From assembly GCF_900102695.1 (NCBI RefSeq), contig NZ_FMVW01000005.1:248001-312000 (forward strand): a stretch of 64,000 nt of DNA, read 5' to 3'. The DNA comes from Afifella marina DSM 2698 (GTDB taxonomy: Bacteria; Pseudomonadota; Alphaproteobacteria; Rhizobiales; Afifellaceae). Positions 1 through 64,000 of the stretch are shown piece by piece (the first letter of the stretch is position 1; every line of letters starts with the position of its first letter). The position numbers and the translations under genes were made by a program. The notes under the pieces are model-generated. The model saw only the letters and a list, made by a program, of their open reading frames with translations, ran no database searches and had not been told where the DNA came from.

Positions 1-115
1 CGCCGACGCCGTCGCCCTCCGTGGCCGTTGCGGAGACCATCGCAGGTTTACCGCCGCGCTCTTCGACCCATTTTTTGATGTCTTCGTGCCGGGTCAATTT
101 GTGCGCTTCGCTCAT
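1..115 (-). CDS. Conserved-looking small hypothetical protein, 5' part only
   Basis: This is the first 38 codons of a leftward gene that runs off the window edge. The ATG at 115 has a strong ribosome binding site (AGGAGA) just upstream. The visible protein begins MSEAHKLTRHEDIKKWVEER and is charged and soluble, with no signal peptide or membrane segment. It looks like the short soluble hypothetical proteins found in many Hyphomicrobiales, but I cannot name a family or function. The neighbouring leftward gene upstream is separated from it by an intrinsic terminator, so this gene probably has its own promoter between 116 and 270. Confidence 0.65.
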   Translation of the reverse strand, partial: MSEAHKLTRHEDIKKWVEERGGKPAMVSATATEGDGVG

Positions 116-272
116 TACTGTCTCCTCTGGCTTTCGTGAGAAAACAGGTGCGATTGGCTCCGGTTCCCCGAGAATCGGTGGGGCTGATCGGGAGTGGACC
201 GGGGGGAGGTCCTCGGCATGCCGGGCCCGGGCCGCGCTTGGGTGGGCCGGGCTTCTTGGCGAAAGGCCGCGC

Positions 273-305
273 AAAAAAAACAGGCGGGGCCGCGGCCCCG
301 CCTGT
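273..305 (-). terminator. Rho-independent terminator
   Basis: A perfect 26-nt palindrome at 280-305 has 13-nt arms beginning ACAGGCGGGG. On the minus strand it is followed directly by eight U residues (the A-run at 273-280). It lies 50 nt past the stop of the leftward gene at 355-726, so it should end that transcript before the next leftward gene. Confidence 0.85.
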
Positions 306-354
306 CATCACCCGCAAATTGCGGGAAGGCTCTTAAAGCTCTGCCGAAGGGAGC

Positions 355-726
355 TTAGTTGTTGGTGCCTTCGGTGCCCGGAGCATAAGGCTCGAGCGGA
401 CGGTCACGGCTTTCCTCGCCGGCCATGTTCGAGTCCGAAGACGCCGAATCCATCGACCCCGAGTACATCGTCTTGTCGTCGTCACAGGACACGTAGACCT
501 CGCGGTCGTTGTCCATCATCGTGTAGTAATTGCCGGTCTCGCAGGTTTCCGGGCGCTCGCCAGAGGTCTCACCCGGGCCATAGATGCGGGCTTCCTGCTC
601 GGTCTCGGTGTTGACGATCACCTTGTTGTCCTGAGCGTCCTTGCGCAGGATCATTTCAGCGTTGGCGGCGCTCACGCCCACCATCATGGCGGTCATGGAA
701 ACGGCGGTCAGCTTGGCGATATTCAT
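355..726 (-). CDS. Small secreted (periplasmic) protein of unknown function
   Basis: The 123-residue protein starts at ATG 726, which follows a good ribosome binding site (TAAGGAG). An upstream in-frame ATG at 783 would add a basic leader before the obvious signal peptide and is less likely. Residues 1-23 form a Sec signal peptide with an Ala-rich cleavage site ending SAANA. The mature part is acidic and rich in Ser, Asp and Glu. Two cysteines (the CETGNYY and SCDDD regions) may form a disulfide. The tail is Pro/Gly-rich and disordered-looking. It is transcribed alone and ends in a strong terminator. A GGAAC box with a weak EcfG-like spacing lies 15-40 nt upstream, which could tie it to envelope or general stress; that is inference. 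Confidence 0.75.
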   Translation of the reverse strand: MNIAKLTAVSMTAMMVGVSAANAEMILRKDAQDNKVIVNTETEQEARIYGPGETSGERPETCETGNYYTMMDNDREVYVSCDDDKTMYSGSMDSASSDSNMAGEESRDRPLEPYAPGTEGTNN

Positions 727-740
727 GGAATAGCTCCTTA

Positions 741-766
741 ATCGTTTGCCTCTCGTTGCGGGTTCC
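741..766 (-). promoter_or_regulatory. Possible EcfG-type promoter (weak)
   Basis: On the minus strand GGAAC (762-766) is followed after 17 nt by CGAT (741-744). The alphaproteobacterial EcfG consensus is GGAAC-N16/17-CGTT, so the -10 element carries one mismatch. It would give a very short leader for the secreted protein that starts at 726. The 371-nt gap 727-1097 holds no convincing gene, only this element and a similar one on the plus strand. Confidence 0.3.
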
Positions 767-896
767 CGCCCGATCGATCGCATGAGGGATCAGACGGCAC
801 GGGAGAGGCGATGTTGGCGTTGCCTCGCCGAAACAACGTGGAGACCTGGAGACGGTTCGCTGAAAAAATTGTGATCGATGAGACGGCTAAGTGTTT

Positions 897-921
897 GGAA
901 CTCAAGCGTAAAATGTGAGTT
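897..921 (+). promoter_or_regulatory. Possible EcfG-type promoter
   Basis: GGAAC (897-901), a 16-nt spacer, then AGTT (918-921) on the plus strand. This is one mismatch from the general-stress sigma EcfG consensus GGAAC-N16/17-CGTT. It lies about 180 nt before the small membrane protein gene at 1098. The rest of 727-1097 is GC-rich with no credible ORF. Confidence 0.35.
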
Positions 922-1097
922 CGCGCGCCCTGGGCGGGCGCGGGAGACGCGGGAGATAGAGGGTGGGGCTTGCCGGCGGGCGTGGTCTTCGGGTTTCTCT
1001 GGTGCGAAAGATGTGGCCGAAATCCTGCGGGAAGGTCGAGAGCCGCACATGCGCAGGTTCACCCGCCGGACATCTGCGGGGCATCTGGAGGTCATCC

Positions 1098-1352
1098 GTG
1101 AGTGAGGATCGCGAGGCGAAGAGAAGCCGGGAGGCACGCGAAGCGCTCGAGCGCGTGCACCGCGACAGCGAGGCTGTCGGCACGTCGTCCCTTGCCCGCG
1201 CCGCCGGCCGGGCGAAGGACCATCTGGCCGGAGCCGACGCGCCGGCAAACGACCGCGTCGAAGTGTGGGGCCGCAGGGTCGGGCGTGGGCTCTCCATCGT
1301 CTTCGTGATGTGGCTTTTATGGTACCTCGTCAGCACCTATCTGACGCGCTGA
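1098..1352 (+). CDS. Small membrane protein with C-terminal TM helix
   Basis: The 84-residue product starts at GTG 1098, six nt after a GGAGG ribosome binding site. The frame is open further upstream but the sequence there is not protein-like. The N-terminal 60 residues are highly charged and helical (SEDREAKRSREAREALERV), and the last 20 form one hydrophobic segment (LSIVFVMWLLWYLVSTYL). This matches the short tail-anchored hypothetical proteins common in rhizobia; no function is known to me. It lies 24 nt before the zincin-like gene and may be cotranscribed with it. Confidence 0.7.
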   Translation: MSEDREAKRSREAREALERVHRDSEAVGTSSLARAAGRAKDHLAGADAPANDRVEVWGRRVGRGLSIVFVMWLLWYLVSTYLTR

Positions 1353-1376
1353 CGTCCATTTCGCCGGTGCCGCGCC

Positions 1377-1775
1377 ATGACCGCCTTTTCATCGATCCCC
1401 GACCTTGAAGAGTTCGAGCGCATTGCGCTTGCCGCCTATGACGGGCTGCCGGAGGAGTTTCGGGCGCTGACAGGCGACATCCAGATCCGCGTCGCCGAGC
1501 GCGCCGACCGGGAATCGCTCGCCGCCGTCGGGCTCACGCATCCTTTGGAGCTTCTCGGGCTCTTTGAAGGCATCGGCCTCGCGCATGCGCCGGCCACGCC
1601 CTATTCCGGGCTGATGCCGAACCGGGTGTGGCTCTACCGGCAGGCGATCCTCGCCTATTGGCAGGACCACGACGAGCGGCTGGAAGACATCATCGCCCAT
1701 GTCCTCGTGCATGAGATCGGCCACCATTTCGGCCTCTCCGACGACGATATGGAAGAGATCGAGGCGGCCGATTGA
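1377..1775 (+). CDS. Metallopeptidase family protein, zincin-like
   Basis: This 132-residue protein carries the zinc protease signature HEIGHHFG at residues 112-119, with the downstream acidic stretch DDDMEEIE typical of the short minimal-zincin family (PF06262/DUF1025). The two His of HEIGH would bind zinc and the Glu would be catalytic; the third ligand is probably in the acidic tail. The length is normal for the family. It is predicted to be cytoplasmic, with no signal peptide. The substrate is unknown. It lies about 100 nt upstream of leuD and is probably not functionally linked to it. Confidence 0.85.
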   Translation: MTAFSSIPDLEEFERIALAAYDGLPEEFRALTGDIQIRVAERADRESLAAVGLTHPLELLGLFEGIGLAHAPATPYSGLMPNRVWLYRQAILAYWQDHDERLEDIIAHVLVHEIGHHFGLSDDDMEEIEAAD

Positions 1776-1799
1776 GGAAGGCATGCGCGGGAGGCGGTC

Positions 1800-1823
1800 C
1801 AAGATCAGACCTGTAAGATCTTG
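1800..1823 (+). other. Hairpin in the leuD leader
   Basis: A perfect 7-bp inverted repeat (CAAGATC at 1800-1806 and GATCTTG at 1817-1823) with a 10-nt loop lies 52 nt before the leuD start. There is no U-run, so it is not a terminator. It could be an operator or a leader structure; nothing leucine-rich is encoded next to it. Confidence 0.35.
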
Positions 1824-1874
1824 ACCGGAACGCGCCGGCGAAGCATTGAAGGGGACTTCGAAAGGAACCTGCGA

Positions 1875-2480
1875 ATGGAAAAGTTCACGACCCTGACCGG
1901 CGTCGCCGCGCCGATGCCGATCATCAATATCGACACCGACATGATCATTCCGAAGCAGTTTCTGAAGACGATCAAGCGGACCGGGCTCGGCGCGTCGCTT
2001 TTCTACGAGATGCGCTTCAACGACGACGGCTCGGAGAACGAGGATTTCGTTCTCAACAAGCCGGCCTATCGCAACGCCAAGATTCTCGTGGCGGGCGACA
2101 ATTTCGGCTGCGGCTCGTCGCGCGAGCACGCGCCCTGGGCGCTCAAGGATTTCGGCATCACCTGCGTGATCTCCACCTCGTTCGCCGATATTTTCTACAA
2201 CAATTGCTTCAAGAACGGCATTCTGCCGATCATCGTCTCGCCGGACGATCTCGACAAGCTTCTCGACGACGCCTCGCGCGGCGCCAATGCGACGTTGACC
2301 GTGGATCTGGAGAAGCAGGAAGTCCGCGGCCCGGATGGCGGCAAGATCGAGTTCGAAATCGATGCCTTCCGCAAGCATTGCCTGCTCAACGGTCTCGACG
2401 ATATCGGCCTGACGCTGGAGAAATCCGAGAAGATCACCGGTTTCGAAGGCCAGATGACGGAAGACCGTCCCTGGGTCTGA
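1875..2480 (+). CDS. leuD: 3-isopropylmalate dehydratase small subunit
   Basis: LeuD pairs with LeuC to isomerise 2-isopropylmalate to 3-isopropylmalate in leucine synthesis (cytoplasm). The 201-residue length is standard for the alphaproteobacterial type. It shows the N-terminal [13 protein letters not shown] segment and the diagnostic [15 protein letters not shown] motif (about residues 77-91) that closes over the substrate. The ATG at 1875 follows GAAAGGAA and gives the family's usual N-terminus (MEKFTTLTG); the frame is open further upstream but that part is not conserved-looking. leuC is not in this window. leuB is 3.8 kb downstream, separated by a transglycosylase and a kinase gene. Confidence 0.97.
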
Positions 2481-2739
2481 CGCTCCGCTGACGGGACGAT
2501 GACGCGTTTCGGGGCGTCCGCGGGACGTCCCTGAGACACCTCTGGAGGGGAGGCGCCTCTGCGCCGCCGGAAGGGCGTCCGTTTCTCTCAAGTTGCCGTG
2601 ATAACGACGATTTCACCGGCAATTTTGATTTCGTTAACCATTTTCAAACTGCGGTGAGCGAGGCTCCCGGGACGTGCACGCGGATTCTCATCCGCGCTGA
2701 GACCGCGTACAATTTTTCTGCGACCACTGAGGAGTGCAG

Positions 2740-3948
2740 ATGCGGACCGCAATCCCCGGACTGGCTGCGCGCGCTCTTGTCGGAGCGACGCTCGCTTTCG
2801 GTTTTTCCTTCGCCCCGATGCCCGCATCGGCCGCGAGCTTTTCTTCCTGCGTTCAGAGCCTGAAGCAGGCGGCGGTTGCCGCCGGCGTCAGCCCGCGGCT
2901 TGCCGCACGGGCGCTCGACGGGGCTCGCGTCGACGACGAGGTCTTGCGCAAATCGCGGGCGCAACCGGAATTCAAAACGCCGATCTGGGATTATCTCGGC
3001 TTCCTTGTCGACGAGGAGCGCATCGCCGACGGCAAGACGATGATGCGGCGCTACGATCGGGTGCTGCGCGCGGCGGAGGAACGCTACGGCGTCAACCGCT
3101 ACGTCATTGCGGCGATCTGGGGCGTGGAGAGCAATTTCGGCCAGGATGCGGGCGACGATTTCCTGCCGCATGCGCTCGCCAATGTCGCCTGCCACGGCAG
3201 CCGGACGAAGTTCTTCCGCGGCGAGCTCATCTCCGCTCTGAAGCTCGTGCAGCGCGGCGATCTCGACCTCGACGAGCTCTACGGGTCCTGGGCGGGCGCC
3301 TTCGGGCAGACGCAGTTCATCCCTTCGACCTATGAGCGGCTCGCCGTCGATTTCGACGGCGACGGACGGCGCGATCTCGTGAAGTCCGTGCCCGATGCCC
3401 TGGGCTCGACGGCGAATTACCTGCGCCGTGCCGGCTGGCGGCCGGGCGAGGCCTATATGATCGAGGTAAAGGTGCCCGCGAGCTATAAAGGACCGACGGG
3501 CCGAAGCCGCAAGGCGTCCCTGTCGACCTGGGCGAAGCGCGGCGTGATACGAGCGGACGGCGCGCATCTTTCGGGCGGCAGCCAGGCGGGTCTGCTGCTG
3601 CCGTCGGGGCCGCGCGGGCCGGGCTTTCTCGTTTTCCGCAACTTCGATGCGATCTATTCCTACAACCAGGCGGAATCCTACGCGCTCGCCATCTCCCATC
3701 TCGCCGATCGCATGGCCGGCTATCCGGGGCTGCGCACGGCCTGGCCGACGGACGACCCGCCCCTGTCGCGTGCCGAGCGCTTCGAGTTGCAGCGGCTTCT
3801 TCTCGCGCAGGGCTATGATGTCGGCGAGGTCGACGGGAAGGTCGGGCCGATGACGCGCGATGCGATCAAGAAGGCGGAGCAGCGTTTCGGCATGGAGCCG
3901 ACCGGACGGCCGGGCGGCAAGATCTACCGCAAGCTCGGAGGGCGCTGA
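2740..3948 (+). CDS. Lytic murein transglycosylase (MltB-like, SLT_2) with peptidoglycan-binding domain
   Basis: The 402-residue secreted enzyme is predicted to cleave the glycan strand of peptidoglycan, forming 1,6-anhydro ends. A signal peptide covers about residues 1-31 (cleavage near ASA-AS) and lacks a lipobox, so the protein is soluble in the periplasm. The SLT_2/MltB core spans about 33-330, with the catalytic Glu130 in IWGVESNFG and the family marker AFGQTQFIPSTY. Residues 340-402 form a PG_binding_1 domain (GYDVGEVDGKVGPMTRDAI). The start was set at ATG 2740, five nt after AGGAG; a GTG six nt upstream is possible. The stop codon lies inside the first unit of a tandem hairpin repeat. 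Confidence 0.93.
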   Translation: MRTAIPGLAARALVGATLAFGFSFAPMPASAASFSSCVQSLKQAAVAAGVSPRLAARALDGARVDDEVLRKSRAQPEFKTPIWDYLGFLVDEERIADGKTMMRRYDRVLRAAEERYGVNRYVIAAIWGVESNFGQDAGDDFLPHALANVACHGSRTKFFRGELISALKLVQRGDLDLDELYGSWAGAFGQTQFIPSTYERLAVDFDGDGRRDLVKSVPDALGSTANYLRRAGWRPGEAYMIEVKVPASYKGPTGRSRKASLSTWAKRGVIRADGAHLSGGSQAGLLLPSGPRGPGFLVFRNFDAIYSYNQAESYALAISHLADRMAGYPGLRTAWPTDDPPLSRAERFELQRLLLAQGYDVGEVDGKVGPMTRDAIKKAEQRFGMEPTGRPGGKIYRKLGGR

Positions 3949-4057
3949 GGGCGTTTCGCGCTCTCCGGCGGCGTTGGGCGCGTTTCACGCGCTCGGGTGG
4001 TGTTGGGCGCGTTTCACGCGCTCTGGCGGGCGCTGAGGGCGTTTCTCGCCCTCGGGC
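3941..4057 (+). repeat. Four 29-bp tandem units, each a small hairpin
   Basis: Units lie at 3941-3969, 3970-3998, 3999-4027 and 4029-4057, with the core G(A/G)G(G/C)GCG-TTTC-loop-CGC(G/C)CTC. Unit 4 folds with GAGGGCG/CGCCCTC. Units 2 and 3 fold with GGGCGCG/CGCGCTC, one pair being G-U. Unit 1 combines the left arm of unit 4 with the right arm of units 2 and 3, leaving one mismatch. Unit 1 contains the stop codon (3946-3948) of the transglycosylase gene. There is no U-run. Function is unknown; mRNA 3' end protection or a REP-like role is possible. Confidence 0.8.
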
Positions 4058-4165
4058 ATAAGCGTCTTTCCCCGATGCGGTCGGGCGGTTACCGCAGGGT
4101 GACCTCCGGAATTGTCACTGCGCCTCTTCGATGCTAGGCGGATAGCCGGGCCAAGGGGAGAGGCC

Positions 4166-6196
4166 ATGTTTTCCATCCGCAGTGTTCTGGCGCTGTCGCT
4201 TGCGGGCCTGCAATTCGTTGCGGTCGTCGCCGTCCTCTTCCTTTCCTACGTCACCTCCGAGAGGGTGCTGCTGCAGCATGCGCGCGATCTCATGGGAGAT
4301 GTCGCGCGCAGCACCATCAACCACACGGTCGCCTTTCTCGCGCCTGCCGAGGCGGCCGCCGACCTGTCGCAGCGCCTGGCGCGCCAGGAGGTCGTCAGCA
4401 GCGAAAACGAAGGCGCCATGGAGCGCTATTTTTTCGAGCAGCTGCGATCCCACAGCCAGTTCGCCGGCATCTTCTACGGCAACACCAACGGCGATTTCGT
4501 CTTTGTGAACCGCGACGCGAGCGTCGCGGGCGCGCCGTTTCGCATCAAGACCATCGCCAACCGGCCGCAGCGCCGCGACGTGGAGCTCTATTGGCGCGAC
4601 GGGGATTATACCGTCGCCGCCCATCGCAGCGATCCGGGCGACGGATACGATCCACGCACCCGGCCCTGGTACGGCCGGGCGGTGGAGGCCGGCGGCGTCA
4701 CCTGGACCGATCCCTATATCTTCTTTTCCTCGCAGGAGCCCGGCATCACCGTGGCGACGCCGGTGACGGGCACGGGCGGCGAGCTGCGGGGCGTCGTCGG
4801 CATCGATATCGAGATTTCGGCCCTGTCGACCTTTCTCGCCGATCTTCAGATCGGCCAGCATGGCAGCGCCTTCATTCTCAGCGACAGCGGCGACGTGATC
4901 GCCCATCCGGAGCCTGCGAAGATCAAGACGCGCGGCACCTCGGGCGACATTTTGCGCTTCACCCGCATCGACGAGCTCGACGATCCGCTGGCGAAGGCGG
5001 CGGCGGCCTCGTTCAACACCGCGCAGGCGGGAAGAGACGGCCTGAAGGAACGCGCGGCGAGCTTCACTTTCGGCAGGGAGACCTATCACGCCGTCGCATC
5101 GTCACTGCCCGGGACGCGCTGGCCGTGGACGGTGATCACCTATGTGCCGGAGAACGACTTCCTCGGCGCGATCAAGGACAATCGCCGCAACGGCGTCCTG
5201 CTTGCGGCGCTGGTTGCCGCGGTGACGGCGATGATCGGTCTTGCCATCGCCCGCTCCATCACGCGGCCCGTCGGCGCGCTGGCGGGGCAGGCCGACCGGA
5301 TCAGCGGCGGTGACATTTCGCCGATGCCGCCGTTGCGCACGCATTACCGCGAGCTGCAGCGGACGGGTTTCGCCTTCGGGCGCATGACGGAATGGCTGAA
5401 CCGGCGCAATGCGGAAAACCAGGCTTTGACCGACGAGCTGCGTGCGGCCTCACGCGAGCTCGAGGCGCGGGTCGAGGAACGCACGCGGGAGCTCAATCAC
5501 GCCAATGCGCAGTTGCGCGAGGAGGCAGAGCTGAGGGCTCAGCAGGCGGACAAGCTCGAACGTGCAAACCGGCAGGCGGAGCTTTTGACGCGGGAGCTCA
5601 ACCACCGGGTCAAGAACGTCTTCGCCGTCGTCTCCGCCGTTCTGTCGCTCGGGGCCCGCTCGGCGCGTTCGGTGGAGGATCTCGCGAGCACGACGCGCCG
5701 GCGCATCGATGCGCTCTCGAAAGCGCATTCGGCGACCCAGGGGCATCCCGGCCGCGCCGGCAGCATCGCCGATCTCACGCGCCTCGCCGAGCTGGTGCTG
5801 GCGCCTTATGCGGGCGACGGCGAGGCCCGCATCGACGTCTCGGGGGTCAGGGTGCGGTTGGGCGGCGAAGTCGCTACTGCGCTCGGCCTCATCCTCCACG
5901 AACTCGCCACCAATGCCGCGAAATACGGCGCGCTCAGGGCGGAGGCCGGGCGCGTCGAGCTGAGTTGGACGCTCGACGAGGAGGGGCCGAGGGTGCTGCA
6001 CCTCGTCTGGCGGGAAACCGGCGGGCCGGTGCCGCAGAAGCCGGCGGACGACAAGCGCGGCTTCGGCACGAAGATGGTGGAACAGATCATCGCCCAGTAT
6101 CATGCGACCTATCACATCGACTGGCGCAACGAGGGTGTGGTGGTGACGCTCAACATGGTCCTTCCCGCCGACGAGCCGGCAGATGACGTTGCGTGA
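4166..6196 (+). CDS. Membrane sensor histidine kinase, HWE/HisKA_2 type, with dCache sensor and HAMP
   Basis: The 676-residue kinase starts at ATG 4166 after GGGGAGAGG. One TM helix near residues 8-30 and a second near 345-365 flank a periplasmic dCache-like sensor (motifs YDPRTRPWYGRAV and WTDPYIFFSSQEPGITVATPV). A HAMP segment (ARSITRPVGALAGQADRIS), a coiled coil to about residue 470, then the HisKA_2 H-box ELNHRVKN with phospho-acceptor His480 follow. The HATPase region carries the N-box (LILHELATNAAKYGA) and the WRE and GFGTKMV motifs of the HWE group. No response regulator is adjacent. HWE kinases often feed general stress or chemosensory-like pathways in alphaproteobacteria; the ligand here is unknown. 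Confidence 0.9.
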   Translation: MFSIRSVLALSLAGLQFVAVVAVLFLSYVTSERVLLQHARDLMGDVARSTINHTVAFLAPAEAAADLSQRLARQEVVSSENEGAMERYFFEQLRSHSQFAGIFYGNTNGDFVFVNRDASVAGAPFRIKTIANRPQRRDVELYWRDGDYTVAAHRSDPGDGYDPRTRPWYGRAVEAGGVTWTDPYIFFSSQEPGITVATPVTGTGGELRGVVGIDIEISALSTFLADLQIGQHGSAFILSDSGDVIAHPEPAKIKTRGTSGDILRFTRIDELDDPLAKAAAASFNTAQAGRDGLKERAASFTFGRETYHAVASSLPGTRWPWTVITYVPENDFLGAIKDNRRNGVLLAALVAAVTAMIGLAIARSITRPVGALAGQADRISGGDISPMPPLRTHYRELQRTGFAFGRMTEWLNRRNAENQALTDELRAASRELEARVEERTRELNHANAQLREEAELRAQQADKLERANRQAELLTRELNHRVKNVFAVVSAVLSLGARSARSVEDLASTTRRRIDALSKAHSATQGHPGRAGSIADLTRLAELVLAPYAGDGEARIDVSGVRVRLGGEVATALGLILHELATNAAKYGALRAEAGRVELSWTLDEEGPRVLHLVWRETGGPVPQKPADDKRGFGTKMVEQIIAQYHATYHIDWRNEGVVVTLNMVLPADEPADDVA

Positions 6197-6263
6197 GCCT
6201 GCATGGCTTGCGCCGCGGCCGGTGAGCGGCTAGCTGACAGACCTCATCACGACGGATCTTCAA

Positions 6264-7388
6264 ATGACGCACAAGCTCCTGCTTCTCGCCGGTGACGGCA
6301 TCGGCCCGGAAATCATGGCCGAGGTGAAGGCTCTCATCGATTGGATGAACGCCGAAGGCATCGGCTCTTTCGAATGCGAGGACGGCCTGGTGGGCGGTGC
6401 AGCCTACGACGCCGAAGGTGTGGCGGTCAGCGACGCCACCATGGACAAGGCGCTCGCCAGCGACGCGGTTCTCTTCGGCGCCGTCGGCGGGCCGAAATGG
6501 GACGGGGTTCCCTATGAGGTGCGCCCGGAAGCGGGGCTTCTGCGCCTGCGCAAGGATCTCGGCCTCTTCGCCAATCTGCGCCCGGCCATCTGCTATCCGG
6601 CGCTCGCCGATGCCTCGTCGCTGAAGCGCGACGTGGTGGAAGGCCTCGACGTTCTCATCGTGCGCGAGCTCACGGGCGGCGTTTATTTCGGCGAGCCGAA
6701 GGAGATCAAGGATCTCGGCAACGGCCAGAAGCGGGCGATCGATACGCAGATCTACGACACCTACGAGATCGAGCGCATCGTGCGCGTCGCCTGCGATCTC
6801 GCCCGCACGCGGCAGAAGCGCGTCACCTCGATGGAAAAGCGCAATGTCATGAAGTCCGGCCTGTTGTGGAACGAGGTCGCGACCCGGATCGCCGGCGAAT
6901 ATCCCGACATCACGCTCGATCACGTGCTCGCCGATGCCGGCGGCATGCAGCTCGTGCGCTGGCCGAAGCAGTTCGACGTCATCGTCACCGACAATCTCTT
7001 CGGCGACATGCTGTCGGACGTCGCCGCCATGCTGACCGGCTCGCTCGGCATGCTGCCGTCGGCTTCGCTCGGCGCGCCCGATCAGGCGACCGGGCGCCGC
7101 AAGGCCATGTACGAGCCGGTGCATGGCTCCGCCCCGGACATCGCCGGCACCGAGGTCGCCAATCCGATCGCGATGTTCGCATCCTTCGGCATGGCGCTCA
7201 GATATTCCTTCGGCATGATCAGCGAGGCCGACAAGCTCGATCAGGCGATCGCCGACGTGCTCGACGAAGGCTTGAGGACGCGCGATATCCTGCCGCGTGG
7301 CGGCGGCAACGGCCTCACCGAGGTCGGCACCAAGGGCATGGGCCAGGCGATCCGCGAACGCTTCCTGAAGCTGATGCACGGCGCCTGA
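6264..7388 (+). CDS. leuB: 3-isopropylmalate dehydrogenase
   Basis: LeuB oxidises and decarboxylates 3-isopropylmalate to 2-oxoisocaproate with NAD+, the third leucine-specific step. The 374-residue length is normal for the family. The start [18 protein letters not shown] is the canonical N-terminus. Other family features seen are [14 protein letters not shown], the metal-binding [20 protein letters not shown] region and the [14 protein letters not shown] signature that precedes the NAD pocket. It lies 67 nt after the kinase gene and 3.8 kb from leuD. No leucine-rich leader peptide was seen upstream. An imperfect inverted repeat follows the gene. Confidence 0.97.
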
Positions 7389-7439
7389 GGGGCGTCCTTC
7401 GCCAGATGTCTTTTTGAGTTACCCTTGAGTTAACTGCAA

Positions 7440-7475
7440 TCGGACGGGGAAATTGCATAAAATTTTCCCCTCCGA
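7440..7475. other. Long imperfect inverted repeat after leuB
   Basis: The arms TCGGACGGGGAAATT (7440-7454) and AATTTTCCCCTCCGA (7461-7475) pair over about 14 bp with one bulge on each side and a short loop. No U-run follows on either strand, so an intrinsic terminator is not certain. It could end the leuB transcript or act as an operator for the next gene. A near-CtrA sequence (TTAC-N7-TTAA, 7419-7433) lies just before it. Confidence 0.4.
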
Positions 7476-7564
7476 CAATGTGAGGTTGCGCGCTTCAGGG
7501 GGGATTCGATGGCGGGTGAAGACAGACGTCGTTGCGGGGGGGCTTGCCCGCGAGGTTGCGTGGC

Positions 7565-8806
7565 ATGAGCAGCGCCAATGCTTCGCCACGCACATCATCC
7601 GCCGATATGGCCGCCCCTCAAAGCATGCAGGTGTTTTCCGAGAGAAATGCTTGTTCTGCCGTGGAGGTGGTGGGCGACGTCCGCCAGACGGTGACGGCGG
7701 AGTTCCGCCGCGACTGGCGGAAATTGGCCGCCGAGGCCGGGACGCCCAACGCCTTTGCGGAGCCTTTTTTCGTCGAAGCGGCGCTTCAGCGCCTGGTGCG
7801 GCCGGGGAAGGTCAAGCTCGTCGCGTTTGCCGACGATCATGGGCTCATCGGTCTTCTGCCCCTGACCGTTTCTGCGCCGATCCCGGGCATCGGCCGTGTG
7901 GCCAATCGCTTTATGCACATTCACGATTTCGACGGCACGCCATTGGTGCGCCGCGGCAGCGAAGCTCTCTTCCGGACGAAGCTCGGCGCCTGGCTGAAGC
8001 ATGAAGGGATCGCCTTCCTGCGTCTGCGCGACGTGGAGGAGACAAGCCCCGTCATCGACGGGCTTCTCAACGAAGAGGATCAGACGCTTCAGGCCGCTGT
8101 GGTCGCCCGGCTGGTGCGCGCCTCTCTCCATCTCGGCTCCGGTGGGCTGGAGGCGATGCAATCGGGCAAGAAACGGCGCGGTATGCAGCGGCGCAAACGC
8201 CGGCTTCAGGAACTCGGAGAGCTTTCCTTCGTCGATCTGAGTGCGCAGCCGCCTTCCGCCTGGGCGGACGATTTCCTGACGCTCGAAGCGAGTGGCTGGA
8301 AGGGAGAGATGGGAACGGCGATCGCCTGCCGGCCGCAGGAGCGCGCCTTCTTCGAAAAGATGGTGGAGGCGGGAAGCGCCAGCGGGAATCTGATCGTCCA
8401 CGCTTTGGAGCTCGACGGGCGGCGCATTTCGATGACGCTTTATCTGCGCGCCGGCGATGGCGCCTGGGGCTTCAAGAAAGCCTATGCCAGCGATCTTGCG
8501 CGCTGTTCTCCCGGCTTCGTCCTGGAGGCCGAGAGCGCCGCAGCCCTCCAGGCGCAGGGCGAACTTGCTTTTGTCGACACCTGCAGCATCGATGCCGCGA
8601 CACTCGTTCCGGGTCTGTGGCCGCAAGAGCGGGCGATGGCCGACATCGTCGTTGCCGTCGGCTCCGCACGCAAATGGCTGAAGAGCGCGGTGTGGCTCGA
8701 GGAAACGTATCGGGCGAGGCGGCGCGATCTGCGCAGCCTTTATGTCCGGCTGAAACGCCTGCCCGCGCAGGCGCGCCGGGACCGCCCGGCCGCGACACAC
8801 AATTGA
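7565..8806 (+). CDS. GNAT-fold acetyltransferase, BioF2-like (PF13480-type)
   Basis: The 413-residue protein has the layout of BioF2-like/FemAB-related proteins: an N-terminal half starting with the ACDH-like region (FRRDWRKLAAEAGTPNAFAEP) and a C-terminal GNAT fold with RRGMQRRKRRLQELGELSF, ASGWKGEMGTAI and the FKKAYASDLARCSPGFVLE motif that binds the acyl donor in this group. No membrane segment is present. Such proteins are often linked to polysaccharide or cell-envelope acylation, but nothing adjacent confirms this. The start is uncertain: ATG 7565 is used, with in-frame ATGs at 7607 and 7625 as alternatives. The asd promoter overlaps its stop codon. Confidence 0.75.
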   Translation: MSSANASPRTSSADMAAPQSMQVFSERNACSAVEVVGDVRQTVTAEFRRDWRKLAAEAGTPNAFAEPFFVEAALQRLVRPGKVKLVAFADDHGLIGLLPLTVSAPIPGIGRVANRFMHIHDFDGTPLVRRGSEALFRTKLGAWLKHEGIAFLRLRDVEETSPVIDGLLNEEDQTLQAAVVARLVRASLHLGSGGLEAMQSGKKRRGMQRRKRRLQELGELSFVDLSAQPPSAWADDFLTLEASGWKGEMGTAIACRPQERAFFEKMVEAGSASGNLIVHALELDGRRISMTLYLRAGDGAWGFKKAYASDLARCSPGFVLEAESAAALQAQGELAFVDTCSIDAATLVPGLWPQERAMADIVVAVGSARKWLKSAVWLEETYRARRRDLRSLYVRLKRLPAQARRDRPAATHN

Positions 8807-8830
8807 CATTGTGCGCACCTGCGATAAAAC
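8803..8830 (+). promoter_or_regulatory. Sigma70-type promoter for the asd leader
   Basis: A perfect -35 hexamer TTGACA (8803-8808) is followed after 16 nt by TAAAAC (8825-8830). The -35 overlaps the stop codon of the upstream acetyltransferase gene, so asd can be transcribed independently. The predicted start near 8836-8841 lies at or within a few nt of the leader peptide ATG, giving a nearly leaderless transcript, as known for the trpE leader of Sinorhizobium. Confidence 0.65.
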
Positions 8831-8840
8831 CTCCGCCACC

Positions 8841-8876
8841 ATGATGAGCACAGCCAAGACGAAGACGACCGGCTAA
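8841..8876 (+). CDS. Putative Thr/Lys-rich leader peptide of asd
   Basis: An 11-codon frame encodes MMSTAKTKTTG and then TAA. It contains four Thr and two Lys codons among its 11 codons, with two Met at the start; Thr, Lys and Met are the end products derived through Asd. There is no ribosome binding site, which fits a leaderless start right after the predicted transcription start. A second ATG at 8844 would give 10 residues. It is followed six nt later by alternative hairpins. The reading as an attenuation peptide is inference from composition, position and structure; it is too short to be supported by coding statistics. Confidence 0.6.
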   Translation: MMSTAKTKTTG

Positions 8877-8881
8877 TCGCT

Positions 8882-8925
8882 CCGCCCCGATCTCTCCCCG
8901 GGGCGGGGGAGAGATGCTTTGTTTT
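8882..8925 (+). promoter_or_regulatory. Candidate transcription attenuator (antiterminator/terminator switch) for asd
   Basis: The terminator is a perfect 10-bp stem (ATCTCTCCCC at 8890-8899 with GGGGAGAGAT at 8906-8915, six-nt loop) followed by the U-rich GCTTTGTTTT (8916-8925). The antiterminator pairs CCGCCCC (8882-8888) with GGGGCGG (8900-8906). It uses the terminator loop and its first 3'-arm base, and leaves no linker for both to form. A ribosome at the leader stop codon (8874-8876) would cover 8882-8888 and favour termination. A ribosome stalled on the Thr/Lys codons (8850-8870) would leave it free and favour read-through. Confidence 0.65.
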
Positions 8926-8945
8926 CGGGGAGAGAGGAGCTAGAC

Positions 8946-9977
8946 ATGGGTTACAGGATCGCTGTCGTAGGTGCGACCGGCAATGTCGGGCGGGAAATGC
9001 TCGACATTCTCGATGAACGCGGTTTCCCCGCCGACGAAGTCGTGGCGCTCGCCTCCCGGCGCAGCCAGGGCACGGAAGTTTCCTTCGGCGACAAGACGCT
9101 GAAGGTGCAGGCACTCGAACATTTCGATTTCGCCAATGCCGATATCGCGCTGATGTCGGCGGGTGGCTCGGTGTCTCTGGAATGGGCACCGAAAATCGCC
9201 GCCAAGGGCTGCGTCGTCATCGACAATTCCTCGGCCTGGCGCACCGATCCGGACGTGCCGCTGATCGTGCCGGAAGTGAATGCCGACGCGGTTGCCGGCT
9301 TCGCCAAGAAGAACATCATCGCCAATCCGAACTGCTCCACCATCCAGCTCGTCGTGGCGCTGAAGCCGTTGCATGAGCGCGCCAAGATCAAGCGCGTGGT
9401 CGTTGCGACCTATCAGTCGGTTTCCGGCGCCGGCAAGGACGCGATGGACGAGCTCTTCAACCAGACGCGCGCCGTCTTCGTCGCCGACCCGATCGAGACG
9501 AAGAAGTTCCCGAAGCGCATCGCCTTCAACTGCATTCCCCATATCGACGTCTTCATGGAAGACGGCACGACCAAGGAGGAATGGAAGATGGTGGCGGAGA
9601 CGAAGAAGATCCTCGATCCGAAGATCAAGCTTTCGGCCACCTGCGTGCGCGTGCCGGTTTTCGTCAGCCATTCCGAAGCCGTCAATATCGAGTTCGAGGA
9701 AGAGCTTTCCGCCGAAGAGGCGCGCAACATCCTGCGCGAAGCGCCGGGCTGTCTCGTCATCGATAAGCACGAGCCGGGCGGCTACATGACGCCTTATGAG
9801 TGCGCCGGCGAGGACGCCACCTATATCTCCCGCATCCGCGAGGATCCGACGGTCGATTCCGGTCTTTCCATGTGGGTCGTGGCCGACAATCTGCGCAAGG
9901 GTGCGGCTCTCAACACCGTGCAGATCGCCGAACTTCTGGTGAACCGCAAGCTCCTGGAGAACCGCAAGGCCGCCTGA
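8946..9977 (+). CDS. asd: Aspartate-semialdehyde dehydrogenase
   Basis: Asd reduces aspartyl phosphate to aspartate semialdehyde with NADPH, the branch point to lysine/diaminopimelate, threonine and methionine. The protein has 343 residues. The N-terminal VVGATGNVGREML is the nucleotide-binding loop. The catalytic Cys130 lies in IANPNCSTIQ, and the SVSGAGKDAMDEL and VRVPVFVSHSEAVNIEFE regions match the family. The ATG at 8946 follows AGAGGAG; the codons upstream belong to the attenuator. The next gene starts inside the stop codon (TGATG). lysA and metX, which use its product, are elsewhere in the window. Confidence 0.97.
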   Translation: MGYRIAVVGATGNVGREMLDILDERGFPADEVVALASRRSQGTEVSFGDKTLKVQALEHFDFANADIALMSAGGSVSLEWAPKIAAKGCVVIDNSSAWRTDPDVPLIVPEVNADAVAGFAKKNIIANPNCSTIQLVVALKPLHERAKIKRVVVATYQSVSGAGKDAMDELFNQTRAVFVADPIETKKFPKRIAFNCIPHIDVFMEDGTTKEEWKMVAETKKILDPKIKLSATCVRVPVFVSHSEAVNIEFEEELSAEEARNILREAPGCLVIDKHEPGGYMTPYECAGEDATYISRIREDPTVDSGLSMWVVADNLRKGAALNTVQIAELLVNRKLLENRKAA

Positions 9978-10732
9978 TGGCGGGCGCGACGGGGAGAGGG
10001 GCGAGCGGCGGTGACAAAGCGGACCGGCCGCGTCTCCTGGTGACGGGCTTCGGCCCGTTCCCGGGCGTTGCGACCAATCCGAGCGCCTGGCTGGTGGAGC
10101 GGCTCGCCGACAAGGCGGGCGGGCCTCGCCTCGATGCCGATTTGCGCACCGCCATTCTCGCGACCGACTGGCAGGAGGGGCCGAACACACTCGACCTCCT
10201 CTGGCAGACGCACCATCCGGATGTCGTCGTGCATTTCGGTGTGGCGGCCGGGGCGCGCGGCTTTCGGCTCGAACGTGTCGCCCGCAATGCGAGGCTGGCG
10301 CGTCCCGACGTGCGGGGCGCTCTGCCGCCATCGGCGGAGCTGGAAGAGGCGGGGCCACCCTCCTGGCGCGGCTCGCTGCCGTTGCGGCGCATCCATGCGG
10401 CGCTGTCAGGCGCCGGCATTCCGGCCGATTTTTCCGACGATGCCGGCGATTATCTCTGCAATGCCATCTTCTATCGCTCCGGCCGCTATGCGGCCGAGGC
10501 CGGCCGCCTCGTCATGGCGGGGTTCATCCATCTGCCGTTCTGCGATTCCGCACCGGATGCCGCCGTTCCTGACGGTGTTCCTGCCGCGGTTCCTGACGGT
10601 GTTCCAGACGATGGCGTGGCGGGGCCGACCTGCCTTGCCGACGAGGTGATGCTGGCCGGCGCGCGTCTCGTTCTTGAGACCGCCATCGCAGCGTGGCGGG
10701 AGCGCGCCGGCTCGAGCTTCGATCGCGACTAG
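9977..10732 (+). CDS. Pyroglutamyl-peptidase I-like protein (peptidase C15 family)
   Basis: The 251-residue protein starts at ATG 9977, overlapping the asd stop, so it is translationally coupled. It carries the C15 opening LLVTGFGPFPGVATNPS and a plausible catalytic triad: Glu99 (FRLERVARN), Cys161 (DYLCNAIFY) and His185 (GFIHLPF). Such enzymes remove N-terminal pyroglutamate from peptides. It is longer than bacterial Pcp (about 215 residues), with an Asp/Glu/Pro-rich insertion before the last helix. That insertion includes an in-frame 24-nt duplication coding VPDGVPAA and VPDGVPDD (10565-10605). Its stop codon overlaps that of the convergent DUF2147 gene. Confidence 0.85.
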   Translation: MAGATGRGASGGDKADRPRLLVTGFGPFPGVATNPSAWLVERLADKAGGPRLDADLRTAILATDWQEGPNTLDLLWQTHHPDVVVHFGVAAGARGFRLERVARNARLARPDVRGALPPSAELEEAGPPSWRGSLPLRRIHAALSGAGIPADFSDDAGDYLCNAIFYRSGRYAAEAGRLVMAGFIHLPFCDSAPDAAVPDGVPAAVPDGVPDDGVAGPTCLADEVMLAGARLVLETAIAAWRERAGSSFDRD

Positions 10733-11070
10733 CGCCGCTGCCAGTTCTGCGTCTTGCAGAAGATGCCGAGCGCACAGCCCTTGAGTTTCAGGCTGTTCGC
10801 GGAGGTGAGGGTGGCGGAGCCGGAATAGGTCTTGTCGTCTTCCGGATTGACGACCGTTCCCTTGTACTTGCCGTCCGAGCCCTTCATGCGGCCGATCTCT
10901 TTGCCCTTGTTGGGGCCGCTCGTCACCTTCATGCAAAAGGCGTCGCCGCAGGAGCTGATGCGCACCGTGTTGCCAGTGGCGGCGACCCAATTGCCTTCCA
11001 GAGGGTCGGCTGCGGCAAGGGCCGGCCACGCGACAAGGGCCGCGATGAGCGCGATGGTTTTGATCTTCAT
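10729..11070 (-). CDS. Secreted DUF2147-family protein
   Basis: The 113-residue protein starts at ATG 11070 behind GGGAGGAGA. Residues 1-21 form a Sec signal peptide (cleavage around LAAA-DP). The mature part has the DUF2147 layout: EGNWVA near the start, ISSCGDAFCMKV, GKEIGRMKG, YSGSATLTSANSLKLKGCALG and a final Trp motif. Four Cys in two pairs suggest disulfides. DUF2147 proteins are small beta-barrel-like periplasmic proteins of unknown role in Proteobacteria. Its stop overlaps the stop of the convergent C15 peptidase gene. Confidence 0.88.
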   Translation of the reverse strand: MKIKTIALIAALVAWPALAAADPLEGNWVAATGNTVRISSCGDAFCMKVTSGPNKGKEIGRMKGSDGKYKGTVVNPEDDKTYSGSATLTSANSLKLKGCALGIFCKTQNWQRR

Positions 11071-11185
11071 GACGTCTCCTCCCAAGTTTTTTGTCACTAT
11101 GGGGAGGAGTTGAGACAAAGAAAACCGCGATTTTCGCGGGCCGCCCGGCTGCCGTTGCGGAAGTTTTCGCAGTTATGAACAGGTT

Positions 11186-12064
11186 TTACGCCAGGCTTAT
11201 TGGGCCTTTCGCTTCGGCGATGCGCCGCAACGCGATGCGGCCGAGATTTGGCCGGAGCATCACGTCCTGTCCTTCCGCAAACGCAAGCTCATCGCGGCCG
11301 AGCTGTTTGGTGACGGCGAAGAGGTCGGCCGTGCCGGCCGCCGCGAAGGCGAGCGCTTCTTCAGAGGAGGCGCCGAGGATCTTGCGGCCGAGATAAAGCG
11401 CTGAAAAAAGATCGCCCGCACCCTTCGCCGGATTTTCCACGACGGGGTGTTCGGCGAGGATCGTCTCGTTCGGCTTGACGAGCACGGCCGCCATGCGCCC
11501 GCGCATCAGGGCCGGCGCCGAGGTGACGATGACTTCGGCCGGGCCGAGACGGCGTGCGTCGGCGACGAGCGCGGTCGGGTCGGGCTCGGGCTTCGTCCCC
11601 GTCAGCCAGCCGAATTCGAAGACGTTCGGGGTGGCGATGTCGGCGAGCGGCAGGAGATGGTCGCGGATCGCCTCCGCCACCGGCTCCGGCACATAGAGGC
11701 GGTCGGAATCGCCCATCACCGGATCGCAGAGATAAACGAGACCCGGAAAGCGCTCTTTCAAGCCGGCGATGAAGTGGGCCGTCTCTTTCACATGTTCGGC
11801 GCGGCCGAAATAGCCGGTGGCGACGGCGAGCGGCGGGCGCTCGGAAAAGCGTGTGGCGACGCCGGCGAGAAGGGCTGCGAAATCGGCGGCGCTCGCCAGG
11901 ATCGGGCGGCCGAGGCCGAAGCCCGGATGATGCGGCAGAAGTACGGTCGGGATATCGACCGTCTCCATGCCGAGCCGCTCCAACGTGAAACCCATGATGC
12001 GGTTGCCGACGGCGCCGGCGGCGACATGGCTGGAAATCAGAATAATCCGGCCGGAGGAAGCCAT
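11186..12064 (-). CDS. pdxY: Pyridoxal kinase
   Basis: The enzyme phosphorylates pyridoxal with ATP in the vitamin B6 salvage pathway. The 292-residue length and the ribokinase-fold features fit PdxY: ILISSHVAAGAVGNRI at the start, LLPHHPGFG, YLCDPVMGD, DIATPNVFEFGWLTG, and the anion-hole and ATP motif NPAKGAGDLFSALYLG with the catalytic Asp. The start ATG at 12064 has AAGGAA upstream. It is probably transcribed alone: a hairpin separates it from the DUF1127 gene upstream on the same strand. Confidence 0.93.
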   Translation of the reverse strand: MASSGRIILISSHVAAGAVGNRIMGFTLERLGMETVDIPTVLLPHHPGFGLGRPILASAADFAALLAGVATRFSERPPLAVATGYFGRAEHVKETAHFIAGLKERFPGLVYLCDPVMGDSDRLYVPEPVAEAIRDHLLPLADIATPNVFEFGWLTGTKPEPDPTALVADARRLGPAEVIVTSAPALMRGRMAAVLVKPNETILAEHPVVENPAKGAGDLFSALYLGRKILGASSEEALAFAAAGTADLFAVTKQLGRDELAFAEGQDVMLRPNLGRIALRRIAEAKGPISLA

Positions 12065-12129
12065 TGCATTCCTTCAAGATGAGGCAGGGAGAATCAGGGC
12101 CATCTGAACCAAGGCGGCCCAGAAGAGCA

Positions 12130-12158
12130 AGAAGCCCGCCGCAATGCGACGGGCTTCT
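12130..12158 (-). terminator. Terminator-like hairpin after the DUF1127 gene
   Basis: A perfect 9-bp stem (AGAAGCCCG at 12130-12138 and CGGGCTTCT at 12150-12158) has an 11-nt loop. On the minus strand it is followed by the moderately U-rich TGCTCTTCT. It lies between the DUF1127 gene and pdxY, both leftward. Confidence 0.5.
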
Positions 12159-12202
12159 AGAGATCAAACGGGGCTTTTTGGGGTTGAGGCGAGCGCCTCA
12201 CG

Positions 12203-12514
12203 TCAGCGCGTGCGAACACCGCGGCGACGCTGGCTTGCAATCCGATCGGCGCGGCGGCGGACCAATTCCGCATTCGGATCAGCAGACAGCGGCATTGCGA
12301 GAGCGCTTTCGACCTCAAAACGCGTCAGGCCGATATCCTGCAGCATCTGGTCGTCGAGGGTGGCAAGCCGATAGGCGGCACGGCGTCCCTTGATGGCACG
12401 CGCAAGACGCAGGAGCGTGTTTGCGAGCGGCTGCAGGAAGGCGCCGGCGCGGGCGGCGAGATCGCCTGATGCGGCGGGTCGGACCGCCGGATTGTGAGAA
12501 AGATTGTTGAGCAT
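12203..12514 (-). CDS. DUF1127 domain protein
   Basis: The 103-residue protein starts at ATG 12514 after TTGGAGG. The core DUF1127 motif YRLATLDDQMLQDIGLTRFEVE lies at about residues 47-68. The basic C-terminus (RRRADRIASQRRRGVRTR) suggests nucleic acid contact. Small DUF1127 proteins are abundant in Hyphomicrobiales and some influence phosphate, motility or stress responses through RNA binding. Here it is divergent from a LysR regulator gene 166 nt away, an arrangement often seen for this family and suggesting control by that regulator. Confidence 0.88.
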   Translation of the reverse strand: MLNNLSHNPAVRPAASGDLAARAGAFLQPLANTLLRLARAIKGRRAAYRLATLDDQMLQDIGLTRFEVESALAMPLSADPNAELVRRRADRIASQRRRGVRTR

Positions 12515-12680
12515 TGCTGCCTCCAAACGGAAAATCGGGTCTTCCGAAACCCGGTTCAGGGAATGGCGGCGGGACACCGTGTCGTACCGTCCATGACCCT
12601 CATTTCGTCTTTCCCTATTGATCAATCAAACGAAAAGGTTTTACATTTCGGTTCAGTTTCATTGAATCATGAGGCGCGTC

Positions 12681-13583
12681 ATGCAGCCGATCCTGGATGC
12701 CGATCTTCTGCGTACATTTGTCGCGATTGCCGATACCGGAAGTTTCTCCGTCGCCGCCGAACGGGCGGGGCGTACGCCCTCGGCCGTCTCCATGCAGGTG
12801 AAGAAGCTCGAAGACCTCGTCGGACGGCGGCTCTTCGACCGCGATTCACGGCGCGTCGCCTTGACCGCTTTCGGGGAATCGATGCTGCCGGATGCGCGCC
12901 GCATCCTGCAGATGCATGCCGAGCTCTGGGGTCGGCTGAAGCAACCCGACCTCGAAGGCTCAATCACCGTCGGTACGCCGGACGAATATGCGAGCGCCTT
13001 CCTGCCGCGGGTTTTGAGGAGTTTCGCCCGCACGCATCCGCGCGTGCAGGTCAACGTCATCTGCGACATCTCGGCGAAGGTGCGCGTCTATCTGGAACGC
13101 GGCGACATCGACAGCGGGCTCGTCACCAATGCGGACATTTCGGACGCGCAGTTCCTCCGCCGGCAGGTGCATGAGGAACAGCTCGTCTGGCTCGGGGCGC
13201 GCGGAGGCACGGCCTATCGGCGCGAGCCTCTGCCGGTCGCCGTCGCCAATCCCGATTGCTGCTGGCGCAAGCGCTCCGTGGCGGCCTTGAACAAAGCGGG
13301 CTTCCGGCACCGCGTCGCCTATCAGAGCGCATCGGCCGCCGGTCAGATCGCAGCCGTTGCCGGCGATCTTGCCATCGCGCCGCTGCCGGCGTCGCTGGCG
13401 CGCGGCGATCTCGTGCTTCTCGGTGCCGATACGGGGCTGCCGGATCTCGGCACCTATGCGATCTCCTTCATCGCGCGCGACGAGAATGATCCGCTCGTCA
13501 TGGCGCTGTCGGACCATGTGGCGGAGAGTTTCGCCCCGGCGAGCGTCCCCGCCACCGGCATGAGCCTCGGCAAGGCGGCGTAG
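12681..13583 (+). CDS. LysR family transcriptional regulator
   Basis: The 300-residue protein has an N-terminal winged HTH (about residues 1-60; LRTFVAIADTGSFSVAAERA and GRTPSAVSMQVKKLE are the helix-turn-helix) and a C-terminal periplasmic-binding-like effector domain. ATG 12681 is preferred because the family begins just before the LLRTF segment and a GAGG lies upstream; ATG 12669 is in frame too. It is divergent from the DUF1127 gene with a 166-nt shared upstream region containing an inverted CGGGT/ACCCG repeat near the DUF1127 start, a possible operator. The effector is unknown. Confidence 0.92.
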   Translation: MQPILDADLLRTFVAIADTGSFSVAAERAGRTPSAVSMQVKKLEDLVGRRLFDRDSRRVALTAFGESMLPDARRILQMHAELWGRLKQPDLEGSITVGTPDEYASAFLPRVLRSFARTHPRVQVNVICDISAKVRVYLERGDIDSGLVTNADISDAQFLRRQVHEEQLVWLGARGGTAYRREPLPVAVANPDCCWRKRSVAALNKAGFRHRVAYQSASAAGQIAAVAGDLAIAPLPASLARGDLVLLGADTGLPDLGTYAISFIARDENDPLVMALSDHVAESFAPASVPATGMSLGKAA

Positions 13584-13643
13584 GATTTCACCGCCTTGCG
13601 CTGAGGAAAAGGTCAGGGAGCCCGCGAGGTGCTCGGAAGAGGT

Positions 13644-14330
13644 TTAGGAACCTGCAGGCGCTGCCGCCGAAGGGGCATCACGGGTCGTTTGGGCGGTGCC
13701 GTCGAGAGCCGCCTTGATCAGCTGCGTGCCGTCGTCCGAATTCCATTCCGCCGGGCCGTTCATATGGCCGACGAGGCAGCCATTGCCGTCGACGAGCGCC
13801 GTCACCGGCAGGCCGACGGCGAGCCCCATCGCCTTCATCTTGTTGAAGATGTCCATGGATTTGTCGGTGAGGAGCGGCAGATGCTCGACGCCGATCTCGT
13901 CGAGGAACTGGCGCGGCCGCTCCGGCCCGGAGGTGTCGATGTTGATCGGCACGACGGAAAAGTCGTCGCTGCCGAGATCGCCTTCGAGCGCATCGAGCGC
14001 CGGCATTTCTTCACGGCAGGGGGCGCACCAGGTGGCCCAGAGATTGACGAGCTTCAAACGGCCGGAGAGATCGGCGAGGCTCTGCTCGCTTCCGTCCGCG
14101 CCGGTAAAGGTGAGGGCGCTCAGATCCTGCGGTCTGCTGGCCGGGATGAAGGCCGCCACTTCGCCGCCGATCACCGGGTCGAGGCGTGCACCTGCCTCAA
14201 CGGCCGCCTGGCAATTGGCGCCCAGTTCGCCGGCCGCATCATTGCCATTGCCGGGAATCCCGTATAGGGCGAGTCCAAAGCCGAGGACGATCACTGCGAA
14301 CGTACCGAAGGCCAGATAAGTGCGTTTCAC
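13644..14330 (-). CDS. tlpA: Membrane-anchored thiol:disulfide oxidoreductase, TlpA family
   Basis: The 228-residue protein has an N-terminal membrane anchor (residues 5-24) and a periplasmic thioredoxin fold with active site WCAPC (Cys102 and Cys105) in [20 protein letters not shown]. TlpA of Bradyrhizobium reduces proteins needed for cytochrome aa3 assembly (copper-centre thiols). The gene sits divergent from argH with only 46 nt between start codons, which is the conserved rhizobial arrangement. The C-terminal tail (SAAAPAGS) is low-complexity. Confidence 0.93.
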
Positions 14331-14376
14331 TGTAATCTGCTCCGAATCTTCATCTTCAAAAGACTGCGATCAACTG

Positions 14377-15807
14377 ATGTCCAACCGCATGTGGGGCGGC
14401 CGCTTTTCCGAAAGCCCGGACGCCATCATGGAAGAGATCAACGCTTCCATCGATTTCGACCGGGCTCTTGCGAGCCAGGATATCGCCGGCTCCAAAGCCC
14501 ATGCCGAGATGCTGGCGAAAGCCGGCATTATTTCGACGGAGGATGCCCGCAAGATCATCGACGGTCTCGACCAGATCGCGGCCGAGATCGAGGAAGGCCG
14601 CTTTACCTTCTCGCGGAACCTGGAAGACATTCATATGAATGTCGAGGCACGTCTCGCGGAATTGATCGGCGATGCGGCGGGGCGTCTGCATACGGCGCGC
14701 TCGCGCAACGATCAGGTGGCGACCGATTTCCGGCTGTGGGTGCGTGACGCGCTCGACGATCTCGATCGCCAGATCCTCGCCTTGATGAAGGCGCTCGTGA
14801 CGAAGGCGGCAAAGCATGCCGGCACCGTGATGCCGGGCTTCACGCATCTGCAAAGCGCGCAGCCGGTGACCTTCGGCCATCACATGCTCGCCTATGTGGA
14901 GATGTTCGCACGCGACAGGAGCCGCTTCCGCGATTGCCGCGCCCGCCTCAACGAATGTCCGCTCGGCGCTGCAGCCCTTGCCGGCACCGCCTTTCCGATC
15001 GATCGGAAGATGACAGCAGCCGCGCTCGGTTTCGACCGGCCCGCCGCCAATTCGCTCGACGCCGTCTCCGATCGCGATTTCGCCATGGAGGCGCTCTCGG
15101 ACGCCTCGATCTGTGCGATCCATCTGTCGCGCTTTGCCGAAGAGATCGTCATCTGGTCGTCGGCGCAGTTCCGCTTCGTCAAGCTCTCCGACAAGTTCAC
15201 CACCGGCTCCTCGATCATGCCGCAGAAGCGCAATCCGGATGCGGCGGAGCTGGTGCGGGCCAAGGCCGGGCGCATCATCGGGGCGATGAATGCGCTGATG
15301 GTGGTGATGAAGGGTCTGCCGCTCGCCTATTCCAAGGACATGCAGGAAGACAAAGAGCAGGTTTTTGACGCCCTGCCGTCGCTGTCCCTGTCGCTTGCGG
15401 CGATGGCCGGCATGGTCGCCGATCTGCAGCCGAACGAAGCGCGTTTGCGCGAGGCCGCAGGCATCGGTTTTTCGACGGCGACCGATCTCGCCGATTGGCT
15501 GGTGCGCGAGGCGGGGCTGCCGTTCCGCGAGGCGCATCACATCACCGGCCGGATCGTGGCCGAGGCCGAAGCGCTCGACGTCGATCTCGGCGAGATGCCG
15601 ATCGAGGCGCTGCGCAAGGTCTATCCGAAGCTCGATGCGAGCGTGTTCGACGTCTTGTCCGTCGATGCCTCGGTCGCGAGCCGCGTGAGCGAAGGCGGCA
15701 CCGCCCCCGACAATGTGCGCCAGCGCGCCAGCGAATGGCAGGCTCGGCTCGCCGAGGAGGAGGCTCTTGCAAAAGCCACTGCGCTTTCGCCCGAGGGCTC
15801 GTTATAG
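14377..15807 (+). CDS. argH: Argininosuccinate lyase
   Basis: ArgH splits argininosuccinate into arginine and fumarate, the last step of arginine synthesis. The protein has 476 residues, starting at ATG 14377 with [15 protein letters not shown], the canonical N-terminus. The fumarase/aspartase superfamily signature [16 protein letters not shown] is intact, as are [16 protein letters not shown] and [18 protein letters not shown]. It is followed 23 nt later by lptM and then lysA, the conserved order in this order of bacteria. Confidence 0.97.
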
Positions 15808-15830
15808 TCCGCGAAAGGAAGAGGTTCGCG

Positions 15831-16112
15831 ATGGCCTGGCTGCGCTTAGCTGTGGTTTTGATGATGACGGCAACGGTGGTTGCCGGCTGCGGGCGCCGCG
15901 GTGCGCTGCAGCCGCCTCCCGGTGCGCCCGAAGCGGTGACACCGCGCGGCGACATCGGCAATCCGGGCTCCACCGATCGCAATTTCGATGATCTGACCAG
16001 GCTCGACGAGCCGGCGGCGAACGACAAGGATGGCGACATCGCCACGCGTCGTGCCGAGGAAGCGGAGAAGGCCCATGGCGGGCGCCGCTTCATCCTCGAT
16101 CCGCTGATCTAA
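15831..16112 (+). CDS. lptM: Small lipoprotein, LptM family
   Basis: The 93-residue protein starts at ATG 15831. Residues 1-19 are a type II signal peptide with lipobox VVAGC (Cys20), followed directly by the LptM signature GRRGALQPPPGAP. LptM (YifL) binds the LptD/E LPS translocon in E. coli and helps its oxidative maturation. The C-terminal half (acidic, ending FILDPLI) matches the longer alphaproteobacterial form. It lies between argH and lysA, the position in which this lipoprotein is nearly always found. Confidence 0.9.
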   Translation: MAWLRLAVVLMMTATVVAGCGRRGALQPPPGAPEAVTPRGDIGNPGSTDRNFDDLTRLDEPAANDKDGDIATRRAEEAEKAHGGRRFILDPLI

Positions 16113-16152
16113 GTCCGCTGATCTAGGCAGGGCGCCAGGGAAGGGCGAAGCT

Positions 16153-17427
16153 TTGCATCATTTTTCCTATCGCGGCGGCGTGCTTCACGCCGAAGACGTG
16201 CCGATCCCGGAAATCGCCGCGGCAGTCGGCACGCCGTTCTATTGCTATTCGACGGCGACCCTGACCCGGCATTATCAGGTCTTCGAGGAAGCCTTCGCAG
16301 ACCTGCCGCACCGCGTCTGTTACGCCTTGAAGGCGAATTCCAATCAGGCGGTGATCGCCACGCTGGCGCGCCTCGGCGCCGGGGCCGATGTGGTTTCGGA
16401 AGGTGAGTTGCGGCGGGCGCTGGCGGCCGGGATTCCGGCGGAGAAGATCATGTTCTCCGGCGTCGGCAAGACGGCCCATGAGCTGCGTTTCGCGCTTCAG
16501 GCCGGCATCCATTGCTTCAATGTGGAATCGGAGCCGGAGCTCGCCCTTCTCTCCCGGCTTGCCGTCGAAGCCGGGCAGGTGGCGCCGGTGAGCCTGCGCA
16601 TCAATCCCGACGTCGATGCCGGCACGCACGACAAGATCGCGACCGGGCGCAAGGAAAACAAGTTCGGCATTCCGGCGGACCGGGCGCGTGCTGTCTACGC
16701 GGAAGCTGCCAAAATGCCGGGGCTCAAGGTCATCGGCATCGATATGCATATCGGTAGCCAGATCACCGAGCTTCAGCCTTTCGACGCGGCCTTCCGCCGG
16801 CTCGCGGAACTCGTCGTGGTGCTGCGCGAAGACGGTCACGAGATCGAGCATGTCGATCTCGGCGGCGGGCTCGGCATTCCCTATGACGAGGACAAGGCGG
16901 CGCCGCCGCTGCCGTCGAACTATGCCGAGATCGTGCGCCGCCACATGAATGCGCTCGGCGCCACCGTGATCTTCGAGCCCGGGCGCCTCATTGCCGGCAA
17001 TGCCGGGCTTTTGGTGAGCGAAGTCATCTATGTGAAGGCGGGCGAGGGGAAGAATTTCGTCATCGTCGATGCAGCGATGAACGATCTCATTCGCCCGACC
17101 CTCTACGAGGCCTATCATCGGATTGCGCCGGCGCAAGAAAGCGATGCGGAGACGATCGTCTGCGACGTCGTCGGCCCGGTCTGCGAGACCGGCGATTTCC
17201 TCGGCAAGAATGTGCGCATGCCGCGGCCGGAAGCGGGCGATCTCCTCGCCGTCTTCTCCGCCGGCGCCTATGGCGCGGTGCAGGCCGGCACTTACAATAC
17301 GCGCCGTCTGGTGCCGGAAGTGCTGGTGCATGGACATGACTACGCGCTGGTGCGGGCGCGGCACAGCTACGAGGAGCTGATCGGTCTCGACCGCGTGCCG
17401 TCCTGGCTCATGCCGGACGACGCCTGA
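16153..17427 (+). CDS. lysA: Diaminopimelate decarboxylase
   Basis: LysA converts meso-diaminopimelate to lysine with PLP. The 424-residue product starts at a TTG (16153) behind AGGGAAGGG and gives the normal N-terminus HHFSYRGGVLHAEDV. Lys60 in VCYALKAN is the PLP Schiff-base lysine. The GGGLGIPY glycine loop, the EPGR phosphate motif and GPVCETGD with the catalytic Cys are present. It is the last gene of the argH-lptM-lysA cluster, 40 nt after lptM. Confidence 0.97.
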   Translation: MHHFSYRGGVLHAEDVPIPEIAAAVGTPFYCYSTATLTRHYQVFEEAFADLPHRVCYALKANSNQAVIATLARLGAGADVVSEGELRRALAAGIPAEKIMFSGVGKTAHELRFALQAGIHCFNVESEPELALLSRLAVEAGQVAPVSLRINPDVDAGTHDKIATGRKENKFGIPADRARAVYAEAAKMPGLKVIGIDMHIGSQITELQPFDAAFRRLAELVVVLREDGHEIEHVDLGGGLGIPYDEDKAAPPLPSNYAEIVRRHMNALGATVIFEPGRLIAGNAGLLVSEVIYVKAGEGKNFVIVDAAMNDLIRPTLYEAYHRIAPAQESDAETIVCDVVGPVCETGDFLGKNVRMPRPEAGDLLAVFSAGAYGAVQAGTYNTRRLVPEVLVHGHDYALVRARHSYEELIGLDRVPSWLMPDDA

Positions 17428-17640
17428 GCGAGATCACGAAGACGTCAAATCTCGCGCAAGGCCTTGATGTGGCCATGCTTCGCCCTTGTCCTTTCCGCTC
17501 ATTCGTTGTCCGCTATACTTGTGACGATCGGACGCAACCCGTCCTTGCGACGCGGTCTCTGACCCTGGTCGGATGCGTGGCGGCCGAGGTTGCCGTCGGG
17601 GCCGGCAAAATGGCGAGGCCGGCAAGATAAGGAACTGGCC

Positions 17641-20367
17641 GTGAGCGATGCGCCGAAGACGATTCCAGGCAGAGATACTGGGCCAGGCGACGATTTCACT
17701 GGCGAGGAGATGAGCGCCGGCGAGAAGACGCCTGACGAGGCGCGGGCGCAGTTCGCCGAACAGCGGCTTTCCCGCCTCACGCGCCGCGCCCGGCTCGCGC
17801 TCTTCTGGGAGGCGGCCTGGCCGCGGCTCGTTCCGCTTCTGTCGATCGTCGCCCTGTTCTTCGCGCTCTCGTGGCTCGGCGTCTGGGGCTTCGTCGGCGA
17901 TTGGGTGCGCGGCGGCATTCTCCTTGGCTTGGGCATTGCCGCGATTGCAGCATTCGTCTGGATCTTGCGGACGCCCTGGCCGAGCCAGGCCGCCGCCTTG
18001 AAGCGGGTGGAGCGGAATTCGCCCGTCTCCCATCGGCCGGCGAGCGGCTTGCGGGATACGCTCTCCACCGTTTCCGAAGGGCCGGCGGCGGAGGCTCTGT
18101 GGGCCGCGCATCGCCGGCGATTGATGGCGTCCCTGGCTGCGATGCGCGCCGGGCCGCCGCGCCCCGACATGGTGCGGCGCGATCCGAACGCCTTGCGCTT
18201 CGTGGTCCCCGTCTTGCTCTTCGTGGCGTTCTTTGTCGGCTGGGGCGAGCATGGGCCGCGGCTTGCCGATGCCTTCCGGCCCGTCTCGACGCATCTTTCG
18301 ACCGGGGTGCCGGCCCGCATCGACGCCTGGGTCGATCCGCCGACCTATACGGGCGCTGCCCCCGTCTATCTGTCGCGCCGTGGTGAAAGACAGGGCGAGA
18401 GGCCGGGCGAGAACGCCGGGGAGGTGACGGAGGTGCGGGTGCCGCAGGGAAGCCGCCTCACCGTGCGCGTCGCTTCGAGCGAACCGGCCGTCGTCACGCT
18501 CGACGGACCCGGCGGCCCGACGGCGCTTGCGGCCGACGAGGACGCCGGGGCTTCCACACCCGGCGCGCAGCCGCAAGCGGCGGCTCCGGGGGCGGGCGCA
18601 AACAAGACAGGCTCGCGTGACGAACAGGCGATCCGCAGTTACACGACGACGCTTGAAAGCGACGGCTCCGTCTCGGTCGAGGCCGGGCGGGCCAGCGAAC
18701 ATTACGCCTTCCGCATCATTCCAGACCGGCCGCCGACGATCCGGCGCGGCGAGGTCACCGTCAATCGGTCCGGCTCCTTCACCATGGCGTTCACGGTGGA
18801 GGATGATTACGGCGTGAGCGACGGTAACGTCACGTTCCGGCCGCAGACGCCGCCTGAGACGGGTGCGCATCCTCTGGTCGAGCCGCCGTCGATCGCAATC
18901 CGCACGGGGCGCGGGCGCAAGGAAGACAACAGTGCCAAGGCATCGGGGCGCCTGGAAGAGCATCCTTATGCCGGCATGCCGGTTGTCGCCGACGCCGTGG
19001 TGCGCGACGCCGCGGGCCAGGAAGGACGGCCGGCCGATGATGGTGCCATGACGCTGCCGGCGCGGCCGTTCCGCAACCCGATCGCCAAGGCGCTGATCGA
19101 GCAAAGGCGCGAGCTTGCCCTCGATGCGCGCAGCAAGGACCGCGTCGTGCAGGTGCTCGACGCGATGACCATCCGGCCGGGCGATTTCGTCAAGGATTCC
19201 GGCATCTATCTCGGCCTCACAGTCGCTTATCAGCGGATGCGGGCGGCCGAGAGCGACGACGAGCTCCGCTCGATGCTCGATTATCTCTGGGAGATGGCGG
19301 TCCTCATCGAGGATGGAGAATTGTCGGAGGCGCAGGAGCGGCTTGCGGAGGCGCGCGAGGCGCTCGAACAGGCGCTCGCCGAGGGTGCCTCGGAGGAAGA
19401 GATTTCGCGGCTCACCGAAGAGCTGCGACAGGCGATGAACGACGTCATGCGCAGCATGGCCGAGCAGATGGCGCGCTCCGATCCGCAGAAATTGATGCCG
19501 ATCGATCCGAACGCGCAGGTTCTGTCGCAGCAGGATCTCGAACGCATGCTCGACCGCATCGAAGATCTGGCGCGGCTCGGCGACAAGGAAGCGGCGCAGG
19601 AGCTTTTGAGCCAGCTCCAGGAGATGCTCGACAACATGCAGATGGCCCAGCGCATGCAGCAGCAGATGCAAAGCGGCGAAATGGGCCAGATGATGCAGCA
19701 GATGGAGGAACTCGGCCGGCTGATGCGCGAGCAGCAGCGGTTGATGGACGATACGTTCAGCCTCGATCAGGGGCAGCGGCCGGGGCAGAGATCCGGCGAA
19801 GGCGAGATGTCTCCCTCGGAGATGGCGGAGATGATGCGCCAGCTGCAACAGAACCAGGGCAATCTGCAGGAGCAGCTGCAGGCGCTCCTCGACAAGCTTC
19901 GCAAGCAGCAGGGCCAGGGCCAGCAACCTGGCGGCGAGCCGGGGCAGGGGGGCGAAGGCCAGATGGGCCAAGGCGAGCGCGCCCTCGACCGCGCCGGGCG
20001 GGCGATGGGCGAGGCGACTGGCTCACTCGGAGACGGCGAGCCCGGTCAGGCCATCGGCCCGCAGGGCGAGGCGCTGCAGGCGATGCGCGAAGGCATGCAG
20101 CAGATGATGAGCGAGATGATGGGCCAACAGGGCCAGGGCGGGCAGCAGCGGGTCGGCCGCGGCGGCAATCCGCAGGGTCAGACGGACCCGCTCGGTCGGC
20201 CGCAACGGGCGCAAGGGCCGCAGCTCGGCGAGGATGTGCGCATCCCCGACGAATTCGACGTGGAGCGCGCAAGACGCATCCTCAACGCCATCCGCGAACG
20301 CCTCGGCGAGCGCTTTCGGCCGAGCTATGAGCTCGATTACCTGGAGCGGTTGCTGCAGCGCGATTGA
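17641..20367 (+). CDS. Large membrane protein, DUF4175 / TIGR02302 family
   Basis: The 908-residue protein starts at GTG 17641 behind AAGGAACTG; an upstream in-frame ATG is less plausible. Three hydrophobic segments lie near residues 63-85, 90-112 and 195-215. They are followed by a periplasmic beta-rich region (DPPTYTGAAPVYLSR), then a long helical and coiled-coil part from about 480 on. This ends in a Gln/Met/Gly-rich low-complexity stretch (about 660-850, many QQM and GQG repeats) and a conserved C-terminus with VRIPDEFDVERARRILNAI and SYELDYLERLL. The family sits after lysA in many Hyphomicrobiales. Function is unknown; an envelope role is inferred from topology. Confidence 0.9.
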   Translation: MSDAPKTIPGRDTGPGDDFTGEEMSAGEKTPDEARAQFAEQRLSRLTRRARLALFWEAAWPRLVPLLSIVALFFALSWLGVWGFVGDWVRGGILLGLGIAAIAAFVWILRTPWPSQAAALKRVERNSPVSHRPASGLRDTLSTVSEGPAAEALWAAHRRRLMASLAAMRAGPPRPDMVRRDPNALRFVVPVLLFVAFFVGWGEHGPRLADAFRPVSTHLSTGVPARIDAWVDPPTYTGAAPVYLSRRGERQGERPGENAGEVTEVRVPQGSRLTVRVASSEPAVVTLDGPGGPTALAADEDAGASTPGAQPQAAAPGAGANKTGSRDEQAIRSYTTTLESDGSVSVEAGRASEHYAFRIIPDRPPTIRRGEVTVNRSGSFTMAFTVEDDYGVSDGNVTFRPQTPPETGAHPLVEPPSIAIRTGRGRKEDNSAKASGRLEEHPYAGMPVVADAVVRDAAGQEGRPADDGAMTLPARPFRNPIAKALIEQRRELALDARSKDRVVQVLDAMTIRPGDFVKDSGIYLGLTVAYQRMRAAESDDELRSMLDYLWEMAVLIEDGELSEAQERLAEAREALEQALAEGASEEEISRLTEELRQAMNDVMRSMAEQMARSDPQKLMPIDPNAQVLSQQDLERMLDRIEDLARLGDKEAAQELLSQLQEMLDNMQMAQRMQQQMQSGEMGQMMQQMEELGRLMREQQRLMDDTFSLDQGQRPGQRSGEGEMSPSEMAEMMRQLQQNQGNLQEQLQALLDKLRKQQGQGQQPGGEPGQGGEGQMGQGERALDRAGRAMGEATGSLGDGEPGQAIGPQGEALQAMREGMQQMMSEMMGQQGQGGQQRVGRGGNPQGQTDPLGRPQRAQGPQLGEDVRIPDEFDVERARRILNAIRERLGERFRPSYELDYLERLLQRD

Positions 20368-20408
20368 AGGCGCGGGTTCTTAGAGAACGACGTGACAGCC
20401 TGCCAGAG

Positions 20409-20434
20409 AGGGCGCGACTTGGAGCTCGCGCCCT
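20409..20434. terminator. Terminator-like hairpin between convergent genes
   Basis: Perfect 9-bp arms AGGGCGCGA (20409-20417) and TCGCGCCCT (20426-20434) with an 8-nt loop lie between the converging DUF4175 gene and cpdR-like gene. There is no strong U-run on either side, so termination is inferred from position and stability. Confidence 0.45.
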
Positions 20435-20544
20435 AGACCGCGCGCCCCAGGCCGCGCAAATGAACGCGGAGCGCCGTGAAGCGAACCGGAAAAGCCGCGC
20501 GTCGTCGAGAATAAAGGAAGCTCGGCGGTTCTCGCCGTGGCAGA

Positions 20545-20922
20545 TCAGGCGACCTGCTGCTTTTCAGCACCCGCGACGCTGACCGCGGTGCGGATTTCCT
20601 GAAGCGTGAAGGGCTTGGTGAGGACGTCGCGAATGACCTTCTGAAGATCATCGGCGCGTTCGCGCTGATCGGCGAAGCCGGTCATCAGGAGAATCGGGAG
20701 GCCCGGCCATTTGCGCGCGGCGCTGTGGGCGAGATCGATGCCATCCATGAGCGGCATCTTCACGTCGCTCACGAGCAGATCGAATTCGCCATCGCTGGCG
20801 AGAAGTCGGTCCATGGCTTCCAGGCCATCACACGCCGTCTCGACGCTATGGCCATCCAGTTCCAGCGCGCGGCTGACGAAAGCTCGGACGGAATCATCGT
20901 CTTCCGTCAGGAGAATACGCAT
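20545..20922 (-). CDS. Single-domain response regulator, CpdR-like
   Basis: The 125-residue protein is a lone receiver domain with no output domain. Acidic residues at the N-terminus (TEDDD), phospho-acceptor Asp53 in VSDVKMPLMDG, Thr81 and Lys103 (LTKPF) are all present. Length and the LSxP/FxxxE-type C-terminus are close to CpdR, which in Caulobacter and Sinorhizobium directs ClpXP to cell-cycle substrates downstream of CckA-ChpT. Its location next to the ftsEX region with a CtrA box is suggestive. Other single-receiver proteins cannot be excluded, so no gene symbol is given. It is 12 nt after hpt and probably cotranscribed. Confidence 0.8.
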   Translation of the reverse strand: MRILLTEDDDSVRAFVSRALELDGHSVETACDGLEAMDRLLASDGEFDLLVSDVKMPLMDGIDLAHSAARKWPGLPILLMTGFADQRERADDLQKVIRDVLTKPFTLQEIRTAVSVAGAEKQQVA

Positions 20923-20934
20923 TACCCTTCCCCG

Positions 20935-21492
20935 CTAATTGGCTCCCTCCTCGTCGCTTTCGACCACGCCGACAAAAGGGAGTTCGCGATGGGCATGGCC
21001 TGCATCCATGCCGTAACCGACTACAAAATAGTCGGGACAGGTAAACCCAACGTAATCAGCTTCGATTTCTGCCTTCCGGCCTTCGGGTTTGTCGATCATG
21101 ACCGCCACCTGGACGCGGCGAGCCCCGCGCGTCGCCATCAATTCGCGCGCAAAACGTACGGTGAGCCCGGAATCGAGCACGTCATCGATGATGAGGACGT
21201 CGCGTCCGGCGACGGGACAGCCGATGTCGCGCAGGATGCGCACTTCGCCGCTCGTCTTCAGGCGGGCGCCATAGGAGGAGAGCGAGATGAACTCGATCTC
21301 CATCGTCACGCCGCGGCGCGACATGGCGCGGGCGAGATCAGCGCCGAAGACGAAGCCGCCTTTCAAGACGATGATCGCCAGAAGACCTTCCGGATTCGTG
21401 GCGCAGATCGCCTCGGCGAGCTCGTTGATGCGGCGATCGATCTCTTCGGCGGAAAAGAGCGGCCGGATATGCGCCGTCGTGATCGGGGTCAT
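20935..21492 (-). CDS. hpt: Hypoxanthine phosphoribosyltransferase
   Basis: The 185-residue enzyme joins hypoxanthine (or guanine) to PRPP in purine salvage. The PRPP-binding loop VLIIDDVLDSGLTVRF, the PPi loop VLKGGFVFGADLARA and the purine-binding YVGFTCPDYFVVGYGMD region are clear. Its ATG overlaps the stop of the zinc-ribbon gene (ATGA), so the two are translationally coupled; the CpdR-like gene follows. Confidence 0.95.
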   Translation of the reverse strand: MTPITTAHIRPLFSAEEIDRRINELAEAICATNPEGLLAIIVLKGGFVFGADLARAMSRRGVTMEIEFISLSSYGARLKTSGEVRILRDIGCPVAGRDVLIIDDVLDSGLTVRFARELMATRGARRVQVAVMIDKPEGRKAEIEADYVGFTCPDYFVVGYGMDAGHAHRELPFVGVVESDEEGAN

Positions 21493-22277
21493 GACCCGGC
21501 AACAGCGGTTTGGACGAACGGATCGGCGAAGCGAAGTTCGATCCTCGCGGCATTGGCCGGGGTGTCGGTCAGGGTGTAGGCGAAGGACAGCCGCTCGCGC
21601 GGTGCGATTTCCGGGGCGGGGGCTTCCATGGCGCGGTTTGCCAGTTTCTCGCCTGAGGCGCTGTAGATCTCCATGGAGACCGGTTGCAACGGCTGCGGGC
21701 GGTGGTCAAGGCTGACGAGCCGGCCGGTGACGAGAAGGGCGTTTTGTCCCGCCATTTCTGCGCGATAGACATTGACCGCCTCGAAGGCGACGGGATCGGC
21801 GCTCACTTGAAGCCCGGCCAGGCCGTAGAGGCCGGCGAGATCGGGCGCCGCCTTGACGATTGCAGGTCGTGCAAGGACGAAGAGGACCAGAAAGGCGAGC
21901 GACAGGGCGCTGAGAACGGGAAGGGCCATGCCTTTCCATTCAGATTTTTGCACCGGCGTCTCGTCATCGACGAAGCGCGAACGGCCCGGTGCCGGCTGGG
22001 GCTCTTCTTCCCAGATCTTCGCGGTTCCGGCCGACGGCAGCGGGGAGGCCGCGATCGGTTTGACGGCGAAGGCCGGGAAGGCGGCCGGGAAGGCGGGAAG
22101 GAGGGCCCGATGCAGGTCGTTATTGGCCTTCCAAGTCTCGCCGCAATAGCCGCAGACGATGAGCTTCGTTGCGGCATCGAGCGATGCCGTCTGCAGGTGC
22201 TCGCGCGCGCCGCAGCCAGGGCATTCAAGTTCGAGTTCCCCGGCGGGTCGCTTGTCGCCCGCGTGGCATTCGGGCAT
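21489..22277 (-). CDS. MJ0042-type zinc-ribbon membrane protein with DUF3426-like C-terminus
   Basis: The 262-residue protein has an N-terminal zinc ribbon (CPGCG near residue 19 and CGYCG near 42) of the MJ0042 type that recruits alphaproteobacterial membrane proteins of unknown role. A single TM helix spans about 118-140 (LPVLSALSLAFLVLFVLARP), and the outer beta domain resembles DUF3426 (YRAEMAGQNALLVTGRLVS, RERLSFAYTL). The zinc ribbon faces the cytoplasm if the topology is N-in. It is divergent from ftsE with a CtrA-type box in between, and coupled to hpt. Confidence 0.85.
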   Translation of the reverse strand: MPECHAGDKRPAGELELECPGCGAREHLQTASLDAATKLIVCGYCGETWKANNDLHRALLPAFPAAFPAFAVKPIAASPLPSAGTAKIWEEEPQPAPGRSRFVDDETPVQKSEWKGMALPVLSALSLAFLVLFVLARPAIVKAAPDLAGLYGLAGLQVSADPVAFEAVNVYRAEMAGQNALLVTGRLVSLDHRPQPLQPVSMEIYSASGEKLANRAMEAPAPEIAPRERLSFAYTLTDTPANAARIELRFADPFVQTAVAGS

Positions 22278-22322
22278 GCAGGACTCCGTTTACCATGCCC
22301 ACCGACTTGTTGCCGAACATCG

Positions 22323-22337
22323 TTAACGTCAGCTTAA
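22323..22337. promoter_or_regulatory. CtrA-type box, perfect match
   Basis: TTAA-CGTCAGC-TTAA matches the full CtrA consensus TTAA-N7-TTAA exactly. It lies in the 131-nt divergent gap between the zinc-ribbon gene and ftsE, about 70 nt before the ftsE start. CtrA is the master cell-cycle regulator of alphaproteobacteria, and ftsE is a division gene, so the site is plausible. Confidence 0.6.
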
Positions 22338-22408
22338 CGGGCGGCAAGGCAGATGGGCGAAGATGATGGTGTGCTTCGGCGGCCACAGCCGCGGTTGTGA
22401 AAGGACGC

Positions 22409-23107
22409 ATGGAAGAACGAATGGCGCACGGGTATGAGCCCCTGATCCGCTTCGACAATGTCGGGCTGCGCTACGGGCTCGGGCCGGAGATCCTGCGCGA
22501 CGTGACCTTTGCGATCGAGCCCGGCTCCTTCCAATATGTCACGGGGCCGTCGGGTGCCGGCAAGAGCTCGCTTTTGCGGCTTCTCTTCCTGTCCTTGAAA
22601 CCGACACGCGGCATGGTGGAGATCTTTGGCCAGGACGCGGCGACGGCGAGCCGGACGACCGTGCCGGTGCTGCGGCGCCGGATCGGCATCGTTTTCCAGG
22701 ATTTCCGGCTTCTGGAACATCTCACCACTTATGAGAATGTCGCGCTTCCCTTGCGCGTGCTCGGACATCCGGATTCAAGCTACCGCCACGACGTCACCGA
22801 GCTTCTCGAATGGGTGGGGCTCGGCGACAAGATGTGGGTGCATCCGCCGGTTCTCTCGGGCGGCGAGAAGCAACGCGCCGCGATTGCCCGAGCCGTCATC
22901 ACGCGGCCTGAAATTCTCCTCGCCGACGAGCCGACCGGTAATGTCGATCCGCCGCTGGCGCGACGCCTGTTGCGGCTCTTCATCGAGCTCAACCGGCTCG
23001 GCACGTCCATCGTGATCGCCACCCACGATCTCGCGTTGATGGATCAGTACGATGCGCGTCGCCTCATTCTCAATTCAGGTCTGATGGAAATCCACGATGT
23101 CGTCTGA
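22409..23107 (+). CDS. ftsE: Cell division ATP-binding protein FtsE
   Basis: FtsE is the ATPase of the FtsEX complex that activates peptidoglycan hydrolases at the septum. ATG 22409 follows AAAGGA at a proper distance and gives 232 residues; in-frame GTG 22397 and ATG 22421 are alternatives. Walker A GPSGAGKSS is at residues 46-54, signature LSGGEKQR at 149-156, Walker B ILLADEP at 169-175 and the H-loop in IATHDLAL. It overlaps ftsX by 11 nt. Confidence 0.96.
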   Translation: MEERMAHGYEPLIRFDNVGLRYGLGPEILRDVTFAIEPGSFQYVTGPSGAGKSSLLRLLFLSLKPTRGMVEIFGQDAATASRTTVPVLRRRIGIVFQDFRLLEHLTTYENVALPLRVLGHPDSSYRHDVTELLEWVGLGDKMWVHPPVLSGGEKQRAAIARAVITRPEILLADEPTGNVDPPLARRLLRLFIELNRLGTSIVIATHDLALMDQYDARRLILNSGLMEIHDVV

Positions 23108-24140
23108 GCCTGGCCGACAGAAGCGCCGCTTGAAGCGGCCAAGGCTCGTGCGCCGGCGGGCCCCGCAGGCGGCCGCGCCGCTCGATGATCTCGACGCGGA
23201 GCTGCGTCGCCCCGGCGTTTCGGTCAGCTCCGGGCCGATCGAGGAACCGCGTGAGGAAAACCCGATCGTGCCGCCGCGCTCCGTCGCCGGACGCGCGCTT
23301 CTCGTGCTTGTCGCGATCATGAGCTTTCTGTCGTGCCTTTCGGTCGCCTCCGTCTCCGTCGTTTCCGACCGGGCGCGCGGCTGGGAGCGCCAGATCGCGG
23401 CCGAGGTCACGATCCAGGTGAGTGTCACGGGCGGTCACGACGTGGCGCAATCGATGGCGCGGGCGGAGGAGATCGCCGAGGCGACGCCGGGCGTCCTGTC
23501 CGCCGAGCCGGTCAGCGAGAGCGATTCGAAGGCGCTTCTGGAGCCGTGGCTCGGCAGCGATTTCGATCCGGTCGAATTGCCGGTTCCGCGGCTCATCGCG
23601 GTGCGGCTCGATGGCAATGTCGATCTTTCGAGCCTGGCGCGGCAATTGCGCGACGAAGTGCCGGGGGCGAGCCTCGACGATCACGGCGTCTGGCTCAAAC
23701 GTCTGGCACGCATGGCGCAGGCGATCACCTTCGCCGGGCTCGGCATCGTTGCGCTGGTGATGACGGCGACGGCGCTTTGCGTCGTCTTCGCCACGCGCGG
23801 CGCCATGGCCGGCAACAAAGATGTGATCGAGGTTCTGCATTTCGTCGGCGCCGAAGATTCCTATGTGGCGGGTGAGTTCCAGCGGCATTTTCTGGTGCTC
23901 GGACTGAAAGGGGCCGGTCTCGGCGGCATCGCCGCCATCGCGCTCTTTGCACTTCTGTCGCTCATCGGCGGCGTCGAAGGGCCGACGCCGGAAGAGGCGC
24001 AGCTCAGAAGCCTGCTTGGCGGCCTCACGATCGGGCCGCCGGCCTATATCGGCTCCGTCATCACGGTGGTGGCGATCGCCGTGATCATTGCCGCGACGGC
24101 CCGCTCGACCGTGCGGCGAACGCTGTCACAGATCGGATAG
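23097..24140 (+). CDS. ftsX: Cell division protein FtsX
   Basis: The 347-residue membrane partner of FtsE. A basic N-terminal tail of about 60 residues leads into TM1 (66-88), then a periplasmic domain (about 90-210) with ISMs of the family (VSVTGGHDVAQSMARAEEIA, LSSLARQLRDEVPGASLDDH). Three further TM helices follow (about 215-240, 268-292 and 312-335), the usual FtsX layout. The start ATG lies inside the end of ftsE, giving translational coupling. Confidence 0.94.
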   Translation: MSSEPGRQKRRLKRPRLVRRRAPQAAAPLDDLDAELRRPGVSVSSGPIEEPREENPIVPPRSVAGRALLVLVAIMSFLSCLSVASVSVVSDRARGWERQIAAEVTIQVSVTGGHDVAQSMARAEEIAEATPGVLSAEPVSESDSKALLEPWLGSDFDPVELPVPRLIAVRLDGNVDLSSLARQLRDEVPGASLDDHGVWLKRLARMAQAITFAGLGIVALVMTATALCVVFATRGAMAGNKDVIEVLHFVGAEDSYVAGEFQRHFLVLGLKGAGLGGIAAIALFALLSLIGGVEGPTPEEAQLRSLLGGLTIGPPAYIGSVITVVAIAVIIAATARSTVRRTLSQIG

Positions 24141-24205
24141 ACGTTGCCAATGGGTGCGAAGCAGACCAGGAAGCCTCGATCAAGCTTTGGCAGCAAAGGT
24201 CGTTG

Positions 24206-24841
24206 ATGTCCCGCGAGACGCTGGCTGAGAAGAGCGAGGCGAAATCTCCGCGCCCGCGCCGCTCGATCGGGCGGCGGCTGATCCGCGTCGTCGTCTTTGC
24301 CGTCTTCCTCATCGGCCTGTTCTTCGTCGGCGGCTTCCTCATCTTCGCTCAGCAGGTCGCCTCCGCGCGCCCGCCGGCCGCGCCCCAGGCCGACGCGATC
24401 GTGGCGCTCACCGGCGGGTCGGCGCGGGTGGAGGGCGGTGTCGAGCTGCTGCGCGCCGGCGCCGGCCAGCGGCTTCTGATCTCAGGCGTCTATGCGGACA
24501 ACAGCAAGCAATCGATCGCCAATGCGGTGGCGTCGGAAAGCTCCGATCTCTTCCGCTGCTGCGTCGATCTCGGCAAAGCCGCTCGTGACACGCGCGGCAA
24601 TGCGGAGGAGACGCGCGACTGGGTGCGCCATCACGGCTACCGCTCGCTGATCGTCGTCACCAGCGCCTATCACATGCCGCGCTCGATCGCGGAATTGCGG
24701 GGTGAAATCCCCGATGTGCGGCTCGTTCCCTATCCGGTGCGTCGGCCGGGCCTCGATCTCGGCGACTGGGCGCAGCGCAAGGAAATCTTCCTCATCCTGT
24801 TCCGCGAATATCTCAAATACCTCGTCGTGAAGCTGCGCTGA
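24206..24841 (+). CDS. YdcF/DUF218 family envelope protein
   Basis: The 211-residue protein begins at ATG 24206 with AAAGG upstream. One N-terminal TM helix (about 27-49) anchors a DUF218 domain showing DAIVALTGG, the GGVELLRAGAGQRLLISGV block, NAEETRDWV and SLIVVTSAYHMPRS. DUF218 includes ElyC/SanA-like proteins with roles in envelope integrity, though biochemistry is poorly known. It follows ftsX by 65 nt and may be part of the same unit, as in other Hyphomicrobiales. Confidence 0.88.
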   Translation: MSRETLAEKSEAKSPRPRRSIGRRLIRVVVFAVFLIGLFFVGGFLIFAQQVASARPPAAPQADAIVALTGGSARVEGGVELLRAGAGQRLLISGVYADNSKQSIANAVASESSDLFRCCVDLGKAARDTRGNAEETRDWVRHHGYRSLIVVTSAYHMPRSIAELRGEIPDVRLVPYPVRRPGLDLGDWAQRKEIFLILFREYLKYLVVKLR

Positions 24842-25049
24842 GCACGCGCTCTTCGGTGGCCGGCGGCTCTCCCCGCAGCGCCCCCCCCCGACAACGTCTG
24901 CCGCCAGCGTCTCCGGGCAGCGTCTCCCGGCAGGGGTGCAAATTGTCACAGCAGCTTAGAAGCGATTGATCCAACAGAGCTCTGCGGCGAGGTTTGCCGG
25001 GGTTCGGGACTGAGGTCATCACTTCCAATGCCGCAGGGGGTGGTATTCG

Positions 25050-26021
25050 ATGAGCGATATCTCTTTGCCTGGACATTCGAGGCTCGGCCAGTTTCCGATC
25101 AGCTTCTTTGCCATCGTGATGGGGCTTTCGGGCCTCACATTGACGCTGCGTGCCTGCGAGCACGCGCTTGCCCTCGACGGGCGGATCTCCTCATGGGCGC
25201 TTTATGGGACGGTCGCGGTGTTTGCCGTGATCGCGCTGCAATACGCACTGAAACTCAGCTTTCATCCGCGCGATGTGGTGGAGGAATGGGCGCATCCGGT
25301 GCGCATCGCCTTCTTCCCGACGATCTCGATTTCGCTGCTGTTGATGGCGACGGCCGCCGCGCCGGTCTGGCCGGAGGTCGCAAGGCCCGTGTGGATCGCG
25401 GGGGCGGCGGCCCAGGGCGTCCTGTCGCTCAGCGTCATCGCCAATTGGATCGGGCACCGCCCGTTCGAACATGTGCATCTCAATCCGGCCTGGTTCATTC
25501 CGGCCGTCGGCAACATCATCGTCCCGCTGGCAGGCGTGGAATTCGGCTTCGTGGAGGTGAGCTGGCTGTTCTTTTCCGCCGGGCTGATCTTCTGGCTCGT
25601 GCTTCTGACCCTGGTCGTCAACCGGCTGATCTTCCACGATCCGCTGCCGGGGCGGCTGGTGCCGACGCTCGTCATCCTGATCGCACCGCCGGCCGTCGCC
25701 TTCATCGCCTATTTCCGGCTCGAGGGAGAGGTCGACGCCTTTGCGCGCATCCTGATCAATGTCGGCTATGTCTTCGCGCTCGTCGTGGTGACGCAGGTGC
25801 CGAAGCTCGCGCGGCTGCCGTTCGCGCTCTCCTGGTGGGCGCTGTCGTTTCCGGTCGCGGCTCTGGCCGTCGCCTCGCTTCTCTTTGCGGAGACGGCGGG
25901 ATCCGCCTTTCATCTGTGGGTCGGATTCGTGCTTGCGGGTCTCCTTTGCGCGATCGTCGCCGTGCTGGCGCTGCGCACGGCCCTGGCGATCCAGGGAAAG
26001 GAAATCTGTCGTCCGGAATAG
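25050..26021 (+). CDS. SLAC1/TehA-like anion channel or C4-dicarboxylate transporter family
   Basis: The 323-residue protein has about ten hydrophobic helices and the opening FPISFFAIVMGLSGLTL, the TehA/SLAC1 signature in the first helix. The FEHVHLNPAWFIPAVGNIIVPLAG segment is the other well-conserved block. The family contains tellurite resistance TehA, plant SLAC1 and malate permease Mae1. The transported ion cannot be told from sequence. The start ATG at 25050 follows a GGGGGTGG purine stretch. A tandem repeat follows the stop codon. The 208-nt gap before it holds a run of nine C and no gene. Confidence 0.88.
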   Translation: MSDISLPGHSRLGQFPISFFAIVMGLSGLTLTLRACEHALALDGRISSWALYGTVAVFAVIALQYALKLSFHPRDVVEEWAHPVRIAFFPTISISLLLMATAAAPVWPEVARPVWIAGAAAQGVLSLSVIANWIGHRPFEHVHLNPAWFIPAVGNIIVPLAGVEFGFVEVSWLFFSAGLIFWLVLLTLVVNRLIFHDPLPGRLVPTLVILIAPPAVAFIAYFRLEGEVDAFARILINVGYVFALVVVTQVPKLARLPFALSWWALSFPVAALAVASLLFAETAGSAFHLWVGFVLAGLLCAIVAVLALRTALAIQGKEICRPE

Positions 26022-26084
26022 GGCTGGGTGTGAACTTTGGGCGTCGGCGCTCCGGTCCGATGATCGGGCGGTCCGGGGGCTCGG

Positions 26085-26148
26085 CGATTTGGCGGCCCGA
26101 CGACTTTGGTGGCCGACGACTTTGGTGGCCGATGACTTGGCGGCCCGG
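26085..26148 (+). repeat. Four 16-bp tandem units after the TehA-like gene
   Basis: Units at 26085-26100, 26101-26116, 26117-26132 and 26133-26148 have the consensus CGACTTTGGTGGCCGA. Units 2 and 3 are identical, and a partial fifth follows. They lie in the 198-nt gap between the TehA-like gene and plsC. The flank contains CGGTCCGAT, a word also found in the 14-bp repeats at 40892. Confidence 0.8.
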
Positions 26149-26219
26149 TGACTTGACGTGGAGGCCAGGGCGCGCCACTCCGGTTGCGCCCCGCTTGGGC
26201 GAGGCTTTAGAGGCTGGCC

Positions 26220-26987
26220 ATGTACGCGCGCTCCATCCTGTTCAACGTTGTTTTCTATGTGAACTTCGCCGTCCAGGCGATCCTGTTCTCGCCGATGCTG
26301 CTCCTGCCGCAGCGCTACGGCATCTGGGTGACGAAGTTCTGGACCGCCTCCTCGCTCTTCTGGCACCGGCTCATCTGCGGCGTGAAGGAAGACGTGCGCG
26401 GGCTGGAGAACATTCCGAAGGGCGGCTGCATCGTCGCGGCCAAGCATCAATCGACATGGGAGACGATGCGGCTCGTCTATATGCTGGACAAGCCCGCCTA
26501 TATTCTGAAGCGCGAGCTCATGTGGATCCCGCTTCTCGGCTGGTACATGAAGAAGTACGGCCATATTCCCGTCGACCGGGGGAGCCGCTCCAAGGCGCTG
26601 TTTTCGATTACCGAACACGCCAAGGACCGCGTCGCCAAAGGTTTTCAGGTCATCATCTTTCCCGAAGGGACGCGGCGGGCGCCACTTGCGCCGCCGAATT
26701 ACCGCTACGGCGTCGTGCACCTTTACAAGGAACTTCAGGTTCCCGTGGTGCCGGTGGCACTCAATGCCGGCCTTTACTGGCCGAGGCGGTCCATCGCCCA
26801 TATCTCCGGTACAGTTCGCGTCGAAGTTCTGCCGCCAATCGAGCCTGGCCTTGATTCCGCCACCTTCGCCGCAAAACTTCAGCAATGTATTGAAGATAAA
26901 ACCAACGAGTTGATGCAGGAGGCACGCGAACGCGATCCCGCGACGCGGCGCATAATTGTCGAAGAGCATGTCGCCGAGGTGACTTGA
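26220..26987 (+). CDS. plsC: 1-acyl-sn-glycerol-3-phosphate acyltransferase
   Basis: PlsC transfers a second acyl chain to lysophosphatidate, making phosphatidate at the inner membrane. The 255-residue protein has an N-terminal hydrophobic stretch (residues 6-30), the active motif KHQSTWET with His76 and Glu81 (an HX4E form of the usual HX4D), the substrate motif VDRGSRSKAL and FPEGTR (147-152). The HX4E variant is seen in many alphaproteobacterial PlsC proteins. It lies downstream of ftsEX-ydcF as in related genomes. Confidence 0.94.
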   Translation: MYARSILFNVVFYVNFAVQAILFSPMLLLPQRYGIWVTKFWTASSLFWHRLICGVKEDVRGLENIPKGGCIVAAKHQSTWETMRLVYMLDKPAYILKRELMWIPLLGWYMKKYGHIPVDRGSRSKALFSITEHAKDRVAKGFQVIIFPEGTRRAPLAPPNYRYGVVHLYKELQVPVVPVALNAGLYWPRRSIAHISGTVRVEVLPPIEPGLDSATFAAKLQQCIEDKTNELMQEARERDPATRRIIVEEHVAEVT

Positions 26988-27017
26988 ACCGACGCGGCAG
27001 CGAGGTGGAAGGTTTTC

Positions 27018-27377
27018 GTGACCGTTAAGTCATCACTGCCGCACGTGGTGCGGGAGCAGGGTGTTTCCGACCGGTATCTCTATTGGTCGGGGGCTTCGGG
27101 TCGACGCTATCTCTTCAGCAGACTCGATTTGGAACATGTCCTCAGCGTGAAAGACGCCGTCGTTTTGTGCGTGAAGGATGGCGCGCTTTGCTGGGTCGGA
27201 AGCGACGATGCTGTCGAGCCTGCGGATATTTTGGGATTCGCCGCCGATGGCGTGGTCTTCTATGCGCATTTTCTTGCCGGGTCAGGCCGCTCCAGACAAT
27301 TGGTGAGCGACGATCTGAGCTCTTCGGAAACCCCTCCGGAAAAGCGCCGCGGCGACGGTTACTGCGTCGCCGCCTGA
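27018..27377 (+). CDS. Hypothetical protein, 119 residues
   Basis: The frame starts at GTG 27018, 30 nt after plsC, and ends 19 nt inside the 3' end of the convergent ChaC gene. The protein begins with LPHVVREQGVSDRYLYWSGASG and has a compact alpha/beta-looking core (YLFSRL, AVVLCVKDGALCWVG, GVVFYAHFLA) and a charged tail. No signal peptide or membrane segment. I do not recognise a family. Position just after plsC and balanced composition support it being real. Confidence 0.65.
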   Translation: MTVKSSLPHVVREQGVSDRYLYWSGASGRRYLFSRLDLEHVLSVKDAVVLCVKDGALCWVGSDDAVEPADILGFAADGVVFYAHFLAGSGRSRQLVSDDLSSSETPPEKRRGDGYCVAA

Positions 27378-27943
27378 TTGCCGCCGCTTTCGCCCGTCAC
27401 CGCGGGGCGATGAGGCTCCAATTCTTCGGCCAGCCAGAAGAGATGGCGGTCGACGACGCCCATGTCGCGCAGATGCTGCGCCGTGCTGACGACGTAGTCG
27501 GTGTTCGGCCCGGATTGCCCGTGCGCGTGACGGACGATCTCAAGCTGGTGGGGGGCATCGAGAACGCCGGCATATTGCTGGTGCGTGCGATCGACGAGGT
27601 AGACGAGGGCATGGCCGCGCCCCTCCGCGAAGACGACCGGCCGGACGGCTTCCTTGTAGACCCGCGTGACCTGTTCGCGGGCGCGAAGATATTCGACAAC
27701 GGCTTCGCGGTCCGTTGCCTGCACCTTGAAGGCGAGGCCCCGGCAACTGCCGCCGCGATCGAGACCGAGCACCAGGCCCGGCCGTTCTTCGGTGCCGCGG
27801 TGCACGTAGGAATAGACGCAGAGCGAGCGGTGGGCGCCGATGAGACGCGCCGGTTTGACCTCGATATGCGGAAAGCCCGGGTTCCACATGAGGGACCCGT
27901 AGCCGAAAACCCAGAAATCTTCGTGTGAAGGAACTTGCGTCAT
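27359..27943 (-). CDS. ChaC-family gamma-glutamylcyclotransferase
   Basis: The 194-residue enzyme belongs to the ChaC family that degrades glutathione to 5-oxoproline and Cys-Gly. The fingerprint WVFGYGSLMWNPGF (11-24), the YSYVHRGTEERPGLVLGLD segment and the probable catalytic Glu90 in YLRAREQV are present. The C-terminus AEELEP is typical. The stop lies 19 nt within the end of the rightward hypothetical gene. It is separated from DUF2125 by a 60-nt divergent gap. Confidence 0.92.
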   Translation of the reverse strand: MTQVPSHEDFWVFGYGSLMWNPGFPHIEVKPARLIGAHRSLCVYSYVHRGTEERPGLVLGLDRGGSCRGLAFKVQATDREAVVEYLRAREQVTRVYKEAVRPVVFAEGRGHALVYLVDRTHQQYAGVLDAPHQLEIVRHAHGQSGPNTDYVVSTAQHLRDMGVVDRHLFWLAEELEPHRPAVTGESGGNQAATQ

Positions 27944-28003
27944 CGCGGGCTGGAGCTATCAGTTGCGCCGGCCGACCGCAACGGCCGTGAGGGAGAAGCC
28001 TGA

Positions 28004-28978
28004 ATGCGACGCATCATGACCGTCCTGGCGATCACCGCCGTCATCCTGGCGGGTCTCTGGTCGGCGGGGTGGTACGCGCTTGCGACCTATGCCGATCGGC
28101 AGGTCGATACCTTTCTCGCCGATCAGGCGCGGCGCGGCGTCGTCATGTCCTGCCCGGGCCGGCAAATCGGCGGCTTTCCCTTCCGTCTGAGGCTCAGCTG
28201 CTCGCAGCCCGTCGAATTCACCTCCGCCGGGACTGAGGCGGCGACGCCGGCACTTGCGGCCACCGTACGGGCGGAACGCCCGCAGCAGGTCGAAACGGAG
28301 TTGACGAGCCCGCTCACAATCAAGGCGCCTTATCTCGCCGAGCCTTTGAAACTCGAATTCGCCGATGCCACGCTGATGACCGGGTTCGGAGGAGGTGGGC
28401 TCAAGCGCGCCAAGGTCGATGTCATGGGCGGGCGCACGACACAGGGCGCGGTGACGGCCGGCCTCGATCGCGGACAGGCGCTGGTGAAGCCTACGGAGGC
28501 GCAGGACGGCACCTCGGTGCAGGTGGCGTTGCGCGGCCTCAGCGTCACCAAAGACGATCTCACCCTGCCCGCGAGCGATCTGGCGCTTGCCGCCGATGTT
28601 GCGGCCGCGCCGGAGTCTGTGTTGAGCGCACTTCCGGGCCTGCGCGAGACCGGGCTCGAATTGCGGCAGATGAGTGCGGAGCTCAAGACCGGAGGTGCCC
28701 GGGTGCTGGCTTCAGGGCCCTTGCGGATCGGCCCCGACGGGCTCGTTTCCGGTCAGCTCGATGTCACCATCACCGGCATCGAAGCCCTGTCGCGCACGAT
28801 CAATGAGATGCCGGACGGCATCCGAGAGCCGGGTCAGCTGGTGCTGGCAGCGATTTCCGGCATCGGCGTGCCGGCGGAAGTGGACGGGCTTCCGGCGAGA
28901 CGCCTCACGATCAGCCTCGACCGGGGCGCGGCGCGCATCGCCTTCATCAACCTCGGGCGCGTGCCGCCGCTCTTTTGA
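28004..28978 (+). CDS. DUF2125 family envelope protein
   Basis: The 324-residue protein has an N-terminal membrane anchor or signal (residues 5-27: VLAITAVILAGLWSAGWYAL) and the DUF2125 hallmark SCPGRQIGGFPFRLRLSCS with two conserved Cys. The rest is a periplasmic beta-rich domain with repeated sheet-like segments, reminiscent of AsmA-like lipid-contact folds, but the function is not established. It is convergent with tyrC, with only three nt between the stops. The same neighbours (ChaC, DUF2125, tyrC, hisC) recur in Hyphomicrobiales. Confidence 0.9.
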   Translation: MRRIMTVLAITAVILAGLWSAGWYALATYADRQVDTFLADQARRGVVMSCPGRQIGGFPFRLRLSCSQPVEFTSAGTEAATPALAATVRAERPQQVETELTSPLTIKAPYLAEPLKLEFADATLMTGFGGGGLKRAKVDVMGGRTTQGAVTAGLDRGQALVKPTEAQDGTSVQVALRGLSVTKDDLTLPASDLALAADVAAAPESVLSALPGLRETGLELRQMSAELKTGGARVLASGPLRIGPDGLVSGQLDVTITGIEALSRTINEMPDGIREPGQLVLAAISGIGVPAEVDGLPARRLTISLDRGAARIAFINLGRVPPLF

Positions 28979-28981
28979 CGC

Positions 28982-29890
28982 TCAGACTTTTTTCTGGCGG
29001 CCGAAATCCGGATCGGCCGTTTCCTGGCCGGCCTCGATGATGCCGCGGCGGATTGCACGGGTGCGCGTGAAGAGATCGAAGAGCGTGTCGCCGTCGCCCC
29101 AGCGGATCGCCCGCTGCAGGGCCGTCAGATCCTCGTTGAAGCGCGCGAGCATCTCCAGAACCGCTTCGCGGTTGGTGAGGAAGATGTCGCGCCACATGGT
29201 CGGATCGGAGGCGGCGATGCGGGTGAAATCGCGAAAGCCGCCGGCGGCGAATTTCATCACCTCCGATTCCGTGACCGTTTCCAGATCGGCGGCGGTGCCG
29301 ACGATGTTGTAGGCGATGAGATGCGGCACATGGCTGGTGATGGCGAGGACCATGTCGTGATGGCTGGGCTCCATCGTCTCGACATGCGAGCCGAGCCGTT
29401 CCCAGAAGGCTTTGAGCTTCTCAACGGCCTCCGGATTGGTCCCGGCGGGCGGGGTCAGAACGCACCAGCGCCCGTCGAAGAGTTCCGGAAAGCCCGCATC
29501 CGGTCCGGAATGCTCGGTGCCGGCAATCGGATGGGCGGGCACGAAATCGACGTGGTCGGGCAGGTGCGGCTGCATCGCGGCGACGACCGCGCCTTTGACG
29601 GAGCCGACGTCGGAGACGATCGCACCCGGCTCAAGATGCGGAGCGATGGCCTCTGTGATGTCGCCCACGGCACCGACCGGCACGCACAAAATGACGAGAT
29701 CGGCGCCTTTGACCGCTTCCGCGGGGTCGGTCGTATAGGTGTCGCCAAGACCGCGGCGCGCCGCCGCGTCGACGGTTTCCTGGCGCCGGCTCTGGATGGC
29801 GATCTCCTCGACCAGGCCCTCCTTGCGCGCCCGCAGGGCGATCGACGAGCCGATGAGACCGATACCGATGAGACAAAGACGTTTGAACAT
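28982..29890 (-). CDS. tyrC: Prephenate/arogenate (cyclohexadienyl) dehydrogenase
   Basis: This enzyme oxidatively decarboxylates prephenate or arogenate to 4-hydroxyphenylpyruvate or tyrosine. The 302-residue protein has the NAD-binding LCLIGIGLIGSSIAL loop, SDVGSVKGAVV, the substrate motif HPIAGTEHSGPDAG and SHVPHLIAYNIV. No ACT domain is fused. It is the last gene of an operon with chorismate mutase and hisC, which together convert chorismate toward tyrosine and phenylalanine; whether it prefers prephenate or arogenate is not clear. Confidence 0.93.
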   Translation of the reverse strand: MFKRLCLIGIGLIGSSIALRARKEGLVEEIAIQSRRQETVDAAARRGLGDTYTTDPAEAVKGADLVILCVPVGAVGDITEAIAPHLEPGAIVSDVGSVKGAVVAAMQPHLPDHVDFVPAHPIAGTEHSGPDAGFPELFDGRWCVLTPPAGTNPEAVEKLKAFWERLGSHVETMEPSHHDMVLAITSHVPHLIAYNIVGTAADLETVTESEVMKFAAGGFRDFTRIAASDPTMWRDIFLTNREAVLEMLARFNEDLTALQRAIRWGDGDTLFDLFTRTRAIRRGIIEAGQETADPDFGRQKKV

Positions 29891-29903
29891 GATGGGAAAT
29901 GGA

Positions 29904-30995
29904 TCAGGCGAAGAAGCGGGTGAGCACGTCCACCACCTTACGGTTGGCCGCTTCCGTGCCGATGCTCATGCGCAGTGCGTTGGGAAGACCATAGCCCGCC
30001 ACCCGGCGCAGAATGCAGCCTTCGGCCCGCAGAGCCTTATCGGCGGCTTCGGCATTCTTTTCCGCAGTGTCAGGGAAGTGGATGAGGATGAAATTGCCGG
30101 CGCTCGGCGTCACTGACAGGCCGAGCTTTTCAAGTTCTTCGCTCACCCAGGGCAGCCATTTTTCGTTGTGGGCGATCGCCGTCTCGACATGGGCGCGGTC
30201 GGCCATCGCCGCCGCACCGGCGGCAAGCGAGGGCGCCGACACGTTGAAGGGGCCGCGCGTGCGGTTGAGGAGCTCGATGACCGGGGCCGGACCATAGGCC
30301 CAGCCGATCCTGAGCGCGGCGAGCCCGTAGATCTTGGAGAAGGTGCGCGTCATCAGGACGTTCGGCGCTTCGCCGGCCAGCTCGATGCCGCTCTCGTAAT
30401 CGTTGCGCCGGACATATTCGGCATAGGCAGCATCGAGGACGAGAAGGACGTTCGCCGGGAGGCCGCGCTGCAGGCGGCGGATCTCCGAGAAGGGCAGATA
30501 GGTGCCCGTCGGGTTGCTCGGATTGGCGAGATAGACGAGCCGCGTCTTCTCCGTGACGCAGGCGAGGATCGCATCGACGTCGACGGTGAGGTCTTTTTCC
30601 GGCGCCACGACCGGCGTTGCGCCGGCCGACAGGATGGCGATGCGGTAGACGAGAAATCCGTACTGCGGATAGATCGCCTCGTCGCCCGGCGAGAGGAATG
30701 TCTGGGCGGCAAGCGTCAGGATCTCGTCGGAGCCGTTGCCGCAGAGGATGCGGTCGGGATTGAGACCATGAGTGGCGGCGATCGCCTCGCGCAGCTTGCG
30801 GGCCGAGCCGTCGGGATAAAGATGCAGGTCGCCGGCGAGCGAACGAAACGCTTCCACCGCCGCCGGGCTCGGGCCAAGCGGGGTTTCGTTGGAGGAGAGT
30901 TTGAACGTCTCCCGGCCGCCATCCCCGCTATCGCCCGGCACATAGGCGGCGATATCGAGGACGCCTTTGCGGGGCGTGAGAGCCTTGGTGCTCAT
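29904..30995 (-). CDS. hisC: Histidinol-phosphate / aromatic aminotransferase
   Basis: The 363-residue PLP enzyme starts at ATG 30995, inside the stop of the chorismate mutase gene (ATGA overlap). Features: [46 protein letters not shown] and PLP-Lys221 in [15 protein letters not shown]. Being sandwiched between chorismate mutase and tyrC, it likely transaminates prephenate or phenylpyruvates for aromatic synthesis, perhaps in addition to histidinol phosphate. The fold class alone cannot separate these roles. Confidence 0.93.
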
Positions 30996-31825
30996 ACCTG
31001 GTCTTCTTCCGTCTGTTCTTCCTCCTGGCCGACGAAATGGATCGGTGCGGCGAAGGAGCCGAGCTCCACGGGCTCGGAAAAGGTCGCGCCGCGTTTTGCA
31101 GCTTCCGCGCACAAAGCGGCGTGGGAGATCGCGCCCGAAATTTCGACGAGGATCTCGTCGTCTTCGCGCGTGACGATGCGGGCGTTGAACGCGGACAGAG
31201 TTTTTTCGAAAGCCCCCGTCGCCTGCATGCGCCAAAGCCGAATATCGGCCTCCGGCGGCACGGAAAGCTTGGGGCCGGCGACATAGGCTTCGGCCTGGAC
31301 GGGATGGTTCGGAGCGATGATGAAGGGCAGACGCGCGAAGATCTGCAGATCCTCACCGTCGAAATCCCGCCACCAGCGTCCGGGCGAGTGGGGAGACAAG
31401 ATGGCGATGAGATCGCCGTCGCGGCGCAAAGCGGCAAGGGCGTCGGCGTCGCTCGCGGCCGCCTCTGCCGGCACGGAAAAGCCGAACTGAAAGCGCACGA
31501 GATCCTGCAGGGCGGCGGGGTCCGTCGACTGGCCGATCAAGATGCGGAAGGGTGCCTGCATCGCGGTGAAGGTGGAGATCACCTCGCGCCAGATGTGCTC
31601 GACGGTCGCAAGCGGCAGAATGCCTTCGTGACGCATGACGAGCGCCCGCATCATGTGCGCTTCCCGGTCGGGGCGGAAGGCCGCTCCCGGCGCGCTCGTT
31701 CCCTTGATATGGATGAGTTCGTCGATCACGGCGCTGCGTTCGATCAGGAGGCGATGGACCTCTTCGTCGATGTCGTCGATACGCTGGCGGATTTTGGCAA
31801 GCGCGTCGGGTGCCATGGCGCTCAT
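30992..31825 (-). CDS. Chorismate mutase (AroQ type) with large uncharacterised C-terminal region
   Basis: Residues about 6-92 form an AroQ chorismate mutase helix bundle: [20 protein letters not shown], the conserved Arg/Lys/Glu pocket residues, [13 protein letters not shown] and EHIWREVIS. This domain converts chorismate to prephenate. The remaining 185 residues do not show the prephenate dehydratase TRF motif, yet DLIAILSP and the overall alpha/beta pattern look distantly like that fold; the role is unknown. It heads the operon with hisC and tyrC. The start is ATG 31825 or ATG 31816. No Phe/Tyr leader peptide was seen upstream. Confidence 0.88.
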
Positions 31826-31906
31826 GGGTGGTATCCGGTCTCAATAAGCGGCGGGTTTCTTCGCTTCGCTGCATAGCGAGCCGGCCGGCCGGACGCAAAG
31901 AAAAGA

Positions 31907-31935
31907 TTGACAGGCGCGAAGCTCGCTTCCTAAGC
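31907..31935 (+). promoter_or_regulatory. Promoter of metX
   Basis: TTGACA (31907-31912), a 17-nt spacer and CTAAGC (31930-31935), close to the rhizobial housekeeping consensus CTTGAC-N17-CTATAT. The predicted transcript has a leader of about 20 nt before the metX ATG, too short for a riboswitch. Confidence 0.5.
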
Positions 31936-31961
31936 CGCTCAACCACCGAAGGAACGTCGCT

Positions 31962-33134
31962 ATGGATGCCGGTGTGCCAAATCACGCCACCGCCGCTGCC
32001 CGGCAGGTGGATTGCCCTTCAAGCCTCTGCATGGCTTTTGCGGAGACCCTTGCGCTCGACGGCGGCGATGCGCTGCCGAGCTTTCAGATCGCCTATCAGG
32101 TCTACGGGACGCTCAACGCCGACAAATCGAACGCCATTCTGGTCTGCCATGCGCTGACCGGCGATCAGCATGTCGCCAACGAGCATCCGGTGACCGGCAA
32201 GGCCGGCTGGTGGTCCTTGATGGTGGGGCCGGGCCGGCCGATCGACACGGACCGCTATTTCGTCATCTGCGCAAATGTGCTCGGCGGCTGCATGGGTTCA
32301 ACGGGACCCGCCTCGTCGAATCCTGCGAACGGCGAGCCCTATGCGCTCGATCTGCCGGTCATCACCGTGCGTGACATGGTGCGGGCGCAGGCGCGGCTCG
32401 TCGACGAGCTCGGCATCGAGAAATTGTTTGCGGTGGTCGGCGGCTCGATGGGCGGCATGCAGGTCCTGCAATGGGCCGTCAGCTATCCCGAGCGCGTCTT
32501 TGCCGCGATCCCGATCGCGACCGCGCCGCGCCACACCTCGCAGAATATCGGTTTCAACGAAGTCGGCCGGCAGGCGGTGATGGCCGATCCCGATTGGTGC
32601 GGCGGCAAATATCTGACGCTCGGCAAGCGGCCGGCGAAGGGACTCGCCGTGGCGCGCATGGCGGCGCACATCACCTATCTGTCGGAGAGCGCGCTGCACC
32701 ACAAATTCGGCCGGCATCTGCAGGACCGCGAGGCGCTGACCTTCGGCTTCGATGCCGATTTCCAGATCGAATCCTATCTGCGCCACCAGGGGATGACCTT
32801 CGTCGAGCGCTTCGACGCGAACTCCTATCTCTATCTGACGCGGGCGATGGATTATTTCGACCTGGCCAAGGATTATCGCGGGCGGCTGGCGGATGCTTTC
32901 CGGGGGGCCACGTCGCGCTTTTGCGTGATCTCCTTCAGCAGCGACTGGCTGTTTCCGACGGCCGAGAACCGTTCGATCGTGCATTCGCTCAATGCGTCGG
33001 GTGCCAATGTCTCCTTCGTGGAGGTGGAGACGGATCGCGGCCACGACGCCTTCCTGCTCGACGAGCCGGAGCTGTTTCGCACCGTCTCCGGCTTTCTGCG
33101 CGGTGCAGCACGGGTCAGGGGGCTGGCGGAATGA
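31962..33134 (+). CDS. metX: Homoserine O-acyltransferase (MetX)
   Basis: MetX activates homoserine with acetyl-CoA (or succinyl-CoA in some Proteobacteria) for methionine synthesis. The 390-residue alpha/beta hydrolase has nucleophile Ser162 in VGGSMGGMQ, Asp328 in SSDWLF and His361 in [18 protein letters not shown] and [14 protein letters not shown] are family markers. The acyl donor is not decided by what I can read. It follows a well-formed promoter and overlaps metW by 4 nt (ATGA). Confidence 0.95.
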
Positions 33135-33769
33135 GCGAGATGCAATTGGCGACCATGGCGGCGGATCCGGACCGCGTCGATCTGCGTGTCATCGCCGGCT
33201 TCGTCAGTCCCGGTTCGCGGGTTCTCGATGTCGGCTGCGGCGACGGGGCGCTTCTGAAGCTCCTCGCCCAGGAAAAGGGCGTCGACGGGCGCGGCATCGA
33301 ATTGTCGCAAAGGGGCGTGAATCAGGCGGTGGCCGAGGGGCTATCCGTCATTCAGGGCGACGCGGACCGCGATCTCGAAACCTACCCGGACGGCGCCTTC
33401 GATTTTGCCATTTTGAGCCAGACGCTGCAGGCGACGCGCAATCCGCGCACGGTCGTGGAGAATCTTCTGCGCATCGGCCGGCGGGCGATCGTGTCGTTCC
33501 CGAATTTCGGCAATTGGCGCATCCGCAGCCAGTTCATGGTCTGGGGACGGATGCCGATCACCTCCAACCTGCCCTATAGCTGGTACGACACGCCGAATAT
33601 CCATTTCTGCACGATCAAGGATTTTCTCACCCTGACGGGCGAGATCGATGCCAAGATCGAGGATGCGGTCTGTCTTTACGGGGAAGGCAAGCGGATGACG
33701 CAGACGGCGCCCTGGACGATCTGGAACCTCTTCGGCGAGCAGGCGGTGTTCGTTTTAAGCCGCGGTTAG
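33131..33769 (+). CDS. metW: Methionine biosynthesis protein MetW
   Basis: The 212-residue MetW protein starts inside the metX stop codon. It has a class I SAM-binding motif VLDVGCGDG (residues 31-39) and conserved [21 protein letters not shown] and [15 protein letters not shown] blocks. MetW is required with MetX for full homoserine acyltransferase activity in several bacteria and probably acts as a partner protein. It is convergent with the next gene, 19 nt away. Confidence 0.95.
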
Positions 33770-33788
33770 GTTTCCGCGAGGCCTGAGC

Positions 33789-34532
33789 TCAGGTCGCGTC
33801 GATCATGCCGACGCCCGGCTGAAGCGCCGGCTTCAGCGCCGGGCGGAACGCCCGTTTCGCCTTTACCGTCGTCGCCGGCATCACCACCTTTTGCGCATAG
33901 ACGCAGGTGACGCCGGAAAACGCTGGCCAGAGATTGCGGCCGAGCTTTTCGATGGCGGGCGACAGGCTGAGGAGCGAGCGGCTTTGCGTCGGCCACATAT
34001 GGAGCGCGGTCGTCCAAGCGGTGACGTTGAAGCCGGTTTCCTGCAGGAGCGATTTCAGCTGGCTGCGCGAATAGGGGCGGCCATAGCCGAAGGGCGAGGT
34101 CTCGACGCGTGCCCAGGCGCCCTGGCGATTGGGAACGACGATGAAGACGCGGCCGTTGTTGGTGAGAACGCGGCGCATCTCCGCCATCAGTTCCGGCGGT
34201 TGCGACGAGGTTTCGAGCGCATGGACGAGAATGGCGAGATCGATGGCGGCATCGGGCAGGGGCAGGCAGGTCTCCTCCACGAGGGCCGTCGCCGAACGGC
34301 TGGCGCAGGGCCATTCCATGACGCCCTGCGGTGCCGGCATGAAGGCGAAGACACGTTCGGCCCGACCGAGCTGCGGGCCGAGATAGGGGGTGGCGAAGCC
34401 AAGACCCAGGACGCGATCGCTCGGCCCGACATTGATCAGCCGGTGCATGCTGTCGCGCACATGCCGCGTCACCATTCTGCCGAGAAGGCTTGCGTAGAAT
34501 TCGCGCAGATCGACGACGTCAAGATGCATCAC
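33789..34532 (-). CDS. Class I SAM-dependent methyltransferase
   Basis: The 247-residue protein shows a degenerate SAM fold: VLGLGFATPYLGP in place of the glycine-rich loop, LPLPDAAIDLAILVHALE as motif II and a post-core stretch NNGRVFIVVPNRQGAWARV. It belongs to the group of methyltransferase-like proteins that sit divergent from gloB in alphaproteobacteria. The substrate is unknown, and the altered loop may mean weak SAM binding. Two consecutive ATG codons (34532 and 34529) are possible starts. Confidence 0.85.
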   Translation of the reverse strand: MMHLDVVDLREFYASLLGRMVTRHVRDSMHRLINVGPSDRVLGLGFATPYLGPQLGRAERVFAFMPAPQGVMEWPCASRSATALVEETCLPLPDAAIDLAILVHALETSSQPPELMAEMRRVLTNNGRVFIVVPNRQGAWARVETSPFGYGRPYSRSQLKSLLQETGFNVTAWTTALHMWPTQSRSLLSLSPAIEKLGRNLWPAFSGVTCVYAQKVVMPATTVKAKRAFRPALKPALQPGVGMIDAT

Positions 34533-34711
34533 GAGAACCTGCCAGACCTTCCTCCGTCAGCGCCGTGGCACTGGGATTAAACTGCGCCCCATCGTCTAGC
34601 ATGCCTTGCTCACGGCTTCATGGCGGGAAATATCGTCCTATACTGGCCGCTCGCCAACACCTAACGCCAACACCGAGCGTCCAGCGCAACCCAATCGAGA
34701 AGGAGAACGCC

Positions 34712-35482
34712 TTGGCGGCACTCGAAATCGTTCAGTTTCCGGCCCGTTCGGACAATTATGCCGTGCTGGTGCATGACCCTGATTCGGGGGCGACGGCGGC
34801 CATCGATGCGCCCGAAGCCGATCCCATCATCGAGGCGCTGCAGGCGCGCGGCTGGGTGCTCACAGATATTTTCGTGACCCACAAGCATTTCGACCATATC
34901 GAGGGCGTGCCGGCGCTGCGCGAGACGTTTTCCGCGCGCACCATCGGTCCGCGCAAGAGTGCCGCCGCGACCGGCCTCTACGACAAGACGGTGGAGGACG
35001 GCGAGACGTTCAAATGGGCCGGCCGCACCATCCAGGTGCTGGAGACGCCCGGGCATACGCTCGACCATCTCGCCTATTATTTCACTGAAGATGGCGTCGC
35101 CTTCGCCGGCGATACGCTGTTTGCGCTCGGCTGCGGTCGGGTCTTCGAAGGCTCGGCCGAGCAGATGTGGACTTCTCTTCAGAAGCTGCGCGCGCTGCCG
35201 GACGAGACCGTCGTCTATTGCGGGCACGAATATACGCTCGCCAACGCGGAATTCGCCGTCAGCGTCGATCCCGACAACGAAAAGCTCGCCGAGCGGAAGA
35301 CGGAAGTCGAAGCGCTGCGCCAGGACGGCCAGGCGACGCTGCCGACGACGATCGCGCTCGAAAAGGCGACCAATCCGTTCCTGCGGGCCGATGATCCGGA
35401 ATTCCAGAAGGCGATCGGCATGGAAGGCGAGGAGCCTGTCGCTGTCTTTGCGGAGACGCGCAAGCGCAAGGACAATTTCTGA
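34712..35482 (+). CDS. gloB: Hydroxyacylglutathione hydrolase (glyoxalase II)
   Basis: GloB hydrolyses S-lactoylglutathione in methylglyoxal detoxification. The TTG at 34712 follows GAAGGAG and gives 256 residues with the usual start (EIVQFPARSDNYAVLVHD). The metal-binding THKHFDH lies at residues 56-62, with further ligands in ETPGHTLDH and FAGDTLF and the glutathione-contact GHEYTLANAEFA. The upstream frame is open but not protein-like. The DUF985 cupin gene follows 16 nt later. Confidence 0.95.
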   Translation: MAALEIVQFPARSDNYAVLVHDPDSGATAAIDAPEADPIIEALQARGWVLTDIFVTHKHFDHIEGVPALRETFSARTIGPRKSAAATGLYDKTVEDGETFKWAGRTIQVLETPGHTLDHLAYYFTEDGVAFAGDTLFALGCGRVFEGSAEQMWTSLQKLRALPDETVVYCGHEYTLANAEFAVSVDPDNEKLAERKTEVEALRQDGQATLPTTIALEKATNPFLRADDPEFQKAIGMEGEEPVAVFAETRKRKDNF

Positions 35483-35498
35483 GCGACGGGCGGAAACG

Positions 35499-35960
35499 AT
35501 GCCGGGAGAAGACCGGGCCGGCGGTCGGATGGAGGGCCTGAGCGCGGAGGAGGTGATTGCGCTCCTCAAGCTCACGCCGCATCCGGAAGGCGGGCATTTT
35601 CTGGAGACTTTTCGAGATGAGAGGGAGGCTGGCGGGCGGCCCGCCGGCACGCTCATCTATTTCCTTCTGGCGGCGGGCGAGCGCTCGCACTGGCACCGGA
35701 TCGATGCGAGTGAGGCCTGGCATTATTACGCCGGAGCGCCGCTCGCGCTCGAGATCGCCGAAGAGGGGATGACGCGGCGTCGGCATCGCCTTGGCCCCGA
35801 TCTCCTCGCCGGCGAGCGACCGCAATGCGTGGTGCCCGCCTTTGCCTGGCAGGCGGCGGAAAGTCTCGGCGCCTGGACGCTCGTCGGATGCAGCGTGGCG
35901 CCCGGCTTTCAGTTCGAGGCGTTCGAGCTGGCGGAAGCCGGGTTCGAACCCGGTCTCTGA
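35499..35960 (+). CDS. Cupin domain protein, DUF985 family
   Basis: The 153-residue protein has the DUF985 pattern: LTPHPEGGHFLETFRD, TLIYFLLAAGERSHWHRIDASEAWHYYAGAPL and the C-terminal VVPAFAWQAAE and GCSVAPGFQFEAFEL. The two His in SHWHRID are probable metal ligands of the cupin fold. It follows gloB closely and is likely cotranscribed. Biochemical role is not established. The start is ATG 35499, with ATG 35529 as an alternative. Its last 52 nt overlap the end of the convergent DMT gene. Confidence 0.9.
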   Translation: MPGEDRAGGRMEGLSAEEVIALLKLTPHPEGGHFLETFRDEREAGGRPAGTLIYFLLAAGERSHWHRIDASEAWHYYAGAPLALEIAEEGMTRRRHRLGPDLLAGERPQCVVPAFAWQAAESLGAWTLVGCSVAPGFQFEAFELAEAGFEPGL

Positions 35961-36823
35961 CGCGAGAGGCGCCCGCCCCTTGCGGCAAGAAGGGCGCCGC
36001 CGGTGATGAGGAGGGCGGCGATGGCGATCTGCGGCGTCAGCACGCCGTAGCCGGCCGCAATCAGGATGATCGTGGAGAGAAGCGGCGCGGCATAGCTCGT
36101 CACGCCGAGGAGCTGGATGTCGCCGCGCTTCACGCCGATGTCCCAGACATAGAAGGCCGCGCCGACAGGCATCAGGCCGAGGCCGAGGACGGCAAGCCAT
36201 TCGCCCCCGTCTGCCGGCCATACCGTCGTCTCGAAGAGAAGATGCGCGATCGCCGCCCCGATCGCCGTCGTCAGGCAATAGCCGGCGACGATGCCGGTCG
36301 GCACCGAGGCGAGGCGGCGCGACAGCACGGAATAGCTCGACCAGGTGAGGGCGCAGCCAAGCGCTGCGACATAGCCGAGCGTGTAGCGCGGATCGAAGCT
36401 CAGGCTCTCGCCGCGCGTGACGATGAGCACCGTGCCGGAGAGGCCGAGAAGCGCGCCCACGAGATGATACCAGCGCAGCTTTTCACCCGGCAGAAGCGCC
36501 GAAAAGACGACGATCAGAAGCGGCCAGAGATAGGCGATGAGGCCCGCTTCCACCGGCGGGGCGTTTCTGAGCGCGGTGAAATAGAGCGCGTGATAGCCGA
36601 AGAGGCCGACCGTGCCGAAGACCCAGACGGAGAGCGGCTGCCGCAATTCATGAAACCGGCCCTTGGCCCAAAGCCAGATGAAGCCGATCGCGGTGCCGAC
36701 CGTGAAGGTGAGGGCGGCGAGCTGGAAGGGCGGAACATCGCCGCTCGCGGCGGTGAAGAGGGCCAGCAAAGCCCACATCAAGATGGCGGTCGTGCCAAGC
36801 GCGGTGGCGAGGGATCGGCTCAT
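35909..36823 (-). CDS. EamA/DMT superfamily transporter
   Basis: The 304-residue inner membrane protein has ten hydrophobic helices in two EamA repeats. The first helix (LATALGTTAILMWALLALFTA) and FGYHALYFTALRNAPPVEAGLIAYLWPLLIV resemble the YddG-type exporters of aromatic amino acids and related metabolites, but substrate cannot be fixed. The C-terminus (basic and Ser-rich, 20 residues) is coded in the overlap with the cupin gene. It is 11 nt downstream of the YihY-type gene on the same strand. Confidence 0.9.
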   Translation of the reverse strand: MSRSLATALGTTAILMWALLALFTAASGDVPPFQLAALTFTVGTAIGFIWLWAKGRFHELRQPLSVWVFGTVGLFGYHALYFTALRNAPPVEAGLIAYLWPLLIVVFSALLPGEKLRWYHLVGALLGLSGTVLIVTRGESLSFDPRYTLGYVAALGCALTWSSYSVLSRRLASVPTGIVAGYCLTTAIGAAIAHLLFETTVWPADGGEWLAVLGLGLMPVGAAFYVWDIGVKRGDIQLLGVTSYAAPLLSTIILIAAGYGVLTPQIAIAALLITGGALLAARGGRLSRQRPGSNPASASSNASN

Positions 36824-36834
36824 GCGGCAGCTCC

Positions 36835-37776
36835 TCAGCGCCGACCGAAGGGCAGTTTGAGTTGGTGGCGCATCATCCAGGTTTCCTTGCGGTTGGTGAT
36901 CTCGTCATCAATGGCACGGTTGAGCTCCGCTCCATACTGGAAGATGAGCGCCTGGATATAGAGGAAGAACATCAAGGCAACGATGCCGCCGAGGCCGGCA
37001 TAGGTGGCGGAATAATTGGCGAAGACGGAGACATAGAAGGAGAAGATGCGTCCCGCCACCCACCAGAGCGCGACCGTCAGGATGACGCCCGAGGCGAGGA
37101 CGCGCACGCGGCGGTGGTTGGCCGGAAGGAAGATGTGCACGGAGGTCAGCATCGCGACCATGACCAGGAAGAGGATCACGCGGCCGCCGACGGAGATCAT
37201 CTCCTGATAGAGCGCCTGATCGGGGAAATAGGCGCGCACCACGGCGAGCCAGATCGGCAGGGCGACACCGAGCGCCGAGACGATGATCAAAAACGCCATG
37301 CCGAGGAAGACGAAGATGACGCTGCCGCCATAGCGATGCAGAAAATTGCGCCGATCGGAACAGCGATAGGCCTTGTTGAGGGCTTCGCGTACGGCCTCCA
37401 CGGCGCCGGTGATGGAGACGAGCGTGACCAGAAGGCCGATGGTGATGAGGCCGCCATTGCGGCTGTCGAGCACCCGGTTCACCTCCGGCTCGATGGTTCT
37501 CACCATGTGCTCGGGCATGACGTGGAAGGCTTCCCGGGTGAGATAATCGGCGAGTTCCTGGCCGCCGAAGACGCCGGCGAGCGCAATCAGGAACAGGAGA
37601 AACGGAAAGAGCGCAAAGATCAGCGAAAAGGCGATGGCGCTCGCCAGCATGATGCCGTCATGGCGCAACAGCCCGGAGATGGCGTTGAGATTGACGCGCC
37701 ACAGAAAGCGGATGGCGCGCCAGATCAGTCGGACCAGACGAACGGGCCAGATCTCCTTGCTGTCGCCAATTGCCAT
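36835..37776 (-). CDS. YihY/BrkB-like inner membrane protein
   Basis: The 313-residue protein has six hydrophobic helices. The block HDGIMLASAIAFSLIFALFPFLLF after a positively charged N-terminus and YAGLGGIVALMFFLYIQALIFQYGAELNRAI near the C-terminus are the hallmarks of the YihY/virulence factor BrkB family. Its role is not settled. It probably shares a transcript with the DMT transporter gene downstream. Confidence 0.92.
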   Translation of the reverse strand: MAIGDSKEIWPVRLVRLIWRAIRFLWRVNLNAISGLLRHDGIMLASAIAFSLIFALFPFLLFLIALAGVFGGQELADYLTREAFHVMPEHMVRTIEPEVNRVLDSRNGGLITIGLLVTLVSITGAVEAVREALNKAYRCSDRRNFLHRYGGSVIFVFLGMAFLIIVSALGVALPIWLAVVRAYFPDQALYQEMISVGGRVILFLVMVAMLTSVHIFLPANHRRVRVLASGVILTVALWWVAGRIFSFYVSVFANYSATYAGLGGIVALMFFLYIQALIFQYGAELNRAIDDEITNRKETWMMRHQLKLPFGRR

Positions 37777-37847
37777 GATAGCCCATCAGCAAGGGCGGGT
37801 CGTGAAACCTGAACGACCGCATGCCCTTGCCGTCTGCAGCCGATCTA

Positions 37848-38573
37848 TCAGGGCATGTACTGGCCACCGTTGGCCGTCAAGGTCGAGCCGGTGATGAAGC
37901 CGGCATCATCGGATGCGAGAAAGACGACGATGCGGGCGACTTCCTCCGGTTCGCCGAGGCGGCCGATGGGGATTTGCGGCAAAATTTGCTTGTCCATCAC
38001 TTCCTGAGGCACGGCCTTGATCATCTCGGTGGCGATGTAGCCCGGGGTGATGGCGTTGACGGTGATGCCCTTGCGCGCGCCTTCCTGGGCGAGCGCCTTG
38101 GTGAAGCCGAGCTCGCCGGCCTTCGAGGCGGAATAATTCACCTGGCCGATCTGGCCGCGTTGGCCGTTGATCGACGAGATGTTGATGATGCGGCCAAAGC
38201 CGCGCTCGCGCATGCCGTCCCAGACCGGGCGAGACATGTTGAAGAGCGATCCGAGATTGGTCTCGATCACCTTGTGCCATTGCTCGCCGGTCATCTTGTG
38301 AAACATGGCATCGCGGGTGATGCCGGCATTGTTGACCAGAATGTCGATGGGCCCGAGCTCTTCTTCGACCTGGCGCACGCCCTGGGCGCAGGCCTCTTCG
38401 TTGGAGACGTCCCATTTGAAGACGGGAATGTCGGTCTCTTCCTTGAAGGAAGCGGCCTTTTCGTCGTTGCCGCAATAATTCGCCGCGACTTGATAGCCGG
38501 CATCTTTCAGTGCCTTTGCAATGGCGGCGCCGATGCCGCGGGTCCCGCCTGTGACTAACGCAGTCCGTGCCAT
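37848..38573 (-). CDS. phbB: Acetoacetyl-CoA reductase (PHB synthesis)
   Basis: PhbB reduces acetoacetyl-CoA to (R)-3-hydroxybutyryl-CoA with NADPH, the second step to polyhydroxybutyrate. The 241-residue SDR protein has TGGTRGIGAAIA, NNAGITRDAMFHKM and the catalytic Ser-Tyr-Lys set in NISSINGQRGQIGQVNYSASKAG. The C-terminal GSTLTANGGQYMP is the family ending. It lies 245 nt downstream of phbA with two hairpins in between. Confidence 0.97.
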   Translation of the reverse strand: MARTALVTGGTRGIGAAIAKALKDAGYQVAANYCGNDEKAASFKEETDIPVFKWDVSNEEACAQGVRQVEEELGPIDILVNNAGITRDAMFHKMTGEQWHKVIETNLGSLFNMSRPVWDGMRERGFGRIINISSINGQRGQIGQVNYSASKAGELGFTKALAQEGARKGITVNAITPGYIATEMIKAVPQEVMDKQILPQIPIGRLGEPEEVARIVVFLASDDAGFITGSTLTANGGQYMP

Positions 38574-38737
38574 GTATTTCCCCCCGTCAGTGGCTCCTCT
38601 AAGAGCTCGTTACCGTTTCGATATGTTCACAGGATGACGAAAACCTTCCTCAGAGCAAGGGCATTCATGCATAACACGCGTGAAATTTCTTTGTGCTAAG
38701 AATATACATTTCGCGCGGCGCCATGACGAATGCCCGC

Positions 38738-38806
38738 GGAGGCGCCGGAGAGGCGCCTCCGTCAATCACGGATTTGCGCGATCGCCCGCCGCGCCTGCGC
38801 GGCGGG
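38738..38806 (-). terminator. Two strong hairpins between phbA and phbB
   Basis: Hairpin one (38785-38806) has CCCGCCGCG/CGCGGCGGG arms; hairpin two (38738-38760) has perfect 9-bp arms GGAGGCGCC/GGCGCCTCC with a 5-nt loop. Neither has a U-run. They follow phbA directly and could end or attenuate its transcript, so phbB may be expressed at a lower level or from its own promoter. Confidence 0.5.
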
Positions 38807-38818
38807 GCGTGATGGCGC

Positions 38819-39994
38819 TTAAGGACGCTCCACGCACATGGCGATGCCCATGCCGCCGCCGATGCACAAGGTGGCGAGCCCCTTCTTGGCGTCGCGGCGC
38901 TGCATCTCGAAGAGGAGTGTCGTCAAGACGCGCGCGCCGGAGGCGCCGACCGGATGGCCGATGGCGATGGCGCCGCCATTGACGTTGACGATCTCCGTGT
39001 TCCAGCCGAGATCCTTGTTGACCGCACAGGCCTGCGCGGCAAAGGCCTCGTTGGCCTCCACGAGATCGAGATCTTCAATCGTCCAGCCGGCCTTTTCCAA
39101 GGCCCGGCGCGAGGCCGGGATCGGGCCCGTGCCCATCACCGCCGGATCGACGCCGGCAGTCGCCCAGGAGACGATGCGGGCAAGCGGCTCGATGCCGCGT
39201 TTTTCGGCCATTTCCGCCGTCATGATGACGGTGGCTGCGGCACCGTCGTTGATGCCGGAGGCGTTGCCGGCGGTGACGGAGCCTTCCTTGTCGAAGGCCG
39301 GGCGCAGGGCGGAGACCTTGTCGATCGTCGTTCCGGCGCGGATATATTCGTCGTCTTCGACGACCGTGTCGCCCTTGCGGCCCTTCACGGTGACGGGGAC
39401 GATCTCATCCTTGAAGCGGCCGGCCTTTTGCGCGGCTTCGGCCTTGTTCTGCGAGGCGACGGCGAAACTGTCCTGCTGTTCGCGGGTGATCTGCCACTGA
39501 CGGGCGACGTTCTCGGCCGTCACGCCCATATGGTAGCCGTTGAAGGCATCGAGGAGCCCGTCCCTCAGCATGGTATCGACCATCTTGTAGTCGCCCATCT
39601 TCACGCCCTGCCGGAGATAGGCCGCATGCGGGGCCATCGACATGGATTCCTGGCCGCCGGCCACGATGATATCGGCATCCCCCTGGGCGATCTGCTGCAT
39701 GCCGAGCGCGACGGCGCGCAGGCCGGAACCGCAGAGCTGATTGATGCCCCAGGCCGTCGTCTCTTTCGGGCAGCCGGCGGCCATTGAGGCCTGGCGGGCC
39801 GGATTCTGACCCTGAGCAGCGGTGAGGATCTGTCCGAGGATGACTTCCGTCACCTCCTCCGGCGCCACGCCGGCACGTTCCAACGCGCCCTTGATGGCCA
39901 CCGCGCCGAGATCGTGCGCCGGCACGCTGGCAAAGGCGCCGTTGAACGATGCAACCGGGGTGCGTGCGGCACTCGCAATAACGATATTGGGCAA
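38819..39994 (-). CDS. phbA: Acetyl-CoA C-acetyltransferase (beta-ketothiolase)
   Basis: PhbA joins two acetyl-CoA into acetoacetyl-CoA, the first PHB step. The 391-residue thiolase has active Cys88 in [10 protein letters not shown], the His of [16 protein letters not shown] and the second Cys in [12 protein letters not shown]. Length and termini are standard for the biosynthetic type. It is divergent from phaR, 278 nt away, with a palindromic site between that may be a PhaR operator. Confidence 0.97.
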
Positions 39995-40128
39995 AAGCTC
40001 CTCCTCTTTCGGGCCTGTTCATGGGGCGATTGTCGATCGCTAAGGCAAAAAAAGCAGCATTCGTCGGCCCGCCAATACAAAGTTAAAGAGCGCGGCGGGC
40101 TGGGCTGTCAACGAGGGGTAGAGCCGGG

Positions 40129-40142
40129 CTTTTGCGCAAAAG
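40129..40142. promoter_or_regulatory. Perfect palindrome between phbA and phaR, possible PhaR operator
   Basis: CTTTTGCGCAAAAG (14 nt) is a perfect palindrome in the divergent gap. PhaR proteins of Paracoccus and Rhodobacter bind TGC/GCA-rich dyads near phasin and phaR genes, so autoregulation at this site is reasonable but not shown. Confidence 0.4.
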
Positions 40143-40197
40143 GGTGGGGATTTCAGGCAAAGCGTGGCCTTCGCGCTGTTGGGCGCTGCAAAAAGAA

Positions 40198-40227
40198 TTG
40201 GCAACGACTGCCTATTTCCCGTTATCC
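40198..40227 (+). promoter_or_regulatory. Possible phaR promoter
   Basis: TTGGCA (40198-40203), an 18-nt spacer and TTATCC (40222-40227) lie 46 nt before the phaR start. It is a reasonable housekeeping-type promoter, about 55 nt downstream of the palindrome. Confidence 0.4.
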
Positions 40228-40272
40228 TGCCCTCTGAAGGCGAATGAGTTCCAAAGCGGAAACCAGCACTGC

Positions 40273-40854
40273 ATGAGCCAAGAGACCCCAACCGTTATCA
40301 AGAAATACGCCAATCGGCGTCTCTACCACACAGGCACCTCGACCTATGTGACGTTGGAAGATCTCGCCGAGATGGTGAAGGCCGGCGAAGATTTTACTGT
40401 CACCGATGCCAAGACAGGCGAGGACATTACACGTGGCGTCCTCGGCCAAATCATCTTCGAGCAGGAAAACAAGGGCCAGCATCTTTTGCCGATCGCCTTT
40501 CTGCGTCAGCTGATCCGGTATTACGGCGACAGCATGCAGACCTTCCTGCCCACCTACCTCGAAACCTCGTTGTCGGCCTTCGGCCGCAACCAGGACAAGC
40601 TGCGCGACCAGATGAGCCGGGCGCTCAAGGGCGATACCTTCGGCGCAATGGAAGAGCAGGCGCGGCGCAATATGGACATGTTCACCGAGGCGATGCGCAT
40701 GTTCACGCCTTTCCCGCAGGCGGGTTCGGGGGCTTCCGCACGGACGGCACCGCGCACGGCGGAAGGCCAGGCGGAGGAGATCGAGGCGCTGCGCGAACAG
40801 CTTCGCGAGATGCAGCGCACGATCGAGACGATCGCGAGCGAGCGCAAGCAATAG
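40273..40854 (+). CDS. phaR: PHA synthesis repressor PhaR
   Basis: The 193-residue protein starts at ATG 40273. Its N-terminal DNA-binding domain (IKKYANRRLYHTGTSTYVTLEDLAEMV, about residues 9-65) and the following PHB_acc segments (GQHLLPIAFLRQLIRYYGDSMQ and LEASL-like SLSAFGRNQDKLRDQM) are those of PhaR. PhaR binds both PHB granules and phasin or phaR promoters, releasing DNA as polymer accumulates. The C-terminal 45 residues form a coiled coil (EEIEALREQLREMQRTIE). Divergent from phbA. Confidence 0.96.
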   Translation: MSQETPTVIKKYANRRLYHTGTSTYVTLEDLAEMVKAGEDFTVTDAKTGEDITRGVLGQIIFEQENKGQHLLPIAFLRQLIRYYGDSMQTFLPTYLETSLSAFGRNQDKLRDQMSRALKGDTFGAMEEQARRNMDMFTEAMRMFTPFPQAGSGASARTAPRTAEGQAEEIEALREQLREMQRTIETIASERKQ

Positions 40855-40891
40855 GCGATTGTTGCGGCGCGGGATCCTGAGCTGATCTTCC

Positions 40892-40947
40892 CGGTCCGAT
40901 TTGGCCGGTCCGATTTGGCCGGCCCGATCTCTCCGGTCCGATCTCTC
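40892..40947 (+). repeat. Four 14-bp tandem units after phaR
   Basis: Units at 40892-40905, 40906-40919, 40920-40933 and 40934-40947. The first two are CGGTCCGATTTGGC; the last two end in TCTC (CGGYCCGATCTCTC). They lie in the gap between the convergent phaR and the PAS-GGDEF-EAL gene, 38 nt after the phaR stop. The CGGTCCGAT word is shared with the flank of the 16-bp repeats near 26085. Confidence 0.8.
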
Positions 40948-41013
40948 TGATCTGGGGCCGCACCGGAGCTTTTGCGGCGGTGCCGCGCAGTTCGGGCAAT
41001 CAGTGGGACGAAA

Positions 41014-42732
41014 TCAGGCCGGCTTCTTTTCGATGAGAGGGAAGCCGGCTTTTGCCAAGCGCGCCTCTTCCTCCGCGGATGCGGTGCCGGAGACGAGGGC
41101 CTTCAGTCCCATCGCTGCGACGAGATCGGCCGTGCTCTTCCAGGCGCGCTCCTCGGCTTCCGCCTCATCCAGGCGCAGTTGCGCAAGCGCAAGCTCCAGG
41201 AATTCGATCCCCATCTGCCCCAAAGGCCGCGCATCCCAGAAGCGGCCATCGAAACGGCGTACGGCAAGTTTCGCGCCCAGGCTGCGCACGCTCTCCACGA
41301 GTTCCGCGGCCTCCTCGCCGCGGGCGAGCAGCGTGTCGAAAGGCACGGCGACGATGAGGCGGTCCGGGGCGCCCGAGGTCTCGCGCAGGATGCGCTCCAG
41401 ATTGGCGAGCCAGACTTCGTTCAACAGCGCGCCGGTGGAGACGCCGAGGCAGAAACGCTGCTTCGGCGCGGCTGCGAGGCGTTCACGCGCCAGATAAAGG
41501 AGGCGCATGTCGACGAGCTGCGCGAAGCCCAATCCTTCGGCGCGGTCGACGGCCTTGGTGGCGGGGACGAGGTCACCGTCCTCGTTCAAAAGATGCGGTG
41601 CAAGATGCAGAAAGACCGTCTTGCCGGTCTCAGCATCGCGCACGGGGATCTGCGACAGGATGAGGCGGCCTTCGCGCACGGTGCGCAGAAGCTCGTCGAC
41701 ATCGTCTTCGCGCGCCTTCTGGGGCTCGCCGATGCCGGGCTCGTCGGCCCTGTCGATGACGAGATGGCCGCCGCCGGCCTTCTGGGCGCGCGTGAGTGCG
41801 CGGCGCACGGCGTCGAGACAATCGCGCATGCTGTCGGCTTCGGTGCCGGAGACGACGAGCGCGCCGACGGAGACGACCGGCACGACGACACGGTCGCGCA
41901 GCGGGACGGTGACCGTCATCATGCGCTCGGCGATGCGCTGAACGGCCGTCTCCGCCTCCTGTGGATCGATGCGGTTCAAGATGATGCCGATCTCGCCCTC
42001 GGCGAGTTCGCCGACCACATCCGTGTCGCGCACGGTCTTTTCGATCGTGGTGGAGAATTCCTGCAGGATCGGGTCGATGATCTGCGGCCCGTAGGTCTCG
42101 GACGCCAGTTTGAGATTGTCGATCGAGACGACGGCGAGGATGAAGGGAACGGCGTAGTGCTGGGAGACGGCGAGCGTGTCTTCCAAGAGCCGCAGAAAAT
42201 TGGCGCGCTCCTTAAAGAAGCGGGGCCTTTCGGCCTCTTGCTGATCGCCGGGACCGGCTGGTTGCACGCGGACCGCGCCACGGGCGAGAACCGGCTCGCC
42301 TTCGTGGTTGCCGTACCAGCGACCCCGGTCACGGACCCAGATCTTGCGCTTGTTGCCTTCGCTGCCGACGCGCAAAGCGTAGGTGACTTCGTAAGGCACG
42401 CCGTCGCCGTAATCGACGGCGATCGCGTGGCGCACCGCCTGGGTGCGGTTCATCAGACTGTCGGGATCGACGAGGGTCTCGAAATCGCGGCCGTTTTCGA
42501 TCTTGCGGAGATTGGGAATGCCGAGGGCGCCGGCCGCGTTGCTCGCCCAGCGCAGCTTATCGGTGGCGAGATCCCACTCGTAGACGGTTTCGCCGATTTC
42601 GGTCAGGATCGCCTGTGCGGTGGCACCGGCTGCGGGATGCTGAGATGCGGGCGGTGCGGCCACCACCGGCGTTGTATCCGGCACGTAGTCGCCACGCGAA
42701 CCCGCGACATTCTTCGTGCTGCGTTTTGCCAA
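41014..42732 (-). CDS. PAS-GGDEF-EAL-like signalling protein with degenerate catalytic motifs
   Basis: Start is taken at TTG 42732 (572 residues), because the frame above it crosses an intergenic-like, AT-richer stretch; ATG 42930 would add 66 residues. About residues 41-159 look like a PAS domain (ETVYEWDLATDKLRWASN). A GGDEF-like domain follows (about 175-300; AVPFILAVVSIDNLKLASETYG), with the signature reduced to GELAEGEIG instead of RxGGDEF. The last part (about 400-555) follows an EAL fold outline (LGFAQLVDMRLLYLARERL, GIEFLELALAQLR) without the EAL, metal or base residues. So it probably makes and breaks no c-di-GMP and may bind a nucleotide or a partner. Confidence 0.75.
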   Translation of the reverse strand: MAKRSTKNVAGSRGDYVPDTTPVVAAPPASQHPAAGATAQAILTEIGETVYEWDLATDKLRWASNAAGALGIPNLRKIENGRDFETLVDPDSLMNRTQAVRHAIAVDYGDGVPYEVTYALRVGSEGNKRKIWVRDRGRWYGNHEGEPVLARGAVRVQPAGPGDQQEAERPRFFKERANFLRLLEDTLAVSQHYAVPFILAVVSIDNLKLASETYGPQIIDPILQEFSTTIEKTVRDTDVVGELAEGEIGIILNRIDPQEAETAVQRIAERMMTVTVPLRDRVVVPVVSVGALVVSGTEADSMRDCLDAVRRALTRAQKAGGGHLVIDRADEPGIGEPQKAREDDVDELLRTVREGRLILSQIPVRDAETGKTVFLHLAPHLLNEDGDLVPATKAVDRAEGLGFAQLVDMRLLYLARERLAAAPKQRFCLGVSTGALLNEVWLANLERILRETSGAPDRLIVAVPFDTLLARGEEAAELVESVRSLGAKLAVRRFDGRFWDARPLGQMGIEFLELALAQLRLDEAEAEERAWKSTADLVAAMGLKALVSGTASAEEEARLAKAGFPLIEKKPA

Positions 42733-42790
42733 TCCCGCCGGCCCTTTTCCCCCGCGACCAGAGGCAATTGTGGCAGAGCCGGATAAATCG

Positions 42791-42811
42791 CCGGTTAAGA
42801 AACGTAACCGG
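42791..42811. promoter_or_regulatory. Inverted repeat upstream of the PAS-GGDEF-EAL gene
   Basis: CCGGTTA (42791-42797) and TAACCGG (42805-42811) form a 7-bp dyad with a 7-nt spacer, about 60 nt before the likely TTG start. The stretch is AT-richer than its surroundings. Position suggests an operator, but no regulator is identified. Confidence 0.35.
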
Positions 42812-42925
42812 ATTGTTCTGTCTCGTTCCCCGGCATGAGGCGGAGGGTCGCAGGCGGCAGAGTTTCGGCGACGCCCGCATCCGGAGACGGGCTGGCCCGA
42901 GCGCGAAACGACCGGATGCGAAAGA

Positions 42926-42961
42926 CCCAAATAAAGAAAAGGCCGGCGCGAGGCCGGCCTT
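42926..42961 (-). terminator. Rho-independent terminator of rpmF
   Basis: Arms AAGGCCGGC (42939-42947) and GCCGGCCTT (42953-42961) form a 9-bp stem. On the minus strand it is followed by the U-rich TTCTTTATTT, 38 nt after the rpmF stop. Confidence 0.8.
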
Positions 42962-42998
42962 CACAAAACTTTCGAGCTTTGAGCCCGAAATCGAACCG

Positions 42999-43184
42999 TT
43001 AGACGGATGCCTTCGGCTCGAGGATCTGACGTCCGCGGTACTTGCCGGACTTCAGGTCGATATGATGCGGGCGGCGAAGTTCGCCGGAATCCTTGTCTTC
43101 GACATAGGCGGGCTGCTTCAGCCCGTCTGCGGAACGCCGGAAGCCGCGCTTCATCGGCGTGGTTTTTCTTTTCGGAACAGCCAT
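42999..43184 (-). CDS. rpmF: 50S ribosomal protein L32
   Basis: The 61-residue protein opens with [20 protein letters not shown], the L32 signature of alphaproteobacteria. The length is standard and the product is very basic. There is no zinc-binding Cys set, so this is the C-minus form. It is downstream of mtgA on the same strand with a 133-nt gap, and has its own terminator. Confidence 0.96.
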
Positions 43185-43317
43185 TTCAAGCTCCGTGAAT
43201 GGATTTAGCGGGCAACGCCCATAGCCGGACGGCCCGCGACATGCAGGCTCGACGTTTGGCGGCCATATAACCCTTCAAAGGCGTTTTGGCCAGCGGTTCG
43301 ATGAAAATAGCGCGCAA

Positions 43318-44058
43318 CTACTTCTTCAGGCAGTCGATATGCGGCCCGGCCGCGGCGGCGCGACGGGCAAAGAGCCTGGCGAGATCGCGCGTCACCGGGC
43401 CGGGATTGGCCGGGTTGCGCAGGTCCGGGGCCGGCAGGGTTGCGGCGAGACGTGCCCCTTCGGCTCGTGTGAGGCTTGCCGCAGGGCGGTTGAAATAATG
43501 CTGGGCCGCAGCCTCGGCGCCGTAGATGCCGCGGTCCCATTCGACGACATTCAGGTAGATTTCCAGAATGCGCCGCTTCGACAGGACGAAATCGGCATAG
43601 AGTGCGAGCGGAAATTCCACCGCCTTGCGGACGTAAGAGCGGCTCGGCCACAAAAACAGGTTCTTGACCGTCTGCATGGTGATGGTGCTGGCGCCGCGCA
43701 TTTCGCCGCCTTTCTGCGCCTCGCGCCAGGCGGCGCGCAATTCGCCGAGATCGATGCCGTGATGGCGGCAGAATTTTGCGTCCTCGGCCATCACCACCGC
43801 ATTGACGAGATTGGGGGAGATATCGTCGAGGGGGACCCATCTGCGCTCAATTGGCGCGCCGCCGAGACGCTTGACCAGCATCAGCGTGGTTACCGGCGGG
43901 TTGACGATGGAATAGATCGGAATGAGAAAAAGCGGCAGGCACAGGACAAGGAGGAGCGTCAGGACGAGACGACGAAACCAGGATCGGCGCCGCTTGCGTG
44001 GCCGCATCTCCTCCGGCTCCGCCCCGCGGGGTGCTGTCGCGTTGCTTTCTTCCGTCAT
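43318..44058 (-). CDS. mtgA: Monofunctional biosynthetic peptidoglycan transglycosylase
   Basis: MtgA polymerises lipid II into glycan strands without a transpeptidase domain. ATG 44058 gives 246 residues; a TTG at 44067 would add three. A basic tail precedes a single TM helix (about 29-50) and a GT51 domain with AEDAKFCRHHGID (catalytic Glu), GGEMRGASTITMQTVKNLFLW and KRRILEIYLNVVEWDRGIYG. The C-terminus is normal. It is divergent from ispA with a 52-nt gap between starts. Confidence 0.95.
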   Translation of the reverse strand: MTEESNATAPRGAEPEEMRPRKRRRSWFRRLVLTLLLVLCLPLFLIPIYSIVNPPVTTLMLVKRLGGAPIERRWVPLDDISPNLVNAVVMAEDAKFCRHHGIDLGELRAAWREAQKGGEMRGASTITMQTVKNLFLWPSRSYVRKAVEFPLALYADFVLSKRRILEIYLNVVEWDRGIYGAEAAAQHYFNRPAASLTRAEGARLAATLPAPDLRNPANPGPVTRDLARLFARRAAAAGPHIDCLKK

Positions 44059-44110
44059 TGCCTGCAACTGATCTCTGTGCCGTCCTCACCTTCCTGCTTG
44101 CTGCAAAATC

Positions 44111-45034
44111 ATGACAATCACAACATCAGCAAATCCCAGCCGCTTTCTTCCGGTCCACACCGCGTTTGTCGAGCGCCTCAACGGCGAGCTCGACGCCGTC
44201 TTACAGCCTGAGCGGCTCGATGCCGTCGGGGCCGCGCCGGAGCGCCTCATTGCGGCCATGCGCCATGCGCTTCTTGCCGGCGGCAAGCGGCTCAGACCCT
44301 TCCTCCTCAGCGAAACGGCGCGCCTTTTCGGCAGCGACGACGAGTTTCTCCGGGCCGGTGCGGCGGTTGAATGCCTGCACACCTATTCGCTCATCCACGA
44401 CGATCTGCCGGCGATGGACAATGACGATCTTCGTCGCGGTCTGCCGACCGTGCACCGCGCCTTCGACGAGGCGACGGCCATTCTCGCCGGCGACACGCTT
44501 CTCACTTTGTCGTTCCAGCTTCTCGCCGATCCTGAGACGCATGCGGATGCCATGGTGCGTTCCGAACTCGTCTTGATGCTTGCGAAGGCGACCGGGGCGG
44601 GCGGCATGGCGGGCGGCCAGATGCTCGATCTCGCCGCCGAACATGCGACGCTGACCGCCGATCAGGTGCGCAATCTGCAGGCCATGAAGACCGGGGCGCT
44701 CATTGCCGTCTCCTGCGAGATGGGTGCCTGCCTCGCCGGTGCGGGCGGGGAGGATCGGGCCGTGGCGCGCGATTTCGGTGCGGCGCTCGGCCTTGCCTTC
44801 CAGATCGCCGACGATCTCATCGACAAGCAATCGACGAGCGAGGAGGCCGGCAAGGCGACGGGCAAGGACGAGGCGGCCGGCAAGGCGACGCTCGTGCATC
44901 TTCTGGGCGCGGAGGAAGCACGCCGGCTTCTCGATGCCACCATCGCCGAGGCGGAGACGATGATGGGCCGCTACGGCGAACGCGGCGAAACGCTGGTGGC
45001 GGCCGCCCGCTTCATCGCCCAGCGCAGCCACTGA
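44111..45034 (+). CDS. ispA: Polyprenyl diphosphate synthase (farnesyl diphosphate synthase type)
   Basis: The enzyme condenses IPP with allylic diphosphates. The 307-residue protein has GGKRLRPF, the first Asp-rich motif DDLPAMDNDDLRRG, and the second DDLIDKQ. Two residues between the Asp in the first motif and the aromatic residues before it (HTYSLIHDD) suit a C15 type I FPP synthase. GKATGKDEAAGKATL is a family feature and not a recent duplication. It is divergent from mtgA. Confidence 0.94.
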   Translation: MTITTSANPSRFLPVHTAFVERLNGELDAVLQPERLDAVGAAPERLIAAMRHALLAGGKRLRPFLLSETARLFGSDDEFLRAGAAVECLHTYSLIHDDLPAMDNDDLRRGLPTVHRAFDEATAILAGDTLLTLSFQLLADPETHADAMVRSELVLMLAKATGAGGMAGGQMLDLAAEHATLTADQVRNLQAMKTGALIAVSCEMGACLAGAGGEDRAVARDFGAALGLAFQIADDLIDKQSTSEEAGKATGKDEAAGKATLVHLLGAEEARRLLDATIAEAETMMGRYGERGETLVAAARFIAQRSH

Positions 45035-45051
45035 GCTGTCGAGATTCCGCC

Positions 45052-45099
45052 TGCTGCGGCGTTCGCCCGGCATGGCGTTCGTCTGGCATGGCGTTCGGG
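45052..45099 (+). repeat. Three 16-bp imperfect tandem units after ispA
   Basis: Units at 45052-45067, 45068-45083 and 45084-45099 share GGC(A)TGGCGTTCG-like cores (consensus about CGGCATGGCGTTCGTC). They start 18 nt after the ispA stop, in the 276-nt gap before the aldo/keto reductase gene, which holds no other convincing feature. Confidence 0.6.
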
Positions 45100-45310
45100 G
45101 CCTGAGGCGGGTCTCTTCGGCCGGCCAGGGCGCGGCTCTACGCGCCCGGCAACAACGTTCCTGCGGATTTTGTGAGGAGCGTTTTTGTTGAATTTTTTTA
45201 ATGGGGCGGTCGGTTCCGTAACCGCTGGGGCGGTCTATCTCTCTTGCCATCGGACATTTTGCGGCCGCATCGATCAGCTCGATGCCGGCCGCCAGCAATG
45301 GAGTTTTCAG

Positions 45311-46261
45311 ATGAACAAGCGGCTTTTGGGACGAACCGGGCTTGAGATTTCTCCCGTCGTCTTCGGCGGCAACGTCTTCGGATGGACGGCGGACGAGGCG
45401 ACGAGCTTCGACCTTCTCGACAGGATGCTCGATCTCGGCCTCAACACGATCGATACGGCGGATGTCTATTCGGCCTGGGTGGACGGCAACAAGGGCGGTG
45501 AATCGGAAGCGATCATCGGCAAATGGCTGAAGGCCGACCCGTCACGGCGCGACAAGATCGTTCTCTTCACCAAGGTCGGCTCGGAGATGGGCGAGGGCAA
45601 GAAGGGCCTGTCGGAGCGCTGGATCACGCAGGCGGTCGAGGATTCGCTCGCACGTCTCAACACCGATCATATCGACCTTTATTTCTCGCACTGGCCGGAT
45701 GCCGACACGCCCTATGAGGAGACGCTCGGCGCCTATGACAAGCTTCTGAAGGCGGGCAAGATCCGTGCCGTCGGGGCCTCCAATCTCGACGCCGCGCAGC
45801 TTGGCGAAGCGCTGAAGGTGGCCGAAGACAAGGGCCTGCCGCGCTACGACGTGCTGCAGCCGGAATACAATCTCTACGATCGCTCGAAATTCGACGGGGC
45901 ATTGCGCGATCTCGTCATGCGCGAAGAGATCGGTGTCGTGACCTATTTCAGCCTCGCTTCCGGTTTCCTTTCGGGCAAGTACCGCTCCAAAGAGGATCTC
46001 TCGAAGAGCAAGCGCGGCGCCGGTGTCGAAAAATATCTCGATGATCGCGGCATGCGCATTCTCGATGCGCTCGACAAAGTGGGCGCGGCCCATGAGGCGA
46101 AGCCGGCCGAGGTGGCGCTTGCCTGGGTGATCGCGCGAAAGGGCGTGACGGCGCCGATTGCCAGTGCAACGAGCCGCGAGCAGCTGCAGAGCCTCGCCAA
46201 GGCGGCGGAGTTGCAGCTTTCGGCCGAGGATGTCCGCACGCTGGACGAGGCGAGCCGCTGA
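45311..46261 (+). CDS. Aldo/keto reductase
   Basis: The 316-residue TIM barrel enzyme starts at ATG 45311. Family marks: LGRTGLEISPVVFGGN, DTADVYSAW (catalytic Asp and Tyr), KVGSEMG with the catalytic Lys position, HIDLYFSHWPD with His, GASN and LASGFLSGKYRS, plus the NADP site around APIASATSREQL. It is of the class that acts on aldehydes and quinone-like substrates; the physiological substrate is unknown. Confidence 0.93.
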   Translation: MNKRLLGRTGLEISPVVFGGNVFGWTADEATSFDLLDRMLDLGLNTIDTADVYSAWVDGNKGGESEAIIGKWLKADPSRRDKIVLFTKVGSEMGEGKKGLSERWITQAVEDSLARLNTDHIDLYFSHWPDADTPYEETLGAYDKLLKAGKIRAVGASNLDAAQLGEALKVAEDKGLPRYDVLQPEYNLYDRSKFDGALRDLVMREEIGVVTYFSLASGFLSGKYRSKEDLSKSKRGAGVEKYLDDRGMRILDALDKVGAAHEAKPAEVALAWVIARKGVTAPIASATSREQLQSLAKAAELQLSAEDVRTLDEASR

Positions 46262-46300
46262 GGCCGGGGCCTCTCGGCCTGGGTTTCATGGGGTGACGGG

Positions 46301-46330
46301 GATCAGAGAACCGATGGCGGTTCTCTGATC
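46301..46330. terminator. Strong hairpin between convergent genes
   Basis: A perfect 13-bp stem (GATCAGAGAACCG at 46301-46313, CGGTTCTCTGATC at 46318-46330) with a 4-nt loop sits between the converging aldo/keto reductase and DenD-like genes. It lacks a U-run, so it is a likely but atypical bidirectional terminator. Confidence 0.6.
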
Positions 46331-46353
46331 CTCAAAAGCGTCAGGGAGCCGCG

Positions 46354-47337
46354 TCAGGCGAGGATTGGCGGCTTGCCGCCGTGCTCGTCCTCGATATGGG
46401 CGCGCACGATGCCCGCGAAATCGCTCTCGGCCTCAAAGCCGTGGTCGCGGGCGCGGCGGGCCGCAATGTTCGCCGGCCAATTGTGGACGAAGCCTTGGAT
46501 CGTCGCGTCCGGCTCTTTGCGAATGAGCGCGACGACCTTGTCGCCGCCGATCTCCCGGAGCGCGGCGATTTCCTCGCCCACGCTGGCACTGACGCCTGGC
46601 ATGGCGAGCGCGCGGTGGCCTTTGAGCGCTTCCGTATCCATCGTTGCCGCGTGGAGGAAAAAGTCTACCGCCGAGCGCGGGCTTGCGAAAAAGTGCCGGA
46701 CATCCTCGCCGACCGGAAGGACCGTCTCTTCGCCCTTCAACGGCTCGCGGATGATCGAGGAGAAGAAGCCGGATGCGGCGCGGTTCGGTTTGCCGGGGCG
46801 CACGCAGATCGTCGGCAGGCGCAGCGAGATGCCATCGAGGATCCCGCGGCGGCTGTAATCGCTGACGAGCAATTCGCCCATCGCCTTTGCCGTGCCGTAG
46901 CTCGTGAGGGGGTGCAGTTCGACATCGTCCGGGATCGGATCCGCGAAGGGCGGTCCGTAGACGGCGATCGAGGAGGCGAAGACGACGCGGGGCGCGTAAT
47001 TGGCGCGGCGGATCGCTTCCAGAAGCGCCCGCGTGCCATCGAGATTGACGCGATAGCCTTTGTCGAGGTCGGCCTCCGCCTCGCCGGAGACGACGGCCGC
47101 GAGATGGATGACGACGTCCGGGCGTTCAGCCATCACATGCTCGATCAGGGCATGATCGGTCATATCCCCGACGACCGGGAAGATCGCGGTTTCCTCAGAA
47201 CCGTAAGTGTGCGGCTCGACGATGTCCTGAAGCGTGATCTTGGTCACCGGCCTGCCGCCGAGCGAGCCCGTTGTGACGAGGTTCTCGGCAATCTTGCGTC
47301 CGATCATGCCGGCGGCACCGGTGATGAGAATGTGCAT
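46354..47337 (-). CDS. NAD-dependent epimerase/dehydratase, D-erythronate dehydrogenase-like (DenD)
   Basis: The 327-residue extended SDR starts at ATG 47337 (MHILITGAAGMIGRKIAENLV) behind AAGGAGCC. The catalytic set is in VFASSIAVYG and YGTAKAMGELL. LRLPTICVRPGKPNRAASGFFSSIIREPL and VRHFFASPRSAVDFFLHA are typical of the DenD group, which oxidises D-erythronate C2. A full catabolic operon (otnK/otnC-like) is not next to it, so the substrate is inferred only. Confidence 0.85.
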   Translation of the reverse strand: MHILITGAAGMIGRKIAENLVTTGSLGGRPVTKITLQDIVEPHTYGSEETAIFPVVGDMTDHALIEHVMAERPDVVIHLAAVVSGEAEADLDKGYRVNLDGTRALLEAIRRANYAPRVVFASSIAVYGPPFADPIPDDVELHPLTSYGTAKAMGELLVSDYSRRGILDGISLRLPTICVRPGKPNRAASGFFSSIIREPLKGEETVLPVGEDVRHFFASPRSAVDFFLHAATMDTEALKGHRALAMPGVSASVGEEIAALREIGGDKVVALIRKEPDATIQGFVHNWPANIAARRARDHGFEAESDFAGIVRAHIEDEHGGKPPILA

Positions 47338-47381
47338 GGCGGCTCCTTGTTTTTCTGGGCCGCCCGGGCGGGCAGCCTTCC

Positions 47382-48059
47382 TCACGCCGTCTTGCGGAAA
47401 TCCTGAAGGCGGCGAAGTTGTTTCCCGTCTTCGTCAAAATTCTTCGGATCGAGCCAGGAGGTGAGCGCGGCGCGGCGCGCCGGCCATTCGCTGTCGATGA
47501 TGGAGAACCAGGCCGTGTCGCGGTTGCGGCCCTTCATCACCAGATCCTGGCGGAAGATGCCTTCGAAGGTGAAGCCGAGCCTTTCAGCCGCACTTCGGGA
47601 GGCGGCATTGGCTGCGTCGCATTTCCATTCGTAGCGGCGATAGCGCAGATCGTCGAAGACGTGGCTCGCCATCAGCGCCATCGCCTCGGTCCCGCCGGCG
47701 CTGTTTTGCAGAAGCGGCGAATAGGCGATGGAGCCGACTTCGGTCGAGCCGTGATCGGGGCGGTTGCGCATATAACTCGCCATGCCGACGATCTTGCCGT
47801 CGGAGAGGCGGCGGATGACGAGCGTGCGCCAGCCGCCTTCGGTGATCGCCTCGGAGAAGACGCGCTCCATGATGTCGGCCGACGCGAAAGGGCCGATCGC
47901 CATATAGCGCCAGATGGCGGCATGGGCGGCGCCGCCGAGCGCGGAAAAAAGACCTTGGCGGTGCGCCGACCAGACGAGCGGCTCGAGCCGAACGCGCCGA
48001 CCCTCCAGCACCTTGTTGCCCGGGAGGGCGCGGGGAGACCAGGAAGTAAGATCAGTCAT
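47382..48059 (-). CDS. GNAT family N-acetyltransferase (RimJ/RimL-like)
   Basis: The 225-residue protein starts at ATG 48059 (or 48062), overlapping the end of the upstream gene by 8-11 nt. GRRVRLEPL at the start, GMASYMRNRPDHGSTEVGSIAYSPLLQNSAGGTEAMALM (acetyl-CoA site), NAASRSAAERLGFTFEGIFRQ and RDTAWFSIIDSEW are the RimJ/RimL pattern. It likely acetylates a small molecule or protein N-terminus. Coupled to the isocitrate-lyase-family gene. Confidence 0.9.
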   Translation of the reverse strand: MTDLTSWSPRALPGNKVLEGRRVRLEPLVWSAHRQGLFSALGGAAHAAIWRYMAIGPFASADIMERVFSEAITEGGWRTLVIRRLSDGKIVGMASYMRNRPDHGSTEVGSIAYSPLLQNSAGGTEAMALMASHVFDDLRYRRYEWKCDAANAASRSAAERLGFTFEGIFRQDLVMKGRNRDTAWFSIIDSEWPARRAALTSWLDPKNFDEDGKQLRRLQDFRKTA

Positions 48060-48876
48060 CATCGTCGAGAGAATGTGAGAAAGCGCCGTCGAGGGTGGAG
48101 GATTTTGCCGCTGCGGAGAAGGCGAAGCGGCGGTGGGTGAGGGCATTGGCGGCGTCGAGAAAGGCCCCGAGTGCCACCTTATTGAGGCCGGAGCCGATCG
48201 AGATACGGCGCACGCCGAGCGCTTCGAGGGCCGCGATGTCGTCGGAGATGCCGCCGACGCCGCCCAGGACGTTGACGGGAACGGAGACGGCGCCGGCGAT
48301 GGCTTCCACCTCCTCTTTCGTGGTGATGCCCGGCGCATAGACGACGTCGGCCCCGGCAGCCTCGAAGGCGCGCAGACGCTTCACCGCTTCGTTGATGGGA
48401 TCAGCGTGGCGGACGAGAAAAGTCTCGGTGCGGCCGGTCAGGACGAAATCGGGATTGGCCTTCGCAGCGGCCTCTTTGGCGGCTTCGAAACGGCGGAGTG
48501 CCTCGTCGAGCGGATAAAGCTCGTCTTGATCTAGATCTTCGATCGAACAGCCGGCGAGACCGCAATCGATCGCCTGACGGATGGTTTCGCCAACCTCTTC
48601 CGGCGTGTCGCCGTAGCCCGATTCGAGATCGCCGTTGACCGGCAGAGAGGTCGCCGAAACGATCGATTGCGCATGGGCGAGTGCCTCCCGCCGGCTCACA
48701 CGGCCGGCGGCATCCGGGCGCCCGAGCGACCAGGCGAGCGCGGCCGAAGAGGTGGCAAGCGCCTCAAAGCCGAGATCGGCGAGGAGCTTTGCCGTGCCCG
48801 CATCCCAGGGATTGGGCATGATGAAGAGCTTGTCGCGGGCGTGCAGAGCACGGAACGTGGCGGCTTTGTCGCTCAT
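48052..48876 (-). CDS. Isocitrate lyase/PEP mutase family protein
   Basis: The 274-residue TIM barrel enzyme has the family features NPWDAGTAKLLADLGFEALATSSAALAWS, DLESGYGDTPEEVGETI, GCSIEDLDQ, and LTGRTETFLV and YAPGI. The KKCGH motif of true isocitrate lyase is missing, so it is probably a carboxy-phosphonate or oxaloacetate/2-methylisocitrate-type lyase. The substrate is undetermined. It is 15 nt downstream of the vapC-like gene on the same strand and overlaps the GNAT gene. Confidence 0.9.
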   Translation of the reverse strand: MSDKAATFRALHARDKLFIMPNPWDAGTAKLLADLGFEALATSSAALAWSLGRPDAAGRVSRREALAHAQSIVSATSLPVNGDLESGYGDTPEEVGETIRQAIDCGLAGCSIEDLDQDELYPLDEALRRFEAAKEAAAKANPDFVLTGRTETFLVRHADPINEAVKRLRAFEAAGADVVYAPGITTKEEVEAIAGAVSVPVNVLGGVGGISDDIAALEALGVRRISIGSGLNKVALGAFLDAANALTHRRFAFSAAAKSSTLDGAFSHSLDDDD

Positions 48877-48891
48877 CTCGCCCCCCTTGGG

Positions 48892-49305
48892 TCACATCGT
48901 GGCCAGGGGTACCATTTCCGCACCGGCGGCAGCAATGAGGTCCGTGTCGAATGTCGCGAGTGGCAGGCTGCGGCGCTGGGCGAGCTCGAGATATGCCGCA
49001 TCATAGACGGTGAGCCGATGGCGCTCCGCAAGCGTCGTGCTCGCCGTCCAGGCCTGGTCGTCGCATTCTGGATCGATCTCGATCGGAAGGGCCGCAAGAT
49101 TGGTTAGCGCCCGATCGCGGAATGCTGTGTCGATCCGCTGTCGACGTATGGCCGTCTGCAGCGCGTTCGCAATCTCGTAGCGCCAGAGAGAGGGGACAAC
49201 GGCCGCTTCGGCGGCGACGCGCTCAAGCAGCACGCGGGATATCTCGGTCTGTTCGTCCTTGAAGAACCAGGAGAGTGCAACTGAGCTGTCGAGGACGAGG
49301 CTCAA
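48892..49305 (-). CDS. Type II toxin, PIN-domain ribonuclease (VapC-like)
   Basis: The 137-residue PIN domain protein has the acidic quartet Asp6 (LVLDSSVAL), Glu44 (WRYEIANAL), Asp102 (VYDAAYLELA) and Asp120/Asp122 (FDTDL). Such toxins cut tRNA or rRNA and are held by their antitoxin. It overlaps the antitoxin gene by 4 nt (ATGA), the standard arrangement. The pair is an accessory unit in an otherwise core region. Confidence 0.92.
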   Translation of the reverse strand: MSLVLDSSVALSWFFKDEQTEISRVLLERVAAEAAVVPSLWRYEIANALQTAIRRQRIDTAFRDRALTNLAALPIEIDPECDDQAWTASTTLAERHRLTVYDAAYLELAQRRSLPLATFDTDLIAAAGAEMVPLATM

Positions 49306-49544
49306 CGTCGTCCTTCACTGACGAGATCTTGTATGTTCAATCCGCCGAGCGAGGCCTGCCTGCCCTGTTCCAGGATGTCGGCAACTGCGGCGCGGATTTG
49401 ATCCCGGTTGGACGTGCCTGTTTCGCGGATGAGACGCGCAACCGGCCGGCCCTGCCGCGTGATGACGATTTCTTCGCCCTTCTCGACACGGTCCAGGAGG
49501 CTGCCAAGTGTATTCTTCGCCTCAAAAGTCCCAGTCTGTCGCAT
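49302..49544 (-). CDS. Type II antitoxin, Phd/YefM-like
   Basis: The 80-residue protein starts with the Phd-type fold (TFEAKNTLGSLLDRVEKGEEIVITRQGRPVARL). The C-terminal part (IRAAVADILEQGRQASLGGLNI) is the toxin-binding arm. It is upstream of vapC and probably represses its own promoter, as in related pairs. Confidence 0.92.
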   Translation of the reverse strand: MRQTGTFEAKNTLGSLLDRVEKGEEIVITRQGRPVARLIRETGTSNRDQIRAAVADILEQGRQASLGGLNIQDLVSEGRR

Positions 49545-49556
49545 CAGACACCCAAT

Positions 49557-49599
49557 AGGCTATGCCTGTTAGAATAAGCGTGGCGCATTGGTTCAACAA
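49557..49599 (-). promoter_or_regulatory. Putative promoter and operator of the toxin-antitoxin pair
   Basis: On the minus strand TTGTTG (49594-49599), a 17-nt spacer and TATTCT (49571-49576) make a weak promoter. A short perfect dyad AGGC-TAT-GCCT (49557-49567) overlaps the predicted start, 12 nt before the antitoxin ATG, where autoregulation would act. Confidence 0.4.
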
Positions 49600-49653
49600 G
49601 ACGGCGTGTCTATAAGTGCTCGTCCGTTTCACGCCAGCTGAAAGCGCGTTTCC

Positions 49654-50850
49654 ATGACCCTCACGACCATTTCCGGCTTCGATCGCATCGGCGAAGAGAA
49701 TGCCTTTGCCGTCCTGGCGCGGGCCGGGGCGCTCGCCGCTGAAGGCCGCGACATCGTCAATCTCGGCATCGGCCAGCCGGATTTCAAAACGCCCGAACAT
49801 ATTGTCGAGGCGGCGGTGAAGGCGCTCAAGGACGGGGCGCATGGCTATACGGATGCGACCGGCATCCTGCCTTTGCGGGAGGCGGTGGCGCGGCGCGTGC
49901 TCGCCACCACCGGCGTCGAGGTCTCGCCAGGAAACGTGATGATCGTGCCGGGGGGCAAGGTGACGATGTTTGCCGCGATCTTGATGTTCGGCGAGCCGGG
50001 CGCGGACATCCTCTATCCCGATCCGGGTTTTCCGATCTATCGCTCGATGATCGAGTTCACCGGCGCGCGGCCGGTGCCGGTGCCGATCCGCGAGGAGAAC
50101 GGTTTCGCCTTTTCAGCCGAGGAGACTTTGTCGCTGCTGACGCCCGACACGCGGCTCGTCATCCTCAATTCGCCGGCCAATCCGACCGGCGGCGTGACGC
50201 CGAAGGCGGAGATCGACAAGCTGGTGGCGGGGCTTGCCGAGAGGCCCGACATCGCCATCCTCTCCGACGAGATCTACGATCAGATGGTCTATGACGGTGA
50301 GAGCCATGTCTCGCTTCTCGCCTATCCGGAGATCGGCGACCGTCTCATTCTTCTCAACGGCTGGTCGAAGACCTGGGCGATGACCGGCTGGCGCATGGGC
50401 TGGTCGATCTGGCCGGATGCGCTTTACGACAAGGTGAGGAAGCTCGCCGTCAACGCCTGGTCCTGCGTCAACGCCCCGGCGCAATATGCCGGGATTGCCG
50501 CGATCGACGGACCGCAGGATGCGGCAGACGAGATGATCGCCGCTTTCGATCGCCGGCGCGGCGTCGTCACCGAGCTTTTGAACGAACTGCCGGGCGTCTC
50601 CTGCATCACGCCGAAAGGCGCCTTCTATGCCTTTCCGAATATTTCCAAGACGGGCTTCAAGGCGAAGCCGCTCGCGTCCGCGCTTCTGGAAGAGGCGGGC
50701 GTCGCGTTGATCGGCGGGCCGGATTTCGGCGTCCACGGCGAAGGCTATGTGCGCGTCTCCTACGCCAATTCGGAGGAGAACATCCGCCGTGCGGTCGATC
50801 GGATCGGCGATTTTCTGACGGGCGCCAAGGCCCGCCAGATCAGCGCGTGA
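49654..50850 (+). CDS. PLP-dependent aminotransferase (class I/II, aspartate type)
   Basis: The 398-residue enzyme has IGQPDFKTPEHI, GYTDATGILPLREAV, NSPANPTGG, LSDEIYDQMVYDG and the PLP-lysine motif NGWSKTWAMTGWRMG, all of aspartate-like aminotransferases. The exact amino donor is unknown. Its last 11 nt overlap the end of the convergent TRAP dctM gene. Close neighbours on the other strand are TRAP transporter genes and the VapBC pair. Confidence 0.92.
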   Translation: MTLTTISGFDRIGEENAFAVLARAGALAAEGRDIVNLGIGQPDFKTPEHIVEAAVKALKDGAHGYTDATGILPLREAVARRVLATTGVEVSPGNVMIVPGGKVTMFAAILMFGEPGADILYPDPGFPIYRSMIEFTGARPVPVPIREENGFAFSAEETLSLLTPDTRLVILNSPANPTGGVTPKAEIDKLVAGLAERPDIAILSDEIYDQMVYDGESHVSLLAYPEIGDRLILLNGWSKTWAMTGWRMGWSIWPDALYDKVRKLAVNAWSCVNAPAQYAGIAAIDGPQDAADEMIAAFDRRRGVVTELLNELPGVSCITPKGAFYAFPNISKTGFKAKPLASALLEEAGVALIGGPDFGVHGEGYVRVSYANSEENIRRAVDRIGDFLTGAKARQISA

Positions 50851-52438
50851 CGAGCTCCGGCCCCATCAGGATCGTCGGCAGGAAAGTCGAGATCCACGGC
50901 ACGTAGGTCACGATCACCAGGAAGATCATCAAGATGCCGGTGAAGGGGAGCGCCGCCTTCACCACGCGCACGAGATTCATCCCCGTTATGCCGGAGGTCA
51001 CGAAGAGGTTGAGCCCGATCGGCGGGGTGATCATGCCGATCTCCATGTTGACGATCATGATGATGCCGAGATGGATCGGATCGACGCCGAGCTGAATGGC
51101 GATCGGGAAGACCACGGGCGCCACGATCAGCAGCAGGCCCGACGGCTCCATGAACTGACCGCCGAGAAGAAGCAGCAGGTTGACCGCGATGAGGAAGGTG
51201 AACCAGTTGAAGCCGGCTCCCAGCATCCAGTCGGTGATCGTCTGCGGAATGCGTTCTGACGTCAGCACATGGGCGAAGAGGAGCGCGTTGACGATGATGA
51301 ACATCAGCATGATCGTCGTCTTGCCGCTGTCGACGAGCACCTTGCGCGTGTCGCGATGGAAGCAGGCGGCCGGAAAGCCGAGGACGATGTCTTTGAGACC
51401 GCGGGCCCAGACCGGCAGGCTCGCCAGCAGCGCCTTCGGCGCGCTCGTCCCTTCGCGCCAGGCGAGGTAGGCGACGAGCGCCACCAGAGAGACGCTGATC
51501 GCCAACATCTGACGCGTCTGAAGCGTGGAATCCGGCACCAGGAAGAAGCCGAAGATCAGGATCGTGACGTAGAGCGTGAAGGCGTAGACGACGCCGAGGA
51601 AGCCGTTGCGTGCGGCGTGCCCGTCCTCCTCGCGCACCCATTTGCGGCCCTTCAGGGGACCCATGTCGCGATAGACGAAAAGCGCGACCAGGAAGGCGTA
51701 GACGGCGGCGACAGCTGCAGCCTCCGTCGGGGTGAAGGCACCGCCATAGATGCCGCCCAGGATGACGACGATCAGGAAGAGGCCGGCCGCCGCATCCTTG
51801 CCGGCGGAGAGGATCTCGCCAAAGCCCGGAAAAGGCTGGGGCTGCAGCCCGCGGATGCGGGCGTTGATGTAGATGCCGACCATCAGCATGACGCCGGCGA
51901 GAAGACCCGGAATGACGCCGGCGAGGAACATGCGCCCGACCGAGACGTCGGTTGCCGCCGCATAGACGACCATGACGATCGAGGGCGGGATCAGGATGCC
52001 GAGCGTTCCGGCATTGGCGATGATGCCGGCGGCGAATTCCTTGGAATAGCCGGTCTGGCGCATGGCCGCGATGGCGATCGTGCCGATCGCTACCACGGTC
52101 GCGGGCGAGGAGCCTGAGAGCGCGGCAAACAGCATGCAGGCGAGGACGGAGGCCATGGCGAGGCCGCCGCGCATATGGCCGACGGTCGCGACGGCGAAGC
52201 GGATGATGCGCTGCGCGACGCCACCGGTCGACAGGAACGCCGATGCCAGGATGAAGAACGGGATGGCGAGGAGCGTGTAATTCTGCGAGGCGGTGAAAAG
52301 CTGCAGCGCCACCGAGGACATGGAATCGGTGGAGAAGAAGGCGATGACGATGACGCTCGACAGGCCAAGCGCGATGGCGATCGGCACGCCCAGAAACAGA
52401 AGGGCGAGGACGAGCACAAAAAGGATCGAGGATTCCAT
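50840..52438 (-). CDS. dctM: TRAP transporter large permease (DctM type)
   Basis: The 532-residue membrane protein shows the DctM layout of about 12-14 helices: FVLVLALLFLGVPIAIALGLSS at the start, FFILASAFLSTGGVAQR, MLFAALSGSSPATVVAIGTIAI, AGTLGILIPPSIVMVVYA and GIIMIVNMEIGMITPPIGLNLFVTS. It imports a C4-like acid with DctP and DctQ using a sodium gradient. The long cytoplasmic loop (about 260-370) is larger than usual. Part of dctP-dctQ-dctM; the ligand is not deducible. Confidence 0.94.
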   Translation of the reverse strand: MESSILFVLVLALLFLGVPIAIALGLSSVIVIAFFSTDSMSSVALQLFTASQNYTLLAIPFFILASAFLSTGGVAQRIIRFAVATVGHMRGGLAMASVLACMLFAALSGSSPATVVAIGTIAIAAMRQTGYSKEFAAGIIANAGTLGILIPPSIVMVVYAAATDVSVGRMFLAGVIPGLLAGVMLMVGIYINARIRGLQPQPFPGFGEILSAGKDAAAGLFLIVVILGGIYGGAFTPTEAAAVAAVYAFLVALFVYRDMGPLKGRKWVREEDGHAARNGFLGVVYAFTLYVTILIFGFFLVPDSTLQTRQMLAISVSLVALVAYLAWREGTSAPKALLASLPVWARGLKDIVLGFPAACFHRDTRKVLVDSGKTTIMLMFIIVNALLFAHVLTSERIPQTITDWMLGAGFNWFTFLIAVNLLLLLGGQFMEPSGLLLIVAPVVFPIAIQLGVDPIHLGIIMIVNMEIGMITPPIGLNLFVTSGITGMNLVRVVKAALPFTGILMIFLVIVTYVPWISTFLPTILMGPELVTR

Positions 52439-52450
52439 ATCGGCGCGGCT

Positions 52451-53158
52451 CTAGCGAGGATCGTGGGGGCGTCGGCCGTAGCCGTGCGGATGCGTGTGGG
52501 TGATGGAGCCTTCGAACGGCTCTTCCTCGTCGTCGTCGTCGTCGAGAAAGCCTTCGTTCTCGGCGACGAGCTCTTCGGCTTCATGGGCGGCGACGATGAG
52601 TTCACGGCGCCCGGCGACGATGGCGACCGTCGCCTGGAGAGAGCGCAGGACGAGAAGGAAAAGGCCGATCGGCAGCATGAGATAGGCGACCCAGCGCTGC
52701 ACGCGTTCCGGCGCGCCGAAAGTCTCCTGAACCCAGACGGGATAGCGAAGATCGTCGAGGCCGAGGGGCAGATGGTAGAAACGCGTCCAATAGGCGATGG
52801 CGCCGCCCTTCGAATTGGCGCCCAGATATTGCAGCCAGTCGGAATAAAGCAGGATCACGGCATAGAGCAGCACCGTGAGGGCGCCGAAAATCGCCGCCAC
52901 TTTGAACAATGGCCGCGGCAGCGCCCGGATCACGACGTCGACGCCGAGATGCGCGCCGATCTTCACGCCATAGGCCATGCCGAAGAGGATGAGCCAGGCG
53001 AAGAGGATGCGGGTGAATTCAAGCGCGCCGGTCCAGCCGGAATGGAAAACGTAGCGGGCGACGACCTGGGTGAACTGGGTGAGCGTCATCGCCGCCAGGA
53101 GAAGCGCGATGAAGCTCTCTTCCAGGTGGGTGACAAAGCGCTTGGCCCTCGTGCGCAT
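52451..53158 (-). CDS. dctQ: TRAP transporter small permease (DctQ type)
   Basis: The 235-residue small permease has four hydrophobic helices in the DctQ spacing (first helix FIALLLAAMTLTQFTQVVARYVF, then FTRILFAWLILFGMAYGVKIGAHLGVD). The C-terminal 60 residues are acidic and His-rich (ENEGFLDDDDDEEEPFEG, HTHPHGYGRRPHD), an extension beyond the core family length. It is 12 nt before dctM. Confidence 0.92.
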   Translation of the reverse strand: MRTRAKRFVTHLEESFIALLLAAMTLTQFTQVVARYVFHSGWTGALEFTRILFAWLILFGMAYGVKIGAHLGVDVVIRALPRPLFKVAAIFGALTVLLYAVILLYSDWLQYLGANSKGGAIAYWTRFYHLPLGLDDLRYPVWVQETFGAPERVQRWVAYLMLPIGLFLLVLRSLQATVAIVAGRRELIVAAHEAEELVAENEGFLDDDDDEEEPFEGSITHTHPHGYGRRPHDPR

Positions 53159-53233
53159 GGGCTTTCCCTCCGGGGCGGGCGGTCGTCTCAGACGACGACC
53201 GGTGCCGGCCAGCGCGTGCCGGCCGGGCGGAAG

Positions 53234-53260
53234 TCTGCGCCCCGGCGGGCGGGGCGCAGA
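53234..53260 (-). other. Strong hairpin between dctP and dctQ
   Basis: TCTGCGCCCC (53234-53243) and GGGGCGCAGA (53251-53260) make a 10-bp stem 10 nt after the dctP stop. A second small dyad (GTCGTC/GACGAC) lies nearer dctQ. There is no U-run. Such intergenic stems in TRAP operons favour higher dctP expression by protecting its mRNA or by partial termination. Confidence 0.55.
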
Positions 53261-53270
53261 TCGGCTCAGA

Positions 53271-54275
53271 TCAGCTGTTGCCGGCGGCGACGGCGGCGTC
53301 GATCACGTCCTGGCCGACATCGTCGCGGAACTGATCCCAGACCGGCTTCATGGCGTCGACCCAGGCCTGACGCTCTTCAGGCGTCAGCTCGCGCACGGTG
53401 CCGCCCGCGTTGATGATCTTCTGCTTGGCCTCTTCGTTGATCTCCTCGGCGCGCGCATTGTACTCGTCGCTCACCTCCTTGAAGATCGACAGGAACTGGT
53501 CGCGCACGTCGGGCTCAAGGCTGTCCAGCCATTCCGTCGACGTGACCGCCAGATAGGTCAGAAGCTGGTGGTTCGTTTCGGTGATGCCGTCCTGCACCTC
53601 AAAGAACTTCTGGGTGTAGATGTTGGACCAGGAATTCTCCTGACCGTCGACGACACCCGTCTGCAGCGCGCCATAGACTTCCGAGAAGGCGAGCTTCTGG
53701 GCATTGGCGCCGAGCGCCTCGATCATCGCCTCGGCGACATCGGAGGTCTGGATGCGGAATTTCAGGCCCTTGGCGTCTTCCGGCTTCATCAGTGGCTTGT
53801 TGGCCGAGAACTGCTTCAGACCGTTGTAGATGTAGCCGAGGCCGATGAAGCCCTTGTCCTCGATCGCGTGGAGAAGCTTCTCGCCTTCCTCGCTGTTGGA
53901 GAACTTGTTCACCGCATCCATGTTGGGGAACAGGAACGGGAAGTCCCAGATGCGATATTTCGTGGTGTAGGCCTCGAACTTCGCCAGGGACGGCGCGGCA
54001 AGCTGTACGTCGCCGAGAAGCAGCGCTTCCATCACCTTGTCGTCGTCGAAAAGCTGAGAATTCGGAAACACCTGCATGCAGGCGGTGCCGTCCATCTCCT
54101 TGTTGACGCGCTCGGCCAAGGCGGCCGCCATTTCACCCTTCGGGTGACCCTGCGCGGCGACGACATGGCTGAACTTGATGACCATTTCGCCATCGTCGCA
54201 GGCGTCCTGCGCGAATGCCGGGCCGGCAGCCGCCAGCATTGCTACTGCGGCGAGACCGCCGAGGAGCTTATTCAT
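53271..54275 (-). CDS. dctP: TRAP transporter substrate-binding protein (DctP type)
   Basis: The 334-residue periplasmic protein has a signal peptide (residues 1-22, ending AGPAFA) and the DctP family blocks IKFSHVVAAQGHPKGEMAAAL, GRIQTS-like KFRIQTSDVAEAMIEALGANA, and VYGALQTGVVDGQENSWSNIYTQ with the conserved Arg that contacts the ligand carboxylate. It lies first in the operon. A dyad operator is located 113-147 nt upstream. Confidence 0.95.
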   Translation of the reverse strand: MNKLLGGLAAVAMLAAAGPAFAQDACDDGEMVIKFSHVVAAQGHPKGEMAAALAERVNKEMDGTACMQVFPNSQLFDDDKVMEALLLGDVQLAAPSLAKFEAYTTKYRIWDFPFLFPNMDAVNKFSNSEEGEKLLHAIEDKGFIGLGYIYNGLKQFSANKPLMKPEDAKGLKFRIQTSDVAEAMIEALGANAQKLAFSEVYGALQTGVVDGQENSWSNIYTQKFFEVQDGITETNHQLLTYLAVTSTEWLDSLEPDVRDQFLSIFKEVSDEYNARAEEINEEAKQKIINAGGTVRELTPEERQAWVDAMKPVWDQFRDDVGQDVIDAAVAAGNS

Positions 54276-54387
54276 TGGAGTTCCTCCCTGAACTTCTGAC
54301 TTTTGAAGACAAGCGCAAGAGCAAGGCCCGGCGCAAGTCTCCTGCTGCCGGGCCGTTACGTTGCCCCGGCCCTTATACGATTGGCTC

Positions 54388-54422
54388 TTGTGGATTGGCT
54401 AGACCAATTGTCCTAGCCACAA
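54388..54422. promoter_or_regulatory. Nested dyads upstream of the TRAP operon, GntR-like operator
   Basis: Nested inverted repeats: TTGTGG (54388-54393)/CCACAA (54417-54422), GGCTAG (54397-54402)/CTAGCC (54413-54418), and ATTGG-N5-CCAAT (54394-54408). The central 15-mer ATTGGCTAGACCAAT resembles FadR-subfamily GntR sites such as ATTGGTATACCAAT. No GntR gene is adjacent. The 329-nt gap 54276-54604 holds this operator, a hairpin near 54534-54578, and no gene. Confidence 0.5.
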
Positions 54423-54533
54423 AGTCGAAGACGCGCCCGGAAATGAAACGCTTTCAGGCATTAAGGCAGAAACGGGAGAGGGCGTCGCGGGTGGTCTGAG
54501 GCGCGGCGGATATACGTTTGCGGGGTCTCGAAA

Positions 54534-54578
54534 GCACTTGTGGGCCTTGAGGATTGACCTCAAGACCCACCTTTGTGC
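54534..54578. other. Long interrupted hairpin after otsA
   Basis: GCAC-tt-GTGGG-c-CTTGAGG pairs with CCTCAAG-a-CCCAC-cttt-GTGC over 54534-54578, with a 5-nt loop. It lies 27 nt past the otsA stop. No run of U follows on the minus strand beyond three, so it may be a weak terminator or a 3' stabiliser. Confidence 0.4.
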
Positions 54579-54604
54579 CTGCGACAGTTGGTCTGTGTAG
54601 CGCG

Positions 54605-56149
54605 TTAAAGCACGCGGCTTCCGAGATAGGGGAAGGGCCGCTTCGGCTCATCGGCATGAGGTCGTGCGCCCTTGGGCAGCGTCGGGAAGTTCTCCCCGGC
54701 GCGGGCACGTTTCGGCTCCACCGCATTCGGCCTCTTGCCCGAGGCGGTCGGTGCGGAGCGCACCTGCACCTTCTTGTCGGCGCGTTCTTCAAGGGCCTTC
54801 AGGATGGCGTCGCACCAAGCCTGGGCCGTGCCCTTGCTGATGCGATCGAACATCGCCTGCCAGCGCTCCTTGCGCTCCTCGCGTGACATGTTGAGCGCCT
54901 GCTGCAGGGCCCTCGCGAGGGAGGCCGTGTCGTACGGATTGACGATCAGCGCCTCGGGCATCTCCTTCACCGCGCCGGCAAAGCGCGACAGGACGAGAAC
55001 GCCCGGATCGTCGGGATTTTGAGCCGCGACATATTCCTTGGCGACGAGGTTCATTCCGTCGCGCAAGGGCGTGACGAGGCCGACGCGGCTGGCCCGATAG
55101 ATGCCGGCCAGAGCCCGCCTCGTGAAGCCGCGCGTCATGATGCGGATCGGCACCCAATCGAGCGCCGAGAAGGCGCCGTTGATGTGGCCGGCGAGCTCTT
55201 CAAGCTCGCTCCTGAGGTCCGAATAGGCTTCGAGATCGGAACGCGACAGCGGCGCGACCTGCATCAGGCTGACCCGACCGCGGTTTTCCGGATAATCCTC
55301 CAGAAGCCGCTCAAAGCCGCGGAAGCGTTCCGGGATGCCCTTGGAATAATCGAGACGGTCGACGCCGATGATCTGGTGGCGGTCGCGCAACAGCACCTTC
55401 AGCTGCGCCTCATGCTCCTGGGCTTCGTCGCTGACGGCGAATTCCGCAAAGCTCTGCGTGTCGATGCCGATCGGGAAGGTGGAGGCGCGGAACGTGCGCC
55501 CATAGGCTTCCAGTTCGTCATTGGGAAGTTCGCGTCCGCCGAGCTCTTCGACGACATAGCGGGCGAAGTTCCGCCGATCGGAATCCGTCTGGAAGCCGAT
55601 CACGTCATAGGCGGTGAGGGAGCGCACGATGCTCTGCGAGTTCGGCAGAGCGGTCATGATCTCCGGGCTCGGGAAGGGGACGTGCAGGAAGTAGGCGAGG
55701 GGGCCGGTGAAGCCCGATTCGCGCAGGCGTTCGCCCAGGACGATGTAGTGGTAATCGTGGACCCAGACCATGTCGCCCGGCTGAAGCTGCGGCGTCAGGC
55801 GGGCCGCCATGCGCTCGTTCACACGCCGGTAGGCGTTTTCATAGCGCTGATCGAAATTTGCGAGATCGAGGCGGTAATGGAGGAGGGGCCACAACGTCTG
55901 GTTGGCATAGCCGCCGTAAAATTCTTCGGCGTCTTCAGGGGTGAGGTCGATGGTGGCAAGGCGTACCTTGTCGTGGTCTTCGATCTTGAGCGGGCCAAAC
56001 GTGCCCTCGTCGCTCTTTTCGCCTGACCAACCGAACCAGATGCCGCCGCGCGTACGCAGCGCATCTCCCAGACCCACGGCCAAACCGCCAGCTTTGCCGC
56101 CGTCATGCAACGGCCCTACCCGATTCGACACGACTACGAGACGTCTCAT
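54605..56149 (-). CDS. otsA: Alpha,alpha-trehalose-phosphate synthase
   Basis: OtsA makes trehalose-6-phosphate from UDP-glucose and glucose-6-phosphate (GT20). The 514-residue protein opens with VVVSNRVGPLHDGGKAGGLAVGL. It has WVHDYHYIVLGERLR, FFLHVPFPSPE, VDRLDYSKGIPERF, RDGMNLVAKEYVAAQ and VLVLSRFAGAVKEM, all standard. The last 40 residues (ASGKRPNAVEPKRARAGE) are a basic extension beyond the core. otsB is upstream, 100 nt away, with a possible EcfG promoter between them. Confidence 0.96.
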   Translation of the reverse strand: MRRLVVVSNRVGPLHDGGKAGGLAVGLGDALRTRGGIWFGWSGEKSDEGTFGPLKIEDHDKVRLATIDLTPEDAEEFYGGYANQTLWPLLHYRLDLANFDQRYENAYRRVNERMAARLTPQLQPGDMVWVHDYHYIVLGERLRESGFTGPLAYFLHVPFPSPEIMTALPNSQSIVRSLTAYDVIGFQTDSDRRNFARYVVEELGGRELPNDELEAYGRTFRASTFPIGIDTQSFAEFAVSDEAQEHEAQLKVLLRDRHQIIGVDRLDYSKGIPERFRGFERLLEDYPENRGRVSLMQVAPLSRSDLEAYSDLRSELEELAGHINGAFSALDWVPIRIMTRGFTRRALAGIYRASRVGLVTPLRDGMNLVAKEYVAAQNPDDPGVLVLSRFAGAVKEMPEALIVNPYDTASLARALQQALNMSREERKERWQAMFDRISKGTAQAWCDAILKALEERADKKVQVRSAPTASGKRPNAVEPKRARAGENFPTLPKGARPHADEPKRPFPYLGSRVL

Positions 56150-56207
56150 GAGCCTGCTTTCGCCTCCGTCATTGCGCGTTTCGTCATTGTCATCATGTTT
56201 TCGGCAG

Positions 56208-56233
56208 AACCCCCGAACTGCTTCTTAAGTTCC
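56208..56233 (-). promoter_or_regulatory. EcfG-type general-stress promoter before otsA
   Basis: On the minus strand GGAAC (56229-56233), a 17-nt spacer and GGTT (56208-56211) match the EcfG consensus GGAAC-N16/17-CGTT with one mismatch. It lies about 60 nt upstream of otsA, in the otsB-otsA gap. Trehalose synthesis genes are known EcfG/PhyR regulon members in several alphaproteobacteria, so the site is credible. Confidence 0.55.
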
Positions 56234-56249
56234 TTTGGTCACGCACTTT

Positions 56250-56990
56250 TCATTGGCGTGCGACGGCGTCGAGCCAGCGGTGAACCGCGGCGACGTCGTC
56301 GAGGCGATATTTCGCGGTCGTCTCTCCCGAACCGACCTTGATGCCGAAGCCTCCGGCCGAGGCGACCCATTCGAAGCCGTCCTCGTCGGTGGTGTCATCG
56401 CCGATGAAAACCGCCTTGCGGCCGGCGAAAGGCTCGCGCTGCATCAGTTTTTCGATCGCCTTGCCCTTGTCGACGCCCGCGGGCCGGATTTCGACGATCG
56501 CATGGCCCTTGACGAGCCGCAGATCCGAACAGCCCGCCACCGCCTCCTCGCCGAGCCTTTCGGCGCGGTCCGCCTCTTCCGGCGCGGTGCGGTAATGCAC
56601 GACGAGCGCCGTCTCCTTGTCTTCGATGCGGAGCTTGTCGCCCGGCCCGATCGCGGCCTGAAGCCGTGCGCGCGCCGTGGCGAGATCATCAGGCGGCGGT
56701 GCCGTGACGACTTCGCCGCCCGCCGTGTAGCGCACTTCCTGACCGTGCACGCCGGCCGCCGGAAAGGCGAGCGGTGCAAGAAAACGGTCGATTGAAGAAA
56801 GGGCCCGCCCGCTGATCAGGGCGACGGCGCCGCCCTGGCGTTCTTCCAGAGCGCTCAGGCGCTCAAGCGTGCCGGGCTCCAGAGTAATCCCATCGGGATC
56901 GTCTGCAAAACCGACGAGGGTGCCGTCGAAATCGAGGAAGAGAGCGTGGAGGGTCTTGTCGAGAAAGGGTGGTTTCGAAAGATCGCCCAT
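56250..56990 (-). CDS. otsB: Trehalose-6-phosphate phosphatase
   Basis: OtsB removes phosphate from trehalose-6-phosphate. The 246-residue HAD protein has the nucleophile motif LFLDFDGTLVGFADDPDGI, ALISGRAL, and GVHGQEVR, then IEIRPAGVDKGKAIE and FIGDDTTDEDGFEW with the late Asp residues. ATG 56990 is used; the frame upstream is not protein-like. It is followed by otsA 100 nt later. Confidence 0.95.
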   Translation of the reverse strand: MGDLSKPPFLDKTLHALFLDFDGTLVGFADDPDGITLEPGTLERLSALEERQGGAVALISGRALSSIDRFLAPLAFPAAGVHGQEVRYTAGGEVVTAPPPDDLATARARLQAAIGPGDKLRIEDKETALVVHYRTAPEEADRAERLGEEAVAGCSDLRLVKGHAIVEIRPAGVDKGKAIEKLMQREPFAGRKAVFIGDDTTDEDGFEWVASAGGFGIKVGSGETTAKYRLDDVAAVHRWLDAVARQ

Positions 56991-57069
56991 GACCAATGGG
57001 TAGCGTGTTTGCGCAACTGCGTCAAATTTGGTTGCGCTGCAGCAAAGGATTGACTGTGCTCCGACCATG

Positions 57070-57128
57070 AAAAAACCCGCGGCCAGGACGGCCGCGGGTC
57101 GATTTCTTGAGCCGGTCTCAAGACCGGC
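57070..57128 (-). terminator. Rho-independent terminator of rpsA with second hairpin
   Basis: ACCCGCGGCC (57075-57084) and GGCCGCGGGT (57090-57099) make a 10-bp stem followed on the minus strand by six U residues (A-run 57070-57075). A second stem (GCCGGTCT/AGACCGGC, 57111-57128) lies between it and the rpsA stop. Confidence 0.85.
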
Positions 57129-57162
57129 AAGTAGTTGTCGTCAAAGGGCTTATTCGTCGCCC

Positions 57163-58881
57163 TTAATTTTTTTCCTCGGCGTTGCGCTTCTTCAGCGCGG
57201 CACCCAGGATGTCGCCAAGCGAAGCGCCGGAATCGGTCGAGCCGTACTGGGCAACCGCTTCCTTCTCTTCGGCGATCTCCAGCGCCTTGATCGACAGCGC
57301 GATACGGCGCGCCTTCTTGTCGATGTTGGTGACGCGGGCATCGACCTTCTCGCCGGCGGCAAAGCGCTCGGGGCGCTGCTCGGAACGATCACGCGCCAGC
57401 TCGGCGCGGCGGATGAAGGCGGTCATCTCGGTATCGGCGATCTTCACCTCGATACCGGAATCCTTCACCTCGACGATCTCGCCGGTGACGATGGCGCCCT
57501 TGCGGATGCCCTCAACGGCCTCGGCAAACGGATCGCCTTCGACCTGCTTGATGCCGAGCGAGATGCGCTCCTTGTCGACGTCGACTTCCAGGACGACGGC
57601 CTTGACCATCTCGCCCTTCTTGTACTCCTCCATCGCCTCTTCGCCCTGGCGGTCCCAGGAGAGGTCGGAGAGGTGCACCATGCCGTCGACGTCGTTGTCG
57701 AGGCCGAGGAACAGGCCGAACTCGGTCTTGTTCTTGACTTCGCCTTCGACGAGCGTGCCAACCGGATGGTTGTCGGCGAACTCTTCCCAAGGATTGCCCA
57801 TGGCCTGCTTGAGGCCGAGCGAGATGCGACGCTTCTGAGGATCGACCTCGAGCACCATCACCTCGACCTCCTGAGAGGTGGAGACGATCTTGCCCGGATG
57901 GACGTTCTTCTTGGTCCAGCTCATCTCGGAGACGTGGATCAGGCCTTCGATGCCCGGCTCCAGCTCCACGAAGGCGCCGTAATCGGTGATGTTGGTGACG
58001 CGGCCGGTGAACTTGGCGTTGACCGGATACTTCACCTCGATGCCTTCCCAGGGATCCGCCTCGAGCTGCTTCATGCCGAGCGAGATACGGAAGGTCTCCG
58101 GGTTGATGCGGATGATCTGCACCTTCACCGTCTCGCCGATCGCCAGGATCTCGGAGGGGTGATTGACGCGCCGCCATGCCATGTCGGTGACATGCAGGAG
58201 GCCGTCGATGCCGCCGAGATCGACGAAGGCACCGTATTCGGTGATGTTCTTGACCACGCCGTCGACGACCTGGCCTTCCTTCAGCTTGGCGACGAGCTCC
58301 GAGCGCTGCTCGGCGAGCGTGTCTTCAAGCACGGACCGGCGGGAGACGACGATGTTGCCGCGCCGCTTGTCCATCTTCAGGATGCGGAAGGGCTGCGGCG
58401 TCTGCATCAAGGGGCCGACATCCTTCACCGGGCGCACATCGACCTGAGAGCGCGGCAGGAACGCCACGGCGCCATCGAGATCGACCGTGAAGCCGCCCTT
58501 CACCTGGTTGAAAATGGTGCCCTGAACGGTGTCGTTCTTCTCGAAGCTCTCTTCAAGACGGACCCAGCTTTCCTCGCGACGCGCCTTTTCGCGCGACAGC
58601 ATGGCCTCGCCGAGCGCGTTTTCCACGCGCTCCAGATAGACCTCGACCCGGTCGCCCGGCTTCAACTCGCCGTCGCGGCCACGAACGCCGAATTCCTTCA
58701 GCGGCACCCGGCCTTCGACCTTCAGGCCGACATCGATAACGGCCATGTCCTTTTCGATGGCGACCACAGTCCCATCGACAACCGTGCCCTCCTGGACATC
58801 GGCGTCGGCAAAGGATTGTTCGAGTAGGGCCGCAAAATCTTCACGGCTCGGCTGCGGGGCAGCCTGTTGCATACTGGCCAT
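57163..58881 (-). CDS. rpsA: 30S ribosomal protein S1
   Basis: The 572-residue protein has six S1 OB-fold repeats, e.g. GTVVAIEKDMAVIDVGLKVEG, KNITEYGAFVDLGGIDGLLHV and TNITDYGAFVELEPGIEGLIHVSEM. S1 brings mRNA to the ribosome. ATG 58881 is preceded by CAGGAG. It follows cmk by 187 nt with a stable hairpin in between, and ends with its own terminator. Confidence 0.97.
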   Translation of the reverse strand: MASMQQAAPQPSREDFAALLEQSFADADVQEGTVVDGTVVAIEKDMAVIDVGLKVEGRVPLKEFGVRGRDGELKPGDRVEVYLERVENALGEAMLSREKARREESWVRLEESFEKNDTVQGTIFNQVKGGFTVDLDGAVAFLPRSQVDVRPVKDVGPLMQTPQPFRILKMDKRRGNIVVSRRSVLEDTLAEQRSELVAKLKEGQVVDGVVKNITEYGAFVDLGGIDGLLHVTDMAWRRVNHPSEILAIGETVKVQIIRINPETFRISLGMKQLEADPWEGIEVKYPVNAKFTGRVTNITDYGAFVELEPGIEGLIHVSEMSWTKKNVHPGKIVSTSQEVEVMVLEVDPQKRRISLGLKQAMGNPWEEFADNHPVGTLVEGEVKNKTEFGLFLGLDNDVDGMVHLSDLSWDRQGEEAMEEYKKGEMVKAVVLEVDVDKERISLGIKQVEGDPFAEAVEGIRKGAIVTGEIVEVKDSGIEVKIADTEMTAFIRRAELARDRSEQRPERFAAGEKVDARVTNIDKKARRIALSIKALEIAEEKEAVAQYGSTDSGASLGDILGAALKKRNAEEKN

Positions 58882-59008
58882 TCATGCTCCTGTTAGGGCC
58901 CGCATCTGGGGCGGCTCTTAGGCTCGCCTGCGGGTCACAGCGCCATCGGTTCGTGTTGCTCTGGCCGCGTCCTCCCCCGCATCTAAGCGGTTGGCGCATC
59001 GGGACGAA

Positions 59009-59033
59009 ACGGCGCGGTTCCCCCGCGCGCCGT
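59009..59033 (-). other. Hairpin between cmk and rpsA
   Basis: ACGGCGCG (59009-59016) and CGCGCCGT (59026-59033) form a perfect 8-bp stem with a 9-nt loop, about 35 nt past the cmk stop. It has no U-run. It may reduce read-through from cmk or stabilise the rpsA leader. The rest of the 187-nt gap shows nothing else that I can name. Confidence 0.45.
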
Positions 59034-59068
59034 CTTAACGATCTCCAGATAGCCCTAAAGGCACACCC

Positions 59069-61131
<2,063 letters not shown>

Positions 61132-61248
61132 TCAGATGCATTCTGGAGCGCTTTCGGGGCATGCCCCGGCGCCCTCCCGTTAGCATCCTCCCCGGCAGGG
61201 GTCATCCCCGTGGGCGCCCCGCGCGATACAGATGCACAGAGAAGGCGT

Positions 61249-61277
61249 TTGACAGGGGCAGCACCGGCCGGTAGTGG
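61249..61277 (+). promoter_or_regulatory. Promoter of the TIGR02300 gene
   Basis: TTGACA (61249-61254), a 17-nt spacer and TAGTGG (61272-61277) lie 35 nt before the GTG start. The -35 is perfect, and the -10 is weak. Confidence 0.45.
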
Positions 61278-61312
61278 GACCGCGATTTTCTGACATTCGA
61301 GGATTAGCCGAC

Positions 61313-61750
61313 GTGGCCAAGCCAGAACTTGGAACCAAACGCGTTTGCCAGGAATGCGGCACCAAGTATTACGACCTCAATCGTGATCCTATTGTGTGCC
61401 CGCATTGCGGTACCGTCTATGAGCTGTCCGCCCGCGAAAAGGCGGCAGAAGCGGCCGCGGCCGAGCAGGAAGAAGAGGTCGAGGACGTCGTCGAAGCGGA
61501 AGACGACGAGGAGGATGAGGACGTGGATGTCGTCTCCCTCGAAGAGGCCGAGGACGAGGAAGATGGCGAGACCACGAAGTCGACGTCTTCCGATGACGAC
61601 AGCGACGACGAGGACGTTCCGGAGATCGACGACGACGGGTTGGAGATCGACGGGGACGACGACGATGACACCTTCCTCGACGACGATGAGGATGGCGATG
61701 AGGACGTCTCCGACATCCTCGGTGACGTCGACGAAGACGAGGAGCGCTGA
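61313..61750 (+). CDS. TIGR02300 family acidic zinc-ribbon protein
   Basis: The 145-residue protein starts at GTG 61313 (frame-equivalent to the family start VAKPELGTKR). The N-terminal 35 residues hold CQECGTKYYDLNRDPIVCPHCG, a zinc ribbon with the FYDLN-like motif. The rest is extremely acidic: a Lys-rich joint, then about 80 residues dominated by Asp and Glu. It is found in the same place, divergent from aroA and before a tRNA-Ala, in many alphaproteobacteria. Function is unknown. Confidence 0.9.
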   Translation: MAKPELGTKRVCQECGTKYYDLNRDPIVCPHCGTVYELSAREKAAEAAAAEQEEEVEDVVEAEDDEEDEDVDVVSLEEAEDEEDGETTKSTSSDDDSDDEDVPEIDDDGLEIDGDDDDDTFLDDDEDGDEDVSDILGDVDEDEER

Positions 61751-61918
61751 GGCGCTGCAAAATTCGCGTTTTTCGGGACTTGCAAAACGTCGACGTCGCG
61801 CATAGTTTCCGCCCGCTTCGGTCGGAGGGCAATCGCTCCCCGGCCGAACAAGGCTCCCGCCTCGAAGGTGGCAGCCTGAAGGCCGATCCTCTCATGTGAT
61901 CGGTCAATCCCAAAGAAT

Positions 61919-61994
61919 GGGGCCGTAGCTCAGTTGGGAGAGCGCGTGAATGGCATTCACGAGGTCAGGGGTTCGATTCCCCTCGGCTCCACCA
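61919..61994 (+). tRNA. tRNA-Ala (anticodon GGC)
   Basis: The 76-nt cloverleaf has acceptor arms GGGGCCG/CGGCTCC with one G-U, D arm AGCTCAGTTGGGAGAGC, anticodon loop ATGGCAT flanked by CGTGA/TCACG (anticodon GGC reads GCC codons), a GGTTCGATTCC T arm and an encoded CCA end. It follows the TIGR02300 gene, as is usual. The 239 nt after it (to 62233) shows no gene or attachment-site remnant that I can support. Confidence 0.96.
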
Positions 61995-62233
61995 TTCTTC
62001 GATGTGATTCTCTTTCTACGATGCGTCATCGCCTCCGCTCCCGCCGAATCGGCTGCACGGAGGAGTTTGTGAGAATCACCCCGAGCGTTCTCGGGACAAT
62101 CGACCGCGGGCCTTGCCGTTCTTTGCCCGCCTGATTTCGCCCGCTTGATGTCGACAGGACAGGAACCGCTTCGACATGGACAAAAATCTCGCCGTTTTCG
62201 CCCTTCCGGTCTCGCTGCGAGAAGTTTGTTTCC

Positions 62234-63820
62234 ATGTCCGTGTTTCTCACCCTTTCCGATCTTTCCTGGTCCACACCTGACAGCGCGCCGCTTTTCAGCG
62301 GCCTTCATCTGAGATTTGGCCGCGAACGTATCGGCATTGTCGGGCGCAACGGCATCGGCAAGACGACCCTCCTGCGGCTCATTGCGGGCGAATTGCGTCC
62401 CACATCGGGTCATGTCGATGTCCATGGCACGATCGGTCTGATGCACCAGGAGATGGCGGTCGGCGGCGGTGAGACGATCGCGGACTTCTTCGGCGAAGGC
62501 GCGGCCGTGGACCTGGTCGATCGTGCCGAAGCCGGGCTTGCCGGTGTCGACGAGCTTGCTCGGGCCGATTGGACGGTTGCCGAGCGCATCCGGGCCGCAC
62601 TCTCCCGCTGTGGTCTCGACGCCGATCCGCGCACGCCGCTTGCGGCGCTTTCGGGAGGTGAGCGGACGCGTGTCGCCCTTGCCGCTCTCGTCTTCGAGGC
62701 GCCTGATTTCCTGCTTCTCGACGAGCCGACGAACAATCTCGACCGTGCAGGCCGGCAGGCGGTGATCGAACTCATCCGCGGTTGGGGGAGCGGCGCCCTT
62801 ATCGTCAGCCACGATCGTGAGCTTCTCGAAGAGATGGATGCGATCGTGGAGCTGTCGCAGCTCGGAGCGGTGCGCTACGGTGGAAATTACAGCGCTTTCA
62901 GGGAGCAGAAGGCGGCCGAATCTGAGGCCGCGGAGCGCGCGTTTGCGGATGCGGAGAAGACGCTCGCCGAAACGAGGCGACGGGCGCAGCAGGCCGCCGA
63001 ACGCAAGGCGCGCACGGACAGCCGGGGACGAAAGTCCCGTGCCAGGAAAGACCAGCCCAAAATTCTGATGGATGCGGCAAAGGAGCGGGCCGAAGCGACA
63101 GGCGGGGCACATGCGCGTCTGCGCGATGCACGGCTTCAGACGGCGAAGAACACGCTTGCCGAGGCGCGGGCGTCTGTCGAGATCCTGCGGCCCTTGTCGA
63201 TGGAGCTTGCCCCGACCGGTCTGCCCCGCGGCAAGACCGTCCTCCGGGTCGATGCGGTGACCGGGGGTTATGCGCCGGAAAGGCCGGTCATTCGCGATTT
63301 CTCTCTGACGATCACCGGGCCTGAGCGTGTCGCGATCGCCGGGCCGAACGGCTGTGGCAAAACCACGCTGATCAAATTGATCACCGGTCGGCTCGAGCCC
63401 TTCAGCGGTCATATCGATCTTTGCGTGCCGTTTGCGTTTCTCGACCAGCATGTGAGCCTGCTGCGTCCGGAGCTTTCCTTGCGGGAGAATTTCCGCCGGT
63501 TGAACTCTGAGGCGGACGAGAACCAATGTCGTGCGGCCCTGGCGCGGTTTCGCTTCCGCGCCGAAGATGCGCTGCAGGAGGCGGGGAGCCTGAGCGGGGG
63601 CGAACGCCTGCGCGCCGGCCTCGCCTGCACCATCGGTCAGGCCGAACCGCCCGGCCTTCTCGTTCTGGACGAGCCGACGAACCATCTCGATTTCGATGCG
63701 CTTCAAGCCCTCGAGAATGCGCTCCAGGCCTATGACGGCGCGCTCCTCGTCGTCAGCCACGACGGGGCGTTTCTTGCGCGCCTCGGCCTCGACCGGGTGG
63801 TGGAGCTTTCCGGCGGCTGA
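62234..63820 (+). CDS. ABC-F family ATP-binding protein
   Basis: The 528-residue protein has two ABC domains in one chain and no TM helices, the ABC-F arrangement that acts on ribosomes. Walker A is GRNGIGKTT (37-45) and GPNGCGKTT; signatures are LSGGERTR and LSGGERLR; Walker B is LLLDEPTNNLD and LVLDEPTNHLD. The linker (about 235-320) is a long charged helix pair rich in Arg, Ala and Glu, as in Uup/EttA-type proteins. Whether it is a translation factor or a ribosome-protection resistance protein cannot be told. Confidence 0.93.
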   Translation: MSVFLTLSDLSWSTPDSAPLFSGLHLRFGRERIGIVGRNGIGKTTLLRLIAGELRPTSGHVDVHGTIGLMHQEMAVGGGETIADFFGEGAAVDLVDRAEAGLAGVDELARADWTVAERIRAALSRCGLDADPRTPLAALSGGERTRVALAALVFEAPDFLLLDEPTNNLDRAGRQAVIELIRGWGSGALIVSHDRELLEEMDAIVELSQLGAVRYGGNYSAFREQKAAESEAAERAFADAEKTLAETRRRAQQAAERKARTDSRGRKSRARKDQPKILMDAAKERAEATGGAHARLRDARLQTAKNTLAEARASVEILRPLSMELAPTGLPRGKTVLRVDAVTGGYAPERPVIRDFSLTITGPERVAIAGPNGCGKTTLIKLITGRLEPFSGHIDLCVPFAFLDQHVSLLRPELSLRENFRRLNSEADENQCRAALARFRFRAEDALQEAGSLSGGERLRAGLACTIGQAEPPGLLVLDEPTNHLDFDALQALENALQAYDGALLVVSHDGAFLARLGLDRVVELSGG

Positions 63821-63873
63821 GCGATCTCGCACCGGCTTGTGCAACCGATGAGCATTGGAGGAGGAGAGAGACT

Positions 63874-64000
63874 TTGGCTTTTTGCGATCATATGTTCGTG
63901 GTGACCGGCGGGCCGGGCTCGGGAAAGACCGCGCTTATCGGAGCGCTCGCGGTGGCCGGGCTGCGCACCATGCCGGAGGCTGGACGTGCGATCATTCAAG
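63874..64000 (+). CDS. AAA family ATPase, 5' part only
   Basis: The 42 visible codons start at TTG 63874 behind GGAGGAGGAG; ATG 63892 is a less well placed alternative. The Walker A motif GGPGSGKTALI follows a beta strand FVVT, and PEAGRAIIQ shortly after is typical of the AAA_28 group. The gene continues beyond the window, so only the family call is safe. Confidence 0.75.
   Translation, partial: MAFCDHMFVVTGGPGSGKTALIGALAVAGLRTMPEAGRAIIQ

Follow-up and report, generated by a model that had tools for sequence, protein, structure and literature searches.

A predicted Thr/Lys leader-peptide switch conserved upstream of asd, and an additional pairing next to the asd ribosome-binding site

Attenuation by a leader peptide, in which the position of the ribosome selects one of the alternative RNA stems, is established for the trp, his and thr systems, and the attenuator of the enterobacterial thr operon, thrL, controls thrABC and senses threonine and isoleucine. 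The locus analyzed here, located in a window of 64,000 nucleotides from Afifella marina DSM 2698, shares with thrL a Thr-rich leader peptide and, by prediction, a ribosome-set choice between antiterminator and terminator, but it precedes asd rather than thrABC and combines Thr with Lys rather than with Ile. Aspartate-semialdehyde dehydrogenase (Asd) is the branch-point enzyme at which lysine/diaminopimelate and threonine/methionine synthesis part, and it is required for cell-wall precursors; a leader reading the end-product codons of both branches would give simple combined feedback at the RNA level. The lysine riboswitch also provides lysine-responsive control in the lysine pathway, but it acts by direct ligand binding and has no leader peptide, whereas the element in the window has a predicted leader peptide and no Rfam match. 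Rfam (release 15) gave four matches for positions 8600-9200 of the window, all far below the gathering scores, and none at the gathering threshold in ten relatives, so that a known RNA family was rejected as an explanation.

In the same order as the window, S. meliloti carries trpL, a Trp attenuator of trpE, for which we know of no third pairing at the ribosome-binding site. As described in the passages of PMC10117765 that concern it, this leaderless attenuator (rnTrpL/peTrpL) has a near-leaderless short ORF before the attenuator, as is predicted for the window, where the leader is one of Thr and Lys codons and the gene is asd. The only direct precedent found in our literature search comes from the same 2023 paper, in the passages that deal with SEP5 of S. 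meliloti, a small ORF in which six Thr and three Lys codons stand close to the 3' end, located in the 5'-UTR of a gene named 'aspartate dehydrogenase'; its translation was detected by Ribo-seq and by Western blot of a tagged fusion, and the authors suggested that it might serve as a leader peptide and described its conservation as limited to Sinorhizobium (PMC10117765). We infer that SEP5 lies upstream of asd. Judged from its description there rather than from its sequence, SEP5 appears to have the same composition and the same kind of place as the window leader, while the SEP5 passages of PMC10117765 describe no stems and the element reported here is found in 28 of the 52 examined families of the order. 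The first-pass annotation of this DNA knew of no described Thr/Lys attenuator on asd; on the evidence of those passages the idea of a leader peptide had already been put forward for SEP5, and it is the stems that they leave undescribed (PMC10117765). Among the passages listed by term searches within PMC1273637, PMC4117421, PMC2965389 and PMC4833913, none described an asd leader.

In the window, asd (8946..9977, + strand) encodes 343 amino acids and was identified by NCBIfam TIGR01296 (asd_B, 483.5 bits, above the cut-off) and by the Pfam domains Semialdhyde_dh and Semialdhyde_dhC, and its Shine-Dalgarno sequence GGAG is at 8936..8939 (+). Upstream on the same strand is a GNAT-type acetyltransferase ORF (7532-8806, Pfam PF13480), whose sole NCBIfam match, to a crotonyl-transferase effector, scored 81 bits against a cut-off of 775, far too low for that name to be given to it. 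The -35 box TTGACA (8803..8808, +) overlaps the stop codon of this ORF, and a probable -10 box, TAAAAC (8825..8830, +; 4 of 6 matches), is located 16 nt from it; five congeneric genomes have ATTGAC and CGATAAAAC without variation, although they differ over most of the intervening spacer. Of the promoter suggested by the first-pass annotation the -35 box holds; the -10 box is weak, and a consensus scan of the region listed no promoter. Transcription is predicted to start at about 8836-8841, and the leader ORF (8841..8876, +), which encodes MMSTAKTKTTG in 11 codons with four Thr and two Lys (ATG ATG AGC ACA GCC AAG ACG AAG ACG ACC GGC TAA), is probably leaderless or nearly so. Such a start, also proposed at first pass, is plausible: among the 109 unique leaders collected from the wider sample (below), a -35-like box stands 34-38 nt before an in-frame start codon in 11, and a wider rule of 30-48 nt is satisfied by 16, compared with 1 of 109 on the antisense strand.

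Between this ORF and asd, all on the + strand, arm D (8877..8889), the 5' arm of the putative antiterminator, is placed where a ribosome at the leader stop codon would cover it, and was delimited by local folding and by a D:B complementarity that beats all swaps of partners between species. Arm A (8890..8899), the 5' arm of the terminator-like stem, has B or C as its partner, and arm B (8899..8915) pairs with D through 8899-8910 and with A through 8906-8915, both arms being identified by the terminator scan, local folding and co-evolution. The terminator tail GCTTTGTTTT (8916..8925) has 7 U in its best 8-nt window, the highest value among 65 representative leaders, and is followed by arm C, CGGGGAGAGA (8926..8935), which has a conserved GGGGAGAG-like core, co-evolves with A, is a perfect 10-bp partner of 8891-8900 and lies directly upstream of the asd Shine-Dalgarno sequence. 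Arm C, complementary to A, had been missed in the first-pass annotation, whereas TTGACA, the leader ORF and the two mutually exclusive stems were all recovered where it had put them. The consensus scan, too, picked out the 10-bp terminator stem (8890-8915) with GCTTTGTTTT after it; in all it found five terminator-like sites in 2.6 kb where shuffled sequences average 2.1 per region. The antiterminator had been drawn too short, as 7 pairs between 8882-8888 and 8900-8906; a stem is present there, and local folding extends it to 12 pairs (8877-8878 and 8880-8889 with 8899-8910).

Taken on sequence grounds, this region is soundly described as a Thr/Lys leader-peptide switch that is conserved before asd and has a third pairing close to the ribosome-binding site, and we infer its functional steps, from translation of the leader in this genome and stalling through a kinetic preference for D:B to termination and the direction of control, as follows. 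When threonine and lysine are plentiful, the leader ribosome would reach the stop codon and cover D, B would pair with A, and the A:B hairpin with its U-tract would here end transcription before asd. When either amino acid is short, the ribosome would stall in the Thr/Lys codons and leave D exposed; D would then take B ahead of A, since transcription reaches the inner part of D's partner (8899-8906) first, and with A:B barred asd would be transcribed. Once D:B has released it, arm A could bind C next to the asd ribosome-binding site and so perhaps contribute control at the level of translation. We assign a probability of about 0.75 to Thr/Lys attenuation as such, that is, to attenuation through a leader peptide that ties asd expression to the supply of charged tRNA-Thr and tRNA-Lys. 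As expected of an attenuator, end-product codons make up a run of four Thr and two Lys among the 11 codons, and computation finds mutually exclusive stems that a ribosome could select by its position, with the reservation that full-length equilibrium folds do not favour D:B.

To see how the leader compares with those of relatives, 278 asd upstream regions (266 of them unique) were collected, and a leader was scored when at least three Thr and at least five Thr plus Lys were present in the last 14 codons before a stop located 55-235 nt before asd. The results showed that 119 of the 278 regions were positive, 109 of these being unique. With a strict rule based on Thr only (at least five Thr before the stop), 92 of the 266 unique regions were positive, whereas the antisense strand gave 0 and shuffling 0.2 per set, while the next amino acids in the same test were Arg with 42 (antisense 42, shuffles 28.8) and Ala with 18 (antisense 15, shuffles 11.2). 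The concern raised at first pass, that the composition of so short a peptide might be due to chance, is answered by these counts of 92 against 0 and 0.2. Thr and Lys are both raised from codon -15 to codon -2 and fall at codon -1 in the 65 representatives (Thr at -2 in 41 and at -1 in 9; Lys at -2 in 6 and at -1 in none), which fits with ribosome stalling upstream of arm D.

The same leaders bear on whether lysine is sensed at all, since threonine alone might be read, with the Lys codons serving as low-structure filler. Thr exceeds Lys by 2.6 to 1 over the last 12 leader codons, and the Lys codons of the 109 unique leaders are AAA in 155 of 221 cases (AAG in 66), a choice that also keeps RNA unstructured, whereas AAG is preferred at the start of asd in the same loci (AAA 96, AAG 327); the AAA preference may slow ribosomes or keep the leader unstructured. 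Against Lys as filler, all 92 leaders picked on Thr alone contain Lys, which is their commonest non-Thr residue (28.6%), while the other A-rich codons are absent (Asn) or nearly so (Gln, 0.4%), and we consider sensing of threonine alone unlikely, though deserving of attention, and retain joint sensing of both amino acids.

In terms of distribution, a Thr/Lys-rich ORF end before asd is present in 91 of the 159 genomes of the order, spread over the 28 families mentioned above, and its occurrence follows family lines: 21 of the 52 families have the leader in every genome examined, 24 in none and 7 are mixed, many families being represented by one genome. This order is large and includes nitrogen-fixing symbionts, and the 68 of its 159 genomes without the element must control asd by other means. 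Outside the order but within the same class, 56 genomes were drawn and 38 upstream regions examined, and 4 of these 38 carry the leader. Among 80 named loci, 23 pass the leader rule, the carriers including Roseibium, Stappia, Pleomorphomonas, Tianweitania and Chthonobacter; one of the 23 is a Bradyrhizobium locus (L109), which is likely a false positive, is counted within the 119 positives and 109 unique positives and falls outside the 159 order genomes, and the other Bradyrhizobium loci and the Rhodopseudomonas loci among the 80 fail the rule. A lack of conservation in relatives had been named at first pass as grounds for giving up the proposal, and what was found is that both the ORF composition and the competing stems are kept.

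The leader appears to be particular to asd among the pathway genes compared. No comparable Thr/Lys leader was seen in 100 loci around hom, thrC, lysC and dapA, some of which lie near contig ends. Of the 12 Thr-rich ORF ends in these loci (hom 1, thrC 0, lysC 4, dapA 7), 11 lack Lys and the remaining one has a single Lys codon. A common pattern recurs in five of the seven dapA cases, where coding sequence has probably been read out of frame; L378, the last of the dapA loci, is itself only a weak and partial match. With 11 of the 12 Thr-rich ends in these 100 loci lacking Lys, a wider Thr/Lys regulon was rejected.

For the analysis of the stems, an alignment was prepared that omits 11 of the 109 unique positives, namely L109 as a likely false positive, four loci from outside the order (L113, L132, L135, L174), two with a misplaced asd start (L022, L024) and four in which the layout differs (L030, L239, L275, L277); L187 and L192 were also dropped, and the resulting 96 sequences were thinned to 65 representatives at 75% identity. 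Local folds were computed from the leader stop codon through B. When D is free, D:B prevails in 46 of the 65 representatives and is not preferred in the other 19; when D is masked, as it would be under a ribosome on the stop codon, A:B prevails in all 65. A strong two-hairpin switch, defined as at least five pairs each way, is seen in 46 of 65 representatives in comparison to 133 of 650 dinucleotide shuffles, and a single sequence therefore proves little, since about 20% of the shuffles also behave in this way. When the full leader is folded to equilibrium and D is free, A:B enclosed within D:C outweighs D:B (mean pairs 5.1 for A:B, 4.0 for D:C and 1.8 for D:B), so that D:B has to owe its formation to the order in which the arms are transcribed.

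To further evaluate the helices, the complementarity of each arm with its own partner was compared with that of partners swapped from other species in 10,000 permutations. For D:B, A:B and A:C none of the 10,000 permutations reached the own-pair complementarity, also within GC bins, and the result holds in 58 long-leader sequences and in 44 sequences thinned at 60% identity. No co-evolution was detected in this test for D:C, D:SD, A:SD, A:E, D:E, B:E or E:C, where E is the stretch from B to C and SD the Shine-Dalgarno sequence; D:C, good in full-length folds, was rejected as a functional pairing on this account. In the per-position test, in the 10,000-permutation test and in the test of the coding sequences described below, the motif search had put the C arm of L001, and possibly that of further short leaders, on the B copy; repeating the main test with this placement barred gave the same result. 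Per-position covariation of A:C is weak because the core is mostly invariant. A test with 5,000 permutations was used for the coding sequences: the leader coding region was set against D, A, B, C and SD, and the start of asd against C, B, A, D and SD, with no pairing falling below 332 of 5,000, and the D:A row of this test was discarded since its mean energy was an artefact.

With these results an alternative can be weighed, namely that a Thr-rich frame arose by chance and that the hairpin is the ordinary terminator of the upstream acetyltransferase gene. It draws on a peptide of only 11 codons and on a terminator scan that finds stems in shuffled sequence as well (mean 2.1 per region), but it has to face a leader that is kept in 91 of 159 order genomes and nearly absent from shuffles and antisense strands, and three co-evolving helices. 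The leader counts, the excess of strong switches (46 of 65 representatives, as opposed to 133 of 650 shuffled sequences) and the distribution led us to reject it as extremely improbable, and Thr/Lys attenuation is retained in what follows.

The output of the attenuator is a different matter from its sensing. A good U-tract (7 U of 8) follows A:B in the window, which makes classical transcription attenuation likely there, and intrinsic termination as the output in this genome alone is, in our judgment from the sequence, slightly favoured over its absence. The U-tract is poor in 62 of the 65 representatives, only 3 having at least 5 U in an 8-nt window after the hairpin, and the tail is two bases shorter in two congeners (L004 and L005). 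Intrinsic termination therefore cannot be the conserved output, and the case for it is good only in this genome and its nearest relatives. Of the attenuation with a terminator proposed at first pass, the Thr/Lys leader and the competing stems are conserved in relatives and the U-tract is not. Outside the order, two class members (L135 and L174) have a Thr/Lys leader followed by an intrinsic U-tract terminator in the consensus scan, which most of the order seems to be without, and the scan gave no terminator after the leader in two others (L132 and L113).

The poverty of the U-tract in 62 of 65 representatives would also suit Rho-dependent attenuation, with the C-rich, G-poor Thr leader and D acting as a Rho loading site after the ribosome leaves, gated by the hairpins. 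The leader and D together average 39% C and 20% G in the 65 representatives, but Thr codons are C-rich in any case, and we regard participation of Rho as quite doubtful.

A closer competitor keeps the same Thr/Lys sensing and gives it a translational output, such that the ribosome position decides between A:B and A:C beside the ribosome-binding site, with no terminator in most relatives and perhaps none here; it is compatible with Thr/Lys attenuation as preferred above and swaps only the last step. Fewer than 5 U follow the hairpin in 62 of 65 representatives, A:C co-evolves (0 of 10,000 permutations), and C is conserved in place, its GGGGAGAG-like core starting at a median of 30 nt before the asd ATG in the 65 representatives (19 in the window). 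Moreover, when the modelled ribosome is moved from an upstream position to the stop codon, pairing of the Shine-Dalgarno sequence shifts by more than 0.05 in 39 of 65 leaders in comparison to 16 of 65 controls. These shifts, however, are split in direction, 23 leaders becoming more open and 16 less so, and the average unpaired probability stays at 0.49-0.52 at all ribosome positions, close to the 0.47-0.49 of controls, which speaks against simple sequestration of the asd Shine-Dalgarno sequence, and this was rejected. D:C and D:SD show no co-evolution, and C is usually upstream of the Shine-Dalgarno sequence so that A:C need not block it and might act with either sign. Translational output is plausible on this balance, at a little under even odds.

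D:B and A:C together would form a pseudoknot, which might hold the leader in its antiterminated state or influence how the ribosome binds. Extended to the whole order, this would give an asd attenuator without a terminator, in which the three competing helices D:B, A:B and A:C pass the position of the leader ribosome on to the ribosome-binding site of asd, a pseudoknot is the only form in which D:B and A:C can exist together, shortages of Thr and Lys jointly set Asd translation, and intrinsic termination is a side branch in Afifella and some other alphaproteobacteria; we offer this extension tentatively, and expect that it may well need revision. In sequence comparison the sensing part looks more constant than the output. 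The genomes form a natural series in which sensing is constant and the output, a U-tract terminator or an arm at the ribosome-binding site, seems to vary by lineage, and this makes the way in which attenuators change their output testable.

Two minor observations concern asd itself and the gene that follows it. In L022 and L024 (genomes G010 and G007) an ATG after the leader lies in frame about 16 codons upstream of the extrapolated asd start, and looks like an N-terminal extension of Asd. In the window, a pyroglutamyl-peptidase-like ORF (9977-10732, + strand; PF01470), which is under the NCBIfam cut-offs for pyroglutamyl-peptidase I, begins on the last base of the asd stop codon, and because of this one-base overlap the two genes probably share a transcript and the control of the leader.
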